Assembly (NCBI RefSeq): GCF_009756665.1
Contig: NZ_CP037953.1
Coordinates: 868,001-932,000, forward strand
From: Permianibacter aggregans
GTDB lineage: Bacteria; Pseudomonadota; Gammaproteobacteria; Enterobacterales; Permianibacteraceae
DNA: 64,000 nt
Direction of reading: 5' to 3'
A model generated the notes under the pieces. The model searched no databases. It saw nothing but the letters and a program-made list of their open reading frames with translations, and was not told the origin of the DNA. The stretch's first letter is position 1. Each line of letters opens with the position of its first letter. Shown here one piece after another: positions 1 to 64,000 of this stretch. The translations under genes and the position numbers were made by a program.

Positions 1-286
1 CGTCGAAAATCTGACGACGAATAACAAAGGGATACAGATCTTTCAGCACCGCCTCGGGCGCCACCAGCAATTCATTGCGCTGATCGAAAATTTGTTTGAC
101 CGGTTGGTTGGCCAACATATTGCGAACATCAACTTGTTCCTGCGGTTGCAAGGTCACGGGTCGCCATTGGGCATTCACTTCACGAATGTCCTGACCGATG
201 CAAACGCCTTCCAGACACAGATCCGCTGCATGCGCAGACGGCATCAACATGACGCTGAACAACGAAATCAGTAGTGCACGTTTCAT
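1..286 (-). CDS. Secreted protein of unknown function, 3' part outside the window
   Basis: The frame is open from an ATG at 286 to the window edge, giving 95 codons without a stop. The N-terminus (MKRALLISLFSVMLMPSAHA) is a clear Sec signal peptide with a likely AHA-A cleavage site. The mature part begins ADLCLEGVCIG, with two cysteines five residues apart that could form a disulfide. It sits upstream of nothing on the same strand for only 13 bases: the stop of yajQ is at 300, so it may be cotranscribed behind yajQ. I do not recognise the family; the C-terminus is not visible. Confidence 0.7.
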   Translation of the reverse strand, partial: MKRALLISLFSVMLMPSAHAADLCLEGVCIGQDIREVNAQWRPVTLQPQEQVDVRNMLANQPVKQIFDQRNELLVAPEAVLKDLYPFVIRRQIFD

Positions 287-299
287 GACACCCTCTTCC

Positions 300-782
300 T
301 CAATCACGGAAATTATTGAACTGCAAAGGCTGCTCGATGTCGGCGCCGCGCAACATGGCAATGACTTCTTGCAAGTCATCACGCTTCTTACCGGTTACCC
401 GAAGCTTGTCGCCGTTGATCTGCGACTGCACTTTCAGCTTGGCGTCCTTGATCAATTGGTTGATCTTTTTCGCCAGCGTCTGTTCGATACCTTCTTTCAG
501 CGTCACGGTGCATTGCACGGTTTTGCCGGATGGTTCCGGATCGGCAATTTCCAGCGCGCCAAGGCTGATGCCGCGCTTGCTGAGTTTCTGGGTAACGATA
601 TCGGTCAACTGTTGGAGTTGGAACTCGGAATCGGCAACCAGTTTCAATTGCATGTCAGTGTGATCGATACGGGCATCGGTACCGCGAAAATCGAAACGGG
701 TGTCCAATTCCCGCCGGGCCTGGTCGACCGCGTTGGTCAATTCATGGCGGTCAATTTCGGAAACAACATCAAACGAGGGCAT
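300..782 (-). CDS. yajQ: YajQ family cyclic-di-GMP-binding protein
   Basis: 160 residues, the normal length for the YajQ/DUF520 (UPF0234) family. The start MPSFDVVSEIDRHELTNAVD and the segments TRFDFRGTDA and KRDDLQEVIAMLRG are family signatures, and the protein ends in the typical FNNFRD. YajQ proteins have two ferredoxin-like folds; family members in Xanthomonas and Pseudomonas bind cyclic-di-GMP and act with transcription factors, whereas in E. coli the role is unclear. Identification is from sequence; c-di-GMP binding here is inferred from relatives. The gene stands alone upstream, with 189 bases between its start and the next gene. Confidence 0.93.
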   Translation of the reverse strand: MPSFDVVSEIDRHELTNAVDQARRELDTRFDFRGTDARIDHTDMQLKLVADSEFQLQQLTDIVTQKLSKRGISLGALEIADPEPSGKTVQCTVTLKEGIEQTLAKKINQLIKDAKLKVQSQINGDKLRVTGKKRDDLQEVIAMLRGADIEQPLQFNNFRD

Positions 783-971
783 GGAGTAAGTGGTATGACA
801 ACTCGGGTGGCGCGATCATAGCATGAGTTCGTTCACAAAACGCTCAACCGCCATTATTACCAAGCCTTTGGGGTCAGCCTCGATTGGAAAAATCGCCAAT
901 GAAATTCCATCGTTGTCATTGGCGATAGCGCGAATTGGCCGTCTGATTGCTCGCGTTGATGCAACCGCGGT

Positions 972-2711
972 TCATTTCAGCAGCCCCTCCAGCAGCTTTT
1001 CCTTGTCGGCCAACAAGGCTTCCAAACCACCAAATTGCTGCAATGCATCGTCAACCGGCGCCAGCGCCTCATTGGCCTGAGCCATCAGTTTTGCCCGCAC
1101 CTTTTCGGTTTGCTTCGACAGTTCCTGTTTCAACGCCGAGCGCACGGCCCGCTTGACGATATCATCCAGCGAGCTCTTCAGCCGGCGCATGACTTCCTCG
1201 CCTTGGCGCTGGTAATTCAGCGAAATATCGAGCGCGTCGGTCTTGCCGATTTCATTGATGATCGTCTGGACAATGTCATTGTCGTTGTTGCTTTGCACAT
1301 TCAAGGCCAAATCACGAAAGCGCATGGCCAGATTCATGTGGGCGCCACTGTCATCGCTGCTGCCGCTAAGCTGGGCGTTCAGGGTTGCCGATTGACTGGT
1401 CAGCGCCAGTTGCGGATCGCGGCTCAGCGTGTAGCTGCCTAGCTTGATGCCATCAACGACGGCGTTGACATCAATCGCTGGCGCCGCCGGTATCGTGTCG
1501 ATCGTCGCGTCCAGGTTGAACGCACCGCCGGCTTTGCCTGTGCCTTTCAGACTCAACGCAATCGGTTTGCCAACGAGTTGCGGCTGATCGGTAACATCCG
1601 TCAACTGGCCACTGAAATCCCCTTGCCAACCAGCCCATTCCAGCAAGCCATTCAATGAGGCTTTTTTCAACCAGAATTCCGGCTGCGGATCGCGCTCCGG
1701 GTAATGCACGTTGACGCCTTCGGCACGTGCCGGTGGCGGTGGCGCGTCCGGATCCTGCCCGGCCACGACCCTGGCCTTGTTGATCCACGGCTCGGCGCTT
1801 TGGTAAAACTGCAGACCGTCATTCAATTGCCCTTCCAATGTCGGACCGAGCACGCCGGAAATCAGCCGATCAGAACCCGGCACATCGAAACTGAAATTGT
1901 TCAGCATGCGGTCGACATCCTTAGCCGGCGCCGCCTTGATTTCCTGATAGCGATTCTTGAACTGCTTGTAGTTTTGCTGCACCTGGTCGCGCAGCGCGCG
2001 AATATTATTCAAATCCGCTTTGATTTCCTTGCGCAGCTGGTCAAGCTCCTTGCCCTTGCCAAGCAAGGCCAAACCGCGTTCCAGGCCTTTGCCGTCACTG
2101 CCTTCTTTCAGCTTCTTGAAGCGTTGCTGATAGGACTCGATTTTCGCTTCATCCGGCAGCTGTACGCGCTTTTGCTCAAATTGCTCGCGTGCCTGTTGGA
2201 TATCATTCTGCAAAGCCTGCACCGATTGCAGCGACTCCAGCTTCAGGTTATCGAGCAGCGCCATCGCGCTGTCACTGTCGCCGAGCGCAGCAAAATCGAA
2301 ATTGGCGATTTCCGGCACCAGACCAGCAATGCCTTTTGGCCCGCCTTCCGCGACCCAGCCTTTGCTTTGCCGCATCGTGTTGAATTGAATGCCGTTGATC
2401 TGCATGTCTTCGATATGCACCCGGCGCCAGAGCAATTGTTCGGTATTGATGCGAGCATCGATCTGACCAATCTCAATCAGGTTGCGCTCTGGTTGCGAGG
2501 CGTTGGTCACCTGCAAACGGTCAAGCACAAACTGCCCTTGCTGCAAGCGCAAATCGACTTGGCCGACATTGACTTCAGCACCAACAGTATCCGAACCAAC
2601 GCGCTCAATCGTGCGCGCAATCCACCAATCCGCGAGCCACCACCACAGCAGCGCGACCAACGCGATAACGGCGAAAAATCCCACCAAGCCCTGCCAGCGT
2701 AACCACTTCAT
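972..2711 (-). CDS. TIGR03545 family membrane-anchored protein
   Basis: About 579 residues. The start at 2711 is chosen because its ATG overlaps the stop of the preceding gene (ATGA, 2708-2711) and opens a membrane anchor: MKWLRWQG followed by a hydrophobic stretch FFAVIALVALLWWWLA. The middle (roughly residues 170-290) is charged and heptad-like, predicted coiled coil, and the C-terminal half contains beta-rich AsmA-like segments (SLNGLLEWAGWQGDFSG, LALTSQSATLNAQLSG). It matches my memory of TIGR03545, which is nearly always encoded next to TIGR03546. Function is unknown; the AsmA-like look suggests an envelope role, which is inference. Confidence 0.82.
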   Translation of the reverse strand: MKWLRWQGLVGFFAVIALVALLWWWLADWWIARTIERVGSDTVGAEVNVGQVDLRLQQGQFVLDRLQVTNASQPERNLIEIGQIDARINTEQLLWRRVHIEDMQINGIQFNTMRQSKGWVAEGGPKGIAGLVPEIANFDFAALGDSDSAMALLDNLKLESLQSVQALQNDIQQAREQFEQKRVQLPDEAKIESYQQRFKKLKEGSDGKGLERGLALLGKGKELDQLRKEIKADLNNIRALRDQVQQNYKQFKNRYQEIKAAPAKDVDRMLNNFSFDVPGSDRLISGVLGPTLEGQLNDGLQFYQSAEPWINKARVVAGQDPDAPPPPARAEGVNVHYPERDPQPEFWLKKASLNGLLEWAGWQGDFSGQLTDVTDQPQLVGKPIALSLKGTGKAGGAFNLDATIDTIPAAPAIDVNAVVDGIKLGSYTLSRDPQLALTSQSATLNAQLSGSSDDSGAHMNLAMRFRDLALNVQSNNDNDIVQTIINEIGKTDALDISLNYQRQGEEVMRRLKSSLDDIVKRAVRSALKQELSKQTEKVRAKLMAQANEALAPVDDALQQFGGLEALLADKEKLLEGLLK

Positions 2712-3220
2712 GACGAACCTCCCAGACGGGTGAACGCTTCCGTTACGCGGGTCGTTTGCAGCCATTTCATCAACGGCGTTTTCTCCAGTTTTGCCTGCCA
2801 GTGTTGACGGTAATAGCGCACGCCGAAACGCGCCAGCAACGTCATGGGCAACAAGGCCAGCAGCGCTATCAGCAATGAACCAATGACAACGGTATTGTTG
2901 AACCGGGTCCAGCGCAAAAACGCGTCGTTATACCAGTCGGTCCATAGTGGCAGCAGTGCGTTGCTGTTCAGCACGGCATAACCGGTTTGATGGAATACCG
3001 GATCAAGCAAATAAGCGATGGCGGAAAACAAACCGAATGAGACAAAAAACAAGCTCAGATTCACCCGGCACCACAGCGCAATCAACACGACAATCAGGTT
3101 ATGCAGACTGAGCAGCGGTGTCAGCCCAAACAACATGCCGAGGCTGACACCAAAAGCCAGTTGCCAAGGGCCGGTTTCAGAATTCAGGACTTTCAGGATT
3201 TTGATCAAAGTGCCGAGCAC
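2708..3220 (-). CDS. TIGR03546 family membrane protein (DUF2062-like)
   Basis: 170 residues with several hydrophobic segments. The N-terminus MLGTLIKILKVLNSETGPWQ and the following GVSLGMLFGLTPLLSLHNL are typical of the DUF2062-related TIGR03546 family. It is the first gene of a two-gene operon: its TGA overlaps the ATG of the TIGR03545 gene by four bases, so translation is probably coupled. Predicted inner-membrane protein; no catalytic motif is apparent. The constant pairing of the two families suggests that they form one envelope complex, but no biochemical role is known to me. Confidence 0.82.
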   Translation of the reverse strand: MLGTLIKILKVLNSETGPWQLAFGVSLGMLFGLTPLLSLHNLIVVLIALWCRVNLSLFFVSFGLFSAIAYLLDPVFHQTGYAVLNSNALLPLWTDWYNDAFLRWTRFNNTVVIGSLLIALLALLPMTLLARFGVRYYRQHWQAKLEKTPLMKWLQTTRVTEAFTRLGGSS

Positions 3221-3277
3221 AGCATTTCTCCTTGGCTGTTGTCTGCGCGATCAGGAAAACTACGGCGGTATACGGAA

Positions 3278-3880
3278 TTACGCCTTCAGCGGAACAAAAT
3301 CCGCCGTCTGCTCCACCCGATGCAACCAGCGGCGGATATGCGGATACGCATGCAAGTCATAGCCGCCATCCGCTGCACAATGAGTGTAGGCATACAGGGC
3401 GATATCGGCAATCGTATAGATATTGTCCGCAAAAAACACGTTACGACTTAAGTGTTGTTCCATGACATCCAGCGCTTTATAACCGCGCGGCATGCAACGG
3501 GCGATATCCGCAGCGAAACGTTCTGGCGCGCCAGAAAACGCTTTCCAGAAGCGCACGGTGGCGATGTAGGGTTCGTGACTGTATTGCTCGAAGAACAGCC
3601 ATTGCATGACTTGCGCTTTGGCCCATGGCGAACTCGGCATCAACGCGCGACCTTCCGCAACAAAACACAAGATCGCATTGGATTCCGGCAGCGCACGCTG
3701 TGCATCGATTTTCAACACCGGCACCTTGCTGTTCAGATTCATGGCCTTGAACGCTGGGCCGTATTGTTCACCGCCCTGCAAATTAACTTCGACGCGCTCA
3801 AACGGAATATGCAGTTGCGTCATCGCCAGGCGACATTTATAGCAATTACCACTGGCCGCCATTTCATACAACGTGTACAT
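3278..3880 (-). CDS. Glutathione S-transferase family protein
   Basis: 200 residues, the usual cytosolic GST length. The start at 3880 is supported by AAGGAG about eight bases upstream; an upstream extension in frame has no such site. The thioredoxin-like N-terminal half carries NLNSKVPVLKI with the cis-proline and LPESNAILCFVAEG, the glutathione gamma-glutamyl-binding loop. The helical C-terminal half contains TIADIALYAYTHCA, the N-capping box region of GSTs. A Cys-Tyr-Lys-Cys motif near residue 12-15 could be the catalytic site. Substrate unknown. Confidence 0.88.
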   Translation of the reverse strand: MYTLYEMAASGNCYKCRLAMTQLHIPFERVEVNLQGGEQYGPAFKAMNLNSKVPVLKIDAQRALPESNAILCFVAEGRALMPSSPWAKAQVMQWLFFEQYSHEPYIATVRFWKAFSGAPERFAADIARCMPRGYKALDVMEQHLSRNVFFADNIYTIADIALYAYTHCAADGGYDLHAYPHIRRWLHRVEQTADFVPLKA

Positions 3881-3915
3881 GCTGGAACTCCTTTCTCTTG
3901 CGTGCAGAAAAATTG

Positions 3916-4791
3916 TTAGGGTCTGGCCGGATTCAACAACCAGTCCGCCGCCGATTGCCAAAGCTGATCCGGCATGCGGCTGCGGAAAAAGCCGAAATGA
4001 CCAATTTGTTTGACGCCAATATCGCGTGGCCGAATGGTGACGATCTGGCGCGGTGCGTTGCGGTAAAAACCGGCAACGCTTTTTACCGACGACAGTGGAG
4101 CATAAAGCCGATCATCGGACAAATGGACAAAACGCATCGGCTGACGACAGCGCGCATAATGTTCACGCAGCGGTTCACCATCCGATGACACGACATAATG
4201 CGGCGAGCGTGACCAGCGTCGCCATTGTTGAGCGATGCCTTTGGGTAGCGGGCCAACGCCGAAATATTGCCCTGGAAAATAACCGAACAGCGGTGTCGTC
4301 ACCGGAATAAAAATATTGAAGAACGACCACACCGTGGCGCGATAAGGCCAATCGTAATGGCCGGTCCAGGCGGAGGGTGCGGCGACGGCAAATACCGCAT
4401 CGACTTCGTCGCAATTGGGTGCTAGGCCAAACAACGCCGCGCCAGCCGAATGGCCGACAACGACATGACGAAAATCAGGAAAATGTTGTTTCACGTAACT
4501 GACGGCTGCCGCCATATCGCGTTCACCGAGATCGCGGAAGGTCGCTGAACTCAAACGCGGATGCGTGTGCAAGCTATCGCCAATACCGCGATAGTCATAA
4601 CTCAATACGGTAAAACCACGTTCGGCCAAAAATTGGGCAAAACGTTGATAAAATCGCCGCTGCACGGCCAGCGCCGAATTGATTTGCACCACACAGCCAT
4701 TGGCCTGTGCCGGACGCCATAGCGTTGCCCGCAAATGCGTGTCGTCGGCGCAACGGATTTCGGTTTCGACACTGTTCAGCACATCAGCCAT
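3916..4791 (-). CDS. Alpha/beta hydrolase, serine-aminopeptidase-like
   Basis: 291 residues. The oxyanion region SYDYRGIGDS (near residue 65-73), the nucleophile elbow VGHSAGA with Ser115, and a C-terminal IGHFGFF that supplies the catalytic histidine define an alpha/beta hydrolase fold. No signal peptide, so probably cytoplasmic. A GAGG-type ribosome-binding site precedes the ATG at 4791. The closest group I recognise is the predicted hydrolase family COG4757; substrate unknown. It lies 35 bases upstream of the GST start on the same strand, so the two may be cotranscribed. Confidence 0.85.
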   Translation of the reverse strand: MADVLNSVETEIRCADDTHLRATLWRPAQANGCVVQINSALAVQRRFYQRFAQFLAERGFTVLSYDYRGIGDSLHTHPRLSSATFRDLGERDMAAAVSYVKQHFPDFRHVVVGHSAGAALFGLAPNCDEVDAVFAVAAPSAWTGHYDWPYRATVWSFFNIFIPVTTPLFGYFPGQYFGVGPLPKGIAQQWRRWSRSPHYVVSSDGEPLREHYARCRQPMRFVHLSDDRLYAPLSSVKSVAGFYRNAPRQIVTIRPRDIGVKQIGHFGFFRSRMPDQLWQSAADWLLNPARP

Positions 4792-4986
4792 GTTATGGCG
4801 TTACCTCAATTGATTTGTTTTTGTTCAGTCGGGTATCGAAAGGCGGCGCAAACCATGCGCCGTTTTCTGGATATTTTTGCACCGACTTCTGTCCACACCG
4901 GCTGTGGAAAACATTGTGAACGAGACGTGGGAGTCAGTCCGCACCCCGCCAACACCATGACACGCCGGGCGCTGTTGTTTTTTTCG

Positions 4987-6060
4987 TCAGCGCCGCGTTG
5001 GCGGAATGAAGCGGCGCACCACCGGTGTCACTTTCTGCCCGCTCTCCATGCCACCAATCGTCACCAAGCCGCCATTCAATTCCATTAAGCCACGATGATC
5101 CATCGTCGGTGTGGGTAGTGTTCCCCAGTTTTCCCAGGTTTGGTTGTGCAGGTTGAATGCCATGACCTCAGCCACTGGTTCTGCCGGCACGCCGTCATAG
5201 CCAATGCCGTTGTAATTGTACGGCCGCTGGGTGCCACCCGCGAACACGATATGACGACCACGCAAACGGGTGCCGGTGGCGGCAGCGCGATAGCGAAAAG
5301 CACTGCTAGGCGCTTTGATCGGCCGCCACTGAATGTCACCGAGCACATTCTCATTCAGATAACCAAGCCAGCATTCATCACTGAGTCGATATTGGCGTCG
5401 CCCTTGCTCAACGCCGGCGACATAAACGCCGCCGCAAATCAGCATGTGATCATCGAGCAGCCCGCCAGCGTGGCCGAAAACGGCTTTACCCGGAAATGCT
5501 GTTGCCTTGCTCCATCGTTCAGCACCGGTATCGAACCACTGCACATCGCTGACATTGCCATCGTTGTGCCAGCCGGAGATCAGCAGGATATGGCGCTCGC
5601 GCCAAACCAGTGCCACCGAATCATCGACCGGTTTTGGCATCGGCGGCATCGGGTCATAGCGACGTTGCAATGGGTCGAAACGCCAGACCTCCGGCGTCGA
5701 GACTTCTTCACCGTTACCGGCGACGGTGTAGCCGCCAAATAGGTATAGGTAGCGCCCAGCACCGGCGGCGACACTGGCGAGCCGGGACGGCCCCGGCACC
5801 GGCGGCAACACATGCCAACGACCGGTATCGGCGTCGAGTTCGTAAGCGGCGCGGGAAATATCCTCGGCGGCTTTGCCCGGCCCAAGGCCCATGAATGAAT
5901 ACAGACGGTAGCGTCCGGCGATATCCAAACGAGCAACCGCATTGTTGGCCAGAGGCTGAGGTACTGGCGGCAGCGCCGACTGATTCAACGGTTCGGCGGC
6001 AAAACTGGGAGCGCCACAGCACAATGCCCACACCAATGCCCAGCGCGCTAGATAAGACAT
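4987..6060 (-). CDS. Secreted Kelch-repeat protein
   Basis: 357 residues with a signal peptide (MSYLARWALVWALCCGAPSFAAE). The rest contains repeated Kelch blades, each with a glycine pair followed by an aromatic: YLYLFGGYTV, ILLISGWHND, MLICGGVYVA, HIVFAGGTQR, LVTIGGMESG, interleaved with W-containing strands. This predicts a beta-propeller in the periplasm. Some Kelch propellers of this type are sialic acid mutarotases (NanM), but the rest of a sialic acid pathway is not visible, so the function is left open. It is transcribed divergently from the small gene at 6144. Confidence 0.8.
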   Translation of the reverse strand: MSYLARWALVWALCCGAPSFAAEPLNQSALPPVPQPLANNAVARLDIAGRYRLYSFMGLGPGKAAEDISRAAYELDADTGRWHVLPPVPGPSRLASVAAGAGRYLYLFGGYTVAGNGEEVSTPEVWRFDPLQRRYDPMPPMPKPVDDSVALVWRERHILLISGWHNDGNVSDVQWFDTGAERWSKATAFPGKAVFGHAGGLLDDHMLICGGVYVAGVEQGRRQYRLSDECWLGYLNENVLGDIQWRPIKAPSSAFRYRAAATGTRLRGRHIVFAGGTQRPYNYNGIGYDGVPAEPVAEVMAFNLHNQTWENWGTLPTPTMDHRGLMELNGGLVTIGGMESGQKVTPVVRRFIPPTRR

Positions 6061-6143
6061 CCTTTGCCCTTTGTCGACAGGGTAACGGCAGCATTCTGCC
6101 GAGCCATGCTAAGTTGTGGCAAGTCACTTCCCTGGAGATTGCC

Positions 6144-6536
6144 ATGCCCAAGTGGTTTATTTTCTTGTCCTTGCTGGCGCTGAGCGCTGTCACGGCAGCA
6201 GCCGAACCGGCCAAATCAGCCGAATTCACCAGCGCCGAACGAGCCGCGATTGCTGCCTATTACCAGCAGCAGCAAGCCGACCAGCAGCTTTATCAGCAAT
6301 ATCATCAAGGCAGTAAGCCCGCCGCCCCAGCCCAACCGCTTTCCGAAAAGCTACTGAAAAAAGGCGAGGTGCTACCTGCACCTTACTTTGCCGACGCCAA
6401 GTTGCTGCCAGCACGGCTCAGCGAGCAACTGCAAAACCCGGCAAACAGTCTAACCTTGGTAATAGGTGCCACGGTTATCCGGGTAGAACTGAATAACCAA
6501 ACGATAATTGATTGGGTGCATACGAACACCCGGTGA
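6144..6536 (+). CDS. Small periplasmic protein, RcnB/CigR-like C-terminus
   Basis: 130 residues from the ATG at 6144, which has GGAG eight bases upstream; the open frame extends further 5' but without support. A signal peptide (MPKWFIFLSLLALSAVTAAA) is followed by a glutamine-rich helical part (AYYQQQQADQQLYQQYHQG) and a C-terminal domain with the pattern KGEVLPAPYF...LLPARLSEQL...VIGATVIRVELNNQTIIDWV. That pattern resembles the RcnB/CigR family of small periplasmic proteins. Nickel/cobalt handling by RcnB is known for the E. coli protein, but nothing here shows metal binding. The next gene begins 9 bases later, so an operon is likely. Confidence 0.6.
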   Translation: MPKWFIFLSLLALSAVTAAAEPAKSAEFTSAERAAIAAYYQQQQADQQLYQQYHQGSKPAAPAQPLSEKLLKKGEVLPAPYFADAKLLPARLSEQLQNPANSLTLVIGATVIRVELNNQTIIDWVHTNTR

Positions 6537-6545
6537 GGGCGGTGC

Positions 6546-7289
6546 ATGACGAGGCGGTGGTTGAGACTCGTGTTGTTGCTGGTGCCAGCGTTATTGGCCG
6601 CCGCCGAAACGCGTCCTGTTGTTCGCCTGAATACCCTGGAATGGCCACCGTACACGACCGAAGCGCTACCTGACCGCGGCCACACCACGGCCGTCGTGGA
6701 GAAGGTCTGGCAGGCGGCCGGTTTTGATCCCAAAATCCGCTTTCGTCCGTGGTCACGAACGGTGCGCGAGGCGCGCACCGGCCAGAATCAGATTGAAGGT
6801 TATTTCCCGGAATACTACGCCGAAGCGTTAACGGCGAATTTCCTGTTTTCCGATCCCATTGGCGGCGGCTGGCTTGGTCTCGCTGAACAAACCGAACGGC
6901 CCATTCGCTGGCAGCGATTGCAGGATTTAAAGCCATACACGATTGGCGTCGTCACCGACTACGTCAATACCCGCGATTTTGATGCTGCCGTCCGCGACGG
7001 TTGGCTGCGCACCGATGAGGCCAGCGACGACCAGAAAAACCTGCGCAAGCTGCTTTATGGTCGACTCGATCTGGTGGTGATTGACGAAAACGTATTTGCC
7101 TATCTGCTCAGTCACGACGCGTCGCTGTTACCGGGACGAACCCTGCTACAAATCAATCCGCAGAAACTCGAATACAAAAAACTTTACCTTTGCTTACGCA
7201 AATCCGCAGAGGCCGAGCGCAAGATGGCGAGCTTCAATCTGATGCTGCGGCAACTGCAGGATCGGGGCGAAATTCCGCTGTTCGAGTAA
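6546..7289 (+). CDS. Periplasmic solute-binding protein, family 3 (amino-acid-binding type)
   Basis: 247 residues with a signal peptide (MTRRWLRLVLLLVPALLAAAE). The mature start VVRLNTLEWPPYTTEALPDRG and later KPYTIGVVTDYVNT and LYGRLDLVVIDENVFAYLL follow the SBP_bac_3 bilobed-receptor pattern. No ABC permease or ATPase is nearby; many stand-alone members of this type in gammaproteobacteria are sensory or accessory proteins rather than transport receptors. It sits nine bases behind the RcnB-like gene and converges with the LysR gene, leaving three bases between the stops. Confidence 0.78.
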   Translation: MTRRWLRLVLLLVPALLAAAETRPVVRLNTLEWPPYTTEALPDRGHTTAVVEKVWQAAGFDPKIRFRPWSRTVREARTGQNQIEGYFPEYYAEALTANFLFSDPIGGGWLGLAEQTERPIRWQRLQDLKPYTIGVVTDYVNTRDFDAAVRDGWLRTDEASDDQKNLRKLLYGRLDLVVIDENVFAYLLSHDASLLPGRTLLQINPQKLEYKKLYLCLRKSAEAERKMASFNLMLRQLQDRGEIPLFE

Positions 7290-7292
7290 ACC

Positions 7293-8195
7293 TCAACTCA
7301 GCAGCTTTCGATCTTCTTCAATCGTGCGTTGCAACCATTGCCGAAACGCGACGATTTTCGGCCGGTCAGCTGCCGCACGCGGACAAACCAAAAAATACCC
7401 CTCTTCCAACGGCAGCATTTGGTCGAATGGCCGAACCAAACGGCCTGAAGCCAAATCGTTCTGGGCCAACACCGAGTGCGCCAGCGCCACGCCCTGACCG
7501 TGCGCAGCTGCCTGCAACACCATCGCCGTGTGTGAAAACACCGGGCCGCGGTTCCAGCGCACCGACTTGGCGCCGACATAATTCAGCCAGCGTCGCCAGC
7601 CATCGAAACTTTCATCGTGCAACAGACTGTGCTGGGACAAATCGGCCGGCGTTTTCAGCGGTTTACTGCCTTTGGCAAGCTGCGGCGAACAGACCGGAAA
7701 CAAAAACTCCTCAAGCAAACGCTCGACGTGCAAATCCGACCAACTGCCGTCGCCGAAATAAATCGCGACATCGACATTGTCGTCGTGAAAATTCACCTCG
7801 GCATCCGAGGCTTTCAATCGCACGTCGATTTCCGGGTGCAATTCGCTGAACCGGCTCAGGCGCGGCACCAACCACTGCACGGCAAACGTCGGCACCACCG
7901 ACACCGAAAGTGGCCCGGCCGCCACCTTCGCCCGCACCCGTTCGGTGGCGTCCGCCAGCTTTTCGAACACATCACGAATGACCGGCCAATACATCTGGCC
8001 CTCGTCTGTCAAGAGCAATTCCCGGTTTTTTCGCGTGAATAATTTCACATTAAGGAAATCTTCTAATGCTTTAATCTGGTGACTGATCGCAGCCTGAGTT
8101 ACATGAATCTCCTCGGCAGCCCTTGTGAAACTTAGGTTTCTAGCGGCTGCCTCAAACGCTCTCAGCGAGTTCAGCGGCGGTAATCGACGGCTCAT
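7293..8195 (-). CDS. LysR-type transcriptional regulator, GcvA-like
   Basis: 300 residues from the ATG at 8195. The N-terminal winged helix-turn-helix reads RLPPLNSLRAFEAAARNLSF...EIHVTQAAISHQIKALEDFL, the hallmark of the GcvA subgroup. The C-terminal effector domain includes LSVSVVPTFAVQWLVPRLSRF and DVAIYFGDGSW, also GcvA-like. GcvA regulates glycine cleavage in E. coli, but paralogues of this subgroup control many loci and no gcv genes are visible, so the target is unknown. It is divergent from the small secreted gene at 8440; 244 bases lie between them. Confidence 0.87.
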   Translation of the reverse strand: MSRRLPPLNSLRAFEAAARNLSFTRAAEEIHVTQAAISHQIKALEDFLNVKLFTRKNRELLLTDEGQMYWPVIRDVFEKLADATERVRAKVAAGPLSVSVVPTFAVQWLVPRLSRFSELHPEIDVRLKASDAEVNFHDDNVDVAIYFGDGSWSDLHVERLLEEFLFPVCSPQLAKGSKPLKTPADLSQHSLLHDESFDGWRRWLNYVGAKSVRWNRGPVFSHTAMVLQAAAHGQGVALAHSVLAQNDLASGRLVRPFDQMLPLEEGYFLVCPRAAADRPKIVAFRQWLQRTIEEDRKLLS

Positions 8196-8439
8196 GGACA
8201 AGGTTTCACATTAGTTTTTTTCATGTAAAGCATTATAAATCATCGTTTGAAAAGCCGTCAGCCCAACGTCAAAATGCGCGCCATCGATGAGCTGCTGCAA
8301 CGCAGCAAGTCGGATGAGCTGGCTTGAACACCCAGCTTTGAACACCCGGCCCGAGGTAATCCTGATTGGACGGAATCCAGACGGGATTGGTATCGAGGTG
8401 AATCGGCGTTCGACGGAATGAACTCGTAGGGGTATGAAC

Positions 8440-8742
8440 ATGAAACAGTCTGCATTGAGCTTTGTGTGTGTAGTACTGGCTGCCCTGGCAGCCGCTCCGG
8501 CGATGGCCAAAGATTCCAGCTTTGCCCTCGACCGTGAGCAAATCGCACGTGAATGGCAGGCCGGCGCGACCAAACTGGGTCACGCATCGGTCAACCACAT
8601 GAAACGTGAAGTTTTGGCCCAGGCGCTTTCGCCTGAAGTGCTGGCAGAACAAATCAAACTGGTGTTTGCCGACAGTAACGCCATGATTGAAATGCACCTG
8701 CTGGCCTTTCAGGAAAATGAGCAAGGCCGTCCCGCTCCGTAA
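8440..8742 (+). CDS. Small secreted protein of unknown function
   Basis: 100 residues. The ATG at 8440 is preferred over 8434 because AGGGG at 8428-8432 then lies seven bases upstream. A signal peptide (MKQSALSFVCVVLAALAAAPAMA) precedes a 75-residue, largely helical mature part rich in Lys, Glu and Ala, with no cysteine. I do not recognise the family. It is divergent from the LysR gene and could be its target; this is inference from position only. Confidence 0.6.
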   Translation: MKQSALSFVCVVLAALAAAPAMAKDSSFALDREQIAREWQAGATKLGHASVNHMKREVLAQALSPEVLAEQIKLVFADSNAMIEMHLLAFQENEQGRPAP

Positions 8743-8926
8743 CACGAGCGGTTTCGGATGAAGTTCGAAACCTTTATCCGGCGAAGCAGTTCGCATTGAC
8801 CGTTAGCATCTGATGTCGTGTTGCTGACGGGAGTTTCGGGTTTACTTCTGTCTCCTTAGCGTTGATTAGCGTGGCTGACGTGGCATCCCTCCGTAATACG
8901 CCACCTCGGCATTAACACTGCTAAAC
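8743..8926 (+). other. Long 3' region between the small secreted gene and its strong terminator
   Basis: There is no convincing reading frame here. A GGTTTCG/CGAAACC hairpin at 8750-8772, followed by a weak T-rich stretch, may be an attenuating terminator just after the stop codon. About 155 bases then separate it from the strong terminator at 8927. The segment could be a 3' UTR or contain a small RNA; no promoter could be assigned with confidence. Confidence 0.3.
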
Positions 8927-8956
8927 AGGAACCGCCTTGCGGTTCCTTTTTTTTTT
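8927..8956 (+). terminator. Rho-independent terminator
   Basis: Stem AGGAACCG / CGGTTCCT with a short loop, followed directly by ten T residues. It reads on the plus strand and must end transcription coming from the 8440 gene or from an unannotated small RNA in between. Confidence 0.9.
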
Positions 8957-9027
8957 GCCCGCGATTTTTGCCGTCGCGACGCGTTGCCGCTACAGTGCGC
9001 TTCCGACACACCGCTTTGGGAATCGCC

Positions 9028-9450
9028 ATGCCCCTTCGCCAACTACTGCTGCTGACTTTGCTCATCTGCAGTTCATCGCTTTATGCCGAAGCACCGCATC
9101 CGGTGGTGCAGTCCTTTATCAATGCTTACAACGAACGCAACCTGACAGAAATGCTGCGCCATTGCGATGATCAGATTCGTTGGATGTGGGTGGAGCAGGA
9201 CAAACTCAGCAGCGAAACCTCAGGGACAAACGCACTGGCTGAAGCCATGCAAACGCATTTCGCTGGTAGCCATCAAACGCGCTCGGCGGTGCTGAGCTGG
9301 CAGCAAAGCGGTGAATTTATCAGCGTCATCGAACAAGCCAGCTGGCCACACCAAGATCAAATCCGCCAGCAATGCAGTCTGGCGATTTACCAGTTACGCG
9401 AACAGAAAATTCTCAACGTCTGGTATTTCCCATCACATGCCTGCGATTAA
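9028..9450 (+). CDS. Secreted SnoaL/NTF2-like protein
   Basis: 140 residues from the ATG at 9028, chosen because it opens a signal peptide (MPLRQLLLLTLLICSSSLYAEA). The mature sequence HPVVQSFINAYNERNLTEMLRHCDDQIRWMWVE...LAEAMQTHFAG has the helix-then-strand layout of SnoaL-like/NTF2-fold proteins, in which an Asn/Asp-rich turn (NERNLTEM) follows the first helix. Two cysteines near each end of the domain (HCDDQ, QQCSL) and a C-terminal Cys-Asp may form disulfides in the periplasm. Function unknown. Confidence 0.62.
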   Translation: MPLRQLLLLTLLICSSSLYAEAPHPVVQSFINAYNERNLTEMLRHCDDQIRWMWVEQDKLSSETSGTNALAEAMQTHFAGSHQTRSAVLSWQQSGEFISVIEQASWPHQDQIRQQCSLAIYQLREQKILNVWYFPSHACD

Positions 9451-9461
9451 TTAGCGGCGAT

Positions 9462-9489
9462 AAAAAACCGGCCTGCTGGCCGGTTTTTT
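9462..9489. terminator. Bidirectional rho-independent terminator
   Basis: AAAAAACCGGCC, a short loop, then GGCCGGTTTTTT. The A-run and T-run on both sides allow termination in both directions, fitting its place between the convergent SnoaL-like and DUF819 genes. Confidence 0.92.
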
Positions 9490-9504
9490 GTTTAACACAG
9501 CAGT

Positions 9505-10755
9505 TTATCCACCCGCTGCCAGGCGCATCATTTCGGCGCATACATAGGCACCATAGGTACCGAGCACATAACCAAACACGGCCATCAATACGCCAACCGA
9601 GGCCAGCGACGGGTGGAACGCCGCAGCAACCACGGGCGCCGACGCGGCACCACCGATATTGGCCTGGCTGCCAACACAGATAAAGAATGTTGGCGCCCGA
9701 ATCAGTTTGGCAACCGTCAGCAGCAAAATCGCGTGCACAGCAATCCAGATCATACCGAGGAAGAACAACTGCCAGTGCTTGATCACCGCCGTGATGTCCA
9801 TATGCATGCCGACCGTGGCAATCAACACATACAAAAATGCGCTGCCGACTTTTGAGGCGCCGGCACCTTCGAGGTTTTTCGCTTTGGTGAACGACAGCAA
9901 CACGCCACCGGCCGTAGCGTAAACCACCAGCCACAGGAACGTGCTATCGAGACTCCAGGCTTTCAGCTCCGGGAAATTGCTACCGAAAAAGCTGGCGGTG
10001 TGTCCGCCCAGCCAATGTGACAAGCTGGTGATACCCATGGCCAGCGCAAACATCACCATCAGATCGGCCAGCGTCGTGTCGCGGTGATGTTCTTTCTCGA
10101 ACTTCTCGACGGTCTGACGCAGCTCAACAATCGAACTGTTATCAGCTTTTAACCACGCATCCATTTTCTCGGCGCGATTGATAAACAAAAACAGAATACC
10201 GACCCAGATATTGGCGACAACGATATCGACGGTGACCATGATCGAAAACAGATCGCCCGGCACGGCATAGGTTTCTTTCATCGCGGCCTGGTTGGCGGCA
10301 CCACCAATCCAGCTACCGGCAACGGTACTCATGCCTCGCCACAATTCCTGACCGGCTTCGGTAAAACCGTGCTCCGGCATGACCGCGGTGAACGCCAGCA
10401 TCGCCAGCGGACCACCGATAATGATGCCGGCGGTCGCCGTCAAAAACATGATCAGCGCTTTTGGCCCTAGCGCCAGCAAGCGCTGCAAATCAACACTCAG
10501 GGTCAACAACACCAGCGAGCATGGCAGCAGATAATCCTTGGCCATTTTGTACAAGCCGGACGCATTGCCATCAATGATCTGAAAGGTATTGAGCAAACTG
10601 GGCAGGAAATAGCACATAAACAGGGCGGGTACCCATTTATAGAATTTCTGCCAGAGCGGGTGCGAACTCTTCGAAGTGTAGAACACAAAGCCAAGCGTCA
10701 CGGCCAACAAGCCCATGACGACGCGGTCGTCGGAAAACATCACTGCACTATTCAT
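9505..10755 (-). CDS. DUF819 family integral membrane protein
   Basis: 416 residues from the ATG at 10755. The protein is almost entirely hydrophobic, with roughly ten membrane spans and one longer cytoplasmic segment around residues 190-230 (NRAEKMDAWLKADNSS, EKFEKEHHRD). Segments such as AGSWIGGAANQAAMKE and CVGSQANIGGAASAPVVAA are duplicated glycine-rich re-entrant motifs characteristic of DUF819 (YjcL-like) proteins, which resemble sodium/solute or anion transporters. Substrate unknown. It is preceded by the Mpo1-like gene on the same strand with a 95-base gap. Confidence 0.85.
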   Translation of the reverse strand: MNSAVMFSDDRVVMGLLAVTLGFVFYTSKSSHPLWQKFYKWVPALFMCYFLPSLLNTFQIIDGNASGLYKMAKDYLLPCSLVLLTLSVDLQRLLALGPKALIMFLTATAGIIIGGPLAMLAFTAVMPEHGFTEAGQELWRGMSTVAGSWIGGAANQAAMKETYAVPGDLFSIMVTVDIVVANIWVGILFLFINRAEKMDAWLKADNSSIVELRQTVEKFEKEHHRDTTLADLMVMFALAMGITSLSHWLGGHTASFFGSNFPELKAWSLDSTFLWLVVYATAGGVLLSFTKAKNLEGAGASKVGSAFLYVLIATVGMHMDITAVIKHWQLFFLGMIWIAVHAILLLTVAKLIRAPTFFICVGSQANIGGAASAPVVAAAFHPSLASVGVLMAVFGYVLGTYGAYVCAEMMRLAAGG

Positions 10756-10850
10756 TGTCTGATCCGATTGGGGGAATATTGGAATGTTGATCAGGCGTCT
10801 CAAAAAAATGGCGCGTCAAACGCGCCACTCATTTCAAAATCGGCGAAACC

Positions 10851-11315
10851 TTACAGGGAAACGCCAACCTTGCGCAACAAAAACCCAAACACCCAGGCCG
10901 GGCCGATCATCAGGAATTGCAGATCTTTCAAGAATGAAGGCTTCTTACCTTCGATATGGTGGCCAATAAACTGGGCGATCCAGGCCAACACAAACAGTGC
11001 CGCGGCGATTTGCCACAGAGGAAAAGCCGCATGCAAATCGAGCCAGTGCGACAACCATAGGCAGCCAAAGGAGAACGCCGCCATCAACACACCGAGCGCC
11101 AGATTCAGACGTAGGTAATAGATCGCGACCAACACCATGACGAAAGCCGACCAATTGATGAACAGTGATTTCTCGGCAAACGGCATCGGAATCGCGTACA
11201 AAAAGGCGGCAACGGTGAAATAAATCACCGGCACACAAAACCAGTGAATCAATTTATTGGTAGGGTTTTGGTGACTGGCACCGTATTCGTCGAGCCATTG
11301 ACCAGCAGTTTTCAT
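10851..11315 (-). CDS. Mpo1-like (DUF962) membrane protein
   Basis: 154 residues. The N-terminal YGASHQNPTNKLIHWFCVP and the C-terminal AQFIGHHIEGKKPSFLKDLQ contain the conserved histidines of the DUF962/Mpo1 family. Yeast Mpo1 is an Fe(II)-dependent dioxygenase that degrades 2-hydroxy fatty acids; the conserved His ligands are all present here, so a similar activity is plausible but unproven. Four hydrophobic helices predict an inner-membrane protein. The start at 11315 (MKTAGQWLDEYG) is favoured over an ATG three codons upstream by family alignment from memory. Confidence 0.85.
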   Translation of the reverse strand: MKTAGQWLDEYGASHQNPTNKLIHWFCVPVIYFTVAAFLYAIPMPFAEKSLFINWSAFVMVLVAIYYLRLNLALGVLMAAFSFGCLWLSHWLDLHAAFPLWQIAAALFVLAWIAQFIGHHIEGKKPSFLKDLQFLMIGPAWVFGFLLRKVGVSL

Positions 11316-11514
11316 CGATAACACTCCAGAAACAAAACCGAGTCATCAGACCACACAGTAGCATTTTGCGGCGGCGTCCGTCACCGATACAGCAGCATCG
11401 ATGATGCGGCATCGCAACATAAATGGCGCAAGAATCTGAGCTCGCATTCATTCCGGCAAACTTTTTTCCAATCGCCTGCGACAATAGCTACAGAACCCAA
11501 ACGGTGAACAACAA

Positions 11515-12069
11515 ATGTGGTTACTGGACGATGACAAGCAGCTGATCAGCCGCGCCCTGTCCGGCTCTGAACGAGCCTGGGTGAAGCTGGTGCGGCGATA
11601 CGAAAGCCGGGTCTACAACCTGGCTTACCGGATGACCGGCAGTCAGCAGGACGCGCTGGATTTGATGCAGGAGTCATTTCTGGCGGCTTTCCGCAATCTG
11701 CCGAACTACCGCCACGATGGCCCGTTTCCAGCCTGGCTGCTGCGCATCACCAGCCATCGTTCGGTCGATTTTTTGCGCCGGCGACGCGGCAATCCGCTGC
11801 ACCGGGCCGAAGACGTGCAAGACCACGAACCGGCATCCGGTTCGCTGGAAAGCGATGCCGAGCATCATCAATTGCGCCGGCAATTATTAACGGTGTTGCA
11901 ACGGCTACCGTTTGAGCAGCGTCAGGTTGTTGAACTGAAATTTTTTCAGGGTCTGACGTTTGAAGACATTGCCGGCCAAATCGGTATTCCGGCCAACACG
12001 GCCAAAACCCGCTTGTATGCCGCCCTGAAAACGATGCGCGGCCACAAGGAGCTTTACCATGCACTGTGA
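11515..12069 (+). CDS. ECF RNA polymerase sigma factor (sigma-70 family, RpoE-like)
   Basis: 184 residues. Region 2 is seen as VRRYESRVYNLAYRMTGS...DALDLMQESFLAAFRNL (about residues 25-62) and region 4 as LPFEQRQVVELKFFQG followed by the helix-turn-helix LTFEDIAGQIGIPANTAKTR. No region 3, as expected of ECF factors. It heads a three-gene operon: the anti-sigma gene starts 11 bases before its stop. Sigma factors of this class are held inactive by their partner and released by an envelope signal; autoregulation is common in the group but no promoter match could be assigned here. Confidence 0.92.
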   Translation: MWLLDDDKQLISRALSGSERAWVKLVRRYESRVYNLAYRMTGSQQDALDLMQESFLAAFRNLPNYRHDGPFPAWLLRITSHRSVDFLRRRRGNPLHRAEDVQDHEPASGSLESDAEHHQLRRQLLTVLQRLPFEQRQVVELKFFQGLTFEDIAGQIGIPANTAKTRLYAALKTMRGHKELYHAL

Positions 12070-12733
12070 TCAAATCGGTTTGCTATTGAGTGAATTTGTC
12101 GACGACCGTTTGCCGCCAGCGCAACGGGCCGAAGTGGTCGAACATCTGCGGCAGTGCCCGCACTGCCAGCAGGATGTCGAGCACTTGCAGGCACTGGCCG
12201 ACATGACCGAACACTGGGTCGATGCGCCCGTGCCGAACTGGCAGCCGGTGTCACCGTTCTCGACGGCGCCGACGAAAAAGCCATGGATGTCCTGGCTGTC
12301 GTTGGCGTTCTCGGTGTCGGCGTTCGCGCTGGTATTCAGCCAGGCCAATTTACAGATGAACGACCAAGGTTTTCATTTGAGTTTCGGCCAGCCGGCAACA
12401 CCAGCGCTTGATGTCGCGGCGCTGGAAAAACGCCTGGACCTGTTCGAACAACAACAGCAAATCAATGTCAGCAACCAACTGACCGCCTGGGAAATTACCC
12501 AGCAGGAATCGAATCAGAAAGTGCTGACGACGATGCTCGCTTACAGCCGCGAACAACAGCGTCGCGATCTCGCCCAGTTTGTTGACTACTGGGAAACCGT
12601 TCGCGCTGAAGATCAAGTGCAACAAGGCCAGGTATTCAACCGGCTTATCGATACCCAACAGCAAAGTCGCTCCGAGCTGCGCGCGCTCAAGGCGGCGGTG
12701 CTAACCACCACCACTCCATCGGAGGATTTATGA
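12059..12733 (+). CDS. Zinc-finger anti-sigma factor with one membrane span
   Basis: 224 residues. The N-terminal domain has the ZAS signature His29-x3-Cys33-x2-Cys36 (EHLRQCPHCQQDV), known to bind zinc and clamp ECF sigma factors. A hydrophobic segment, MSWLSLAFSVSAFALVFSQA (near residues 77-96), anchors it in the inner membrane. The C-terminal periplasmic part is glutamine-rich and probably coiled coil. It overlaps the sigma gene by 11 bases and the next gene by the four bases ATGA, so all three are likely made together. Confidence 0.88.
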   Translation: MHCDQIGLLLSEFVDDRLPPAQRAEVVEHLRQCPHCQQDVEHLQALADMTEHWVDAPVPNWQPVSPFSTAPTKKPWMSWLSLAFSVSAFALVFSQANLQMNDQGFHLSFGQPATPALDVAALEKRLDLFEQQQQINVSNQLTAWEITQQESNQKVLTTMLAYSREQQRRDLAQFVDYWETVRAEDQVQQGQVFNRLIDTQQQSRSELRALKAAVLTTTTPSEDL

Positions 12734-13629
12734 AAACCACTCTCACTGCCACCGTGTTGTCTGCAGCACTGCTGTCGGCCGCAGCGCAGAGCGCCAGCGC
12801 GCCGGATTATCAGGCTGTGCAGAAAGATATGGCGATTCTGCAAAACATCTTGACTACGGCCAGCCAGCCGGAAAGCAAGGATAAGCGTCGTTGGATGCAT
12901 CGCGATATGGATATTCGCAGCGTTTACCTGGCCAATCAGGGCATGGTATTCACCATTGAATTGCCTGGCGCTCACTGGGGCTCGTACTTGATTGCACCGA
13001 TGGCACCGTTGCCACCTATGCCCTCATCCTTTTCTTTCCAGTTTGACGGTGAAGATCATGAAGTACCGATGCCGGATGCCGAGGAATTGGAAGAAACCGT
13101 AGCCGAAGCGATGGAGGCAGCCGCTGAAGTGGCGCACGAATTCGGTTATCAGAGCCGTGGCGATGAAAAGTGGCGAGCTGAGCTAAGCGAAGTGCGTGAA
13201 GCCTTGCGTAAATCCGCCAAGGATTACCGGGAATATCAGCGTAGATTCGCGGAAGGCAATCGCAATAAAGTCTCGGAGAAAGAAAAGCAAAAGCTGCAAG
13301 AACAGTTGAATCAAGCCAAGACGACATTTGAACAATCGCGCAAGGCTTATCATGAAAAGGCCGAAAAAATGCGCGCCGAGTCCGCCAAGCAGTGGCAAGA
13401 AAAGATCACGGAAATGGAATCAACACTGCTCAATGCGCTCTGTGCCTATGCCAGCTCCACTCGTCGCCTGAGCAACAATGAAAACGTCAGCCTGATTCTG
13501 CAGAATGCCGGCCAGGGTGAAAACAAACACCGAGTCTGGGTAGTCAGCAAATCGCTGCTGGATCAATGCGTCAGCAAAATTCAGGACAATGGGTTTCTGC
13601 GCAAGTCAGCCATCAGCTACGAAAGCTAA
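12730..13629 (+). CDS. Secreted coiled-coil protein of the ECF sigma operon
   Basis: 299 residues with a signal peptide (MKTTLTATVLSAALLSAAAQSASA). Residues about 145-230 are a long charged, heptad-patterned helix (SEKEKQKLQEQLNQAKTTF, YHEKAEKMRAESAKQWQEK) predicted to form a coiled coil. Before it lies a short proline- and methionine-rich stretch (APMAPLPPMPSSF). The C-terminal part has two cysteines (ALCAYASS, LLDQCVSK). Its ATG overlaps the anti-sigma stop. I do not recognise the family; the link to the anti-sigma gene suggests a periplasmic role in sensing or in the stress response. Confidence 0.75.
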   Translation: MKTTLTATVLSAALLSAAAQSASAPDYQAVQKDMAILQNILTTASQPESKDKRRWMHRDMDIRSVYLANQGMVFTIELPGAHWGSYLIAPMAPLPPMPSSFSFQFDGEDHEVPMPDAEELEETVAEAMEAAAEVAHEFGYQSRGDEKWRAELSEVREALRKSAKDYREYQRRFAEGNRNKVSEKEKQKLQEQLNQAKTTFEQSRKAYHEKAEKMRAESAKQWQEKITEMESTLLNALCAYASSTRRLSNNENVSLILQNAGQGENKHRVWVVSKSLLDQCVSKIQDNGFLRKSAISYES

Positions 13630-13650
13630 GCGGCGAATACGTTCTCTCTT

Positions 13651-13688
13651 GCCGGCATCGGATACCTGCCTTTCGATGCCGGTTTTTT
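13651..13688 (+). terminator. Rho-independent terminator of the sigma operon
   Basis: CCGGCATCG pairs with CGATGCCGG around a 13-base loop and is followed by TTTTTT. It lies 22 bases after the stop of the coiled-coil gene. Confidence 0.88.
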
Positions 13689-13810
13689 ATTTGAATGTCA
13701 TTTTGTCGGCGTAGGCAAGCATTTTTGTTCTTGGAAAATTCCAGGGTTTTGTGCGAATGAATTTGATGGTATGGACTCCTCCCATCCACGGCATCGAAGT
13801 GCCAGACTGA

Positions 13811-13825
13811 GATTGACGAGTCATG
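13811..13825 (+). other. Copy-specific hairpin loop in the IS110 5' region (copy 1)
   Basis: The loop GATTGACGAGTCATG is closed by the stem GACTGA (13805-13810) / TCAGTC (13826-13831). Stem and flanks are identical in copy 2, where the loop is AGTTGAAGTAACGTT: equal length but 8 of 15 bases differ. It lies 27 bases before the transposase ATG. Confidence 0.6.
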
Positions 13826-13851
13826 TCAGTCACAGAAGGAAGGAGTCCGTT

Positions 13852-14871
13852 ATGAATATTAAGCGCATCGGAATCGACCTGGCAAAGCAGGTTTTCCAAC
13901 TTCATGCGGTCAATGACCACGACAAACCAGTGATGAACAAACGCCTCAGCCGTCAACAGATGCTGCCGTTCTTCGCCAAGCTGGCCCCGACGCTGATTGG
14001 CATGGAAGCCTGTGCGGGTGCGCATTACTGGGCACGCCGGCTGACGAGCCTGGGCCATGTGGTCAAGCTGATGCCGCCGCAGTTCGTCAAACCCTATGTC
14101 AAATCCAATAAGAACGATGCCAATGACGCCGAAGCGATTTGTGAAGCGCTGTCACGACCGACGATGCGCTTTGTCACGGTCAAGCCACCGGAGCAACTGG
14201 CACTGCAAGCCTTACATCGGGTGCGTCAACGAGTAACCCGTGCCCGCACCGCGCTCATCAATGAAACCAAAGGGTTATTGGCTGAGCACGGCATTGTCAT
14301 CTCGACGCATGGCGCCACGGCATTGTGTCGTCAGTTGCCGGCGATTATCGACGAACCGCGCAATGAGCTGTGTCCGTTGATGCGGCAACTGTTGCGTCAG
14401 CTTTATGACGAGCTGACGTTCATGAGTGCACAACTCGATGCCCTGACCAAGCAGGTGCTGGCTTGCGTGAAAAACGATGAACGCATTCAGCGACTGCTGG
14501 CCATCGAAGGCATTGGCCCCATCAATGCTTCGGCATTAGTTGCGCAAGTGGGTGATGCCAAACAATTTCGCAGCGGGCGACAATTTGCCGCGTATTTGGG
14601 CTTGGTGCCAACGCAACATTCGAGCGGAGGCAAAGAGCGTCTGGGACGTATCAGCAAGCGCGGAAATCCATTACTGCGAACCTTGCTGATTCACGGCGCC
14701 CGAGCGGCGGTAAATGCCAGCCGAAAAAAACACGATGCACGCAGCCTGAACATCCAGGCATTGGAGGCAAGACGCGATACCAATGTCACCACCGTCGCCG
14801 TGGCCAACAAAAACGCGCGCATCATCTGGGCGTTGTTGAGCAAAGGCCAGTGTTATCGGAAGAGCAATTAA
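13852..14871 (+). CDS. IS110-family transposase (DEDD recombinase), copy 1
   Basis: 339 residues, identical to the copy-2 protein. The N-terminal RuvC-like DEDD domain has Asp9 (GIDLAK), Glu52 (GMEACAGAHYW), Asp89 and Asp92 (KNDANDAEAICEAL). The C-terminal Tnp domain contains LLAIEGIGPINASALVAQVGDA and the serine-glycine motif TQHSSGGKERLGRISKRGN that supplies the nucleophile serine in this class. The start at 13852 is preceded by AAGGAG at 13839-13844; that site is embedded in a partial repeat of the terminal sequence (GGAGTCC). Enzymes of this family use a guide RNA from the element's own non-coding DNA. Confidence 0.96.
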   Translation: MNIKRIGIDLAKQVFQLHAVNDHDKPVMNKRLSRQQMLPFFAKLAPTLIGMEACAGAHYWARRLTSLGHVVKLMPPQFVKPYVKSNKNDANDAEAICEALSRPTMRFVTVKPPEQLALQALHRVRQRVTRARTALINETKGLLAEHGIVISTHGATALCRQLPAIIDEPRNELCPLMRQLLRQLYDELTFMSAQLDALTKQVLACVKNDERIQRLLAIEGIGPINASALVAQVGDAKQFRSGRQFAAYLGLVPTQHSSGGKERLGRISKRGNPLLRTLLIHGARAAVNASRKKHDARSLNIQALEARRDTNVTTVAVANKNARIIWALLSKGQCYRKSN

Positions 14872-15108
14872 GCGATAGGAGTTAACCCACCAGAGATTGC
14901 CAAGTCATCGAGAATGGCACAACGGTAAGACCGGCACACCATGATGCCGCTAGGTGCGACGGCCTCCTGAACAGGAAAGGCCGCGAATTCGATAGGCACG
15001 GTGTGAGCGAAAACCATTATGGCCAGAGCGATTGATACGCTCACCAACAGGTCGGATATACGTTTGCAGTCTCATTCCTTTGTCGCTTTCGACGATGGCT
15101 TGCAATAG
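14872..15108 (+). ncRNA. Candidate bridge/seek RNA region of IS110 copy 1
   Basis: This 237-base non-coding tail is conserved between the copies except for C/T at 15044. In IS1111-type elements the guide RNA is encoded downstream of the recombinase. Visible structure includes the imperfect hairpin GGCCTCCTGAACAGGAAAGGCC... core at 14961-14982. Just before it, TAGGTGCG (14951-14958) is the exact complement of the right junction CGCACCTA (15125-15132), as a target-recognising guide would be. ATATACG occurs both here (15056-15062 region) and at the right terminus. RNA ends are not defined. Confidence 0.5.
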
Positions 15109-15198
15109 GGGAGGAGTCCATATACGCACCTACCAGGATCGCTTTCCATATGAGCATCTGTCGCCGCAATGACCAGAGCGCCTGCCGCGCAACGATGA

Positions 15199-16845
15199 CT
15201 ACTCGTTTGTTGGCATCGGCGGCAACGCCGTCTCTCCCGGAAAATACTGCAGGCCGTCCGGCGCATAACGAATCGTGCCGGGCCCACATTGGCGCGTGAA
15301 CTTCATCGTTTTGTCGGCAATATTGATTTCCACGCCGGGAAAAATCTGGCGGGTGACCACTACAACGCATTGCTTTATTTGCGCCTGCCATTGATCCATT
15401 TGTTGTTTGCGTTGCTGTTCCAATTCCGCCATTTGCGTCATGCCGTCTTGGTAGGTGGCAAGAATGCGGCTGCGTAATTCCGCATTGGCTTTGACTTGCG
15501 GTTTATCGAGCGTGGCTTTCAATGCCCGCATCGATTCCAGCTTTTCCGTCACCTCGACATCCAAGTGCGCGATGACTTGCTTGGCCTCCATCGCATCGCG
15601 ATTGATGAAAACCTGCGTACGCACTTCATTCTCGTCACCAAGATAATCCGTTTTCAGCCAGGCTTTCGCGTGCGCTTCGCCGCCAACCAGCTTGCCGCGC
15701 CCGGCCCCGTCCGGCCCAACCCGAATCGCGCCTTTGCTTTCGCTATAGCAATGCAGCAGAAACTTTTCGGCGATTAAGTTGATGCCGGTGTGCAAGCGCG
15801 AGAATTGCGCGAACTGAGTCCACAGATTGGCATCGGTACTGGCTTTGGTTTTCAATTCATCGAGATTGCCGGCCAAGCCACCGGAAAGACCTTTGCCAAT
15901 GACCATATCTCCGGCGCTGAATACCCGACCGGAATCGACAAAACCACCGATAAACAACGTGCCCTGCGCTTCCACTTCCATATTGCGGGCCACGTCTTTT
16001 TGCACCTGGATATTGCCCTCGAAGCGGATATTGCCCGTCGATAGATCCACTTCCTTGACGGTATAGACATCGTCCACCGCCATGCCGCGCAGCTTGCCAA
16101 TTGGCAAACCGGCACGCGCCGAATACAGCGTGTCCGGCTCGCTTTCACGCACGACACTGCCGGCGTAATTCATGAAGGGCAGTTCCTTGCCCGCGGCCGG
16201 TTCAATGATTTCGCCCAAGACGTTTTTTCCGGGCACGCCAGAAGTCGCCGGCTCGCGACGCATGATGGGTACATTGGCCTCTACACTCGGTAAGTCACCA
16301 AACTCATGGAAATCGACCTTGCCGCGTTCATCGTCGCGCGGCCGCAGAATCCGGTCGGCCAGCGTCGATACCAGCGCCGTGAACTGGCTGTCGCGGCCGT
16401 GCTCTGGCTCCAATCCTTCAGCGACAATGCCGGAGGCGGAATGGCCCGGCGGCATTGCCAGCACCTTCTGAATCAGCTCATTGACGGCACTGGATTTGAT
16501 GCCAAAGTTAACGCCAGCACTGCGCAAACTGGACGCGACCAGGTCAACGGAAATCGGGTAACCGCCTTGGGCGTTGGTCAGCTCCAGCGAGGCCGACATT
16601 TTGTCCTTGCTGATCAGCACCTGCACCTGGGCGTTACGGCGCTCACCTATCGTTTGCCATTCGGGATCTTTCGGCCACTTGGTCAACGCCTGTTGAATCG
16701 CCGCTTCATCGACGTAGCAGCCGTCATAGCCATTGAGTTTCAGCGCTGCCAGCACTTCCTGGCGATTCGGTTTGGCAGCAAAACCCCCGGCCAATATTTG
16801 CACCGCGGTTTGCTCGGGAAAATAACGTAATTCCACTTCGGCCAT
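15199..16845 (-). CDS. FapA family (DUF342) protein
   Basis: 548 residues from the ATG at 16845 (a GTG codon precedes it). The central part reads like the DUF342 fold: PIMRREPATSGVPGKNVLGEII, YSARAGLPIGKLRGMAVDDVYTVKEVDLSTGNIRFEGNI split over residues 200-270, then right-handed-helix-like repeats (VEAQGTLFIGGFVDSGRVFSAG). A coiled-coil stretch of about 80 residues follows (KLESMRALKATLDKPQ...MTQMAELEQQRKQQMDQ). DUF342/FapA proteins are found beside chemotaxis and signalling genes, but their function is not established. No such neighbour is present here; it stands alone between the IS and a SYLF lipoprotein. Confidence 0.85.
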   Translation of the reverse strand: MAEVELRYFPEQTAVQILAGGFAAKPNRQEVLAALKLNGYDGCYVDEAAIQQALTKWPKDPEWQTIGERRNAQVQVLISKDKMSASLELTNAQGGYPISVDLVASSLRSAGVNFGIKSSAVNELIQKVLAMPPGHSASGIVAEGLEPEHGRDSQFTALVSTLADRILRPRDDERGKVDFHEFGDLPSVEANVPIMRREPATSGVPGKNVLGEIIEPAAGKELPFMNYAGSVVRESEPDTLYSARAGLPIGKLRGMAVDDVYTVKEVDLSTGNIRFEGNIQVQKDVARNMEVEAQGTLFIGGFVDSGRVFSAGDMVIGKGLSGGLAGNLDELKTKASTDANLWTQFAQFSRLHTGINLIAEKFLLHCYSESKGAIRVGPDGAGRGKLVGGEAHAKAWLKTDYLGDENEVRTQVFINRDAMEAKQVIAHLDVEVTEKLESMRALKATLDKPQVKANAELRSRILATYQDGMTQMAELEQQRKQQMDQWQAQIKQCVVVVTRQIFPGVEINIADKTMKFTRQCGPGTIRYAPDGLQYFPGETALPPMPTNE

Positions 16846-16915
16846 CACAGCAGTCCGATAAGTGTGATACCAATGAAGTATCGATCACGATGGCCGGGAT
16901 GTCACGTGTTCGGGC

Positions 16916-17491
16916 TTAACGCCCAGCGTTCAACTCATCAACACGCCAATACTTGGTGCCGGCAACAATTGCCTGCAAGGCCAAACCTGCCTCGGTAAAC
17001 TGAAACACGGTAATGTCCTGATCCAGGGTCGCCTTACCCCCTGCGGCGGCGCCCATCGCGCCGGCCTTGGCCGCGGCATCAGCATGACCACCAAACTCCC
17101 AACCCTTTTCGACAAAGAAATTAAAGGTGTCCTGATCGCGGAAAATCATCACTTGTTTGAAGTCCTTGACCCCTGCACCCAGGCCGACACCGACGGTGCC
17201 CATTCTCATGTAAGTGCGTTGGCCGGTGCTGCTGACCGCGACACCATATCCGCCGCCAATACTGGCCAGAATCACGTTCACTTCAGCGTTGTCAAAAACC
17301 GCATAACCGGCGGCCTGACTAATCATTGATTGTGAGCCGGGCTTTTCGTTGTAGAGATGTTGCAATGTCGCATTGGCCATCTTGTTGATTTCGGCCCGTT
17401 GTTCATTGGCACTCTGTCCCAAACTCGCGCAGCCCATTAGGCCGTAAGCGCAAAACAACAGCGTAAATGTGTGCATGATTGTGGTTTTCAT
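16916..17491 (-). CDS. YSC84-related SYLF-domain lipoprotein
   Basis: 191 residues from the ATG at 17491, which has GGGAG seven bases upstream. The signal peptide ends in a lipobox LMGC, so the protein is probably lipidated. The mature part AGYAVFDNAEVNVILASIGGGYGVAVSS, followed by RMGTVGVGLGAGVKDFKQVMIF and a terminal glycine-rich VVAGTKYW, is the SYLF (DUF500/YSC84) lipid-binding domain. Its function in bacteria is unclear; the eukaryotic family binds phosphoinositides. Probably attached to the outer membrane. Confidence 0.82.
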   Translation of the reverse strand: MKTTIMHTFTLLFCAYGLMGCASLGQSANEQRAEINKMANATLQHLYNEKPGSQSMISQAAGYAVFDNAEVNVILASIGGGYGVAVSSTGQRTYMRMGTVGVGLGAGVKDFKQVMIFRDQDTFNFFVEKGWEFGGHADAAAKAGAMGAAAGGKATLDQDITVFQFTEAGLALQAIVAGTKYWRVDELNAGR

Positions 17492-17656
17492 TGATGGCGC
17501 TCCCTGTTCGAAAATGACCATCAAAGCCTAGCAAACGCATACTGAAGCACAGATGAACTGCCACGCGCATTGCTGAGTTTCTGTGAATATGCGTTTAATT
17601 TTTTATAAGAAAACCACAGCGACCAATCACAAATATTCGTCAATTCTACGAAGCGG

Positions 17657-17700
17657 AAAAATAGAACAGCAGTGACATGATGCTTATTGTCACTGCTGTT
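17657..17700 (-). terminator. Terminator of the amidohydrolase gene (minus strand)
   Basis: A perfect 13-bp stem, AACAGCAGTGACA (17665-17677) / TGTCACTGCTGTT (17688-17700). On the minus strand it is followed by a U-rich stretch (CTATTTTT), six bases after the amidohydrolase stop. Confidence 0.85.
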
Positions 17701-17706
17701 GAAAAG

Positions 17707-18987
17707 TTACTTGGAGACGTACACCTTGCCGTCTTTCATGACAAAATCCACTTTCATCAAGCTGCCGATATCTTTCAGCGGGTCGGCTTTGACGGCGACC
17801 AAATCAGCAAATTTTCCAGCCTTGATGCTGCCGAGTTTTTCTTGCTGACGGAGCAGTGTCGCGGCATTAATCGTTGCGGCCTGAATCGCCTCCATCGGCT
17901 TCATGCCTCCTTGCACCATCAGCACAAATTCTTCGGCATTCTGCCCATGCTTCGAAACGCCTGCATCAGTACCGAACGCAATCTTGACACCGGCTTTGTA
18001 AGCGCGAGAAAACGTATCAAGAATTTGCGGGCCGATGGTCGCGGCTTTCGGTCGGACAACGGCCGGTAAAAAACCATCCTGCTGCGCGTAACGCTCGACA
18101 GTTTTGCCGGCGAGAATGGTCGGTACATACCAGGTGCCCTGCTTTTTCATTTCGCGAATGATTTGATCGGTCATGTAAGTGCCGTGCTCAATCGAATCCA
18201 CGCCGGCTTTGACCGCACGCAACATGCCTTCACTGCCATGTGCATGCACGGCGACCGCAAAGTTATAGTCTTTCGCCGTTTGCACAATGGCGGCCAATTC
18301 ATCGTCCTGAAACTGGGCATTGTCGCCACTGGAGGCCAGCGACAAGACACCACCGGTTGCAGTAATTTTGATCAAATCGCTACCTTCCTTGTAGCGTTGA
18401 CGCACCGCTTTACGCGCTTCGGCAACACCGTTGATCACGCCCTCTTTCGCTTCCGGATCACCCATCAGCTCCCATTTGATGCCGTTGCTCGGGTCGGCAT
18501 GGCCGCCGGTGGTCGCAATCGATTTGCCGGCGGTGAAAATGCGCGGGCCGATGACCCAGCCTTTATTGATGGCATTGCGTAGACTGATGCTGACCAGATC
18601 ACGGTCGCCCAAGTCGCGCACCGTCGTGAAACCGGCTTTTAATGTGCGCTCGGCATGCACCGTCGATTGCAAGGCGTAATCGGCAGGGTTCATGTAAAAA
18701 CGGGCGTTATAGGAGGTGGCCGACAGCTCATCACCGGTCAAATGGGTGTGCATATCGATAAAGCCCGGCATGACGGTGTATTCACGCAAATCAATGTACT
18801 GATCAAAACCGGCTTTATCGACAAGCCCGCCTTGCACCGACTTGATGGTATTGCCAGCGATAACAATCGACTGATCTTTCAGTACCTTGCCGGATTCGCT
18901 ATCAACCAAACGACCGACATGAATCAGCGTATCGGCCTGAGCCATGCTGCAAAGCAATAACAATGAAGGAACGAATAAGCGTTTCAT
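17707..18987 (-). CDS. Periplasmic amidohydrolase (imidazolonepropionase/prolidase-like)
   Basis: 426 residues from the ATG at 18987; another ATG two codons upstream is possible. The signal peptide [18 protein letters not shown] is clear. Metal ligands of the amidohydrolase superfamily are present: HxH in GFIDMHTHL, the lysine in [11 protein letters not shown], His in AVHAHGSEG and SIEHGTYM, and Asp in [12 protein letters not shown]. The C-terminal beta cap ([19 protein letters not shown]) is typical. Relatives include Xaa-Pro (aryl)dipeptidases and imidazolonepropionase-like enzymes; the substrate cannot be read from sequence. Transcribed alone, with its own terminator. Confidence 0.88.
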
Positions 18988-19121
18988 AAACATCTTGAGT
19001 CCACGACAAAACGAAACACCGAGTGTAGTCAGCTTGTGGTAAAACGAAAACCCGATGGCAAAATGCACAGGCTTGATACATTGCCCGAAAATTGGCGAAT
19101 TAGGCGAGCGCTATCCGATGT

Positions 19122-19194
19122 GTCATTCCCGCGTAGGCGGGAATTCAGATAGAGGCCCGGGGAAATACTGGATTCCCGCCTACGCGGGAATGAC
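19122..19194. repeat. Extragenic GTCATTCCCGCG inverted repeat (MITE-like), copy A
   Basis: Two inverted arms, GTCATTCCCGCGTAGGCGGG and its near-complement, separated by about 24 bases; total 73 bp. Related units are at 30925-30993, 40928-40999 and a half copy at 25819-25845. All lie between genes. Confidence 0.85.
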
Positions 19195-19274
19195 ATAGTA
19201 TTTTGCGACAGGAGAAACCGAGAGCCGTTCATCCCCCCTTATATCAAGCCACACCAAACACAAGGAGACGTACG

Positions 19275-19622
19275 ATGAAACACAAAGGAAGCTGCCACTG
19301 CGGCAAGGTGGCCTTCGAAGTCGAAGGCGAAATCGACGGCGCCATGGCCTGCAACTGCTCGATCTGCCAACGCAAAGGCTCACTGCTTTGGTTCGTGCCA
19401 CGCAGCCAACTGAAGCTGCTGACACCGGAAGATCAGATCAGCACCTACTCCTTCAACAAACACCAGATCAAACACCGCTTTTGCCCGACCTGCGGCATGC
19501 ATCCCTACGGCGAAGGCACCGACCCGAAAGGCAATGCGATGGCGGCGATTAATATTCGTTGTCTTGAGGATATTGATTTGAAAGCAATTCCGATTCAGGA
19601 TTTTGATGGGAAAAGTATTTAA
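19275..19622 (+). CDS. GFA family protein (glutathione-dependent formaldehyde-activating fold)
   Basis: 115 residues, start at 19275 with AAGGAG eight bases upstream. The zinc-binding cysteines are visible as GSCHCGKV (two), CNCSICQRKG (three) and RFCPTCGMHPYG (two), the Mss4-like CxCx(n)CxxC pattern of the GFA family. Most GFA proteins are of unknown activity; the founding member binds glutathione and formaldehyde, but that does not transfer safely. It lies just before the AT-rich cyclase-like gene and has normal base composition. Confidence 0.88.
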   Translation: MKHKGSCHCGKVAFEVEGEIDGAMACNCSICQRKGSLLWFVPRSQLKLLTPEDQISTYSFNKHQIKHRFCPTCGMHPYGEGTDPKGNAMAAINIRCLEDIDLKAIPIQDFDGKSI

Positions 19623-19660
19623 TGAATCATAAACAATAAAAAATCTGAGACTTCTTAACC

Positions 19661-20503
19661 ATGACATCACGAAATCCGTATCAAACAGCGAACCAAGAGC
19701 CTAGCTTAAAACGTTCCGTTTTAGCTTATATCGACATCCTTGGATTTTCTGACATGATCAAGATGTCAACTCATCTAGAAACGCATGAAGAAGAGCTAAA
19801 AAATTTTTACAAGGCGTTAATGTCAGGAAGGCATTGGCTACAAGAAAATCAACTGACACCAACTACTCTAAGCTTATTTTCAAAGGATCTTTTCACTTTA
19901 AAAGTATTCACCGACAACATCATAGTTGGGTGGCCTGTTCATGATGATGGAGAAGCCGAGCTTGCGCAAGCTTTCTTCAGGTTGGGCGCCTTTCAGCTTC
20001 AACTGGTAAATCAAGGATACTTTTTGCGTGGCGCAATTTCAGTAGGCGACGCTTATATAGATGAGTTTGCGGTGTTTGGAAATGCACTTATTGAAGCATA
20101 CGAAGGAGAGTCAAAACTAGCTAGAGATCCCAGGATAATACTTTCACCATCGGCCATTAAAATGGTAAAAAGCCATTTAAGATATTACGCGGAGGAAAGA
20201 ATTGCACCGCATGTGTCTGATGTTTTGCAGGACACAGATGGGCAGTGGTTCTTGAATTACTTAGCTTGCATACTTTGGGCGGTTGATGAAGAAGGACCAT
20301 TCTATGCTGAACTGGAGTTACACAAGCAGGCAGTTGAAAGAAAACTTCAGGAGTACAAGGATGCACCCTCCATATGGTCCAAATATGCTTGGGCAGCCTC
20401 ATACCACAACTACTTTTGCGAATCTCATCCAGAACACTTCAACGATAAACATAAAATCGAGATTGAACTTTTTCGCAGTAAACCTCGAAAGATTGTTTCG
20501 TAA
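19661..20503 (+). CDS. Class III nucleotide-cyclase-like protein, AT-rich, probably acquired
   Basis: 280 residues, no signal peptide. Segment AYIDILGFSDMIK (Asp25) resembles the first metal-binding strand of class III cyclases, FTDNIIVGW (Asp85) the second, and RGAISVGDAYID with FGNALIEAYEGESKLARDPRI (residues 123-159) the conserved C-terminal strand-helix that positions the substrate. The catalytic details are divergent. Related cyclase-like proteins include the PycC cyclases of Pycsar anti-phage systems, but the expected effector gene is absent next to it. Base composition is visibly AT-richer than its neighbours, which suggests horizontal transfer. No clear Shine-Dalgarno precedes the ATG at 19661. 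Confidence 0.6.
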   Translation: MTSRNPYQTANQEPSLKRSVLAYIDILGFSDMIKMSTHLETHEEELKNFYKALMSGRHWLQENQLTPTTLSLFSKDLFTLKVFTDNIIVGWPVHDDGEAELAQAFFRLGAFQLQLVNQGYFLRGAISVGDAYIDEFAVFGNALIEAYEGESKLARDPRIILSPSAIKMVKSHLRYYAEERIAPHVSDVLQDTDGQWFLNYLACILWAVDEEGPFYAELELHKQAVERKLQEYKDAPSIWSKYAWAASYHNYFCESHPEHFNDKHKIEIELFRSKPRKIVS

Positions 20504-20559
20504 ATTGTAAAACTTTTACCTGTAGGTCAGAAAAGGACTTTTAGTAAGAAATGCGATTA

Positions 20560-20585
20560 GGAGGAGAGGTGGATTCATCTCCTCC
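20560..20585 (+). terminator. Possible terminator or hairpin after the cyclase-like gene
   Basis: GGAGGAGA pairs with TCTCCTCC around a 10-base loop. It is followed only by a short T-poor stretch, so termination is uncertain. It lies between convergent genes. Confidence 0.45.
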
Positions 20586-20596
20586 TTCATCGATAC

Positions 20597-21589
20597 TTAA
20601 GAAAAAAAAGCCTTCTTCGCCGCATCCGGCACTTTCAGTCCAGACTTCTCAGCCCGCTTCAACAGCGTCCAGTAATAGCGATAGGTCGCGCGGTCATGCA
20701 GCTCGCCTTTGTGCTGGATGGGGCCCCAGTTGTTGGCTTGCGCGGCCAGCAGAATCTCGGCACCGTCTTCGATTTCGGAAAAATCTGGCTGCATCGCTTC
20801 GACAATCGCTTGAATCTGTGTTGGATAAATACTCCACTGACGCAGGAAACCAAATTCGTAGCGTGCACGTTTGGCATCACCTTTGGTTTGCTCGGCATTT
20901 TTCAGATCGAGCGTGACGTTGTGCGCTGGCACCACACCGTTCGCCAATGCTGCCGCGACCATTTCGGTTTTCGCGCGCACCAACAGTGGGTGCTCGAATT
21001 GGCCCGGTGAGCGCATGCAGCTGGCCGGAATGGCGCCGTGATGACCGGAGACGAAATCCATCATGCCAAAGTCGAGTACCTCTACCCACGGCAACGTGGC
21101 AATCTGCCAGACATCATGCAGCGCACCATGAGTTTCAATCAGGATATGCACCGGAATTTCCCGTTTGATATGCAGCTGACGACATTTGTCTTGCAGGTAG
21201 GCCACCATTTCTTCGGCCTGGCGGACGTTGGTGCTTTTCGGAATGGTGATGTAGGCAATGCGCTCGCCGGCCTGGCTCAGCAGGATGTCAATGTCCTTGC
21301 GCCAGAATTCATGGCTATAGTCATGAATGCGCACACCGGCGCGGTTGTATTTATTGGCTTCGGAGTTGATGACGCGGGCCACCATCGCGGCGTGCTCCGC
21401 TTCCTGACCGGCTTGGGCGCCGTCTTCGCAGTCGCAGGTGATGTCGAACACCGGACCGAGTTCGGCTTGCAGCGCCAGGGCTTTGTTGATCAGCTTTTCG
21501 CTACCGGCGAAATGCTCGCAACTGGCCAGTACCGGGAACGGGCGTTCGCCTTCGAACAGGGCAACATCAGGATGGACGGGCTTGCTCAC
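20597..21589 (-). CDS. L-malyl-CoA/beta-methylmalyl-CoA lyase-like protein (HpcH/HpaI family)
   Basis: 330 residues, GTG start at 21589 with AGGAG eight bases upstream. Family motifs: the metal-binding CDCEDGAQAG (near residue 51-60), ITIPKSTN, ILIETHGALHD, and FGMMDFVSGHHGA. The tail YEFGFLRQWSIYPTQIQAIVEAM matches malyl-CoA lyases (Mcl1), which split L-malyl-CoA to glyoxylate and acetyl-CoA and beta-methylmalyl-CoA to glyoxylate and propionyl-CoA. It is divergent from the cluster at 21855-26919, which supports a shared pathway. Assignment to malyl- rather than citramalyl-CoA is from similarity only. Confidence 0.8.
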   Translation of the reverse strand: MSKPVHPDVALFEGERPFPVLASCEHFAGSEKLINKALALQAELGPVFDITCDCEDGAQAGQEAEHAAMVARVINSEANKYNRAGVRIHDYSHEFWRKDIDILLSQAGERIAYITIPKSTNVRQAEEMVAYLQDKCRQLHIKREIPVHILIETHGALHDVWQIATLPWVEVLDFGMMDFVSGHHGAIPASCMRSPGQFEHPLLVRAKTEMVAAALANGVVPAHNVTLDLKNAEQTKGDAKRARYEFGFLRQWSIYPTQIQAIVEAMQPDFSEIEDGAEILLAAQANNWGPIQHKGELHDRATYRYYWTLLKRAEKSGLKVPDAAKKAFFS

Positions 21590-21734
21590 AACGATCTCCT
21601 ATTGACTTATTTTTTCGGTAACTTGTTTTTCGGTAATTGGGGCTTCGGCACCAGCATAGCCCGGCCTTGCCGGCGGGCAATAGGTATTTGGTGCGATGCA
21701 AACGTCGGATATTACTAACACAGGATGACAAAGT

Positions 21735-21765
21735 TTCAAACGGGTATTTCAAATGATCGTTTGAA
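21735..21765. promoter_or_regulatory. Operator-like inverted repeat between divergent lyase genes
   Basis: TTCAAACG (21735-21742) and CGTTTGAA (21758-21765) form a perfect 8-bp inverted repeat with a 15-base spacer. It sits in the 265-base divergent region of the two lyase genes. The half-site resembles those of TetR-type regulators of fatty-acid genes. The regulator gene is not in this window. Confidence 0.5.
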
Positions 21766-21854
21766 TGGTTATATTGCAACGCACTAGTAGGTCCAACCAG
21801 TGGCTGCACACCAGTCCGGATAAGGCTTGCCGCCTGGCGAGGAGGGAAAAAACG

Positions 21855-22985
21855 ATGATGACAGAACACGCGTTCCTGAAGGATATCAACGAGGAACTGG
21901 TGCTCGGAGGCCCCTGGCCCGGCATTCAACTGTACTATCCGCCGGTCAAATACAACCCGGCCCAGGGCATCTACGAAACGATGGAACAGGCCGCCGAGCG
22001 GATGCGCAAATACGCCCGCGCCTGCAAGGCCCACACGCTGCTTTTCGACCTGGAAGACGGCTGCCGGCAGAAGGACATGAGCCGCGAGTTGCTGCGTCAG
22101 GAGCTGCCCTCGTTCGGCGAATTGAAAGACCGCAGCTTCCAGATTGCCCTGCGTATCAACCCGTTCCGCACCCCCGAATACGACAAAGATCTGGCGCTGA
22201 TCAAAGACATGGCGCCGTTCATCGACGTGATCATTCTGGCCAAGGCCGGCGAAGTCTATGGCGCCGCTGAAATTCGGGATTTGTCCGGTTGGCTGGTTAA
22301 CGTCAACCCGAAAATCAGCATCCAGCCTATTGTCGAACACCCGCGCAGTTTGAAAATCGCACCGGAAATGATGGCTTACACCACCGTTAAGCACGTGGTG
22401 TTCGGTATTCACGATTTCTCAAAAGCGATGGCGATTCACCTGACGCCGGAAAACTGGATTAACGAACTGCGCACCTATTTGATGATGCTGCTGTTCGAAG
22501 CCCGTATCGCCGGTAAAGGCGTGATTGGCGGCGTCGAAGTGCTGCTGAACGCTACGGCGATGCCGGAGAACTATATCGAACCGCACGATATTCGCCGCTG
22601 GCTCGATCTGCATGGCGACCGCGAAGCGCAAATCGTTTACCAGCACGCCGTTGAAGAAACGCAAATGGGTCTGACCGGTAAACAAGTCATTCACCCGGCC
22701 CATATCCATCTGTGCAAAGTGGCGTTCACGCCCAGCCCAATGAAAATCCAGCGCGACGTCAATGTGCTGAAAGCCGCCATTGAAGCCGACGCGCTGCTTG
22801 GCGGCGCCATTCGTTTCGACGGCGAAATGCTCGACCCGCCGATGTTCGGTAAAGCCCTGCAAACTTTGCTGCGCGCCAACGCGCTGCAAAGTTTGAGCGC
22901 CGAACACAAGACTTTTGCGCTGGAAGTGTTGAAGAAACTACCGGTGCACGTCATCCGCGAAAACTGGCCGTACGGTCTGGTCTAA
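21855..22985 (+). CDS. HpcH/HpaI aldolase / CoA-ester lyase family protein, long form
   Basis: 376 residues from the ATG at 21855, which follows GGAGGG. Conserved signatures: LLFDLEDGCRQKDMSR (acidic metal-binding loop), ALRINPFRTPEYDKD, VIILAKAGE, QPIVEHPRSL and TGKQVIHPAHI. The active-site Arg and Glu/Asp ligands of the citrate lyase beta-like fold appear intact. It is longer than usual for the family, with an N-terminal extension (LVLGGPWPGIQLYYPPVKYNP) and additional helices near the C-terminus. First gene of a probable operon with the acyl-CoA synthetase 24 bases downstream. Exact substrate unknown. Confidence 0.75.
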   Translation: MMTEHAFLKDINEELVLGGPWPGIQLYYPPVKYNPAQGIYETMEQAAERMRKYARACKAHTLLFDLEDGCRQKDMSRELLRQELPSFGELKDRSFQIALRINPFRTPEYDKDLALIKDMAPFIDVIILAKAGEVYGAAEIRDLSGWLVNVNPKISIQPIVEHPRSLKIAPEMMAYTTVKHVVFGIHDFSKAMAIHLTPENWINELRTYLMMLLFEARIAGKGVIGGVEVLLNATAMPENYIEPHDIRRWLDLHGDREAQIVYQHAVEETQMGLTGKQVIHPAHIHLCKVAFTPSPMKIQRDVNVLKAAIEADALLGGAIRFDGEMLDPPMFGKALQTLLRANALQSLSAEHKTFALEVLKKLPVHVIRENWPYGLV

Positions 22986-23009
22986 AAATAAGAACGGAGG
23001 AGCAAACGT

Positions 23010-24614
23010 ATGTCGGAATGGAAGTGGCAAGTCCCGGAGCAATTCAATATCGGGGTGGCGTGTACCGATGCCCAGGCCAGCGGAAAAAATGCCGATCAGA
23101 TTGCGATGATCGTCGAAGATGCAACGCTGGGCGAGGAACGTATCAGTTACAAACAACTCGCTGAGCAAAGCAGCCGTTTTGCCGCCGCATTGCAAGCGCA
23201 AGGCGTAAAACCCGGCGCACGGGTTTTGGTGCGTTTGCCAAATTCACTGGCTTATCCGATCAGCTTTTTCGGTGCGATGAAAGCCGGCTGCATTGCCGTG
23301 CCCTCCTCGACTTTGCTTTCAGCCAGCGAAATGGCTTATCTCGCCAAAGATTCCGAAGCCGATGTGCTCGTGGCCCATGTCGATATGTGGCCGGAACTGC
23401 AAGAAAAGCTCGACGATGTGCCATCGCTGAAACAAGTCTGGTTATCCGGTTGTGATCGTTTGCCGGCCAATGTGCAAAGCACGCACGTGAAACTGCACGC
23501 GCTGCGCGATTTGCTGCAAACGAATGCGCCAATTGCTAATTCGCATCCAACGCGCGCCGATGACCCAGCCTATCTCGTTTACACCTCCGGCACCACTGGC
23601 TATCCGAAAGGCGTGCTGCACGCGCACCGCGCCTTGATTGGCCGTATTCCGGCCGCGACCAACTGGTTTGATTTCAAGAATCAGGATCGCATTCTGCATT
23701 CGGGTAAATTCAACTGGACTTACGTGCTCGGCACGGCGTTGATGGACCCGTTGTATCAGGGCCACACGGTTATCGCCTACGAAGGCCCGAACGATCCGGG
23801 TTTGTGGACGCGCCTGATTGCCAAACACCGCTGCACGATATTCATCGGCGTGCCGACCATTTACCGTCAGATCCTGCAAAAAACTTCCGCCAGCAAACAC
23901 GATGTGCCGACGCTGCGCCATTGCATGTGTGCCGGCGAGCATTTGTCGGATGACGTGTTGATTGCCTGGCAAGAACGATTTGGCCAACCGATTTTCGAAG
24001 CGATCGGCATGTCGGAATTCTCTTACTATATCTCGCATCCGCCGCAAAAAAAACCGCAGCCGGGCGCTGCCGGTTTGCGTCAGCCTGGCCATGATGTCCA
24101 GCTTGTCGATCCGGAAAGCTTGAAGCCGATATCGAAAGGCGACGAAGGCATGATTGCCATTCCGCTTGATGATCCGGGCTTGTTCCTCGAATACTGGCGC
24201 TTGCCGGAAGAGAATGCCAAGCAGCGCCGCGAAGGCTTGTTCCTGACCGGCGATTTCGCCTGGGAAGATGAGCAAGGCTATATCTGGTTTATGGGTCGTA
24301 AGGATGATGTGATCAAATCCTTCGGCTATCGCGTGTCACCGCATGAGATTGAGCGCGTGATGAAAAGCCACCCGGCCGTTGCCGACTGTGTGACGCTGGG
24401 ACAAGTGCTGGATGCCAGCAAAACCCTGGTCGTTTCCTGCGTCATTCGCCGCCCCGGCGTCGAAACCAGCGAACAGGAGTTACTGGCATTTGCACAAAAA
24501 GAGCTGGCCGGGTACAAAGTACCGAAACGAATTTTCTTTTTCGATGAATTCCCGCGCACCAAGAACGGGAAAGTATTGCGCAAGCAATTGATCGAAATGT
24601 TGCCGCAAGCCTGA
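23010..24614 (+). CDS. Acyl-CoA synthetase (AMP-forming, benzoate/acetate-CoA ligase type)
   Basis: 534 residues. AMP-binding motifs in order: YTSGTTGYPKG (near residue 188-198), the A5-like IGMSEFSYYISH, TGDFAWEDEQGYIWFMGRKDD, and the C-terminal KNGKVLRKQL with the catalytic lysine. Such enzymes activate a carboxylic acid with ATP and CoA. Placed among CoA-ester lyases and a MaoC hydratase, it probably supplies their substrate by activating a C4-C5 or aromatic acid; that is inference. It lies 24 bases after the preceding lyase with an AGGAG site, and 31 bases before the next. Confidence 0.9.
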   Translation: MSEWKWQVPEQFNIGVACTDAQASGKNADQIAMIVEDATLGEERISYKQLAEQSSRFAAALQAQGVKPGARVLVRLPNSLAYPISFFGAMKAGCIAVPSSTLLSASEMAYLAKDSEADVLVAHVDMWPELQEKLDDVPSLKQVWLSGCDRLPANVQSTHVKLHALRDLLQTNAPIANSHPTRADDPAYLVYTSGTTGYPKGVLHAHRALIGRIPAATNWFDFKNQDRILHSGKFNWTYVLGTALMDPLYQGHTVIAYEGPNDPGLWTRLIAKHRCTIFIGVPTIYRQILQKTSASKHDVPTLRHCMCAGEHLSDDVLIAWQERFGQPIFEAIGMSEFSYYISHPPQKKPQPGAAGLRQPGHDVQLVDPESLKPISKGDEGMIAIPLDDPGLFLEYWRLPEENAKQRREGLFLTGDFAWEDEQGYIWFMGRKDDVIKSFGYRVSPHEIERVMKSHPAVADCVTLGQVLDASKTLVVSCVIRRPGVETSEQELLAFAQKELAGYKVPKRIFFFDEFPRTKNGKVLRKQLIEMLPQA

Positions 24615-24645
24615 ACGATAAGACCGCATTACGGAGCCCCCAACG

Positions 24646-25551
24646 ATGAACGCCATTCCTTACCGCCCCCGCCGCACGATGTTGTACGTTCCGGCCCATG
24701 TAGAACGGCATATCGAAAAAGCCCGTGCCTTGCATTGCGACAGCATTATTTTTGACATGCAGGAATCGGTGCCATCGAGTTTGAAAGAACGCGCGCGTTC
24801 AACCCTTAAAGAAGCCTTCAACAACAAAGATTTCGGCCGCTCGGAAACCGTTGTCCGGATCAATCCGCTGAACTCGCCGTGGGGCCATGGCGATCTGGAA
24901 TTGGCCGCCAGCCTGCCGATCAACGCCATTTTGCTGCCACGGGTGGAAAGCAAACAGCAGATCATCGACACCGTTAAAGCACTCGATGAAGTCGGCGGCG
25001 AGAAAATTCAGTTGATGGCCAATATCGAAAGCCCATTCGGCGTACTACGTGCCGAGGAAATTGCCGGCGCCTCCGATCGCGTGTGCTGCCTCGTTATGGG
25101 CACCACCGATTTGGCCAATGAAATGAAGCTGTCGCTGACACCGGAACGCACCGGTTTGCTGACCAGCTTGAGCCTGACCATTCTCGCCGCACGCGCCCAT
25201 CGCAAAGGCGTTGTCGATGGTCCGCATTTCGATTTGAAAGACGTGAAAAACTGCGAGTTTGCTTGCCGACAAGCGCGTGATCTAGGCTTCGATGGTAAAG
25301 CTGTGATTCATCCGGTGCAGCTCGCCTACACCAATGATGCGTTCACGCCGAAGCGCGGCGATGTGGATCGCGCTTTGCGTATCATCGAAGCATTGAAGGA
25401 AGCCGAATCGAAAGGCATGAGCACAGCAATTATCGATGACCATTTGATTGAGCAAGCGATGATTGAATGGGCGCGTCGAGTCATTGCCGTTTACGAGGCG
25501 GTCAATGATTTGGGCCAGACGGAGTTGTTGGGGCAGGTTAAGCGGCGATAA
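24646..25551 (+). CDS. CoA-ester lyase (HpcH/HpaI family, CitE-like)
   Basis: 301 residues. The start MNAIPYRPRRTMLYVPAHVERHIEKA is the CitE-like opening (Arg/Tyr/Pro loop), followed by IIFDMQESVP, where CitE proteins usually have DLEDSVP. Further motifs are VVRINPLNSPWGHGDLE, LMANIESPFGVL and GFDGKAVIHPVQLAYTNDAF. This is the third lyase paralogue in the cluster and differs from the other two in length and sequence, so a distinct substrate such as citramalyl-CoA or malyl-CoA is likely. It is the last closely spaced gene of the operon. Confidence 0.83.
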   Translation: MNAIPYRPRRTMLYVPAHVERHIEKARALHCDSIIFDMQESVPSSLKERARSTLKEAFNNKDFGRSETVVRINPLNSPWGHGDLELAASLPINAILLPRVESKQQIIDTVKALDEVGGEKIQLMANIESPFGVLRAEEIAGASDRVCCLVMGTTDLANEMKLSLTPERTGLLTSLSLTILAARAHRKGVVDGPHFDLKDVKNCEFACRQARDLGFDGKAVIHPVQLAYTNDAFTPKRGDVDRALRIIEALKEAESKGMSTAIIDDHLIEQAMIEWARRVIAVYEAVNDLGQTELLGQVKRR

Positions 25552-25597
25552 ATGTATACAGCGCTCTCGCTTAGTTTCAAAGCGCTGGCTTTTGATT

Positions 25598-25755
25598 CCC
25601 TCCCCCCTGGTGGGGGAGGGTTAGTGAGAGGGGGAGCCTCGAAAATCGAAAGCCCTAGCAGTTTTAGTCTGTGTCGTAAATTTCTGTAAAAAATTCTGCT
25701 CAGAAATCAACTTTGCAGCGTAATTTCGCCCCCTCTCCCACCAGGGGCGAGGGGC
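25598..25755. repeat. Pair of CCCTC-rich extragenic hairpins in a 333-base gap
   Basis: CCCTCCCCC-CTGGT-GGGGGAGGG at 25598-25620 and the related GCCCCCTCTCCCACCAGGGG... at about 25728-25755, in an intergenic region of 333 bases. No gene or clear promoter is visible in the gap. Confidence 0.6.
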
Positions 25756-25818
25756 AGAAAACACAGCACTCGGGTAGTAACGAATAAAGTGAGCTTCAGC
25801 GCGGTAAATTTATGATTT

Positions 25819-25845
25819 CTGGATTCCCACCTACGCGGGAAAGAC
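25819..25845. repeat. Half copy of the GTCATTCCCGCG repeat, copy B
   Basis: CTGGATTCCCACCTACGCGGG plus AAAGAC corresponds to one arm of the 70-bp repeat at 19122. The other arm is missing. Confidence 0.65.
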
Positions 25846-25884
25846 AAAGCAATTGATAAGCGGCTCGCTTAGCCACGGAGACGA

Positions 25885-26919
25885 ATGATGACGGTCGGAC
25901 GTTTTTTTGAAGATTTCAACATCGGCGAAAAAATCACGCATGCGACGCCACGCACGATCACTGAAGGCGACGCCGCCTTTTACATCGCGCTTTATGGCTC
26001 GCGCTTTCCACAATACAGCGCCCACCAGCCAGCGCAATTGCTCGGCCTGGAAAAAATGCCGATCGATCCGATGCTGGTGTTCCATGTTGCGTTCGGCAAA
26101 ACCGTGCCGGATGTGTCACTGAATGCGGTGGCCAATCTCGGTTATGCCGATGTCCGATTTATCACGCCGGTTTACGCGGGAGATACCCTATTCGTCGAAT
26201 CGGAAGTGATCGGTCTGAAAGAAAACAGTTCCGGAAAAACCGGTATCGTTTATGTGCACTCGACGGCGCGCAATCAAAGCAACCGCATTGCCGTGTCGTG
26301 GAAACGCTGGGTCATGGTGCACAAACGAGATATCAGCAGGGCTACCGGCCACAACACAGTACCGGAGTTACCTTCACAACTTGAAGCCAGCGAGCTACCC
26401 GTACCCTCGCATTTCAAAGCATCGCGCGACTGGCACCGCTACAGCGGCTCGAAAAAGTATGCTGCCGATTACAAGGTCGGCGAAATCATCAGCCACGGCG
26501 GCGGCATCACCATTGGTGACAGCGATCATATGCTTGCCACCCGTCTCTACCAGAACAACGCCCGCGTGCATTTTGATGGCGCCCATATGGCCGGCAAGCG
26601 CCTCGTTTATGGCGGCCATATCATGTCGCTGTGTCAAGCAATGAGTTTCAACGGCTTGGAAAACGCGTTATGGATTGCCGGCTTCAACGGCGGTACCCAT
26701 GCCAACCCCAGCTACGCCAACGACACCATTTACAGCGCCAGCGTCGTGCTTGATAACCAGCATCTGCCGGGTAATATCAATGCCCTGCGCATCGTGACGT
26801 TTGGTAGCAAAAAGGAATTGGCTGGCTGTGACTTGGATGATTTGGCCGATTTGAGCCTAGCGCAAAAGCTGCCGGAACATATTGTGCTGCGTTGGGATTA
26901 TTGGGTGTTGATGGCATAA
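25885..26919 (+). CDS. MaoC family dehydratase, mesaconyl-CoA hydratase-like
   Basis: 344 residues in two hot-dog halves. The first begins RFFEDFNIGEKITHATPRTITEGDAAFYIALYGS, the second contains GSKKYAADYKVGEIISHGGGITIGDSDHML. Length and two-domain layout match mesaconyl-CoA (beta-methylmalyl-CoA) hydratases, which interconvert mesaconyl-CoA and beta-methylmalyl-CoA, a step just before the lyase encoded at 20597. ACGGAG lies five bases before the ATG at 25885. A gap of 333 bases separates it from the lyase operon, so it may have its own promoter. Substrate assignment is by resemblance and context. Confidence 0.78.
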   Translation: MMTVGRFFEDFNIGEKITHATPRTITEGDAAFYIALYGSRFPQYSAHQPAQLLGLEKMPIDPMLVFHVAFGKTVPDVSLNAVANLGYADVRFITPVYAGDTLFVESEVIGLKENSSGKTGIVYVHSTARNQSNRIAVSWKRWVMVHKRDISRATGHNTVPELPSQLEASELPVPSHFKASRDWHRYSGSKKYAADYKVGEIISHGGGITIGDSDHMLATRLYQNNARVHFDGAHMAGKRLVYGGHIMSLCQAMSFNGLENALWIAGFNGGTHANPSYANDTIYSASVVLDNQHLPGNINALRIVTFGSKKELAGCDLDDLADLSLAQKLPEHIVLRWDYWVLMA

Positions 26920-27008
26920 CAGCACGCATTGCTCATCACGTTTGCGCTCAGTTGAAATCGCAAGACTGAACTATACTCGCGCCCATCTGCACCACCGGAG
27001 CGGATGTC

Positions 27009-27839
27009 GTGCGTTTTCGTTTGACGATTCCCGAAAATCCCCACCCGAGCTTATTGGTTGCGACCTATTCGCTTACGCTGTTACTGGTTGTAGCCCTGAC
27101 AGATACGTTAACGGGTTTTGAATATACATTTTCATTGTTTTATCTGTTGCCAATCATCCTTTCTGCATTACTCGGTCGACCAATTCTGGCTTATGGCACA
27201 GCGATTATCGCCGCAGGGGCCTGGACCGCCTCAGAATTGCTCAGCGGCAAAATCTATGCACACCACCTGGTGTTGCTATGGAATGTGTTGGTGCGCGAAG
27301 GTTTTTTGCTGGCCTTTACTTTTTTGCTGGTTTGGCTCGTTAAATCCCTGAGAATGCTAAGGGTATTATCCAATTTTGACTCGCTGACCAACTTGCCTAA
27401 TCGCCGTTACTTTATTGAGCAAGCAGATGCCATGCTGGCACTCATCAATCGACAACATGGGGTTGGCTGCCTTGCCTATATTGATCTGGATAACTTTAAG
27501 CAAATCAATGACTCACTGGGGCATCAGGCTGGTGATGAAGTACTGAAACTGGCTGCCATAGCGATTCGATGCAGTATCCGCCCCTACGATATCGCGGGTA
27601 GATTGGGTGGTGACGAGTTCGCCATTTTTATGGCTCATGTCGATCCATCGGTGAGTGATGCCGCGTTGGGAAAGGTACGACAAGTCTTTGAGCGACAAAT
27701 GTGTGCGATGCAACTACCGGTTCAGATGAGTATTGGTATTGACTACATCGACAACCCGGACCGAAAGCTGGCCGAATTGTTGGCGGCTGCTGATGCCAGA
27801 ATGTATGCGACCAAGCGAGCCCATAAAGACCCCCCTTAG
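27009..27839 (+). CDS. Membrane-bound diguanylate cyclase (GGDEF domain)
   Basis: 276 residues with a GTG start at 27009; CGGAG ends eight bases upstream. Residues 15-115 have four or five hydrophobic spans (LLVATYSLTLLLVVALTDTL, LLAFTFLLVWLVKSL). The GGDEF domain begins at DSLTNLPNRRYF (near residue 124), and the active-site loop is an intact GRLGGDEFAIF. Diguanylate cyclases of this type make cyclic-di-GMP from two GTP. There is no RxxD inhibitory site in the usual position that I can see. The EAL gene follows 58 bases downstream. Confidence 0.9.
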   Translation: MRFRLTIPENPHPSLLVATYSLTLLLVVALTDTLTGFEYTFSLFYLLPIILSALLGRPILAYGTAIIAAGAWTASELLSGKIYAHHLVLLWNVLVREGFLLAFTFLLVWLVKSLRMLRVLSNFDSLTNLPNRRYFIEQADAMLALINRQHGVGCLAYIDLDNFKQINDSLGHQAGDEVLKLAAIAIRCSIRPYDIAGRLGGDEFAIFMAHVDPSVSDAALGKVRQVFERQMCAMQLPVQMSIGIDYIDNPDRKLAELLAAADARMYATKRAHKDPP

Positions 27840-27897
27840 CCATTACATTTACACAAATACATTATTTTTTATTATGCCGCATCCAAAACCCTAGCGC

Positions 27898-29604
27898 TTG
27901 TCTACACTGGTTCAATCGCTCCCGGCGGGAGTAGACCAAGGGTTCAATGTGTATCTTCCGGAACACGTCGTCACGGCAACCCCTCATGACTGGGTGTTGG
28001 ATGGCACGACAACACCTGCGGTTGTCGTATCGAACAATCTTAGCTGTTGGCGTGGTAACCATAGCTTTACACGACTCATCAACACGCTGGAATTCTGTCG
28101 GCACTTTTTTGCAATCGAAAAAAATCAACCGCGACTACGGAAAAAAGTTGCCGATGATCTGCAACACAAACTGACCGCAAAACGAAAGCTGTTGATCCGT
28201 GAGGTCTCTGGCGTCCGCCGATTCTATCAAGTGGTTGTAACGACTCCTCAGGATAATGACGTCCATGCTTGGTTCCTGTTCTTTTTGCACCCACTCCCAT
28301 TCGACCATTACCTTGCCTCGTTTCCCGCCACCTTCAGGAAAGGTGAATCCAGTACGCCCAGAACGGAATTTTCCATTCAGCTGGGCAAGCGACTGAAGGT
28401 CGCCAAACAGACCGAACTATGCCTCGTTGTTTTTGTCCTGGATATCGTTGGCTTTCGTTCAGTCAATGAGAGTGAGGGTTACCATATTGGCGACAAAGTG
28501 CTCTCGATTCTGCAACATCGCTTGGGGTTTATTGCCAAACACAACGGCATTATCGCCCATATCGCCGACGACGATTATGCTGTCGGTGTTTTGGTCGAGG
28601 ACAATCCAGAAGCGATTCATACGCTGATCAGTCGCATGGACAGCGCCGTCAGAAAGCCCTACTTCATCAACGAAAGCAAACAGCGGCTGTTCCTGCGATT
28701 GGCGGTAGGCACATCCATTTCCACGCCGCAAACCGACTCCGCATGGAGATTGGTTGAGCAAGCAAGAACGGCTTGCGTATTGGCAAAGCGTCAGGCCAGC
28801 AACGAAGTCATTGTCTACGATCAATTACACCAACATCACAGCAGCGAACAATTTCGGCTGGAGCAAAAAGTGTTTCAGGCGGTGGCATCGCAAGCCTTTC
28901 ATGTTGTCGTGCAACCGCAATTCACCATGGACGGCCAGCAACTGGTCGGCGCGGAAATGCTATTGCGTTGGACAGAAGCAGATGGCACCACGCATTCGCC
29001 GATGGAATTCATCCCTATTGTAGAGAAAATGGGTTTAATGCCAAAGCTGTCGGAATGGGTTCTGCACCAAGCCATCGCGATACAAAAGCAGTTGCTGCGA
29101 AACGGGACAACACCCGTGCCACTGTCGATCAACTTGTCGCCCACACAAATCGAACTCACGACGCATGTACAGCATTTGCTTGCCATCATTCACGCCAGCG
29201 AGTTGCCGGGAAAATTCCTTGAAATCGAGATAACGGAAGACAGTCTGCTCCACCATCACAGCGAAACCTTGAGCAATCTGAACCGAATAAATCAGACGGG
29301 CATCGCTATCGCTTTGGATGACTTCGGTATCGGCTATTCGTCATTAAGTTATCTGAGTCAATTTCCGATTCAAAAGCTGAAAATTGATCGAAGCTTTATT
29401 ACTCACATCACAGATGACCACAAGCAACGCCAGTTGGTCACCTTGATGTTGAACATTGCCAATACGTTTAGTATGAAACCGTTGGCAGAAGGCGTTGAAC
29501 TCGCTGAGCAGATTGAATGCCTGCAAGCGCTGGGCTGCCAGTATGTGCAGGGCTATCTCTACGCCAAACCGGAAAGCGTCGGTGATTATCTGGCCCGATA
29601 CTAA
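27898..29604 (+). CDS. Degenerate-GGDEF/EAL protein, probable c-di-GMP phosphodiesterase
   Basis: 568 residues if the TTG at 27898 is the start; a GTG at 27949 with AAGGG upstream is an alternative, and no in-frame ATG occurs early. The central GGDEF-like domain has lost its signature (IADDDYAVGVL), so it is not expected to make c-di-GMP. The EAL domain carries GAEMLLRW (EML in place of EAL), LSINLSPTQIE, LEIEITEDSLL, LDDFGIGYSSLSYL, KLKIDRSFI, LAEGVE and QGYLYAKP: all metal and catalytic residues that I can check are present. The first 150 residues have no recognisable domain. It is probably coexpressed with the cyclase upstream. Confidence 0.86.
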   Translation: MSTLVQSLPAGVDQGFNVYLPEHVVTATPHDWVLDGTTTPAVVVSNNLSCWRGNHSFTRLINTLEFCRHFFAIEKNQPRLRKKVADDLQHKLTAKRKLLIREVSGVRRFYQVVVTTPQDNDVHAWFLFFLHPLPFDHYLASFPATFRKGESSTPRTEFSIQLGKRLKVAKQTELCLVVFVLDIVGFRSVNESEGYHIGDKVLSILQHRLGFIAKHNGIIAHIADDDYAVGVLVEDNPEAIHTLISRMDSAVRKPYFINESKQRLFLRLAVGTSISTPQTDSAWRLVEQARTACVLAKRQASNEVIVYDQLHQHHSSEQFRLEQKVFQAVASQAFHVVVQPQFTMDGQQLVGAEMLLRWTEADGTTHSPMEFIPIVEKMGLMPKLSEWVLHQAIAIQKQLLRNGTTPVPLSINLSPTQIELTTHVQHLLAIIHASELPGKFLEIEITEDSLLHHHSETLSNLNRINQTGIAIALDDFGIGYSSLSYLSQFPIQKLKIDRSFITHITDDHKQRQLVTLMLNIANTFSMKPLAEGVELAEQIECLQALGCQYVQGYLYAKPESVGDYLARY

Positions 29605-29617
29605 ACCGACGTAATCG

Positions 29618-30433
29618 CTACTGCCTGGCGGCTCGCCGATTGTCCACCCAATCCTCGTAGTTCGAGCGAAAAGGATTGATATCCAAACCACCGCGCCGAG
29701 TATATTTAGCGAATACGCTCAATTGCTGCGGATGACAGCGTTGCATGATGTCGCAGAACATCCGTTCGACGCAGTGCTCGTGGAATTCTGCATGATTGCG
29801 AAACGAGACGATGTATTGCAGCAATGCACCCTCATCAATTTTCGGGCCGCGATAACGGACGACGACAGTCGCCCAATCGGGTTGGCCGGTAACCGGGCAG
29901 TTTGATTTCAGCAGTTGTGAGTACAGCGTTTCGCGCGCGGTTTCCGGATTATCTACACAGCGCAGCAAATCGGCATTGACCTCGTAGTCTTGGCAGGCCA
30001 CATCCAGCTCATCGATGCACACGCCATCACCCGGCCATTGCGGACGCATGACATTTTCACCGGCCGACTTCAGCGTCACCTCGACGGATTTGCCAGCAGC
30101 GGCGCTCAAATCCGTTCTCATTTTCTTGGCAACATCATCCATCGATGAAAAGCGCGAACCATTGAAGCTGTTCAGATAGAGCTTGAATGATTTCGATTCG
30201 ATCAGATTCGGCGAATCGTAAGGCACGGCAAACTCGCCGAGCGCGACCTCCGGCTTGCCTTTTTCATTGAGCCAGGAAAGTTCGTAGCCGTTCCAGATAT
30301 CGACGCCATGAAAGGCGATATTCGGCGGCAATTGCTCGCGGTTTTGCGAGCGTGGCACCGGGAACAGCAGCGAGGGATCGTACTGGTCTTTGTAGAGAAC
30401 CGGTTTGCCGAGTAAGAGTTCGGTTTGTGCCAT
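29618..30433 (-). CDS. queF: NADPH-dependent 7-cyano-7-deazaguanine reductase (long type)
   Basis: 271 residues, the two-domain (unimodular, T-fold) form found in gammaproteobacteria. Signatures: IESKSFKLYLNSFN (QueF motif in the N-terminal half), LLKSNCPVTGQPDWATVVVRY with the active-site cysteine, and FRNHAEFHEHCVERMFCDIM. It reduces preQ0 to preQ1 in queuosine biosynthesis. Single gene on the minus strand, with a 587-base intergenic region upstream. No preQ1 riboswitch is apparent in that region. Confidence 0.95.
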   Translation of the reverse strand: MAQTELLLGKPVLYKDQYDPSLLFPVPRSQNREQLPPNIAFHGVDIWNGYELSWLNEKGKPEVALGEFAVPYDSPNLIESKSFKLYLNSFNGSRFSSMDDVAKKMRTDLSAAAGKSVEVTLKSAGENVMRPQWPGDGVCIDELDVACQDYEVNADLLRCVDNPETARETLYSQLLKSNCPVTGQPDWATVVVRYRGPKIDEGALLQYIVSFRNHAEFHEHCVERMFCDIMQRCHPQQLSVFAKYTRRGGLDINPFRSNYEDWVDNRRAARQ

Positions 30434-30924
30434 TTTCTTTTACCTGACGTTGCAGCGACTACGCATTTCGTGGAGTAAGCATAGCGCTTTTGATTTCGTG
30501 GTTTGCCGGGTCTCGCCCCGGCGGGCGAGATACTTTCTCTTGTTCGCGCAAGAGAAAGTATCCAAAGAGACAAATTTGCCCGGAGCAAATTTGGACGCCG
30601 GAGGCGCCCAATGGGTGCACACCTGGATGGTGTACATCTATCGCGCCCCAATTCGCCAGAATCGTTGATCTGCTTCGAGCAGGCCGTTCCGTCAACAACA
30701 TGCTTACGGCTCGGGCCGCACTGACTCGGCATCCATGCCTCAACAGTGCTACAACCGCTGTCCCTGCGCTTGTACCCGGCCTACAGCACGTCGTTGCCGG
30801 CTGGCTCATATGGGGACCCCGATTTTTCTTTTCGATGTCCAAGACTTCGATTTTCAAACCTGAGAAGCGATTCGAATCTTACAGAATTTGGGAAACCGCA
30901 GAATAAACCGAATGTTTCTGCCGA
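30434..30924. other. Intergenic region with strong hairpins, no gene
   Basis: This stretch between queF and the repeat at 30925 contains a 14-bp perfect hairpin at 30529-30562 and two palindromic CAAATTTG octamers at 571-578 and 586-593 (within 30,000). It has short open frames only, none with convincing start or composition. It probably consists of intergenic repeat material upstream of queF. Confidence 0.5.
30529..30562. repeat. Perfect 14-bp stem extragenic hairpin
   Basis: GATACTTTCTCTTG pairs with CAAGAGAAAGTATC around TTCGCG. Units with an AGAGAAAGTA core occur between genes of many gammaproteobacteria; that is from memory. No T-run follows, so termination is unlikely. Confidence 0.7.
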
Positions 30925-30993
30925 GTCATACCCGCGTAGGCGGGTATCCAGAACCACTCAAAATCAATGGATTCCCGCCTACGCGGGTATGAC
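30925..30993. repeat. GTCATTCCCGCG-type inverted repeat, copy C
   Basis: GTCATACCCGCGTAGGCGGG and its near complement ending at 30993; 69 bp in total. It has the same arms as copies at 19122 and 40928 with two base changes (TACCC for TTCCC). Confidence 0.83.
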
Positions 30994-31020
30994 AGCTAAT
31001 TTTGACTTAATCAGTTTCCC

Positions 31021-32058
31021 CTATCCCAACACCCGGACATGAACCGTAATCTCTTCCCGGTCATGGTATAGATGCTTCGCGCGCAGTTCGTAATCGAGGT
31101 TCTTCTTTTCCAGCGCATCGGCGATCACGTCCATACAACGCTCGGTTTCCTCGAAACGTTTTTTCATCGGCAATTTCAGGTTGACGATCGCTTCGTTGCA
31201 CCAGCGCAGGCTGGCCCATTTGGCCAGCAGTTGCGCGACGCGCATGGGCTTTTCGACCATATCGCAGATCAGCCAATCGACTGGCGTGCGTTCCGGCTTG
31301 TAGGTAAAACCGTCGGCTTTCAAGTGTTTGACTTGGCCTGAGTCCATCAGCTTTTTATCGATAGGACCGTTATCGATGGCGGTGACGTTCAAGCCCAGAT
31401 GCACCATTTGATAAGTCCAGCCACCCGGTGCCGCACCCAAATCGACGCAGCGCATTTTCGGCTTCAGGCGATTCGGCCATTCATCGCGCGGAATGAATGT
31501 CTGCAGCGCTTCTTCGAGTTTCAGTGTCGAGCGTGACGGCGCATCTTTCGGGCTGCGCAGGCGCAGAATGCCCATCGGTTCAGGGTGCGAACGATCCCGG
31601 CGGACTGCACCGGCATAGGCCAGCGTGCCATCGACGAAACAAACATGCAGACGGTAGTCATGCTCGGCTTGCAGTTGCTTGTTTTTCTTTAGCGCCTGCT
31701 CCAGCGGCGCACGAATGGCGCGACAAAGACCGGCCAATTCCTTGCCCTGTTCGGAGTCGGGGCTTTCGATAAAGAGCGTCTCGCCTTTCTGGCCACCCAA
31801 GCCTTCGAGAATGCCTTGCACCCGATTCTTCGGGTCCAGCGTAAGTTGCTCACCGAGAAACCATTGCCGCGTGAATACCAGCGACATGATGTCGAGCTCG
31901 CGCGCCAAGCGCGCGACATCGCCTTCAGCAATGACCAGACCACCAATATCAAGAATCTCTGCCTGAACGGAAAACTTCCAGGCATCCGCCACCGCTTCGA
32001 TTTCGGCGGCACATTCGTTTTCAAAGCCGGCCCGGCAATACAGCACCAATACGCTCAT
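31021..32058 (-). CDS. rlmM: 23S rRNA 2'-O-ribose C2498 methyltransferase
   Basis: 345 residues, family-typical length. An N-terminal THUMP-like part (VLYCRAGFENECAAEIEA) precedes a Rossmann methyltransferase with MRCVDLGAAPGGWTYQM (SAM-binding), VTAIDNGPI, DWLICDMVEKP and the catalytic KDKE-like set including NLKLPMKKR. RlmM methylates the 2'-O of C2498 in 23S rRNA. It starts three bases after the DUF1820 stop, so the two are cotranscribed. Confidence 0.96.
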   Translation of the reverse strand: MSVLVLYCRAGFENECAAEIEAVADAWKFSVQAEILDIGGLVIAEGDVARLARELDIMSLVFTRQWFLGEQLTLDPKNRVQGILEGLGGQKGETLFIESPDSEQGKELAGLCRAIRAPLEQALKKNKQLQAEHDYRLHVCFVDGTLAYAGAVRRDRSHPEPMGILRLRSPKDAPSRSTLKLEEALQTFIPRDEWPNRLKPKMRCVDLGAAPGGWTYQMVHLGLNVTAIDNGPIDKKLMDSGQVKHLKADGFTYKPERTPVDWLICDMVEKPMRVAQLLAKWASLRWCNEAIVNLKLPMKKRFEETERCMDVIADALEKKNLDYELRAKHLYHDREEITVHVRVLG

Positions 32059-32061
32059 GGT

Positions 32062-32412
32062 TTATTCCGGTTTCTTGCCCGGGCGCGGCATGCCGGCCGG
32101 GAATGGCGTGACTTTTTCGCCTTTGGCGTCGGTGATGCGCACTTCGCCAACCTTGGTCACTTCGTCGATGCGGACGATGGCGTGAGCCGGGATGTAGCTG
32201 CGGCGCACGCCTTCGAATTCCGATTTCAGCTTTTCATCGGCCGGGTCGACCAGCAGCTGTGAGCGCTCACCGAACACCAGCTCCTCGATTTCGACAAAGC
32301 CCCACATGTCGCTTTGGTAGACATAGCGCGCGTACAACTCGTAGTGGTTGCCCTGATTGAGGAAAATGATCCGGTACAGACGTGGCTCGGCCATCGGTTT
32401 CGTGCTTAGCAT
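32062..32412 (-). CDS. DUF1820 family protein
   Basis: 116 residues from the ATG at 32412; an ATG six codons further in (32394) is an alternative. Signature segments: RLYRIIFLNQGNHYELYARYVYQSDMWGFVEIEELVFG and SEFEGVRRSYIPAHAIVRIDEV. The family is common in gammaproteobacteria with no known function. It precedes rlmM with a three-base gap. The complement of 32431-32441 provides a TACCAT that could be its -10 promoter element; this lies under the divergent gene's start. Confidence 0.85.
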   Translation of the reverse strand: MLSTKPMAEPRLYRIIFLNQGNHYELYARYVYQSDMWGFVEIEELVFGERSQLLVDPADEKLKSEFEGVRRSYIPAHAIVRIDEVTKVGEVRITDAKGEKVTPFPAGMPRPGKKPE

Positions 32413-32432
32413 TGCGGTAAAAAAGGGGCGCA

Positions 32433-33110
32433 ATGGTAGCACAACGGCTGGCGTCACCTGTGCTCAGGCGGTATCCTGCGCGCAAATTTTGCCCAGCCTG
32501 CGGAACCGACGTCCCGATGCCTTCCAAACACCCCACCGCTGAACGCTACCGCGCCGATTTGCATTTTCAGGCGACGGTCATGGGCTACCCGTTTACCTTC
32601 ACGACCACGCACGGGCTGTTCTCGCCGAAAGAGGTCGATGAAGGCTCGCTGCTGATGTTGGAGCACACCGAAATTGCCCCGCATGAAAGCAGCCTTGATG
32701 TCGGTTGCGGCTACGGCGTGCTCGGCATGACGCTGGCAAAAATGGCACCGCAAGGCTTTCATACCTTGATCGACAAGGACTATGTTGCCGTCGAATACAC
32801 CCGCCGCAACCTGCAGGCCAACCGCATCAGTAACGCCGAGGTGTTTTTGTCGAATGGTTTGTCGGAAGTGGGCGACCGTCAATTCGATTTGGTGGTGTCG
32901 AACCTGCCAGCCAAAGCCGGCAACGAACTTTTCTACCTGTACTTCTACGACGCGCTCCATCACCTGAAGCCGGGCGGTCGGATTGTCGTGGTGACGATCA
33001 ACGGTCTGCGCGACTTCATCAAACGCAGTTTCAAAGAAGTGTTCGGCAATTATGACAAGCTAAAGCAGGGCGCCCGATACACCATTTCGCAAGCGGTCAA
33101 GGAAGGCTGA
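32433..33110 (+). CDS. Class I SAM-dependent methyltransferase, RsmC-like, with zinc-ribbon-like N-terminus
   Basis: 225 residues with the start at 32433 preceded by AAAAGGGG; an alternative ATG at 32517 gives 197 residues. The longer form contains KFCPACGTDV, a half zinc ribbon, which looks like true coding sequence. The methyltransferase core has GLFSPKEVDEGSLLML, SSLDVGCGYGVLGMTLAKM (motif I), LIDKDYVAVEYTRRNL and DLVVSNLPAKAGNELF, where motif IV reads NLPA rather than the NPPF of RsmC. It resembles the MTS small-domain group that modifies rRNA guanines; target unknown. It is divergent from the DUF1820 gene, which starts 20 bases away. Confidence 0.78.
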   Translation: MVAQRLASPVLRRYPARKFCPACGTDVPMPSKHPTAERYRADLHFQATVMGYPFTFTTTHGLFSPKEVDEGSLLMLEHTEIAPHESSLDVGCGYGVLGMTLAKMAPQGFHTLIDKDYVAVEYTRRNLQANRISNAEVFLSNGLSEVGDRQFDLVVSNLPAKAGNELFYLYFYDALHHLKPGGRIVVVTINGLRDFIKRSFKEVFGNYDKLKQGARYTISQAVKEG

Positions 33111-33537
33111 TTTTTGTTCGCCAAACAGGTTTCACGGCAGCGAATCCTTGGAAAATCTAGACTCAAAAAACGTTTCACAAAACCGACATATTCTTTCCAC
33201 ATTTTCTGTGGATAACTCTGGTGAAAACGCGCTTAAACCGGGCTCGATCACCGAGTAATTCGGGCCTCACCTTGAATTGGTTATTTTTTGACCAGTTTAT
33301 TAAATGATATATTTTTCAACAACTTACATAGCGCATGTAAGCCTCTGCTGAGATTCCTGCTTGACCGTTAATGTTTTTTTGACGCTGCAACGCGCCAAAT
33401 GCCGGGCTGTGGACTAGTGGCGTCACAAAATTGTCAATGAGGCTCCCGAAAGTGCTGAATTGAAGCAGTAAGTGAGGACTAACCCTGAGTGTTTTTGTGC
33501 TGGGTCATGCGCCAAAAGAGCGTCCAGACTTTCGCGC
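33111..33537. other. 427-base intergenic region with a DnaA box and AT-rich stretch
   Basis: TGTGGATAA (33207-33215) is the complement of a perfect DnaA box. An AT-rich run (about 33278-33330) follows. No gene, no clear terminator and no second DnaA box are visible. It is situated after a plus-strand gene and after the stop of a minus-strand gene. Confidence 0.45.
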
Positions 33538-34770
33538 TCAAACGACAAAAAACCAGTAACTAATCAGAATCGCGGCGGTAATACCGACGACATCTGCAAT
33601 CAACGCACAAGGCAAGGCCGCTCCTACCCGCTTCAGGCCAACGGCGCCGCCATAAACAGCCAATACATAAAACGTTGTCTCGGAACTGCCCTGCATCACC
33701 GACGCCGCCATTGCCGGAAAACTGTCAGCACCAAATTCGTGCATCGTTTCCAGCATCATCGCCCGGGCGCCGGAACCGGAGAGCATTTTCATCAAACCAG
33801 TCGGCAAGGCATCGACAAAAGCGGTGTCGCCGCCAAAGCCGATTACGGCTGCGCGCACCGTATCCAGCAATAAATCCATCGCGCCACTGGCCCGCAGCAA
33901 ACCGATGGCGACCAACATCGCGACCAGGTAAGGAATCAGCGTCACGGCCAACTGAAAGCCTTCTTTGGCGCCGTCGATAAAGCGTTCGAACACCGGCACT
34001 TTTCTGAGCGCACCGAAGCCGAGAATGGCAATGATGGCTGCCAGCAACAGCCCGCTGCCGAGCGTCGAGGAATAATCGGCCAAGGCGCTGCGCGGTAGCC
34101 AGAGCATTGGCAGCAACAACGTGCCGACGACGGCCATGGCGGCCAGAAGGTACAGACCTACGACCCGATCCCAAATCGGCAGCCGCAACCACAGCGAAAT
34201 CGACAGCAAACCGGCAATCGTGCCGCACATCGTCGCCAGCAGAATCGGCAGAAACACTGCCGCCGGATCGCTGGCGCCGGCTTGTTGCCGGTACATCATG
34301 ACCATGACCGGAAACAGTGTGACCGAGGCGGTATTGAGCACCATGAACAGCATCTGGGCGCGGCTGGCGACCTGTTCGTCGTGATTCAGGGTTTGCAGTT
34401 CCTGCATCGCGCGCAGGCCAATGGGCGTTGCGGCATTATCGAGGCCAAGCATATTGGCCGCGCAATTCATCGCCATGCTGCCGATAGCCGGGTGGCCGCG
34501 CGGCACTTCCGGCAGCACCCGCGCAAACAGTGGCGTGAACAAGCGCGATAAGGTGCCGGTAATGCCGGACGCATCGGCGATTTTCAGCAAACCAAGCCAG
34601 AAACAGAGCAGGCCGATCATGCCGATGGCGATATCGACCGACAGCCGCGCCATCGCAAACGATTCATTGACCAGCGCGGTGAAAATACCCTGCTGACCGA
34701 GAACCAGAAACTGCCAGAGCGCCGCCAAAGCCGCCAGCAGAAAAAATCCCAACCAAATGAAGTTCAGCAT
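33538..34770 (-). CDS. Fused SpmA-SpmB nucleoside-recognition membrane protein
   Basis: 410 residues, about ten membrane spans. The first half (LSVDIAIGMIGLLCFWLGLLKIADASG, MAMNCAANMLGLDNAATPIG) corresponds to SpmA and the second (RFIDGAKEGFQLAVTLIPYLVAMLVAIG, VMQGSSETTFYVLAVYGG) to SpmB, the spore maturation/nucleoside-recognition (Gate domain) proteins. In gammaproteobacteria the two are commonly fused, with no link to sporulation and no defined substrate. Transcribed divergently from the glycerophosphodiesterase gene. Confidence 0.87.
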   Translation of the reverse strand: MLNFIWLGFFLLAALAALWQFLVLGQQGIFTALVNESFAMARLSVDIAIGMIGLLCFWLGLLKIADASGITGTLSRLFTPLFARVLPEVPRGHPAIGSMAMNCAANMLGLDNAATPIGLRAMQELQTLNHDEQVASRAQMLFMVLNTASVTLFPVMVMMYRQQAGASDPAAVFLPILLATMCGTIAGLLSISLWLRLPIWDRVVGLYLLAAMAVVGTLLLPMLWLPRSALADYSSTLGSGLLLAAIIAILGFGALRKVPVFERFIDGAKEGFQLAVTLIPYLVAMLVAIGLLRASGAMDLLLDTVRAAVIGFGGDTAFVDALPTGLMKMLSGSGARAMMLETMHEFGADSFPAMAASVMQGSSETTFYVLAVYGGAVGLKRVGAALPCALIADVVGITAAILISYWFFVV

Positions 34771-34830
34771 CTGTCGTTCGCGTTCATTGTTATATGCTCA
34801 CCTTACTGAGTTGCTACGACGACAACAAGC

Positions 34831-35580
34831 ATGGCGCTGAATTCGAAGTCGATGAAACTGGATTTGCCAAAACTGATCGGCCATCGGGGTCTTGCTGGTG
34901 TCGCGCCGGAAAACACCATGCCGGCCTTCGAAGCGGCCGCGCGACATGGCCTGCGTTTTGTCGAGCTGGATGCCAAACTCTGTGCCAGTGGCGAGCTGAT
35001 TGTGCTGCATGACAACGACGTGAAACGCACCAGCACTGGCCGCGGCCGAGCGCAAGCAATGAGTTGGGCGCAACTGAAGAAACTCGACGCCGGCAGTTGG
35101 TTCGATCCGGCGTTTCGTGGCACCCGCATTCCGCGCCTGATCGAGGTGCTGGATTTCTGCCGAGCCAAAGGTGTCGGCGTCAATATCGAGCTGAAGCCGA
35201 ATCGTGGTGATTACGTGCAAACGGCACGCGCGGTGGCAACGCTGTTGCAGCAAGAGAAACTGGTCGGCCAGCTGCCGCTCTTTATCTCCAGCTTTTCGAT
35301 TCAGTCGCTGCGTGCCGCACGCGACTGCATGCCGGAGTTACCGCGAGGTTTGTTGATGGAACGGCGCACGACACTGCGCCATATTCTTGAGCGGACGCAA
35401 GAGCTGGGTACCTGCACGTTCAACTATGATCGCAAACTGATCAGCGCCGAGAGGGTGCAGCAACTGAACGCCCGCGGCATTCCAACGTTGATTTGGACCG
35501 TCAACGACGCCAACGAAGCACGAAAGCTTTTGGCTATGGGCGTAAGTAGCATCTTCAGCGATTTTCCACTGAAACTATGA
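34831..35580 (+). CDS. Glycerophosphodiester phosphodiesterase (cytoplasmic)
   Basis: 249 residues, no signal peptide. GDPD motifs: LIGHRGLAGVAPENTMPAF with the catalytic His and Glu, RFVELDAKLCASGELIVLHDN with the metal-binding Glu/Asp and His, and NIELKPNRGD. The C-terminal IPTLIWTVNDANEARKLLAMGV is typical. It probably hydrolyses glycerophosphodiesters to glycerol-3-phosphate and an alcohol (UgpQ-like). No phospholipid transport gene is adjacent. A second ATG at 34852 is possible. Confidence 0.92.
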   Translation: MALNSKSMKLDLPKLIGHRGLAGVAPENTMPAFEAAARHGLRFVELDAKLCASGELIVLHDNDVKRTSTGRGRAQAMSWAQLKKLDAGSWFDPAFRGTRIPRLIEVLDFCRAKGVGVNIELKPNRGDYVQTARAVATLLQQEKLVGQLPLFISSFSIQSLRAARDCMPELPRGLLMERRTTLRHILERTQELGTCTFNYDRKLISAERVQQLNARGIPTLIWTVNDANEARKLLAMGVSSIFSDFPLKL

Positions 35581-35661
35581 GTTGCCATACTTGCTTACGT
35601 TTTGAAATGGTCTTCGACCGCAAGCAAACGCTAGGCTGATCAGCAGGCAACAAAGGAGCGC

Positions 35662-35985
35662 ATGATGATTACCACGACAACCCCAAATATCGAAGGCAAA
35701 CAAATCGTCGCCTACAAAGGCATTGTTACCGGTGAGACGATTGTTGGGGCCAATATCTTCCGCGATATTCTCGCTTCGGTGCGCGACATCGTTGGTGGCC
35801 GCAGCGGTGCTTACGAAAACGCACTGCGCGATGCCCGTGAAATGGCGATACAGGAAATGGTCGACGCCGCCCGTAGCAAAGGCGCCAATGCGGTTGTCGG
35901 TATCGATTTGGATTACGAAGTCATTGGCCAGAATGGCTCGATGCTGATGGTGTCGGCCAGCGGTACGGCGGTTGAAGTGCGCTGA
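35662..35985 (+). CDS. YbjQ family (UPF0145) protein
   Basis: 107 residues. The sequence [35 protein letters not shown] and the later [23 protein letters not shown] are diagnostic of the YbjQ family. AAGGAG precedes the ATG at 35662 by seven bases. The family forms pentameric rings and is labelled as heavy-metal-binding-like, but no function is established. The IS110 copy 2 begins 20 bases after its stop and leaves it intact. Confidence 0.92.
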
Positions 35986-36061
35986 AAATCGTCTGAAGAT
36001 CGTCCGAATGAATTTGATGGTATGGACTCCTCCCATCCACGGCATCGAAGTGCCAGACTGA

Positions 36062-36076
36062 AGTTGAAGTAACGTT
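36062..36076 (+). other. Copy-specific hairpin loop in the IS110 5' region (copy 2)
   Basis: Loop AGTTGAAGTAACGTT within the stem GACTGA (36056-36061) / TCAGTC (36077-36082). An extra A-T pair can extend the stem in this copy. It differs from copy 1 at 8 of 15 positions. Confidence 0.6.
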
Positions 36077-36102
36077 TCAGTCACAGAAGGAAGGAGTCCG
36101 TT

Positions 36103-37122
36103 ATGAATATTAAGCGCATCGGAATCGACCTGGCAAAGCAGGTTTTCCAACTTCATGCGGTCAATGACCACGACAAACCAGTGATGAACAAACGCCTCAG
36201 CCGTCAACAGATGCTGCCGTTCTTCGCCAAGCTGGCCCCGACGCTGATTGGCATGGAAGCCTGTGCGGGTGCGCATTACTGGGCACGCCGGCTGACGAGC
36301 CTGGGCCATGTGGTCAAGCTGATGCCGCCGCAGTTCGTCAAACCCTATGTCAAATCCAATAAGAACGATGCCAATGACGCCGAAGCGATTTGTGAAGCGC
36401 TGTCACGACCGACGATGCGCTTTGTCACGGTCAAGCCACCGGAGCAACTGGCACTGCAAGCCTTACATCGGGTGCGTCAACGAGTAACCCGTGCCCGCAC
36501 CGCGCTCATCAATGAAACCAAAGGGTTATTGGCTGAGCACGGCATTGTCATCTCGACGCATGGCGCCACGGCATTGTGTCGTCAGTTGCCGGCGATTATC
36601 GACGAACCGCGCAATGAGCTGTGTCCGTTGATGCGGCAACTGTTGCGTCAGCTTTATGACGAGCTGACGTTCATGAGTGCACAACTCGATGCCCTGACCA
36701 AGCAGGTGCTGGCTTGCGTGAAAAACGATGAACGCATTCAGCGACTGCTGGCCATCGAAGGCATTGGCCCCATCAATGCTTCGGCATTAGTTGCGCAAGT
36801 GGGTGATGCCAAACAATTTCGCAGCGGGCGACAATTTGCCGCGTATTTGGGCTTGGTGCCAACGCAACATTCGAGCGGAGGCAAAGAGCGTCTGGGACGT
36901 ATCAGCAAGCGCGGAAATCCATTACTGCGAACCTTGCTGATTCACGGCGCCCGAGCGGCGGTAAATGCCAGCCGAAAAAAACACGATGCACGCAGCCTGA
37001 ACATCCAGGCATTGGAGGCAAGACGCGATACCAATGTCACCACCGTCGCCGTGGCCAACAAAAACGCGCGCATCATCTGGGCGTTGTTGAGCAAAGGCCA
37101 GTGTTATCGGAAGAGCAATTAA
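36103..37122 (+). CDS. IS110-family transposase (DEDD recombinase), copy 2
   Basis: 339 residues, identical in sequence to the protein at 13852. It keeps Asp9, Glu52, Asp89, Asp92 and the C-terminal serine motif, so it is intact. The 5' AAGGAG site is unchanged. Identical coding regions in two copies, against a variable loop upstream, argue that the loop change is not due to general divergence. Confidence 0.96.
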   Translation: MNIKRIGIDLAKQVFQLHAVNDHDKPVMNKRLSRQQMLPFFAKLAPTLIGMEACAGAHYWARRLTSLGHVVKLMPPQFVKPYVKSNKNDANDAEAICEALSRPTMRFVTVKPPEQLALQALHRVRQRVTRARTALINETKGLLAEHGIVISTHGATALCRQLPAIIDEPRNELCPLMRQLLRQLYDELTFMSAQLDALTKQVLACVKNDERIQRLLAIEGIGPINASALVAQVGDAKQFRSGRQFAAYLGLVPTQHSSGGKERLGRISKRGNPLLRTLLIHGARAAVNASRKKHDARSLNIQALEARRDTNVTTVAVANKNARIIWALLSKGQCYRKSN

Positions 37123-37359
37123 GCGATAGGAGTTAACCCACCAGAGATTGCCAAGTCATCGAGAATGGCACAACGGTAAGACCGGCACACCATGATGCCG
37201 CTAGGTGCGACGGCCTCCTGAACAGGAAAGGCCGCGAATTCGATAGGCACGGTGTGAGCGAAAACCATTATGGCCAGAGCGATTGATACGCTCATCAACA
37301 GGTCGGATATACGTTTGCAGTCTCATTCCTTTGTCGCTTTCGACGATGGCTTGCAATAG
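37123..37359 (+). ncRNA. Candidate bridge/seek RNA region of IS110 copy 2
   Basis: Same non-coding tail as in copy 1 except for T at 37295. The guide-like TAGGTGCG at 37202-37209 complements the right junction of this copy (CGGACCTA) with a single mismatch. Confidence 0.45.
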
Positions 37360-37428
37360 GGGAGGAGTCCATATACGGACCTACAAAACCTGTCTTTGTG
37401 GGTGCGAATTTATTCGCACAAATCCTCT

Positions 37429-38487
37429 TTAAATTGCTGGCGTCGAAAATGACCAACTCTCTCCGGGCTTCAACACCAGTAAGCTATCATTCGACAACTG
37501 TTTTTCCTGACGCTGTTGCAAAAACGCCGGGCCGGCCGCGCCAAACGGTTCATCGGCCAATGGAAAGGTATCGAAATGCATGCCGATGCTGTGTTTGGCA
37601 CGCAGGTCGATATGGGCTTGTGCCGCCTCTTCCGGGTTGATGTGCTGGTGTTTCATGAACCAGCGCGGTTCGTAGGCACCAATCGGTAACAGCGCGACAT
37701 CGAACGGTCCGTAGCTTTCACCGATATGCTGAAAATGCGGGGCGTAACCGGAGTCGCCGCCGAAATAAATGCGATGGGTTTTGTCCATGATGACAAAACT
37801 GCCCCAGAGGGTTTTATTGCGGTCGAACAGGCCGCGGGCGCTCCAGTGTTGGGCTGGCGCGAAAATGATTTTGACGCCACGAACGAACACCGACTCGCCC
37901 CAATCCATTGGTCGTACACGCTCGATACCGGCGTCTTTCAACAACACTTCATTGCCAAGGCCGACGAAAAATTGTGGCTGGTCGCGCTGCTGCAATTTTT
38001 CCAGTGTTTCCAGATCAAGATGGTCGTAATGATTATGGCTGATCACGACGACATCAATAGGTGGTAAATCGTCGAATGCGATACCCGGAGGGTGCACGCG
38101 TTTCGGCCCCCAAAACGAGACGAAGCTGGCGCGCTCGGCGTAAATCGGATCGGTCAGAATTGTGACGCCATTCAAGCGAATCAGCAGCGTCGCGTGGTTG
38201 ATGTAGGTAATCGATAACTCGCTGTCACTGACGGCTGGCAGTTGCGCCGTTTGCTCGATCGCCACCGATTGCGGCCAACCCGGATCCTCGCGCTGCCAAC
38301 GCCAGCTGAGTACATCGGTCAGCGATTTATCGATCGTGCCCCAAGGGCTATGGAAGCGGCCGTCTTCGTAGATAACGCCGCGTTTGACTTCCTGATTGAT
38401 TGGCATGGCGCTGCAGGACCACAGCGATGCCAATGCCAGCAAGGAACAGATAGCAAGCCAAAGAGTAAAACGAACTTTTTTTGACAT
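37429..38487 (-). CDS. MBL-fold metallohydrolase, NAPE-PLD-like, membrane-anchored
   Basis: 352 residues. The N-terminus (MSKKVRFTLWLAICSLLALASLWSCSAM) is a signal peptide or lipoprotein-like anchor (SLWSC). The metal site is seen in VISHNHYDHLD (HxHxDH), later APAQHWSARG and FGGDSGYAPHF, and a C-terminal MHFDTFPLADEPF. These match the COG2220/NAPE-PLD-like group of zinc phosphodiesterases. It follows the PLP-dependent gene by three bases (38491 stop, 38487 start), so they form an operon. Confidence 0.86.
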   Translation of the reverse strand: MSKKVRFTLWLAICSLLALASLWSCSAMPINQEVKRGVIYEDGRFHSPWGTIDKSLTDVLSWRWQREDPGWPQSVAIEQTAQLPAVSDSELSITYINHATLLIRLNGVTILTDPIYAERASFVSFWGPKRVHPPGIAFDDLPPIDVVVISHNHYDHLDLETLEKLQQRDQPQFFVGLGNEVLLKDAGIERVRPMDWGESVFVRGVKIIFAPAQHWSARGLFDRNKTLWGSFVIMDKTHRIYFGGDSGYAPHFQHIGESYGPFDVALLPIGAYEPRWFMKHQHINPEEAAQAHIDLRAKHSIGMHFDTFPLADEPFGAAGPAFLQQRQEKQLSNDSLLVLKPGESWSFSTPAI

Positions 38488-38490
38488 GAT

Positions 38491-39570
38491 TTACTTCAGT
38501 ACCGCAGAACCGTTTTCCACCGCCGCTTTTATACGCTGTTGCCAACTGCTGGTATCAAGTGCTTGTGCCTTGACCCACTCCGGATCGTAACAAGTGTGGG
38601 CATAGCGCTCACCGCTGTCGCAAATCAGTGTGACGACACTGCCTGCCTCGTTGCGCTCACGCATCTCGCTCATCAATTGCAGCGCGGCGACGAACTGTGT
38701 GCCAGTGGAACCACCACAACGACGACCAAGTAGTTCTTCGAGCACGTGCAGTGCCGCAACGCTGGCCGCATCGGGAATTTTCAGCATTTGATCGACCACC
38801 GACATGATGAATGACGGTTCACAACGTGGTCGGCCAATGCCTTCGATGCGCGAACCGCGATCATGCGTCAAATCACAGCGGCGCTGTTGCCAGCAGTCGT
38901 AGAACACCGAGTTTTCCGGATCGGCGACACATAGCTCGGTAGCAAAACGGCGGTAGCGCAGATAACGTCCCAGCGTTGCCGAGGTGCCGCCGGTGCCAGC
39001 CGCGCAGACCAGCCAGCGCGGAATCGGATGCGGCTCGTGCTGCATCTGGGAGAAAATGGATTCGGCGATATTGTTATTGCTGCGCCAGTCGGTGACGCGT
39101 TCGGCGAATGTGAATTGATCCATGTAATGACCGCCGGATTCGCGCGCCAGGCGTTCGGCTTCTTCATAAACCTGATGAGGGCTATCAATCAAATGGCAAT
39201 CGCCACCGTAGAATTTGATCGCGCGAATTTTTTCCGGTGAGGTGCTTTTCGGCATCACCGCAATGAATTTCAGACCGAGCAAACGAGCAAAATACGCTTC
39301 GCTGACGGCAGTGTTGCCGCTCGATGATTCAACGATGGTGGTTTCCGGCCCAATCTGACCATTGCACAAACCGTACAAAAATAGCGAACGCGCCAAACGG
39401 TGTTTCAGGCTGCCACTTGGATGAATCGATTCATCTTTCAGATAAAGCTGCTGGGCGGTAAAACCCGGCAATGGCACAGGGACCAGATGGGTATCGGCTG
39501 AACGCTGGAAATCCGCTTCGATATGCTGAATCGCTTTAGCGACCCAAACTCGATCAATTTTTGTTGTCAT
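38491..39570 (-). CDS. PLP-dependent cysteine synthase-family protein
   Basis: 359 residues from the ATG at 39570. The PLP lysine is in [11 protein letters not shown] (Lys56 counting from this ATG), followed by [20 protein letters not shown] (substrate loop), the [10 protein letters not shown] phosphate cup, and [12 protein letters not shown]. The fold is that of cysteine synthase/cystathionine beta-synthase, but it is longer than CysK (about 310 residues) and lacks the typical C-terminal end. Members of this subgroup include cysteine desulfhydrases; substrate unknown. Upstream gene of the MBL operon. Confidence 0.83.
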
Positions 39571-39640
39571 CAATGGTGCATGGAACCCGCAAAAACGAGG
39601 GCGTTACGCTACCATGGTCAGCACACGATGGCCAAGCCGA

Positions 39641-39877
39641 TCACTCGTCTTCCTGGGCCTGTTGCAGGCGACGCAGTTCCTGATTGATATCGACGAGCTC
39701 ATTGACGGCCAGACGCTGAATTTCCGCCAGCACTTCGGCGTTTTCCAGCTCAATCGCCTGCTCGCTGCTGTCGGCCGAAAGTCCCTCGGCGTAATCGCGT
39801 TTGATTGCCTCAATCCGCTGCTCCAATTCGGCCTTGCGCTTTTTCAACCAGTCGAGACGGGTGCGGACTTCAGTCAT
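39641..39877 (-). CDS. Small coiled-coil protein of unknown function
   Basis: 78 residues from the ATG at 39877, with AAGGAG seven bases upstream. Highly charged and helical throughout (RLDWLKKRKAELEQRIEAIK, LVDINQELRRLQQAQEDE), predicted coiled coil, no cysteine and no signal peptide. I do not recognise the family. It stands alone on the minus strand. Confidence 0.65.
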   Translation of the reverse strand: MTEVRTRLDWLKKRKAELEQRIEAIKRDYAEGLSADSSEQAIELENAEVLAEIQRLAVNELVDINQELRRLQQAQEDE

Positions 39878-40153
39878 GGCTACTCCTTGATGGTGCGATT
39901 CAGGTATCCGGGGAAACAAGTGCGAGGATTCGGCATTTCCGAGCAGCAGGTTCTGCTGGTAACGCTAGGCGATAAAGCAGTCTAACCAGAGCCTGCCAAG
40001 CTGATCAGTACCGATTGGTTCTAACCGTTTACTTGGCTATGGTGAATCGGTAATAACCATCGCCCTCACCTACTCATACGCTACCGTATAAGGCAAACGA
40101 GTATTTGATCGAGCGCAAACGCGCTCTTCATCCAACATCAGGGAGGTAACATC

Positions 40154-40849
40154 ATGTCTGGATTATTCATTGTCACCGGCGCCAATCGCGGTTTGGGTCG
40201 CGCCAGCGCGGAAAAGCTGCTGGCCAGTGGCAAGCACGTCGTATTGGCTTGCCGCCAGCCCGAAGAAATCAAGGACGAGTTCGACAATCAAACCCATGCT
40301 CATGTACTGCCGTTGGACATCACCTCAGACGCCAGCGTCAAAGCGTTTGCCGAGCAGATAAAAAAGCTTGATAAACCGATTGAAGCACTGATCAACAATG
40401 CTGGAGTATTTCTCGAAACCAGCAAGCGCACCAATAATCACACCAGCTTGCTGGAAGCGGATTTGAAACTGATTCAGCAAACCATCGATACCAATACCTT
40501 TGGCATCATCCGCGTTGTGCAGGCTTTGCATTCACTGCTGCAAAAAGGCGCGCGTATCGTCAATGTCGCCAGCGGCATGGGGCAGTTGAGTGAAATGGAA
40601 GGTGGCTATCCCGGCTATCGCTTGTCGAAAACCGGCGTCAATGTGTTGACCCGGATTCTCGCCGACGAACTCGGCGAGCGCGGCATTATCGTCAGCAGCG
40701 TTTGCCCTGGCTGGGTGAAAACCGATATGGGCGGCCCTGATGCCAATCGTGATATCGATCAGGGCATTGAAACGATTGTCTGGCTGGCATTGCAAATCGA
40801 TATCGAAAGTGGATTGTTTTGGCGAGACAAGGAAGTGCTGGATTGGTGA
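40154..40849 (+). CDS. Short-chain dehydrogenase/reductase
   Basis: 231 residues. NAD(P) binding is shown by VTGANRGLGRASAEKL (TGxxxGxG), the structural NNAG by ALINNAGVF, and the catalytic Ser-Tyr-Lys by NVASGMGQ...YPGYRLSKTGV. The C-terminal CPGWVKTDMGG is also typical of carbonyl reductase-like SDRs. GGGAGG lies nine bases before the ATG. Substrate unknown. Confidence 0.92.
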   Translation: MSGLFIVTGANRGLGRASAEKLLASGKHVVLACRQPEEIKDEFDNQTHAHVLPLDITSDASVKAFAEQIKKLDKPIEALINNAGVFLETSKRTNNHTSLLEADLKLIQQTIDTNTFGIIRVVQALHSLLQKGARIVNVASGMGQLSEMEGGYPGYRLSKTGVNVLTRILADELGERGIIVSSVCPGWVKTDMGGPDANRDIDQGIETIVWLALQIDIESGLFWRDKEVLDW

Positions 40850-40927
40850 GAAGCCATCTCAAAAATGCCTGGAGCTCGGCGCAATGCTAGCCAATTCAGT
40901 ACGCGTCGTGTACCAAACAAAGCGTTT

Positions 40928-40999
40928 GTCATTCCCGCGCAGGCGGGAATCCAGGCAATTTAGGCACATTAACTGGACTCCCGCATGCGCGGGAGTGAC
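40928..40999. repeat. GTCATTCCCGCG-type inverted repeat, copy D
   Basis: GTCATTCCCGCGCAGGCGGG and, inverted, CCCGCATGCGCGGGAGTGAC; about 72 bp. Arms are more degenerate than in copy A. It sits between the SDR and mnmH. Confidence 0.8.
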
Positions 41000-41074
41000 A
41001 GAGGGTGTGCTTAACTGATCGGCATTAGGATGCTCGGCAAGACTATTTTTGAGACGACTTCTTTTGCTGCGGAA

Positions 41075-42157
41075 TCAGGCAAATAACTGTTGCTCAATAA
41101 ACTGCTGCACCGCTGCGGCATCACCGGTAAAACGGATGTCGCGCGGATGCTGACTAAACGCGTAATGATATTGCGGGTCGTAGTAGTCGCGTAGCAGCGG
41201 CACAATCCAGTCACGATGTGATTCTGCATTTTCCGGATCGCGGAAGGCATTTGACAGTGCTTCTGTCAGTTGTTGATGACGCAGACCGCCGAGCCTGCGG
41301 GCGATCTTATTCAAGGCCATTTGCAAACGCTTGTGCAGTTGCTCCGGACCATGCCCCAGTCGCAATGGTTCAGCGACGTATTCTTCAAAGGTGTTTTGCA
41401 AGCGCTCGTCAATGCTGGCGGTCAGCACAATAACTGGCGCGTTATACATCGCCTGCTTGATCGGCGCCGGAACTTCGCAGCGACCAATAAGGCGGCTTTC
41501 ATCTTCGACAACGACCGGATGCCGATGACGCAAAAACTCCAGCGCCAAACGGTTTTCGAATGTTTGTTGTGAAGGCTGCGAACCGGTGCCACCAAAGGCA
41601 CTGCCTCGATGCTGCGCCAGCTTTTCCAAATCGATTACCGGCACATTCAGTCGTTGCAAGACGAGCGTTTTGCCGGTGCCGGTTTCACCGGACAGCACAA
41701 ACAATGGTGGAATGTCATTTAACAAACGTTCGCGCAAAAAGCCGCGCATCGCTTTGTAACCACCTTGCACGCGCAGCGTCTTGATGCCCTGCTCGCCCAG
41801 CCATTCGCAGGCAATGCGCGAACGGGCGCCGCCGCGCCAGCAACAGACAATCAATTGTCCATTGTTTGCTTGCGCTGCCCAATCAGCAACGCGTTCCGGT
41901 TTGTGCGCTGCGGTCAGTTGATAACCCAGCGCGGTTGCCTGCTCATTACCCTGTTGTTTGTAACAAGTGCCGACCAGGTGACGTTCTTCGTTGTTCAGAA
42001 TCGGCTGGTTGTGAAAGCCCTCGATATGCCCTTCCTGCCATTCGCCTTCGGAACGCACATCGACAAAGCCGGTCGATGACGGTGCATTCAGCAGCGTCAT
42101 GATTGCTTGTTCGGCAGTAATGAGTTCGCTCAGGCTCATGCGGTTTCGCGCGGTCAT
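41075..42157 (-). CDS. mnmH: tRNA 2-selenouridine synthase
   Basis: 360 residues. The N-terminal rhodanese domain includes FVDVRSEGEWQEGHIEG and the active-site VCCWRGGARS (Cys105/106); the C-terminal P-loop domain has FVLSGETGTGKT and VIDLEKLAQHRGSAFG. The enzyme converts 2-thiouridine at the tRNA wobble position to 2-selenouridine via a geranylated intermediate. selD was not found nearby. An alternative ATG is at 42139. Confidence 0.94.
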   Translation of the reverse strand: MTARNRMSLSELITAEQAIMTLLNAPSSTGFVDVRSEGEWQEGHIEGFHNQPILNNEERHLVGTCYKQQGNEQATALGYQLTAAHKPERVADWAAQANNGQLIVCCWRGGARSRIACEWLGEQGIKTLRVQGGYKAMRGFLRERLLNDIPPLFVLSGETGTGKTLVLQRLNVPVIDLEKLAQHRGSAFGGTGSQPSQQTFENRLALEFLRHRHPVVVEDESRLIGRCEVPAPIKQAMYNAPVIVLTASIDERLQNTFEEYVAEPLRLGHGPEQLHKRLQMALNKIARRLGGLRHQQLTEALSNAFRDPENAESHRDWIVPLLRDYYDPQYHYAFSQHPRDIRFTGDAAAVQQFIEQQLFA

Positions 42158-42229
42158 ATTCGGTTAGCCATTATCGCGGACTCATGGCCGGGAATGAAGT
42201 GCTCATTGAGCCACTCAGGAAAACCGGAC

Positions 42230-42259
42230 AAAAAAAGCCGCGAATCGCGGCTCTTTTTC
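42230..42259 (-). terminator. Rho-independent terminator of the DUF885 gene
   Basis: AGCCGCG-AAT-CGCGGCT at 42236-42252, with A-run on the left and T-run on the right. It functions for the minus-strand DUF885 gene ending at 42274 and possibly in both directions. Confidence 0.87.
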
Positions 42260-42273
42260 TTCGGCCAATCGAA

Positions 42274-44094
42274 TCAGCCTTTCTGCACTTCGGCAATCCA
42301 GTCATCAATGACTTTATTCAATGTCGCCAGCGGCATTGCACCGTTTTTCAGTACGACATCATGGAAGGCTTTGATATCGAACTTCGGCCCCAATTGCTGC
42401 TGAGCTTTCTCGCGCAGTTTCAGCATTTCGATCATGCCGACTTTGTAAGCGCAAGCCTGACCTGGCATGACGATGTAGCGCTCGATTTCGGACACGACAT
42501 CAGACTCGGCATTGCCGGTGTTGGTCAGCATGTACTCGATGGCCTGCTCGCGAGTCCAGCGTTTGTAGTGAATGCCGGTATCGACGACCAGACGCACGGC
42601 GCGGAACAGCTCACCTTGCAAACGGCCCAGGTTGTCGTAAGGATTTTTCTGAAAACCAGCTTCCCAGGCGAGCTGTTCCGAGTACAGCGCCCAACCTTCG
42701 GTGTAAGCCGTGAACGGTGCCATTCGGCGAAACAAAGGTAATTCTTTTTGTTCCTGAGCGATGGCAATCTGGAAGTGATGACCAGGTACCGCCTCATGAT
42801 AGGCCAGCGTACGCATACCGAATTTCGGTGTGGCGTTGATGTCGTACAGGTTGGCGTAGAAAATGCCAGGTCGTGAGCCATCCATTGCTGGCGGATTGTA
42901 GTAAGCGCCTGGCGCGGTTTTTTCCTTGAACTCCGGAATGCGTTCAACCTTGACGCCGGCTTTCGGTTGCACCGCAAACCACGGGTCAAGACCAGCAGAA
43001 ATCTCGTCGATGATCTGCTGGTAATCCTGCAGAATCTGCTGACGGCCTTCCGGCGTATCCGGGTACAGGAAACGTTCTTCACTGGCGAGATCCCGCATTA
43101 AGGTACCGACCGGCTTGGTCGTGTCGTAGCCTTCCGCGGCGAGAATTTCGCGCATCTGGGCTTGAATGCGTTCCACCTCTTTCAAGCCCAGCACATGAAT
43201 TTCTTCCGGACTCATTTCGCTGGTCGTGAACATCTGCAGCACGAAGCGATAGAACTCATCGCCATTCGGCAATTTCCAAACACCATCATCGCTGGTGGTC
43301 TTCGGCTTCAGCGCGGTGAAATAATCAATCAGCAATTGATAGGCTGGGTAAACACTTTCCTGCATTTGCTTGGCAGTTTCGGCCAGCAAACCGGCTTGCG
43401 TTGCTTCCTCGATACCGGCTTCTTCGAGCTTTTTCTTGAACGACGCGTAAAGAATATTTTCTTCGACCGGCGTATTGACGAAACCATTCATCTCATCGAG
43501 CACTTTGGTGACCACAAACGTCGGCGGTAGAATTCCCTTTTCTTCCCGAAGTTTTAATCCTTCCAGCACTTGCGAAAACTTGGTACCGACTTTTGATAAA
43601 CGCGCGTTGTAGTCTTCGGCATCCGAGACACCGCTGATCTGGTGTGCTGACTCCATGAAGCTCGGGAAACCATTCTGCACACCGAACAATTGATTGACCG
43701 GGTAATTGTGAAAACGCCATTTGTCGGCGCCACTTTCCATTCGGTCCAGCATCCAGGTTGCCATGTCGTAGGAAAGCTGTTGCTGGTACGGCAGATCTTC
43801 GCGGTCGAACGAGTGAATCTCGGCGCCTATCTCTTTCATCATCGCCAAGGCTTCATCGCCGGCAGCGATCGATTCGTCATCAAGGTCGTCTTGATGGAAG
43901 GTCAGACCGAATTGTTCGAGCATGTGCAGCTGGGTCAGTGTTTCCGGACTGTCCATGACCACTTTCATGAACGCACGATTCAGCGTCCAATGCAGGTTCG
44001 GCAATGGCGCATGCCAGAACCAGATGCCAACCAGAGCCAGCACCACGATGATGGCGCCTACACCGATTCCCAACCATTTAAAAAAACGTTTCAT
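42274..44094 (-). CDS. DUF885 family peptidase-like protein, membrane-anchored
   Basis: 606 residues. An N-terminal membrane segment (FFKWLGIGVGAIIVVLALVGIWFW) without obvious cleavage site anchors it facing the periplasm. The zinc-binding motif YHEAVPGHHFQIAIA (HExxxGHH) and AYTEGWALYSEQLAWEAG define DUF885, a family of predicted metallocarboxypeptidases. A RTLAYHEA leads to the active site. The upstream amidohydrolase ends 71 bases away; similar pairs suggest peptide metabolism, which is inference. Confidence 0.9.
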   Translation of the reverse strand: MKRFFKWLGIGVGAIIVVLALVGIWFWHAPLPNLHWTLNRAFMKVVMDSPETLTQLHMLEQFGLTFHQDDLDDESIAAGDEALAMMKEIGAEIHSFDREDLPYQQQLSYDMATWMLDRMESGADKWRFHNYPVNQLFGVQNGFPSFMESAHQISGVSDAEDYNARLSKVGTKFSQVLEGLKLREEKGILPPTFVVTKVLDEMNGFVNTPVEENILYASFKKKLEEAGIEEATQAGLLAETAKQMQESVYPAYQLLIDYFTALKPKTTSDDGVWKLPNGDEFYRFVLQMFTTSEMSPEEIHVLGLKEVERIQAQMREILAAEGYDTTKPVGTLMRDLASEERFLYPDTPEGRQQILQDYQQIIDEISAGLDPWFAVQPKAGVKVERIPEFKEKTAPGAYYNPPAMDGSRPGIFYANLYDINATPKFGMRTLAYHEAVPGHHFQIAIAQEQKELPLFRRMAPFTAYTEGWALYSEQLAWEAGFQKNPYDNLGRLQGELFRAVRLVVDTGIHYKRWTREQAIEYMLTNTGNAESDVVSEIERYIVMPGQACAYKVGMIEMLKLREKAQQQLGPKFDIKAFHDVVLKNGAMPLATLNKVIDDWIAEVQKG

Positions 44095-44165
44095 AGCGAT
44101 TCCTTGTCGATAGCTTATCGATTGCTGATGCGCATTGCCGGCGCTAGCGCCGGCAATGATCGATA

Positions 44166-45443
44166 TTATTTTTGGTAGACGCGAGCCGGATCGGCCGGGT
44201 TATTTTTATAGCGATCACGCAGCAGGGTCTGCCGTGATACACGTGGCATTTCCTTGCCTTTAATCAGCACATGGTCCGGGTAACTGGTGACTTCCAACGG
44301 ATCTCCGCTCCAGATCACGATATCGGCATCGAAACCGACGGCAATCTGACCGTACCGCTCACCAAGGCCAAATGCTTCAGCCGGATTACGCGTCAACCCC
44401 GCCAACGCGGCTTCAGCCGGCAAGCCATAAGCGACCGCATTGCCAGCGCCTTGGCGGACCAGATGGGCGTTGTGACTCGGTGAATCACCGGCGTTGCTGG
44501 TGAATGCCAGTTTAACGCCTGCTGCATGCAGCTTCGCCGCGTTTTCCAGCGTCGCGTACAGGGTGTCGAAACTGCCCGGCGTGTTTTCCATCGGCGCCAA
44601 AATCGTTAGCACGTTCGCATCGGCGATTTCTTTGGCGAGCAAATGCCCTTCGCTGGCGCCCACCAGAATCAAACGAATGCCGAAGTTTTTTGCCAGTTTC
44701 AATACTGCACGGATATCACTGGCTCGATCGACCGAAACCACCAGCGGCACCTTGCCATTCAACACCGGCAATAGCGCTTCCAGATCGCGATACGGCAAAC
44801 GATAGTCACGATGATCGCCGCGTAAATATGCGGATTTGTTTTGTGCGTAATCGCGGGCATCTTCGAACGCTTCGCGCATCATCATCAGCGCCGTGGCACG
44901 CGAGCCTTCGCTGGCGCCGGGCGCCGATTCGCCAAGACGGGCAACGACCGCGACGCCGGTCAAATCGACCAGCTCGCTGTCACCGAGATGAATCACGGTC
45001 GAGCGGCCACCAAACACACCATGACTGACGGCGGGCGTGACGACAGCGCGAGTCAGGCCCATCATCCGGTTGTAATCAATCAGCGGACTGTTCGGGTTGA
45101 TGGCATCGCTGACATCGAAATGAGCGCCGAAATCTTCGTTGTCGGTGGCGATATCAACGGTGTCATCAATCGCTTCGATTTCGATGGTGCCAAGACCGGT
45201 ATGCGCATTCATCAAACCTGGTGTGACAAAGCGACCATCGGCATTGATCACACGGCTGTCGGCATCGGCTTTGACATCGCTGCCGACGGCGACAATCTTG
45301 TTGTCACGGATCAGAATATTGGCGTTCGGCAACAAGCCTTTGTCACCGATGGTGTGCACCATCGCGTTCTGAATAAAAATATTGTCGGCAGCAACAACGC
45401 TGGACAGCGTCAGCGCCAACGCGGTTAATGTAAAGCGTTTCAT
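44166..45443 (-). CDS. Secreted amidohydrolase paralogue with degenerate metal site
   Basis: 425 residues with a signal peptide (MKRFTLTALALTLSSVVAAD). The amidohydrolase barrel and C-terminal cap are visible (IAVGFDADIVIWSGDPLEV), but the first-strand HxH is replaced by LMNAHTGLG (His81-Thr-Gly83), and the late Asp motif reads FTSNAGDSPSHN rather than TDA. The protein is therefore probably not a standard metallohydrolase. Its ATG overlaps the stop of the upstream paralogue by one base (TGATG), implying translational coupling; a hetero-oligomer or binding role is inference. Confidence 0.85.
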   Translation of the reverse strand: MKRFTLTALALTLSSVVAADNIFIQNAMVHTIGDKGLLPNANILIRDNKIVAVGSDVKADADSRVINADGRFVTPGLMNAHTGLGTIEIEAIDDTVDIATDNEDFGAHFDVSDAINPNSPLIDYNRMMGLTRAVVTPAVSHGVFGGRSTVIHLGDSELVDLTGVAVVARLGESAPGASEGSRATALMMMREAFEDARDYAQNKSAYLRGDHRDYRLPYRDLEALLPVLNGKVPLVVSVDRASDIRAVLKLAKNFGIRLILVGASEGHLLAKEIADANVLTILAPMENTPGSFDTLYATLENAAKLHAAGVKLAFTSNAGDSPSHNAHLVRQGAGNAVAYGLPAEAALAGLTRNPAEAFGLGERYGQIAVGFDADIVIWSGDPLEVTSYPDHVLIKGKEMPRVSRQTLLRDRYKNNPADPARVYQK

Positions 45444-46897
45444 CAGCGCATTCCTCCGGCGGTCAGGCCCAAGTCAAAGTCGGTTTTCGGCTGCTTGGCC
45501 GCATCGAAGCGGTCGTACATCAGCGCACCGTCGATAAAGACTTTGTCGGCATGGGCGTAAACAGAGAACGGATTGCGATCCCAGATGACAACATCGGCGT
45601 TTTTGCCGACGGTCAGAGTGCCAACCTTGTCATCAATGCCAATGGCCTTGGCCGGATTTTCGGTCAGCCAGCGCATCGCGTGAGCTTCGTCGATGTTCAA
45701 GCCGGCACGATTGCCGGCGGCCATTGCTTTTGCCGCTTCCTGGTTCAAACGTTGAATACCAAGCGCCGAATCGGAATGCACGACCGCGCAACCTTTCAGC
45801 TCGACAGGTTCGCCATCGACGGTTTTGGTAACCGAGGCTTTGTCGACAAACGGAATGTTCTCGAAAATCATGTCATAGGCTTCGTGTTTGAAGCCCCACC
45901 AATCGGCCCACATCGCGGCGCAAATCTGGTTTTCGGCCAGCAAGTCGGCCACTTTGTAGGCTTCGACCGCATGATGGAACATGCTGATTTCGAAATCGAA
46001 TTCTTTGGCGATTTCGATCATGATGGCCATTTCTTCGGCGCGATAGCAGTGGTTCTGGATCAGAATTTTTCCGTCCAATACGGCGGCCAGCGTGTCGAGT
46101 CGCAAATCGCGTTCCGGTTTCTTGTCGATGACGGCCAACTCATCTCCATCAGCAGCGGCCAGTACGTCTTGGTATTTTTTCCATTCATTGCGATAACGCT
46201 GGGCTTCGATCCAGCTTTTGCGATAACCGGCGACATTGCCCATCCGGGTCATCGGTCCGCCTTTGTCGCCGTAAACGCGTTTCGGGTTTTCACCACAGGC
46301 CATTTTCAAGCCATGCGGCGCATCGGGAAATTTCATTTCCATGACACTGCGTGCCGGCACGTTCTTGATGGTCACGGAACGGCCACCAAACAAATTCGCC
46401 GAGCCCGGCAAAACATGCAAGGTCGTGACTCCACCGGCGAGCGCCAGCGGGAATTGCGGATCCTGTGGCCAAATCGCGTGTTCGGCCCAGGCGTAGGCGG
46501 TGTCGGGATTGACCATTTCGTTGCCATCTTCGCTCGACTCGATGCCCGGGCTTGGGTAAACCCCGAGGTGCGAATGAGCATCGATAATGCCAGGCGTCAC
46601 CCATTTGCCGCTGGCATCAATCACCGTGGCGTTTTCCGGCGCGTCAACATTGGTGCCAACGGCGTTGATTTTGCCGTCAACCAGCAGCAACTGACCATTA
46701 TCGATGCGCTCGCCATTGCCGAGCAGCAGCGTCGCGTTTTTGATCAGTGTTGGGGTTGAGGGTAAGGGTTGGTACTGGGAAGCGAACGGTTCGGCTTGCT
46801 CAGCCGTTTTGGAAGAATCGGGGGAATCTGCACAGCTGACACACAGCAGCGCCAGCGCCGCCGCGGTTGCGGTCGGTTGCCACCAAGGTCGCATCAT
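45443..46897 (-). CDS. Amidohydrolase-family lipoprotein
   Basis: 484 residues from the ATG at 46897, supported by GGAG upstream; a longer in-frame extension is less likely. The signal ends in the lipobox-like LCVSC, so it is probably lipidated. The first-strand motif GIIDAHSHLGVY keeps HxH. Further ligands: ISMFHHAVEAYK and the Asp in CAVVHSDSALGIQ. The C-terminal cap VGKNADVVIWDRNPF is present. It is coupled to the degenerate paralogue at 44166. Substrate not known; relatives are annotated as imidazolonepropionase-like. Confidence 0.87.
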   Translation of the reverse strand: MMRPWWQPTATAAALALLCVSCADSPDSSKTAEQAEPFASQYQPLPSTPTLIKNATLLLGNGERIDNGQLLLVDGKINAVGTNVDAPENATVIDASGKWVTPGIIDAHSHLGVYPSPGIESSEDGNEMVNPDTAYAWAEHAIWPQDPQFPLALAGGVTTLHVLPGSANLFGGRSVTIKNVPARSVMEMKFPDAPHGLKMACGENPKRVYGDKGGPMTRMGNVAGYRKSWIEAQRYRNEWKKYQDVLAAADGDELAVIDKKPERDLRLDTLAAVLDGKILIQNHCYRAEEMAIMIEIAKEFDFEISMFHHAVEAYKVADLLAENQICAAMWADWWGFKHEAYDMIFENIPFVDKASVTKTVDGEPVELKGCAVVHSDSALGIQRLNQEAAKAMAAGNRAGLNIDEAHAMRWLTENPAKAIGIDDKVGTLTVGKNADVVIWDRNPFSVYAHADKVFIDGALMYDRFDAAKQPKTDFDLGLTAGGMR

Positions 46898-47041
46898 CGG
46901 GAGTCTCCATTGGAAAGGAACGGGCCAGTCAACTGGCTCTACGACAAACTCCGATGGAAACATAGACTGACGTTCGATGACAAGCCGCTTGGATGGCCAG
47001 GACAATGGCTGTTACATATTCCCGCCGCTTCAGGTCAGGAA

Positions 47042-48259
47042 TTAACCGCCGACGATGGCCATTCGGAAAAATTTCAGCAGATCGACTTTGAATTGCTCGG
47101 GTTTGACGCTGGCTTCAATTTCATCGGCATGACGGCTGTCGGACAGATCGACGTCGACCACCGGCACATGCTGACGCAGCTTGGCGTTGTAGAACACTTT
47201 GACGACCGGCCGCAGCGGTTGCGCCAGATTGCTCTTGATGATGACGCCGAGCCGCTGACTCTTCAGCTTGACCATGGTGCCGACCGGATGCACACCGATA
47301 GCGCGAATGAAGTCGGTAACCAGTTCGCCATCGAAATGGGTGCCGCTGTCCTGACGCAGAATTTTGAACGCGACGACACTCTGCGAACTGTCCTTGTAAA
47401 CACGGGTCGCGGTAATGGCGTCATAACAATCTACGATGCCAGCCATGCGGCCCTCGCGGGAAATGTTCTCACCGGCCAGGCCATACGGATAGCCACTGCC
47501 ATTGAAGCGCTCATGATGCTCGGCCACAACGCGCAACATCATTGGCGTCACACCCGGTGTCGACTTCAACACCTCGATACCGTATTCGACATGACGTTTC
47601 ATTTCGGTGAACTCATCGTCGCTCAAACGACCCGGCTTGCTCAGCACCGCATCCGGCACTTTGATTTTGCCGATGTCGTGCATCATCGCACCGGTGGCGA
47701 GCTCATGGATTTCGGCTTCGTTGAATCCGAGATAACGAGCAAATATCGTCATCAGAATGGAAACGTTGATCGAGTGCTCAAGCAGATAAGCGTCTTTATC
47801 GCGCATACGGGAAACGCAGAGCAACGCATCCTTGTTGCGAAATACCGACTGCATGATGCCGCTGGTCAGTTGCTGCATCGGGCCGACTTCAATCGGCCTA
47901 CCGGCCTGCAAATTACGAAACGCTTTCGACTGCAAATCGCGAGCTTCACCATAGAGCTTTGAGGCATGACCAATTTCGGCTTCGAAGCTGACTTTGGGCG
48001 CCAAGCGTGACAAGGGATCATCGGTTAGTGTTGTTGCTGGCGTTGGTTCAGCAGCGGAGGCAGGTTGCGCAGGGGTCATATCGACACTGCGGGCCGGATC
48101 AACCATCACTTCCAACACGCCCTTGCGGCGCAGATGTTCCAGGGCTTGAGGCGTGCGCACCAAGCCTTCGTTGGCGAGAATCGTATCGCCGGTTTGGCGC
48201 AAGACTCCGACCACGTACATACCCAACTGCAAGTCTTCGATTTTTACCGGCTTCAACAT
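47042..48259 (-). CDS. HD-GYP domain protein with DUF3391, c-di-GMP phosphodiesterase
   Basis: 405 residues. DUF3391 is at the N-terminus (KPVKIEDLQLGMYVVGV...EHLRRKGV). The HD-GYP domain carries DAYLLEHSINVSILMTIFA, ATGAMMHDIGKIKVPDAVLSKPGRL and EHHERFNGSGYPYGLAGE, with all HD and GYP residues, so it should hydrolyse cyclic-di-GMP. It is transcribed alone on the minus strand, starting at 48259. Confidence 0.93.
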   Translation of the reverse strand: MLKPVKIEDLQLGMYVVGVLRQTGDTILANEGLVRTPQALEHLRRKGVLEVMVDPARSVDMTPAQPASAAEPTPATTLTDDPLSRLAPKVSFEAEIGHASKLYGEARDLQSKAFRNLQAGRPIEVGPMQQLTSGIMQSVFRNKDALLCVSRMRDKDAYLLEHSINVSILMTIFARYLGFNEAEIHELATGAMMHDIGKIKVPDAVLSKPGRLSDDEFTEMKRHVEYGIEVLKSTPGVTPMMLRVVAEHHERFNGSGYPYGLAGENISREGRMAGIVDCYDAITATRVYKDSSQSVVAFKILRQDSGTHFDGELVTDFIRAIGVHPVGTMVKLKSQRLGVIIKSNLAQPLRPVVKVFYNAKLRQHVPVVDVDLSDSRHADEIEASVKPEQFKVDLLKFFRMAIVGG

Positions 48260-48333
48260 CTTTGCTATGACTTTCCGCGCACGAACCCGAATAACCTTAG
48301 CAAAGAATCGGCAAAATGCTGGTCAGGCGAATC

Positions 48334-48365
48334 AAAAAAACGGCGCCGAAGCGCCGTTTTTTTTT
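48334..48365 (-). terminator. Rho-independent terminator behind etfA
   Basis: AAAAAACGGCGC-CGAA-GCGCCG then TTTTTTTTT. On the minus strand it ends transcription from etfBA. It lies 15 bases past the etfA stop. Confidence 0.9.
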
Positions 48366-48379
48366 CTTGGAACCGCTTT

Positions 48380-49321
48380 TTAGGACAATTTGTCCAGTTC
48401 GCTCGAAAGCTCCGGAATCACCTTGAACAAATCGCCAACGAGACCGTAATCGGCCACCGAGAAAATCGGCGCCTCTTCGTCCTTGTTGATGGCAACGATG
48501 ACTTTCGAATCTTTCATACCGGCCAAATGCTGAATGGCGCCGGAAATACCGACAGCGATATAGAGCTCTGGCGCAACGATTTTGCCGGTCTGGCCGACCT
48601 GGTAATCGTTCGGTACAAAACCGGCATCGACGGCCGCACGCGAAGCGCCGACAGCGGCGCCGAGCTTGTCGGCCAACGCTTCCAGCATCTTGAAGTTCTC
48701 GCCATTCTGCATACCACGGCCACCGGAGATGATCACTCGGGCCGAGGTCAATTCCGGGCGCTCGGAAACGGTCAATTCCTGAGCGACGAACTCGACGCCT
48801 TTGGCGCTAACGCTGGCACTGACGGCTTCCACCGCTGCCGATCCGCCTTCTGCGGTCACCGCGTCAAAGCCGGTGCTGCGCACGGTGATGACCTTGATGG
48901 CATCGCTGCTCTGCACGGTGGCAACGGCATTGCCGGCGTAAATCGGGCGCTGGAAGGTATCGGCAGAGACCACCGCCTGAATATCGGAAATCATCTGAAC
49001 ATCAAGCAGTGCCGCGATGCGGGGAGCCAGATTTTTTCCAAACGTTGTCGAGGGCGCCAGCACATGGCCATAGTTTTTCGCCAGCTCAACGACAACCGGG
49101 CTCAGGGCCTCAGCGGTAACGTGTTCCAGCGCGGCATCATCGAGCACCAGCACTTTGGCAACGGCTGGCACCTGTTTGGCGGCCTCGGTCACGGCGCTCA
49201 ATTCCTTGCCGGCGACCAGCAAATGAATATCGCCGCCAATTTTTTCTGCTGCCGCCAGTGTGTTCAGTGTCGAAGCAGCGAGTTTACCTTTGCCGTGTTC
49301 GGCAATAACCAATACGCTCAT
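48380..49321 (-). CDS. etfA: Electron transfer flavoprotein alpha subunit
   Basis: 313 residues. The C-terminal FAD-binding domain has [43 protein letters not shown] split over residues 220-265, plus [24 protein letters not shown]. The N-terminal domain starts [20 protein letters not shown] is the electron acceptor for acyl-CoA and other dehydrogenases and passes electrons to ETF-QO. It directly follows etfB (stop 49322, start 49321). Confidence 0.97.
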
Positions 49322-50071
49322 TTAGATCACCTTCGCTTCGTTGTGCAGCTTGTTGACCAGCTCCTGTACCGAAGCCACTTTGACGCCTGCCTGACGCGCT
49401 GCGGGCGGTTCTACTTTCAGGGTTTTCACACGCGGCGCGATATCGACGCCGAGATCGGCAACCGATAGCTTGTCGAGCTTTTTCTGCTTGGCTTTCATAA
49501 TGTTCGGCAGCGAAGCGAAACGCGGCTCATTCAGGCGCAAATCGGTGGTGATGACCGCTGGCAAATCCAGCTTCAGCGTTTCCAAACCACCATCAATTTC
49601 ACGGACAACGGTCGCTTTGCCGCCTTCGATAGCCACTTTCGACAGGAACGTGCCCTGCGGCCAACCCAGCAGGCCCGCGAGCATCTGCCCTGTCTGATTG
49701 TTGTCACCATCGATCGATTGTTTGCCGAGCAGCACCAGTTGCGGCTGCTCTTTTTCGACAATCGCTTTCAGCAGCTTAGCGACGGCCAGCGGCTCCAATT
49801 CGCTTGCTTCTTCGATATGAATGGCTCGGTCGGCGCCGAGCGCCAACGCCGTGCGTAACGTCTCCTGGCTGGTGGCCGGGCCCGCTGACACCACAATGAT
49901 TTCGCTGGCGGCGCCTTTTTCTTTCAAACGCACCGCTTCTTCCACGGCGATTTCGCAGAACGGGTTCATCGCCATCTTCACGTTCGCGGTTTCCACACCA
50001 CTGCCATCAGCCTTGACTCGGGCCTTGACGTTGGCATCGATTACCCGCTTGACCGCTACTAGAATTTTCAT
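49322..50071 (-). CDS. etfB: Electron transfer flavoprotein beta subunit
   Basis: 249 residues. Motifs: [42 protein letters not shown] (family signature), [31 protein letters not shown] (nucleotide-binding). It binds AMP structurally and pairs with EtfA as a heterodimer. It heads the etfBA operon and is divergent from the ETF-QO gene, with 132 bases in between that hold both promoters. Confidence 0.97.
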
Positions 50072-50203
50072 GCCTTACCTCGTAGCTTTATAATCGACCG
50101 TTTCCAATCGTGCTTGCTTCATGCAAATGAGGGTCGCGATCTTCCATGACCTGTACGCTGGGGTCAATGTTAGTGGTCAAGAAAACCATCTCCGGAGCAG
50201 AAA

Positions 50204-51850
50204 ATGACAAGAGAAAGTATGGAATTTGATGTCGTCATCGTTGGCGGCGGCCCCGCAGGCCTCGCCTCGGCGATACGTCTGCGCCAGTTAAGTGAGCAGC
50301 ATGGCCAGGACATCAGCGTCTGCGTCGTCGAAAAAGGCTCCGAAATCGGCGCGCATATTCTGTCCGGCGCAGTATTCGAACCGCGCGCGCTGAATGAATT
50401 GCTGCCTAATTGGAAAGAACTCGGCGCACCACTGAATACGCCGGTTTCCGATGAGGAGTTTCTGTTTTTGTCAGAAAAGAGCTCCTGGTCGTGGCCGACC
50501 TCGTTGCTGATTCCACAGCAGCGCAATCATGGCAATTACATCATCAGCCTTGGCAATCTCTGCCGCTGGCTCGGTCAACAGGCCGAAGCGATGGGCGTCA
50601 ACGTGTTTCCGGGCTTCGCGGCCAGCGAAGTGCTTTACCATGACGATGGTTCGGTTGCCGGCATCGCCACCGGCGACATGGGTGTCGCTCGCGATGGCAC
50701 ACACAAGAGCACCTATCAACCGGGTTATGAATTACGCGCCAAATACACGCTGTTCGCCGAAGGTTGTCACGGCCATCTTGGCAAACACTTGATCAAAAAA
50801 TTCAATCTGCGCGAAGGCAAAGATCCGCAGCATTACGGCATCGGCCTGAAAGAACTCTGGGAGGTGCCAGCTGAGCAACACAAACCGGGACTGGTCGTGC
50901 ACAGCGCCGGCTGGCCGCTGGATAGCGGCACCTATGGCGGCTCGTTTCTTTATCATCTGGAAAACAATCAAATCGCGGTCGGTTTTGTCATTGGCCTTGG
51001 TTATACCAATCCGTACCTGTCGCCATACGACGAATTCCAACGCTTCAAGACTCACCCGGCAATTGCCAAACATCTGCAAGGCGGCACACGTATTTCTTAC
51101 GGCGCCCGGGCCTTGAACGAAGGTGGCTTGCAATCGCTGCCGAAATTGTCATTCCCAGGCGGTTTACTGATTGGTTGTGATGCCGGCTTTTTGAACCTGC
51201 CGAAGATCAAGGGCAGTCACACCGCGATGAAATCCGGTATGCTCGGCGCCGAAGTGGTGTTCAACGCACTGAAAGCCGACAAGCAGCACGCCGATCTGAC
51301 CGAAATGCAAACTGCATTCGAACAGAGCTGGGTCCATGAGGAATTGTATCGGGCCCGCAATACCTACCCAGCGTTCCATAAATGGGGACTTTTGGGCGGC
51401 GTCATGTTTACCGGCATCGATCAGCTGTTGTTCCGGGGCAAACTGCCGTTTACCTTGCGCGTGCCGAAACCGGATCATGAAATGCTGACGCTGGCCTCGC
51501 GCGCGAAAAAAATCGTTTACCCAAAACCGGACGGCGTGCTGACCTTCGACAAACTGTCGTCGGTGTATATCTCCAACACCAATCACGAGGAAGATCAGCC
51601 TTGCCACCTGCAGCTGAAAGATCCATCGATTCCGATCGATCACAACCTGGCGTTATACGATGAACCCGCGCAACGCTACTGCCCAGCAGGCGTGTATGAA
51701 GTGGTGCGTGAAGAAGGCAAAGCGCCACGCTTCCAGATCAACGCACAAAACTGCGTACACTGCAAAACCTGCGATATCAAAGATCCGAAACAGAATATCC
51801 AATGGGTAACACCGGAAGGCACCGGTGGACCGAATTACCCGAACATGTAA
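50204..51850 (+). CDS. etfD: Electron transfer flavoprotein-ubiquinone oxidoreductase
   Basis: 548 residues. The FAD site is VVIVGGGPAGLASAIRLRQL near residue 9-28. The C-terminal [4Fe-4S] ligands are RYCPAGVYE and NCVHCKTCDIKDPKQNI. A typical membrane-attachment loop and MKSGMLGAEVVFNAL are present. The enzyme receives electrons from ETF and reduces ubiquinone. GGAG precedes the ATG. Divergent placement next to etfBA completes the electron route for acyl-CoA oxidation. Confidence 0.97.
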   Translation: MTRESMEFDVVIVGGGPAGLASAIRLRQLSEQHGQDISVCVVEKGSEIGAHILSGAVFEPRALNELLPNWKELGAPLNTPVSDEEFLFLSEKSSWSWPTSLLIPQQRNHGNYIISLGNLCRWLGQQAEAMGVNVFPGFAASEVLYHDDGSVAGIATGDMGVARDGTHKSTYQPGYELRAKYTLFAEGCHGHLGKHLIKKFNLREGKDPQHYGIGLKELWEVPAEQHKPGLVVHSAGWPLDSGTYGGSFLYHLENNQIAVGFVIGLGYTNPYLSPYDEFQRFKTHPAIAKHLQGGTRISYGARALNEGGLQSLPKLSFPGGLLIGCDAGFLNLPKIKGSHTAMKSGMLGAEVVFNALKADKQHADLTEMQTAFEQSWVHEELYRARNTYPAFHKWGLLGGVMFTGIDQLLFRGKLPFTLRVPKPDHEMLTLASRAKKIVYPKPDGVLTFDKLSSVYISNTNHEEDQPCHLQLKDPSIPIDHNLALYDEPAQRYCPAGVYEVVREEGKAPRFQINAQNCVHCKTCDIKDPKQNIQWVTPEGTGGPNYPNM

Positions 51851-51883
51851 AACAAAAAGGGCGCCGCTGGCGCCCTTTTTGTT
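51851..51883. terminator. Bidirectional terminator between ETF-QO and DUF3466 genes
   Basis: AACAAAAAGGGCGCC-GCT-GGCGCCCTTTTTGTT, almost symmetrical with A-run and T-run. It terminates both converging transcripts. Confidence 0.93.
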
Positions 51884-51895
51884 ACTTCGATTCGT

Positions 51896-53155
51896 TCAAA
51901 TTTTACGTCGACGCCAGAACAGCATCGGCAGGGCCAACAACGCGGTAAACCCGCTAACGCTTCCGGCTTCGTTTTTGTCTTCAAACGGCGGTGGCTCCGG
52001 GCAGGCAACTGGCGGTGTCGTGTCGCTGCTTGGACGCAGTAAAAATGCACGGGTCAAATTGCCTTTGGTACCATAGCCGACAATCTCGCCGTTTTCGTTG
52101 ACGGACTGGGCACTGACCAGATGCCAGCGCTGTGACACATCAGCATTGCAATCAATCAGATCGTTGAGATTTTGCATCACTGGCGTCGACGCATTCAATT
52201 CATAAAGAAAGGCGCTGTGGGTAGAGCCCGTTGTCGCGGAACGCGCTGTACCAACCACCTGACCCAGGTTATTGATGTCGTAAGCAGCACTGGAATTAAA
52301 GCGCTCGACCAGTTGCCCAAGATCGACAACGGGATTGGACGAATCACCTGGTTGAAACACCACGGCGTTGATCTTGGTGTTATCGGCGTTCCAGGAGTAT
52401 CCGGCAATTTGACTGTGGTCGTTCACCGCGTATGCCTGGGCCTGAATGCCGCCAAGACTGGTTAATTCAATGGCGACTGTTGGGTCAGCCAAATTAACCA
52501 TTAGTGGCCGCGATGTGCTGGCATCAAACTGGTTGAAACCTACTGCTTTACCCGCCACCGAGTTGACTCCACGCAGGACCAAGCCCTGACCACCGCTGAG
52601 CGCATTGACCAGAACTGGTTCGCTAGCGCCGGCCGGTAAAATGTATCCACGAGTAATTTGCGCGTTATCGATTGTTACATCAACGGCGCCGACGATGGTT
52701 TCGTCCAGCGCGATGTCATAAGCGCGCATATTCTGGGTTGGCAGCGCTGGTGTTGGCAGCATCTCCATTGCCGATCCTGGTACGACTTTGAAGCCACGTT
52801 CAAGAATGGTTTCGACACCGGTTTCGGAAGTTGCCGTTACTTTGTTTGCGTAGCCGACCACCAAACCACTGTCGCTGATCGCTCGAGCATAGGAACCATC
52901 CTTGCCGAGATTGCCCAAATCACTAATCATCGGCGTGGCATTGCCATTCCAAATAAAGGCGTGATTGGAAAATTGCCGAACATTATCAACTACTGGACCT
53001 TGGGCATTCCCGACAGCATGTCCTTGATTGTTCAAACCAAATGCGAACGCGTAGTCGCCGCCCAAAGTACCCAAATCGATCACATCATATTTTGTTGCCG
53101 CATGGCATGAAGCACCAGCCACCAAAGCCGCCAAAGCGGTGATACGTAACAGCAT
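51896..53155 (-). CDS. Secreted DUF3466 protein with C-terminal sorting signal
   Basis: 419 residues. A signal peptide (MLLRITALAALVAGASCHA) precedes repeated HAF-like units: YAFAFGLNNQGHAVGNAQG, YARAISDSGLVVGYANK, AYAVNDHSQIAGYSWN, AYDINNLGQVVGTARS, SVNENGEIVGYGTKG. The C-terminus has a small-residue motif, a hydrophobic stretch and an arginine cluster (GSVSGFTALLALPMLFWRRR), which looks like a GlyGly-CTERM/PEP-CTERM-type sorting tail. It begins 17 bases after the maiA stop. A probable surface protein of unknown function. Confidence 0.8.
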   Translation of the reverse strand: MLLRITALAALVAGASCHAATKYDVIDLGTLGGDYAFAFGLNNQGHAVGNAQGPVVDNVRQFSNHAFIWNGNATPMISDLGNLGKDGSYARAISDSGLVVGYANKVTATSETGVETILERGFKVVPGSAMEMLPTPALPTQNMRAYDIALDETIVGAVDVTIDNAQITRGYILPAGASEPVLVNALSGGQGLVLRGVNSVAGKAVGFNQFDASTSRPLMVNLADPTVAIELTSLGGIQAQAYAVNDHSQIAGYSWNADNTKINAVVFQPGDSSNPVVDLGQLVERFNSSAAYDINNLGQVVGTARSATTGSTHSAFLYELNASTPVMQNLNDLIDCNADVSQRWHLVSAQSVNENGEIVGYGTKGNLTRAFLLRPSSDTTPPVACPEPPPFEDKNEAGSVSGFTALLALPMLFWRRRKI

Positions 53156-53172
53156 TTATCAAATTCCGATCA

Positions 53173-53817
53173 TTATTCTGCGTCAGGCTGGCGGGACGGA
53201 TGCGCATCGGCAAACGCCGCCAGGGCATTACAGGTTTCGAATACGCGCATCAGGTGCGGATAAGGACTCATATCACAGTTGAATCGCTGCGCATTGAATA
53301 CCTGGGGTATCAAACAGACATCGGCCAACGTCAGTGGTTCCCCGAAGCAATACGGGCCACTGGGCTGACGGCGGGCGATATCGGCTTCCAGCGCCGAAAA
53401 GCCTTCGGCGATCCAGTGCTGATACCAGGCAAGCTTGGCATCCTCGCTTAAACCGGCGCTGCCGGTCAAATACTGCAGCACCCGCAGATTGTTCAGCGGA
53501 TGGATTTCGCAGACGATATGCAGCGCAAACGCTCGCACTTGCGCGCGCAACAGAGGATCGGCCGGCAATAATGCCGGCTTCGGATGGGTTTCTTCCAGGT
53601 ATTCGAGAATGGCCAAAGATTGACCAATGACGGCGCCATCGACTTCCAATGCTGGCACCAAACCCTGCGGGTTGGCGTCTTTATAGGTGGCTTGCCGGTG
53701 CTGACCGCCATCCTTGACCAGATGGACGCCAAACGTTTCGTACGGCAGGCCTTTCAGGTTCAGTGCAATGCGAACCCGGTAGGCCGCCGACGAGCGAAAA
53801 TAACTGTAGAGTTTCAA
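53173..53817 (-). CDS. maiA: Maleylacetoacetate isomerase (zeta-class GST)
   Basis: 214 residues. The N-terminal SYFRSSAAYRVRIALNLKGL is the zeta signature (the human SSC is SSA here). NPQGLVPALEVDGAVIGQSLAILEYLEE and the C-terminal LTLADVCLIPQVFNAQRF follow the family. It isomerises maleylacetoacetate to fumarylacetoacetate in tyrosine breakdown using glutathione. It is 23 bases downstream of fahA. Confidence 0.93.
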   Translation of the reverse strand: MKLYSYFRSSAAYRVRIALNLKGLPYETFGVHLVKDGGQHRQATYKDANPQGLVPALEVDGAVIGQSLAILEYLEETHPKPALLPADPLLRAQVRAFALHIVCEIHPLNNLRVLQYLTGSAGLSEDAKLAWYQHWIAEGFSALEADIARRQPSGPYCFGEPLTLADVCLIPQVFNAQRFNCDMSPYPHLMRVFETCNALAAFADAHPSRQPDAE

Positions 53818-53840
53818 TGCGGGATTCCGGCCTGATTGAA

Positions 53841-54863
53841 TCAGGCCGGATTATACGCTTTAACCACTTGATCGATGGTGCCGAAAATCGACTGGCCATC
53901 GGCATCATGCATTTCGATACGCACCCGCTCACCAAAACGCAGGAACGGCGATTTTGCCTGGCCCTGCAGAATGGTTTCAACGGTGCGCACTTCGGCGATG
54001 CAGGAATAACCCAAGCCTCCTTCGCTGACCGGTTTGCCAGGGCCGCCTTCCGGATCCCTGTTCGACACCGTGCCGGAACCGATGATGCAGCCCGCCCCCA
54101 ATGGCCGGGTTTTCGCGGCGTGAGCAATCAGCGTCGGGAAATTGAAGGTCATGTCGACGCCGGCATTCGGCTTGCCCATCAGTTCATCATTGCGATAAGT
54201 CAGCAAAGGCAAATGCAATTTTCCATCGCGCCAGGCATCACCAAGTTCATCCGGCGTCACCGCCACCGGCGAGAACGCGCTTGACGGCTTGCTCTGGAAA
54301 AAGCCGAAACCTTTGGCGAGTTCAGCTGGAATCAAACCGCGCAGCGACACGTCATTGACCAACATGATCAAACGAATGTGCTTCGCGGCCTGTTCGGCAC
54401 TGACCCCCATCGGTACATCCGAAGTGACAACAGTAATTTCCGATTCCATATCGATGCCGTAGTCTTCGGAAGCCATGACGATCGGATCCCGTGGCGCCAG
54501 GAAGGTATCGGAGCCGCCCTGGTAAATCAGCGGATCGGTCCAGAATGACGGTGGCATTTCCGCACCGCGTGCTTTGCGCACCAGTTCAACGTGATTGACG
54601 TACGCCGAACCGTCCGCCCATTGATAGGCACGCGGCAACGGCGAATGGCAGTGGCTCTGATCAAACTTTTGCGCATCGCTGCGTTTGCCAGCATTCAACT
54701 CGTCTGAAACGACGCGCACTTTTTCAATCAGCGCATCCCAGTTGTCGAGCAAGGCTTGCAGTGTCGGCGCGATTTGTGGAATCGCAACGCATTGGCTCAA
54801 CTGCCGATTGACGACGACCAACTGACCGTCACGGGTACCGTTTTTTAGGGTGGCAAATTTCAT
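53841..54863 (-). CDS. fahA: Fumarylacetoacetase family hydrolase
   Basis: 340 residues, a bacterial short fumarylacetoacetase. Metal-binding residues appear in MASEDYGIDMESEITVVTSD (the DxESE set), then GFFQSKPSSAFSPVAVTP, and GCIIGSGTVSNRDPEGG. The enzyme cleaves fumarylacetoacetate to fumarate and acetoacetate. It lies between maiA and the small secreted gene in the same operon. Confidence 0.93.
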   Translation of the reverse strand: MKFATLKNGTRDGQLVVVNRQLSQCVAIPQIAPTLQALLDNWDALIEKVRVVSDELNAGKRSDAQKFDQSHCHSPLPRAYQWADGSAYVNHVELVRKARGAEMPPSFWTDPLIYQGGSDTFLAPRDPIVMASEDYGIDMESEITVVTSDVPMGVSAEQAAKHIRLIMLVNDVSLRGLIPAELAKGFGFFQSKPSSAFSPVAVTPDELGDAWRDGKLHLPLLTYRNDELMGKPNAGVDMTFNFPTLIAHAAKTRPLGAGCIIGSGTVSNRDPEGGPGKPVSEGGLGYSCIAEVRTVETILQGQAKSPFLRFGERVRIEMHDADGQSIFGTIDQVVKAYNPA

Positions 54864-54875
54864 TAAGGTCTTCTC

Positions 54876-55241
54876 TCAATATCCGCTAGTTGCATTAATC
54901 TTCACGACTTTCATCGAAGCTATTAGGCAATCAGACTGCGTTTTACCATACACATGTTCGGCAAGCTCTTTCCTCAGTCGATTAAAGAGCATGTGTTGCC
55001 CATCAACGTATTCGACTCGCCCCACATTTCCCAGCGAGTCTGAAAAATGCAGTTTGACGGACAACTCTTGCTCTTTGTAAACGTCCGAACTGAGCGCCAG
55101 CTTTGTATTGGCAAACTCAACTTTTGTCGGCGCTCCGTCACAGGTGAAGTAGCGAATCGCAACCGTCGTATCGTCATGCAGACAGGCCAGTGATGGCCCT
55201 GCCAGCATGCTCAGAATAACGACTACGACTGACTTCATCAC
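54876..55241 (-). CDS. Small secreted protein inside the tyrosine-degradation operon
   Basis: 121 residues (the ATG at 55241 or the next codon). A short signal peptide MKSVVVVILSMLAGPSLA precedes CLHDDTTVAIRYFTCDGAP with two cysteines, and a third is found near the C-terminus (SDCLIASM). Its start overlaps the hmgA stop by four bases (ATGA) and its stop is 12 bases before the fahA start, so it is part of the operon. The base composition is poorer in GC than its neighbours. Family not recognised; a periplasmic protein in this catabolic operon is unexpected. Confidence 0.72.
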   Translation of the reverse strand: MMKSVVVVILSMLAGPSLACLHDDTTVAIRYFTCDGAPTKVEFANTKLALSSDVYKEQELSVKLHFSDSLGNVGRVEYVDGQHMLFNRLRKELAEHVYGKTQSDCLIASMKVVKINATSGY

Positions 55242-56371
55242 GCTTTGGTTTTCCAGCTATCGGCGTAAGCTTTCTGCTCAACACTGTTGGCGATTTCGCC
55301 TACCATCAGTGGGTCGCGGGTATCGACCATGACTGCGACTTCATCGGTTTCCTTGCGGGAAAACTTCTGCGCGGTCTGAAACGCTTTCGGGTGAGGGCCG
55401 TGAGTGAATCCACTCGGATGGAAGGTAATCATCTGCGGGCCGATATTGTCACGGCTGAAGAAATCTCCCATGTGATAGAAAATCACTTCATCGAAATCAT
55501 CGTTGTTGTGATAGAACGGCACTTTCAACGCCCCCGGATCGCTTTCAATCGGGCGCGGCACAAAGGTGCAGACGACAAAACGGCCAGCCACCCAGGTGGT
55601 GTGTGCTGACGGCGGCAGGTGGTAACGGTGGCTCATCAACGGCCGGATATGACGCCAGTTGATGCGCACAACGGCCAAGTCGCCATGCCAGCCAATGGCA
55701 TCGAGCGGGCTGTGCGGATAGGTCACCGTCGACACTTCATCGAGGCGCTTGATCAATACTTTCCAGCTACGGCTGTCGTTTTGCTGGGCCAGGAATGGTT
55801 CGTCAATGGCCGGTACATCGAGCATCGCCGGGTCGAAAATTGCCTGCGGGCCGACCAGACCTTTTTCCGGTAATTGGTAGGAGTCATTGGTCGCTTCGAC
55901 CATCAGCATCGTGATTGGGCTTTTCACTTCCAGGCGCCACATGCAGCCGCGTGGAATGATCACGTAATCACCTTCGCCTATCGTCAAACGACCGTAATCG
56001 GTGAACAGATCCGCTTCACCGGCGTGGACGAAAAACAGATCATCGCCATCACCATTACGGGCGAGGAAATCCATGTCCTTGTCGCAGCGCCAGTAACGCA
56101 TTTTGCAGCTGGCGTTGTGCAGGAACAGCGGCGCCTGCCATGGACTTTCGGTGTTGATCGTCAGCTGCTTCAAATCAAACGCACGCGGACGCAATGGGCC
56201 TTCCCAGGAAGTCCATGCGGTCGGCGGATTCTTGTGATGAAAATGCGCCGTCGGGCCGAAAAAACCAGAGCGGCCGGCTTCCCGCTCATAAATCGCCTGC
56301 TCGGGAAAATCGGCATGGGCCTGACGCGAAATCGTGCCTTCACGATGTGGAAACTGAATCCACTTGCGCAT
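55238..56371 (-). CDS. hmgA: Homogentisate 1,2-dioxygenase
   Basis: 377 residues. Motifs: GFFGPTAHFHHKNPPTAWTSWEGPLRPRAF split at residue 36-65, DDFDEVIFYHMGDFFSRDNIGP (Fe ligands) and FHPSGFTHGPHPKAF. It opens the ring of homogentisate to maleylacetoacetate with Fe(II) and oxygen. AAGGAG precedes the ATG. It is shorter than the approx. 430-residue Pseudomonas enzyme, as in many gammaproteobacteria. A 104-base gap separates it from phhA upstream. Confidence 0.95.
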   Translation of the reverse strand: MRKWIQFPHREGTISRQAHADFPEQAIYEREAGRSGFFGPTAHFHHKNPPTAWTSWEGPLRPRAFDLKQLTINTESPWQAPLFLHNASCKMRYWRCDKDMDFLARNGDGDDLFFVHAGEADLFTDYGRLTIGEGDYVIIPRGCMWRLEVKSPITMLMVEATNDSYQLPEKGLVGPQAIFDPAMLDVPAIDEPFLAQQNDSRSWKVLIKRLDEVSTVTYPHSPLDAIGWHGDLAVVRINWRHIRPLMSHRYHLPPSAHTTWVAGRFVVCTFVPRPIESDPGALKVPFYHNNDDFDEVIFYHMGDFFSRDNIGPQMITFHPSGFTHGPHPKAFQTAQKFSRKETDEVAVMVDTRDPLMVGEIANSVEQKAYADSWKTKA

Positions 56372-56475
56372 GGTGTTAACTCCTTTGGAGATTGCGGACG
56401 CCGGACCGAATGCCCAGCATCAAAGCGCGGCGCTGGAAACTACGCTGAGTCGCCAGCGCCATGCAGAAAATCGGT

Positions 56476-57279
56476 TTAGCTGGCCATCTTTTCGCTGTCT
56501 TTCGGCGGGAACTTCGGTGCATGTAAACCGAGCGCTTTCGCCTCTTCGACTTTGGCCATGATGTCGGAATGGGCAACATCAAACAGTTGATGCAGCGATT
56601 CGATTTCGAAATACACCGGTTGCATGATGTCGATGCGATACGGCGTGCGCAGCACATCAACGACATCGAACGGACGGAATTCCGGCTTGTCGCTCATCGC
56701 GTATTCGGTTTCGCCAATCGACGAGATGATGCCGCCGCCATAGAGACGACGCCCTTGTGCGGTTCGCATCAAACCAAACTCGACGGTGAACCAATAAAGC
56801 CGCGCCAGGAAAACCCGGTCCTCTTTCGAGGCACTGAAGCCCAAGCGGCCATAAGTGTGGGTGAACTCGGCGAAATAGGGATTGGTCAGCATGGCGCAGT
56901 GGCCGAAAATCTCGTGGAAAATATCCGGCTCTTGCAGATAGTTCATTTCCTCACGGGTGCGGATGAACGTCGCACACGGGAATTTCTTTTGCTGTAGCAA
57001 ATCAAAAAACGTCGAAAAATTAATCAGCGCTGGTACCCAAGCCACCTCCCAGCCGGTTTCCTTTTTCAGCACTTTCGACACTTCGTGCAGCTGCGGAATG
57101 CGGTCGTGCGGCAGATTCAGCAGCTCCAGACCATGCAGGTACTCGTCGCAAACCTTGCCCTTGATGGCCGGCAGCTGGCGGGTGATCAACTCATTCCAAA
57201 TCTGGTTTTCTTCGTCGGTCCAGTGAATGATGCCTTGCTCATCCATGGGTTTGGCAACGTACTTCGTACCTTTGCTCAT
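56476..57279 (-). CDS. phhA: Phenylalanine 4-monooxygenase
   Basis: 267 residues from the ATG at 57279 (GGAG upstream). The iron-binding motif FHEIFGHCAMLTNPYFAEF (HxxxxH) and LYWFTVEFGL with the Glu ligand are present. It hydroxylates phenylalanine to tyrosine with tetrahydropterin. The partner phhB (pterin carbinolamine dehydratase) is not visible; nor is the 4-hydroxyphenylpyruvate dioxygenase, which must be elsewhere. First gene of the operon. Confidence 0.96.
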   Translation of the reverse strand: MSKGTKYVAKPMDEQGIIHWTDEENQIWNELITRQLPAIKGKVCDEYLHGLELLNLPHDRIPQLHEVSKVLKKETGWEVAWVPALINFSTFFDLLQQKKFPCATFIRTREEMNYLQEPDIFHEIFGHCAMLTNPYFAEFTHTYGRLGFSASKEDRVFLARLYWFTVEFGLMRTAQGRRLYGGGIISSIGETEYAMSDKPEFRPFDVVDVLRTPYRIDIMQPVYFEIESLHQLFDVAHSDIMAKVEEAKALGLHAPKFPPKDSEKMAS

Positions 57280-57399
57280 GACACGCTCCGCGGCTGTTCC
57301 GTCAGCAAAAAAAAGCAGCGTTTTCGCCTTGGCCGACGGGATATTTGCACCTATTATCAAGTTTGGGTGCGAGCAGCGTAAAGGACAAACTTTCGAAGA

Positions 57400-57429
57400 T
57401 GATGATTGGATATTTTTATCAAATCATCA
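57400..57429. promoter_or_regulatory. 30-bp near-palindrome between phhA and slt
   Basis: TGATGATT (57400-57407) and AATCATCA (57422-57429) are perfect inverted arms, and an inner GATA...TATC pair adds to the symmetry. It lies 121-150 bases upstream of the phhA ATG and 80-109 before slt. A repeated TCGATAG at 57434 and 57447 is adjacent. Probably an operator of the aromatic-amino-acid operon; the factor is unknown. Confidence 0.5.
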
Positions 57430-57508
57430 AAACTCGATAGCTTTATTCGATAGTCTGCCCGCGCCAGTGGTATTAGTCAGAGTTGTGCCGGGGTTCCGAA
57501 GTTTCACC

Positions 57509-59470
57509 ATGAAATCACTGATCGTACTGTTCTGCTGCAGTCTGGTCGCGTTTGTTGCAAACGCCGGTTCGCCCTCGCCAGAGCAGAATGAAGCCCAGCG
57601 CAAGCTGTTCCGGCAACTGGAAGCGAAAATCGACAGCCAGCCGCAAGCGCTCGCTGAGCACAGCGGCCAGCTTCAGAATTACCCGCTGCTACCCTATCTG
57701 GAAGCCGCCGTTCTCAGTCAGCGCCTGCATCGAACCTCGCCCGAAGAGCTGGCGAGTTTTATCGCCAATCACCAACCTGCACCATTTGCCGAGCAATTGC
57801 GGCTGCAATGGCTGCGCTCGCTGAAAGCCCGCCAACTCGATGACACGTTTCTTGAGCACTATCAACCGACTCGTGACGACAGCCTGCGCTGCCACTACCT
57901 GAATCTGGCCGGCAAACGCTCTGCCACGCGCAGCAAAGCCTTGCAGGAATTCCATGAATGGTGGTTGTCAGGCGAAGACATGCCGGCCGATTGCCGTCCG
58001 ATTGAAAAGCTCTGGCAGGAATTCGGCGGTAAAACACCTGAGCTGCTCTGGCAACGTATTGAGCAAGCGATACGCCACGGCAAACCGGCGACCGCGCTGG
58101 CGCTAAAAAAAGACCTGCCGAAAATCGAGCAGGCTGCAGTCGACTACTGGCTGCAGGTGCGGCAAAACCCTGGCCTGATTGCCCGCCCGCACAAACACAG
58201 CTACCCGGACGAACTGGAATATCGCATCAAAGCGTACGGGCTTGAACGCCTCGCCTGGCGAGACCGCGACGTGGCGTTGAACCATTACCAGCAAGTCGCC
58301 ACCGATGAGCAATTCCCGAATCCGCTGCGCGTCCAGGTACAGAAAACTTATGCGCTGGCATTAGCGAGCGCCGCCCACCCGGCCGGCACCGGCTTTCTGG
58401 CGGCGATACCACAGGATGCACGCGATGAGCGCATCGATAGCTGGCGCATTGTCGATGCCCTGCGCCGATTGAATTGGGACGATACCGATTACTGGCTGAG
58501 CCAGCTTGACGCGAAAACCGCCGAGCAGGCCCGCTGGCGTTATTTCTCCGGCAAGAGCGCTGCCGCCCAGGGCCGTAGCGGACATGCCAGCGCCGTCTGG
58601 CAACCGCTGGCATCAGAATCTTCTTACTACGGCTTTCTGGCCCGCGCCCAGATTGGTTTGAATGGCAAGCCGACCGCGCCAGCGCTAGAGGTTTCTGCAA
58701 AAACGCTGGCGGCGATGCGCGAGCACTCCTCGATTCGGCGTGCCCAGGAATTGCTGGCGCTGTCGCGCACGATTCAGGCCCGGCGCGAATGGCAGGCGAT
58801 GCTGCCGACATTGCAACCGAGCGAAGCGCAAGCTGCTGCCATGATCGCGCACGAATGGGGCTGGGATGACCGGGCCATTTTCTCGCTGGCAAAAGCGCCG
58901 GTTGAGGGCGCTTGGGATGTGCGTTTCCCGCTGCAGCATCGCGATCGCATCGCGCTGGAAACGGAAAAACATGCATTGGACCCGACCTGGGCCTTTGCCA
59001 TTACCCGTCAGGAATCCGCGTTCATGAGCGATGCCAAATCACCGGCCGGCGCCATGGGTCTAATGCAATTGATGCCAGCGACCGCTCAGATGACGGCAAA
59101 AAAACACCGTATTGCCTATCGTGGCCAGCATGACCTGATTCAACCGCACCAGAACATCCGGCTCGGCGTCGCTCACCTTGCGGATTTAATCGATCGCAAC
59201 GAAGGCAATTTTGTTTACGCGACGGCGGCATATAACGCTGGCCAGGGCCGGGTCAATCGCTGGCGCGAGCAGTTCGGCGAGCTGCCGCTCGATATCTGGA
59301 TTGAAACGATTCCGTACAACGAAACCCAGCAGTATGTAAAAAACGTCATGGCCTATTCGCTGATTTATTCTGGCCGCCTGGAACAACCCACCTCCGCCTT
59401 CGATTATCTGATCAGCCAGATTGGCGCACCGACCGCAACGATAAGCCCGGCGATCAATATCACGCCTTGA
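57509..59470 (+). CDS. slt: Soluble lytic murein transglycosylase
   Basis: 653 residues from the ATG at 57509. A signal peptide (MKSLIVLFCCSLVAFVANAG) precedes the helical superhelical U and L domains and the C-terminal SLT domain. The catalytic Glu502 is in ITRQESAFMSDAKSPAGAMGLMQLMPATA split across residues 498-525; later AAYNAGQGRVNRW and NETQQYVKNVMAYSLIY are also typical. It cleaves peptidoglycan to 1,6-anhydro-MurNAc products in the periplasm. Confidence 0.94.
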   Translation: MKSLIVLFCCSLVAFVANAGSPSPEQNEAQRKLFRQLEAKIDSQPQALAEHSGQLQNYPLLPYLEAAVLSQRLHRTSPEELASFIANHQPAPFAEQLRLQWLRSLKARQLDDTFLEHYQPTRDDSLRCHYLNLAGKRSATRSKALQEFHEWWLSGEDMPADCRPIEKLWQEFGGKTPELLWQRIEQAIRHGKPATALALKKDLPKIEQAAVDYWLQVRQNPGLIARPHKHSYPDELEYRIKAYGLERLAWRDRDVALNHYQQVATDEQFPNPLRVQVQKTYALALASAAHPAGTGFLAAIPQDARDERIDSWRIVDALRRLNWDDTDYWLSQLDAKTAEQARWRYFSGKSAAAQGRSGHASAVWQPLASESSYYGFLARAQIGLNGKPTAPALEVSAKTLAAMREHSSIRRAQELLALSRTIQARREWQAMLPTLQPSEAQAAAMIAHEWGWDDRAIFSLAKAPVEGAWDVRFPLQHRDRIALETEKHALDPTWAFAITRQESAFMSDAKSPAGAMGLMQLMPATAQMTAKKHRIAYRGQHDLIQPHQNIRLGVAHLADLIDRNEGNFVYATAAYNAGQGRVNRWREQFGELPLDIWIETIPYNETQQYVKNVMAYSLIYSGRLEQPTSAFDYLISQIGAPTATISPAINITP

Positions 59471-59517
59471 TCGTTGCAAAGCTTGAAATCCCGAACAAAA
59501 TCCCGTGAACTTGCCGG

Positions 59518-60216
59518 ATGAATCTGGACAAGTTACTGGAACAACAGGTTTTGAACGACAAACACTGGCAGACGGCGCTGGCCGGCGAAAAAGAACAACC
59601 CTACTTTCAGCAGTTGATGCAGTTTTTGCAGCAGGAAAGACAGCAGGGACAAACTGTTTTCCCTCCAAAAGAGCGGATTTTTGCGGCGCTGCAAACCACG
59701 CCAATTGATGGCGTCAAAGTCGTCATTCTCGGACAAGACCCCTACCACGGAGCTGGCCAAGCCAATGGCCTGTGTTTCTCGGTCCATCGCGATATCGCCA
59801 TTCCACCATCGCTGCAAAACATCTACAAAGAGTTGCAATCGGACTTGGGGTTAGCGCATCCCGGCCATGGCGACCTGTCAGCCTGGGCCGAACAGGGTGT
59901 GCTGCTGCTGAACACGGTGCTGACAGTGCGCGCTGGCCAGCCGCAATCGCACCAGAATCGTGGTTGGGAGACATTTACCAACCGGGTCATCAGCGCCGTC
60001 AACGAACGCTGCGAACACGTCGTGTTCATGCTCTGGGGCAAACCGGCACAAAGCAAAATGTCGATGATCGACAGCCGCCGTCATACCGTGCTGACGGCAC
60101 CGCATCCTTCGCCGCTGTCGGCTCATAGAGGCTTTCTCGGCTGCAGGCATTTTTCTAAAGCCAACGCCGCACTGCAAAAGCACGGCCAAGCCCCAATCAA
60201 CTGGGATTTGCGATGA
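59518..60216 (+). CDS. ung: Uracil-DNA glycosylase (family 1)
   Basis: 232 residues, normal family-1 length. The water-activating loop is [21 protein letters not shown] with Asp74, and the second catalytic motif is [31 protein letters not shown] is also conserved. It removes uracil from DNA. It starts 47 bases behind slt on the same strand and may be cotranscribed. Confidence 0.96.
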
Positions 60217-60291
60217 AGCCCATGCTGTCGACAACAAAGCATCGACAGTCGCCTGGGTTTCGTTGATTATCGGAACCAGAAAGCGCGTTGA

Positions 60292-61284
60292 ATGGCGCCA
60301 GACGGATGGGAGGCAGTAACGTTGGCGGGAGCAAGGCAGATCGGGACATGGATGGCGGCATGCTTGTGCATTCTGTGGCCAATGTTCAGCCATGCCAAAT
60401 CCATCGCGCTGGTCTACAACAAAGAGCAAGCGGTTTTCGTCCAGTTTGCCGAAGCGCTTGCCGAGCCGCTTGCCACCCAAGGCCACACGCTAACGCTCAT
60501 TCACCTGACCGATTACCTGCCGGCCACTAGCGACCGGAAACAGGCTTTCGATCTGACGCTGATTGCAGGCAATGAAGCGCTGCAAGTCGTGCGAGCAATG
60601 CCGCCGAATACGCCGATCTGGGCGATGCTGGTCAGTCGCGAAGCCTATCAGCAAAGCTTGCAAGCCTTGCAACGCGGTCATGCTCAAGTTTCGGCTATCT
60701 ATCATGACCCGCCGCCGTTTCGGCAACTGGCGCTGGCCCAAAGACTGCAGCCCGGCATCCGCCAGGTCGGCTACTTGTACGGCCCTGCCCACGCTGACGA
60801 AGCGCAAATGCTGAGCCAGGCCGCCGAGAAACTGGGGCTGAGCGTCGTTGCGATGCCGGTCAGCACCACAGCAGATTTGCCGGCGACACTGATCTCGGTG
60901 CTGCAACGTTCCGATGTGCTGCTGGCCAATGCCGACCCGCAGATCTACAACAGCCAAACGATCAAAACCATTCTGACCGCGGCGTATCGTCAGGACAAAA
61001 CCTTGATTGGCAGCTCACCGGCCTTTGTCAAAGCCGGCAGCCTGGCGACCACTTACACCCCCATTCATCAGATCGTCGACGAAGTGCTGCGGTTTACCAG
61101 CCGCTGGCAGAATGGTCACGCAGTGCAATTGCCACTGGCGCATTATCCAAGTGATTTCGAAGTGTTGGTCAAAACCGATGTTGCCCATTCACTGGGCTTG
61201 AATACACCCGGCGTCGATGAGCTGAAAAGACAGATTCAATTGATTGAACAACAAAATCGTTTCAACGCCGGAGCACAACCATGA
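60292..61284 (+). CDS. Periplasmic substrate-binding protein (ABC_sub_bind type) coupled to a sensor kinase
   Basis: 330 residues if the ATG at 60292 is used; a TTG at 60322 with GGGAGG nine bases upstream would shorten the n-region and is equally plausible. The signal peptide core is AACLCILWPMFSHA. The mature SIALVYNKEQAVFVQFAEAL resembles ABC_sub_bind (PF04392) proteins. GYLYGPAHADEAQML and LIGSSPAFVKAGSLATTY are periplasmic-binding-protein patterns. The stop overlaps the kinase start by four bases (ATGA), so it probably detects a ligand for that kinase. Confidence 0.8.
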   Translation: MAPDGWEAVTLAGARQIGTWMAACLCILWPMFSHAKSIALVYNKEQAVFVQFAEALAEPLATQGHTLTLIHLTDYLPATSDRKQAFDLTLIAGNEALQVVRAMPPNTPIWAMLVSREAYQQSLQALQRGHAQVSAIYHDPPPFRQLALAQRLQPGIRQVGYLYGPAHADEAQMLSQAAEKLGLSVVAMPVSTTADLPATLISVLQRSDVLLANADPQIYNSQTIKTILTAAYRQDKTLIGSSPAFVKAGSLATTYTPIHQIVDEVLRFTSRWQNGHAVQLPLAHYPSDFEVLVKTDVAHSLGLNTPGVDELKRQIQLIEQQNRFNAGAQP

Positions 61285-63218
61285 ACACCGGCCTGATCCG
61301 CACCCGCACCGCCATTCTCGGTTTGGTACCGACCATTGCAACGTTCCTGTTGCTGACATTTTATTTCGTTAACGCCCGGATCACCGATGTTGCCGATCAG
61401 CTGCAGCGTCGCGGTGAATTGATGGTCAAGCAATTGGCGCCAGCCGCCGAGTTTGGTGTCGTCATTGGCGATGCACAATTGCTGTCGCATCTGGTCGAGT
61501 CGGTGATTGCCGAAGAAGACGTCAACTTTGTCCGCATTGACAACGCCAGCGGCGTCACGCTGGTGTTCCGGCAGAAATCCTCGACCAGTCAATCAAGCGA
61601 AGGCCTGACGTTCAGCGCACCGATTCTGCAGCAGGAAATTCCGCTCGATACCTTTAATGATGCGTTAGCGATCGCTGGCAATCGCGCCGTGACGCGCCAG
61701 AAAGTCGGCGAGATCACCATTGGTCTGTCGCAAAAACAAACACAGGAACGTCAGCAAGCGATTATTCGGGTCGCGTTTATTCTGGGCTGCGTGGCGCTAT
61801 TGATTTCCTCGCTGATTGCACAGTTCATCTCGCGTTCGATTTCGCGGCCCATTCAACGGCTGTCGAAAGCGCTGCGTCGCATCAGTGCTGGCGAATTTTC
61901 GGTGCGCGTGCCGACGGATTCCGGTGGTGAGCTAGGCATGCTGGAAAACGACGTCAACAAGATGACCGAGAACCTGCAAAAAGCGCAAGCGCTGGAACAG
62001 GAACACCGGGAAAGCCTGGAACGTTCACGCCAAGCCGCTGAATCAGCGAACCGGGCGAAAAGCCAGTTCCTCGCCAACGTCAGCCATGAATTGCGTACGC
62101 CAATGAACGGCACGCTCGGCATGTTGCAGTTGTTACAAGAAACACCGCTGACACCGTATCAGTCCGAGTTTGTCAGTACCGCCAACGAATCGACCGAGCA
62201 CCTGCTGCGCATCATCAATGACATTCTCGATTTCTCGAAAATCGAAGACGGCAAACTGGTGCTGGAATCGATTTGGTTCAATCCGGAGCAACTGGTCAAA
62301 CGCGCCATGAACGCCTTCCGCAGCGAAGCCCGTCTGCGCGAAATCGATTTGTTGTTTGAAAGCGCCGGCAACACCAAAGACACCGAGTTGCTCGGCGACC
62401 CGACCCGCTTGCGGCAAGTGATCGTCAATTTGATTGGCAATGCTGTCAAATTCACCGAGCAAGGTCATGTCCGGGTGCGCATTGTGCAGGAAAACATGGA
62501 CCAGCATATGCAGATGTTCTCGGCCTATGTCGAAGACACCGGCATTGGTATTCCAGAAGAAAAGCTGGCGATCATTTTCGAAGCCTTTACTCAGGCCGAT
62601 GGCTCAACCACTCGCAAACACGGCGGCACCGGTTTGGGTTTGTCGATTTGCAAGCAATTGGTCGCAATGATGAACGGTGAAGTGCGAGTCAAGAGCCGGC
62701 CCGGTGTCGGCTCGGTATTCTCGATACACATACCGATGCGCTATCGCGCCGCTACCGAATCGTCGCAACAAAAACCGGAAATCGACAAAGCACTGAAGCT
62801 CGAAGGCCGGGTGCTGTTGGTCGAAGACAATATCGTCAACCAAGCCGTTACGCGTGGCATGCTTAAACTACTCGGCCTGGAAGTCGATGCCGCCAACGAT
62901 GGCGAAGCAGCGCTGTCGCTGCTGGCACGCAATCATTACGATTTGATTTTGATGGATTGCCAGATGCCGGGCATGGATGGTTTTGAAGCAACACGGCAAT
63001 GGCGAATAACCGAGAAAGCCGAACAGCGCTACACGCCGATTATCGCGTTAACGGCCAACGCGATGCAGGGAGATAAGGAGCGCTGCCTCGCGGCCGGCAT
63101 GGATGATTATCTGGCAAAACCCATTAACCGCGAGCAACTGAATCAAACCGTTGCTCGCTGGTTTGGTCGTTTCAGCGCAATGGACGTTGCATCGGCAGAT
63201 AACGCAGCCCGTCATTGA
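61281..63218 (+). CDS. Hybrid sensor histidine kinase/response regulator (BarA-like)
   Basis: 645 residues. Two membrane spans (LGLVPTIATFLLLTFYF near residue 13 and VAFILGCVALLISSLIA near residue 167) bound a periplasmic sensor part. A HAMP domain (SRSISRPIQRLSKALRRIS) follows, then HisKA with His269 in FLANVSHELRTPMNG, the HATPase (NLIGNAVKFTEQGH, DTGIGIPEEK, GGTGLGLSICKQLVAMM), and a C-terminal receiver with LVEDNIVNQ, Asp559 in LILMDCQMPGMDGFEA, and the conserved Lys (YLAKPINREQ). No Hpt domain is present, so phosphotransfer must go to a separate protein. The 3' end overlaps the GNAT gene on the other strand by 47 bases. Confidence 0.95.
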   Translation: MNTGLIRTRTAILGLVPTIATFLLLTFYFVNARITDVADQLQRRGELMVKQLAPAAEFGVVIGDAQLLSHLVESVIAEEDVNFVRIDNASGVTLVFRQKSSTSQSSEGLTFSAPILQQEIPLDTFNDALAIAGNRAVTRQKVGEITIGLSQKQTQERQQAIIRVAFILGCVALLISSLIAQFISRSISRPIQRLSKALRRISAGEFSVRVPTDSGGELGMLENDVNKMTENLQKAQALEQEHRESLERSRQAAESANRAKSQFLANVSHELRTPMNGTLGMLQLLQETPLTPYQSEFVSTANESTEHLLRIINDILDFSKIEDGKLVLESIWFNPEQLVKRAMNAFRSEARLREIDLLFESAGNTKDTELLGDPTRLRQVIVNLIGNAVKFTEQGHVRVRIVQENMDQHMQMFSAYVEDTGIGIPEEKLAIIFEAFTQADGSTTRKHGGTGLGLSICKQLVAMMNGEVRVKSRPGVGSVFSIHIPMRYRAATESSQQKPEIDKALKLEGRVLLVEDNIVNQAVTRGMLKLLGLEVDAANDGEAALSLLARNHYDLILMDCQMPGMDGFEATRQWRITEKAEQRYTPIIALTANAMQGDKERCLAAGMDDYLAKPINREQLNQTVARWFGRFSAMDVASADNAARH

Positions 63219-63621
63219 TTTGCCAGGTATCGCTAGGCTCAAAGCCATGGCGACGATAAAACGTTTCCGCCCTCACCGAGGAATTGACGGTAATCACCGA
63301 CTGCGGCATTTGTTCGAATAATGCCTGTAACAGCACCGTTCCGATTCCGCTACCAACCTGTTCTGCCGCCACATACAAACTGAAAAGATGCGTCGGTGGC
63401 CGCAACATCAGAAAACCCGCCACACGGTCCTGCTGCTCAACGACAATTCCGAGCCAACCTTGCTGCAAGCGCGAAAGAAACTGCTGCGCGGTATGTTGCG
63501 TGCGCAAACGTTCCCGTGCCGGAGACCCGGCATCTGTTACCATTTGTTCAAGATGCGACAAAAAGATCCGCTCGAATACTGGCGCATCGGAAAACGTCGC
63601 GGAACGCAGCATAAGACTCAT
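63172..63621 (-). CDS. GNAT family N-acetyltransferase
   Basis: 149 residues. The acetyl-CoA-binding loop is SLYVAAEQVGSGIGTVLLQALFEQ (Q/R-x-x-G-x-G/A type, here QVGSGIG), followed by VNSSVRAETFYRRHGFEPSD, typical of the C-terminal half. The ATG overlaps the hutF-like stop (ATGA 63618-63621), so it is in the same operon. Substrate unknown. Confidence 0.88.
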   Translation of the reverse strand: MSLMLRSATFSDAPVFERIFLSHLEQMVTDAGSPARERLRTQHTAQQFLSRLQQGWLGIVVEQQDRVAGFLMLRPPTHLFSLYVAAEQVGSGIGTVLLQALFEQMPQSVITVNSSVRAETFYRRHGFEPSDTWQINDGLRYLPMQRPLR

Positions 63622-64000
63622 GCTTGCAACAGGACTTTCAATGTTGATTGATAACGTTGCCAGGCGGTTTCTTCATCGGCATGGCGGCCATCCGCAACAA
63701 CTCGCTTGCCGGCAACAAACACATCGCGGACTCGAGCCGAATGACCAACGAACAACCAGTGATCCAGATGACGCGCATTCGGCACTGGCGAATCGCTGAG
63801 CTCTGATTCCTGCAATACAACAAAATCCGCCGAATGCCCGACCGCGATTGCGCCGGTTTTTCGCCCGGAAGCCAACGCGCCACCGCGCACCGCCCGACTA
63901 TACAAATACTGACCGACGCTCTCCTCGGTGTTTGATAACACCGCCCGGCGCTGTGCCTGCAAACGGGCACCGTATTCCAACCAGCGCAATTCCTCAACCA
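63618..64000 (-). CDS. hutF: Formimidoylglutamate deiminase-like amidohydrolase, 3' end only
   Basis: Only the C-terminal 127 codons are in the window; the gene continues beyond 64000. VEELRWLEYGARLQAQRRAVL, VGQYLYSRAVRGGALASGRKTGAIAVGHSADFVVL and ARHLDHWLFVGHSARVRDVFVAGKRVVADGRH (each in parts) match the C-terminal part of HutF, which deaminates N-formimino-L-glutamate in histidine degradation. The metal-binding residues lie outside the window. The assignment to HutF rather than another cytosine-deaminase-like enzyme is by this C-terminal pattern. Confidence 0.75.
   Translation of the reverse strand, partial: VEELRWLEYGARLQAQRRAVLSNTEESVGQYLYSRAVRGGALASGRKTGAIAVGHSADFVVLQESELSDSPVPNARHLDHWLFVGHSARVRDVFVAGKRVVADGRHADEETAWQRYQSTLKVLLQA

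What the first reader, a model, noticed from the sequence alone, without database searches (positions are those of the whole stretch)
20597..26919. Malyl-CoA/mesaconyl-CoA cluster with three distinct CoA-ester lyases
Seen: three different HpcH/HpaI lyases, one AMP-forming CoA ligase and a two-domain MaoC protein of the mesaconyl-CoA hydratase length, in 6.3 kb. Known: Mcl and Mch act together in the ethylmalonyl-CoA, 3-hydroxypropionate and methylaspartate routes; citramalyl-CoA lyase acts in itaconate degradation. No ethylmalonyl-CoA mutase or crotonyl-CoA carboxylase is visible. Inference: a compact route for C4-C5 dicarboxylic acids (mesaconate, citramalate, itaconate or beta-methylmalate) to glyoxylate/pyruvate plus acyl-CoA, with the long 376-residue lyase as a possible new activity.
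Basis: partly seen in the sequence, partly recalled or inferred. Interest (0 to 1): 0.6.

Follow-up and report, generated by a model that had tools for sequence, protein, structure and literature searches.

The report
Mesaconyl-CoA branch feeding methylcitrate cycle
Five neighbouring genes encode enzymes that probably split a five-carbon acid into propionyl-CoA and glyoxylate for the methylcitrate cycle, and they occur in bacteria that lack the usual glyoxylate shunt, so they may be a replacement for it.

Summary
The five genes are real and correctly placed. MCH is a close relative of a solved beta-methylmalyl-CoA dehydratase. The three lyases belong to the CitE/malyl-CoA lyase superfamily. 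The 301-aa one groups with Mcl2-like (thioesterase-type) proteins and has their Glu in place of the catalytic Asp in 69 of 70 relatives. The 376-aa one is a separate uncharacterised clade, beside the AMP-forming ligase in 80 of 80 loci kept. In Methylotenera the same five genes sit inside the methylcitrate-cycle cluster, in print as 'cyl1, maoC, cyl2, cyl3, prpE' (PMC4109929), with the cycle's role unknown (PMC3728764). The window's own genome has a separate fumarase-prpBCD operon. True isocitrate lyase is absent from 39 of 39 distinct cluster-bearing genomes tested, malate synthase from 35 of 39. Best reading: mesaconyl-CoA is cut to propionyl-CoA plus glyoxylate, feeding the methylcitrate cycle; with citramalate as source this would be a B12-free acetyl-CoA assimilation cycle. 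The source of mesaconate and all substrates are inferred.

The parts
20597..21589 (-). L330: 330-aa CitE-superfamily C-C lyase; proposed beta-methylmalyl-CoA/malyl-CoA lyase
   Evidence: PF03328; nearest solved chains 3qqw and 3r4i, deposited as putative citrate lyases, E 4e-150 and 2e-114. Catalytic residues kept wherever aligned. Directly upstream of prpB in 8 of 29 distinct prpB loci. Also in 5 class-sample genomes without the 376-aa lyase.
21590..21854 (.). divergent intergenic region between L330 and the L376 operon; probable promoters
   Evidence: gene arrangement; promoters not tested
21855..22985 (+). L376: 376-aa lyase of a separate clade; candidate (S)-citramalyl-CoA or beta-methylmalyl-CoA lyase
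   Evidence: PF03328 over cut-off; 66-80% identity to 23 aligned relatives; six catalytic positions invariant in 79 of 79; own clade 100/100; no near solved structure
23010..24614 (+). LIG: 534-aa AMP-forming acyl-CoA ligase; proposed mesaconate (or citramalate) CoA ligase; called prpE in the Methylophilaceae literature
   Evidence: PF00501 + PF13193; below the cut-off of each of the 25 NCBIfam models shown of 105 matched; beside L376 in 80 of 80 loci
24646..25551 (+). L301: Mcl2-like CitE-superfamily protein; proposed (3S)-malyl-CoA thioesterase
   Evidence: Glu at the position of MCLR Asp299 in 69 of 70 relatives, Glu44 lost in 69 of 70; clade 99/94 with Mcl2-like proteins of Ruegeria and Tritonibacter and a Deinococcus plasmid protein; 42% identity to the Ruegeria protein; model pLDDT 88, fold nearest to malyl-CoA lyase and CLYBL, Z 33.5
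25581..25770 (.). inverted repeat (40-nt arms, 78% complementary, 110 nt between) in the 333-nt gap between L301 and MCH
   Evidence: a 17-nt core with up to 3 mismatches occurs only in these two arms in the window
25885..26919 (+). MCH: two-domain MaoC, mesaconyl-C1-CoA hydratase (beta-methylmalyl-CoA dehydratase)
   Evidence: PF19315 over cut-off; 4e3e (deposited as MaoC domain protein dehydratase) E 2e-101 and 8hgn (beta-methylmalyl-CoA dehydratase) E 2e-93 over nearly the whole length

Best explanation
The five genes form a mesaconyl-CoA/beta-methylmalyl-CoA branch that makes propionyl-CoA for the methylcitrate cycle and glyoxylate for malate synthesis, in bacteria without the glyoxylate shunt. 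Proposed steps: LIG activates mesaconate to mesaconyl-C1-CoA with ATP; MCH hydrates it to beta-methylmalyl-CoA; L330 (or L376) cleaves that to propionyl-CoA and glyoxylate. PrpC, PrpD/AcnB and PrpB turn propionyl-CoA plus oxaloacetate into pyruvate plus succinate, and Sdh, fumarase and malate dehydrogenase restore oxaloacetate. Glyoxylate plus acetyl-CoA is condensed to malyl-CoA by a lyase and hydrolysed to malate by L301, standing in for malate synthase. Mesaconate would come from citramalate by the class I fumarase (mesaconase activity), with citramalate from pyruvate plus acetyl-CoA through L376 or CimA. Net: 2 acetyl-CoA to malate, as in the glyoxylate shunt. Well supported by family: MCH, the superfamily of all three lyases, and the gene link to the methylcitrate cycle. 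Inferred: every substrate, the flux direction, the assignment of L330 against L376, the thioesterase activity of L301, and the source of mesaconate.
For: MCH identity. In M. mobilis 13 one region holds L301-MCH-L330-prpB-prpC-prpD divergent from GntR-malic enzyme-sdh genes-L376-LIG-class I fumarase-acnB (prpB, prpD, malic enzyme, fumarase, acnB by profile; prpC by 68% identity; GntR and sdh by eye and from the gene list in PMC4109929). L330 directly precedes prpB in 8 of 29 distinct prpB loci and class I fumarase in 14 of 29. The own genome has fumarase-prpB-prpC-prpD elsewhere, 67-74% identical to the M. mobilis proteins. Isocitrate lyase 0 of 39 distinct cluster-bearing genomes against 81 of 227 other class-sample genomes and 84 of 135 others in the order sample. 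Malate synthase only 4 of 39. Crotonyl-CoA carboxylase 0 of 39 and methylaspartate ammonia-lyase 0 of 39, so neither known route to mesaconyl-CoA was found. L301 has the Glu that PMC3832036 reports only for the thioesterase group and groups with Mcl2-like proteins, one of which lies three genes from mch in Ruegeria, matching RSP_0970/RSP_0973 and Pden_0563/0566 (table in PMC6747724). The cluster is expressed in situ, in general above the RuMP genes, in Methylotenera (PMC3728764). The chemistry of a citramalate cycle is a published proposal (PMC8307300).
Against: No substrate of any of the five proteins is known. The source of mesaconate is unproven: CimA is over its cut-off in only 18 of 39 genomes and, from general knowledge, makes (R)-citramalate whereas mesaconase handles (S). 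L301 has lost Glu44, said to be absolutely conserved, in 69 of 70 relatives, and two each have lost one of the two metal ligands, so it may be inactive or do something else. The lack of isocitrate lyase is confounded by descent: the 13 cluster genomes of the order sample lie in three families, the five in the class sample give p = 0.17, and 146 of 227 cluster-less class genomes lack it too. RuMP methylotrophs and Calvin-cycle bacteria have little obvious need for acetyl-CoA assimilation. LIG is named prpE in print (PMC4109929). L330 also occurs without L376 in 5 class-sample genomes, 4 of them with isocitrate lyase.
Confidence: 0.48

Rival explanations
1. A catabolic route for outside C5 diacids (mesaconate, citramalate, itaconate, beta-methylmalate): LIG activates the acid, MCH and the lyases cleave it to propionyl-CoA, glyoxylate, pyruvate or acetyl-CoA, and the methylcitrate cycle finishes the job.
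For: Same enzymes as above; ATP-driven activation suits uptake of a free acid; class I fumarase could feed citramalate; by eye, a sodium-symporter-like frame near the cluster in 4 of 80 loci.
Against: Conserved in C1-growing and lithotrophic lineages (their lifestyle is general knowledge); embedded with sdh, acnB and malic enzyme in Methylotenera; no transporter among the five neighbours scanned in the window.
Confidence: 0.2
2. A propionate module as annotated in the Methylophilaceae papers: LIG is a propionate-CoA ligase (PrpE role), and the lyases and MaoC are accessory or side-reaction enzymes of the methylcitrate cycle.
For: Published gene list names it prpE beside prpCBD (PMC4109929); no prpE lies beside the own prp operon (by eye).
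Against: No PrpE model is among the 25 NCBIfam models shown for LIG and it passes none of those 25. LIG stays with L376, not with prpBCD, in the window's genome. It leaves a full-length mesaconyl-CoA hydratase relative and two lyases with intact catalytic residues unexplained.
Confidence: 0.15
3. The branch runs the other way: glyoxylate plus propionyl-CoA are joined to beta-methylmalyl-CoA, dehydrated to mesaconyl-CoA, and taken through mesaconate and citramalate to pyruvate plus acetyl-CoA, like the second half of the 3-hydroxypropionate bi-cycle but without its CoA-shifting enzymes.
For: Lyase and hydratase steps of these families are reversible (general knowledge); L376, LIG and fumarase sit together in M. 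mobilis; L376's weak C-terminal sequence match and low-confidence fold match are to citramalyl-CoA and malyl-CoA lyases.
Against: ATP-using LIG would be on the wrong side for the mesaconyl-CoA end; linkage to prpBCD suggests propionyl-CoA is consumed by the methylcitrate cycle.
Confidence: 0.1
4. LIG plus L376 split citrate or 2-methylcitrate: LIG makes the CoA ester and L376, a CitE relative, cleaves it, a two-enzyme ATP-dependent citrate lyase.
For: L376's best NCBIfam match is CitE, far below cut-off (56 of 443 bits); neighbours in M. mobilis include acnB and prpC.
Against: A CitE match below cut-off is shared by L301 and by the Ruegeria Mcl2-like protein; does not explain MCH.
Confidence: 0.05

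Closest known systems
Final part of the ethylmalonyl-CoA pathway (Mch, Mcl1, Mcl2 of Rhodobacter sphaeroides)
   Same: Mesaconyl-CoA hydratase relative, CitE-superfamily lyases and an Mcl2-clade protein beside mch
   Different: No crotonyl-CoA carboxylase in 39 genomes; an AMP-forming ligase and two lyases of other clades instead of Mcl1; propionyl-CoA would go to prpBCD
Citramalate cycle proposed for Rhodospirillum rubrum (PMC8307300, passages read)
   Same: Pyruvate + acetyl-CoA to mesaconyl-CoA to glyoxylate + propionyl-CoA is the chemistry proposed here
   Different: Closed there by propionyl-CoA carboxylase and methylmalonyl-CoA mutase; here by the methylcitrate cycle, with an ATP-using ligase in place of the mesaconate CoA-transferase
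Methylcitric acid cycle cluster of Methylotenera (PMC4109929, PMC3728764)
   Same: The same five genes are in that published cluster as cyl1, maoC, cyl2, cyl3, prpE (matched by order and kind)
   Different: In the window's genome the five genes stand apart from prpBCD; the published role is 'unknown' and no mesaconyl-CoA branch was proposed in the passages read
Methylaspartate cycle of Haloarchaea
   Same: mesaconyl-CoA hydratase and malyl-CoA lyase as isocitrate-lyase bypass
   Different: No methylaspartate ammonia-lyase match in 39 genomes
Itaconate degradation (RipABC / Ict-Ich-Ccl)
   Same: MaoC plus CitE-type lyase
   Different: RipB and RipC models far below cut-off; no CoA-transferase among the genes scanned at the locus

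Membership tests
Mesaconyl-CoA hydratase (Mch) | full-length two-domain MaoC close to characterised Mch | tested here: met
   8hgn (beta-methylmalyl-CoA dehydratase) E 2e-93, 4e3e E 2e-101 over 4-343
Mesaconyl-CoA hydratase (Mch) | hydration of mesaconyl-C1-CoA | not testable with these tools
   needs enzyme assay
CitE-like superfamily C-C lyase (L330, L376) | conserved Arg, Glu and Asp metal ligands, Glu-Asp pair and catalytic Asp (PMC3832036, passages) | tested here: met
   79 of 79 L376; L330 kept wherever aligned, 44-49 of 49 by position with the rest gaps
[quoted passage not shown]
   L330 and L376 form their own clades (100/100); Rhodobacter and Methylobacterium Mcl pair with each other (88/93)
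(3S)-malyl-CoA thioesterase (Mcl2) | Glu in place of catalytic Asp | tested here: met
   69 of 70 L301, one Gln
(3S)-malyl-CoA thioesterase (Mcl2) | groups with Mcl2 proteins | tested here: inconclusive
   clade 99/94 with Ruegeria and Tritonibacter proteins, of which the Ruegeria one is Mcl2 by gene order only; the Rhodobacter Mcl2 sequence itself was not in hand
(3S)-malyl-CoA thioesterase (Mcl2) | Glu44-Asp45 pair | tested here: not met
   Glu44 kept in 1 of 70, though kept in the Mcl2-like proteins
Propionate-CoA ligase PrpE | passes the PrpE model | tested here: inconclusive
   not among the 25 NCBIfam models shown of 105 matched; none of those 25 passed
Ethylmalonyl-CoA pathway | crotonyl-CoA carboxylase/reductase | tested here: not met
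   0 of 39 distinct genomes at E <= 1e-30, own included
Methylaspartate cycle | methylaspartate ammonia-lyase | tested here: not met
   0 of 39; controls rang in 3 of 14, none over cut-off
Glyoxylate shunt | isocitrate lyase and malate synthase | tested here: not met
   isocitrate lyase 0 of 39; malate synthase 4 of 39, absent in own genome
Methylcitrate cycle in the window's genome | prpB, prpC, prpD | tested here: met
   all over curated cut-offs, in a row with class I fumarase
Citramalate cycle | enzyme making citramalate or citramalyl-CoA from pyruvate + acetyl-CoA | tested here: inconclusive
   CimA over cut-off in 18 of 39 including own genome; L376 activity unknown
RipC/Ccl itaconate lyase | passes NF038242 | tested here: not met
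   46, 48 and 137 bits (L330, L376, L301) against 375

The most novel reading that the evidence does not exclude
A complete citramalate-methylcitrate cycle: acetyl-CoA assimilation without isocitrate lyase, malate synthase, carboxylation or B12, used across Kangiella-type heterotrophs, methylotrophs and lithotrophs, with L376 making (S)-citramalyl-CoA, a new AMP-forming mesaconate-CoA ligase, and a class I fumarase acting as mesaconase. It would answer what the methylcitrate cycle of Methylotenera processes.
Probability: 0.27. Interest if true: 0.82.

Novelty: new variant of a known kind. Interest (0 to 1): 0.6.

Why it matters
The role of the methylcitrate cycle in Methylotenera was called unknown in 2013, although its genes were transcribed in situ in general more than those of the main assimilation pathway (PMC3728764, abstract passage, section 14 and other passages). 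A mesaconyl-CoA branch as its source of propionyl-CoA makes that question testable with five enzyme assays and one deletion. If the full cycle runs, it would be an alternative to the glyoxylate shunt needing neither B12 nor a carboxylase, unlike the ethylmalonyl-CoA and methylaspartate routes (general knowledge), in lineages as different as iron oxidisers, methylotrophs and marine heterotrophs. It could also give a function to structure-solved orphans (3qqw, 3r4i).

Tried and rejected
Ethylmalonyl-CoA and methylaspartate routes as sources of mesaconyl-CoA: set aside because their key enzymes were not found (for the ammonia-lyase the control genomes rang in 3 of 14 and none over cut-off, so that test is less sure). 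Itaconate degradation: RipB/RipC models far below cut-off. Structure prediction of the 376-aa lyase was poor (mean pLDDT 64.7), so its Foldseek matches to citramalyl-CoA and malyl-CoA lyases are not relied on. The isocitrate-lyase contrast in the class sample alone is not significant (0 of 5 against 81 of 227, p = 0.17); the order-sample value (0 of 13 against 84 of 135, p = 9e-6) and the comparison of the handle genomes are not corrected for descent. Isocitrate lyase was called by me, by hand from the listings, on E-value (<= 1.8e-18 in the class sample, <= 7.8e-19 in the order sample) with the about 300-aa PrpB-like hits excluded; two Kangiella-family PrpB-like hits (G032, G007) come close to that line, and among the handle genomes G202 (E 3e-13 in a 970-aa frame) was called PrpB-like without reading it. 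Genomes in the same families without a 376-aa lyase hit (G072, G058) also have only PrpB-like hits. MCH also occurs without L376 in the class sample (G286 at 51% identity; G207 and G324 at 33%). Plasmid copies of mch in Marinobacter and Cupriavidus (unannotated, frames by eye) showed no comparable cluster. MAGs labelled Methylopumilus (L066, L087) carry the cluster, whereas PMC6794327 (passage) says the methylcitrate pathway is absent there; labels were not checked. A search for papers on a mesaconate- or citramalate-CoA ligase listed one paper, not opened. Kangiella with isocitrate lyase or methylcitrate: nothing on point in the 10 of 277 listed. I saw no proposal of this branch in the listings or in the passages read, in a library without most subscription journals; the papers that I recall as first describing the Methylotenera cluster and mesaconate use in Burkholderia xenovorans are not held.

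Handle counts: 42 handles were asked, 2 not held, 40 searched; the same 40. G289 and G408 give identical hits and are one genome, so I count 39. The handles are 37 of the 80 named loci, chosen by me for spread of genera, plus the own genome and the four other class-sample carriers. One search read the 30 loci returned (of 41 matches); the same duplicate makes 29.

Full report
What is there. The window lies at 868001-932000 of a 4.27 Mb single-contig genome. Five genes were confirmed at 20597-26919. I call them L330 (- strand), L376, LIG, L301 and MCH (+ strand). L376, LIG and L301 are 24 and 31 nt apart, and MCH follows after 333 nt that hold an inverted repeat. The three lyases are the only PF03328 matches of the genome at E <= 0.001.

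MCH. Over nearly its whole length it matches 4e3e, deposited as a MaoC domain dehydratase, and 8hgn, deposited as beta-methylmalyl-CoA dehydratase, at E 2e-101 and 2e-93. This is the safest assignment of the five.

The lyases. L330 is close to 3qqw and 3r4i, which PMC3832036 lists as CitE-like; it says that functions of several such structures are unknown (passages). L376 has no near solved relative. L301 is nearest to malyl-CoA lyases, and its model (pLDDT 88) aligns best to Rhodobacter malyl-CoA lyase and human CLYBL, tied at Z 33.5 with 282 residues at 2.0-2.1 A. A tree of 32 rows gives each its own clade. The same paper states that the catalytic Asp of the superfamily is Glu only in the group of the Rhodobacter malyl-CoA thioesterase. 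L301 has that Glu in 69 of 70 relatives; L376 (79 of 79) and L330 (44 of 44 aligned) have Asp. L301 also forms a clade (99/94) with proteins of Ruegeria, Tritonibacter and a Deinococcus plasmid, all with Glu. In Ruegeria this gene lies three places before mch, with sdh genes beyond, the spacing of RSP_0970 and RSP_0973, listed as malyl-CoA thioesterase and mesaconyl-CoA hydratase in a table of PMC6747724. So L301 is Mcl2-like. Against that, it lost Glu44 in 69 of 70, which the Mcl2-like proteins keep.

How widespread. A scan with L376 gave 257 relatives, of which the best 80 loci were kept: Kangiella, Pleionea, Aliikangiella, Thalassotalea, Methylotenera and other Methylophilaceae, Methylophaga, Gallionella, Sideroxydans, Sulfuricella and other records. 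L376 and LIG are adjacent in 80 of 80. Within the flanks held, frames were clustered as MCH and L301 in 70 loci each, L330 in 49, a GntR-like frame in 39, malic enzyme-like in 35, sdhA- and sdhB-like in 31 each, class I fumarase-like in 29 and acnB-like in 16 (family names there by eye, representatives checked except GntR and sdh). In an even class sample of 232 genomes L376 is in 5, MCH in 8 (two of these at only 33% identity) and L330 in 10; all five L376 genomes have the other two.

The methylcitrate link. In Methylotenera mobilis 13 (L143, L144) the genes read L301-MCH-L330-prpB-prpC-prpD, divergent from GntR-malic enzyme-sdh genes-L376-LIG-class I fumarase-103 aa-acnB. In the window's genome a second locus (within 104-122 kb) carries class I fumarase-prpB-prpC-prpD, 67-74% identical to the M. 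mobilis proteins. Among 29 distinct prpB loci of cluster-bearing genomes, prpC is beside prpB in 25, class I fumarase in 14 and L330 in 8; three of the four without prpC hold a 35-39% PrpB-like paralogue and the fourth is a short stretch.

What is in print. PMC4109929 (table line and one passage read) lists 'prpCBD, cyl1, maoC, cyl2, gntR, mdh, sdhABCD, cyl3, prpE, fum, can' as methylcitric acid cycle genes of Methylophilaceae. PMC3728764 (abstract passage, section 14 and other passages) says the role of this cycle there is unknown and that the genes are highly expressed in situ. So the gene set is known; its function is not. I saw no proposal of a mesaconyl-CoA branch in these passages or in the listings.

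The glyoxylate shunt. True isocitrate lyase is missing from all 39 distinct cluster-bearing genomes tested, 36 of which have a weak PrpB-like match. It is present in 81 of 227 other class-sample genomes and 84 of 135 others of the order sample (counted). Malate synthase is present in 4 of 39 and absent from the own genome. Crotonyl-CoA carboxylase and methylaspartate ammonia-lyase were not found in any of the 39. CimA passes its cut-off in 18 of 39, own genome included. Shared descent weakens the first contrast: only about eight lineages are involved (my estimate), and many cluster-less genomes lack isocitrate lyase too.

How it most likely works. LIG makes mesaconyl-CoA, MCH hydrates it, a lyase yields propionyl-CoA and glyoxylate. 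The methylcitrate cycle turns propionyl-CoA plus oxaloacetate into pyruvate and succinate. Glyoxylate plus acetyl-CoA becomes malyl-CoA and then malate through L301. If pyruvate and acetyl-CoA supply citramalate and the class I fumarase makes mesaconate of it, two acetyl-CoA give one malate with no net carboxylation: the citramalate cycle proposed for Rhodospirillum rubrum (PMC8307300, passages), closed by the methylcitrate cycle. Family assignments and gene links are shown; substrates, direction and the mesaconate source are inferred.

Verdict. The cluster is a new variant of known chemistry in an already noticed gene set, with an open physiological question made testable.

Noticed in passing
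L301 family, e.g. window 24646-25551: 69 of 70 relatives lost the superfamily's 'absolutely conserved' Glu44 (Gln in 36, Gly in 32, Tyr in 1), and two each lost one of the metal ligands: a remodelled or decaying active site.
   Followed up: partly
window 25581-25770: Inverted repeat with 40-nt arms between L301 and MCH; its 17-nt core occurs nowhere else in the window.
   Followed up: partly
L160 (G159:C16:88521): An L330 relative lies about 8 kb from a true isocitrate lyase in a genome without L376, so L330 has a life outside this cluster.
   Followed up: no
L145 7815-8705 (own genome near 1.84 Mb): A second PrpB-like protein under the methylisocitrate lyase cut-off (254 of 354 bits), with no prpC-like frame seen beside it.
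   Followed up: no
L066, L087: MAGs labelled Methylopumilus carry the cluster although PMC6794327 reports the methylcitrate pathway absent from that group.
   Followed up: no
L051 13005-14462; L019 12931-13833: Frames that look by eye like a sodium symporter (4 of 80 loci) and an EamA-type transporter (8 of 80 loci) lie downstream of MCH.
   Followed up: no
window 27009-29604: A GGDEF protein followed by a GGDEF-EAL protein directly downstream.
   Followed up: no
window 13771-14871: A 366-aa frame that looks like an IS110-type transposase (by eye, not searched).
   Followed up: no
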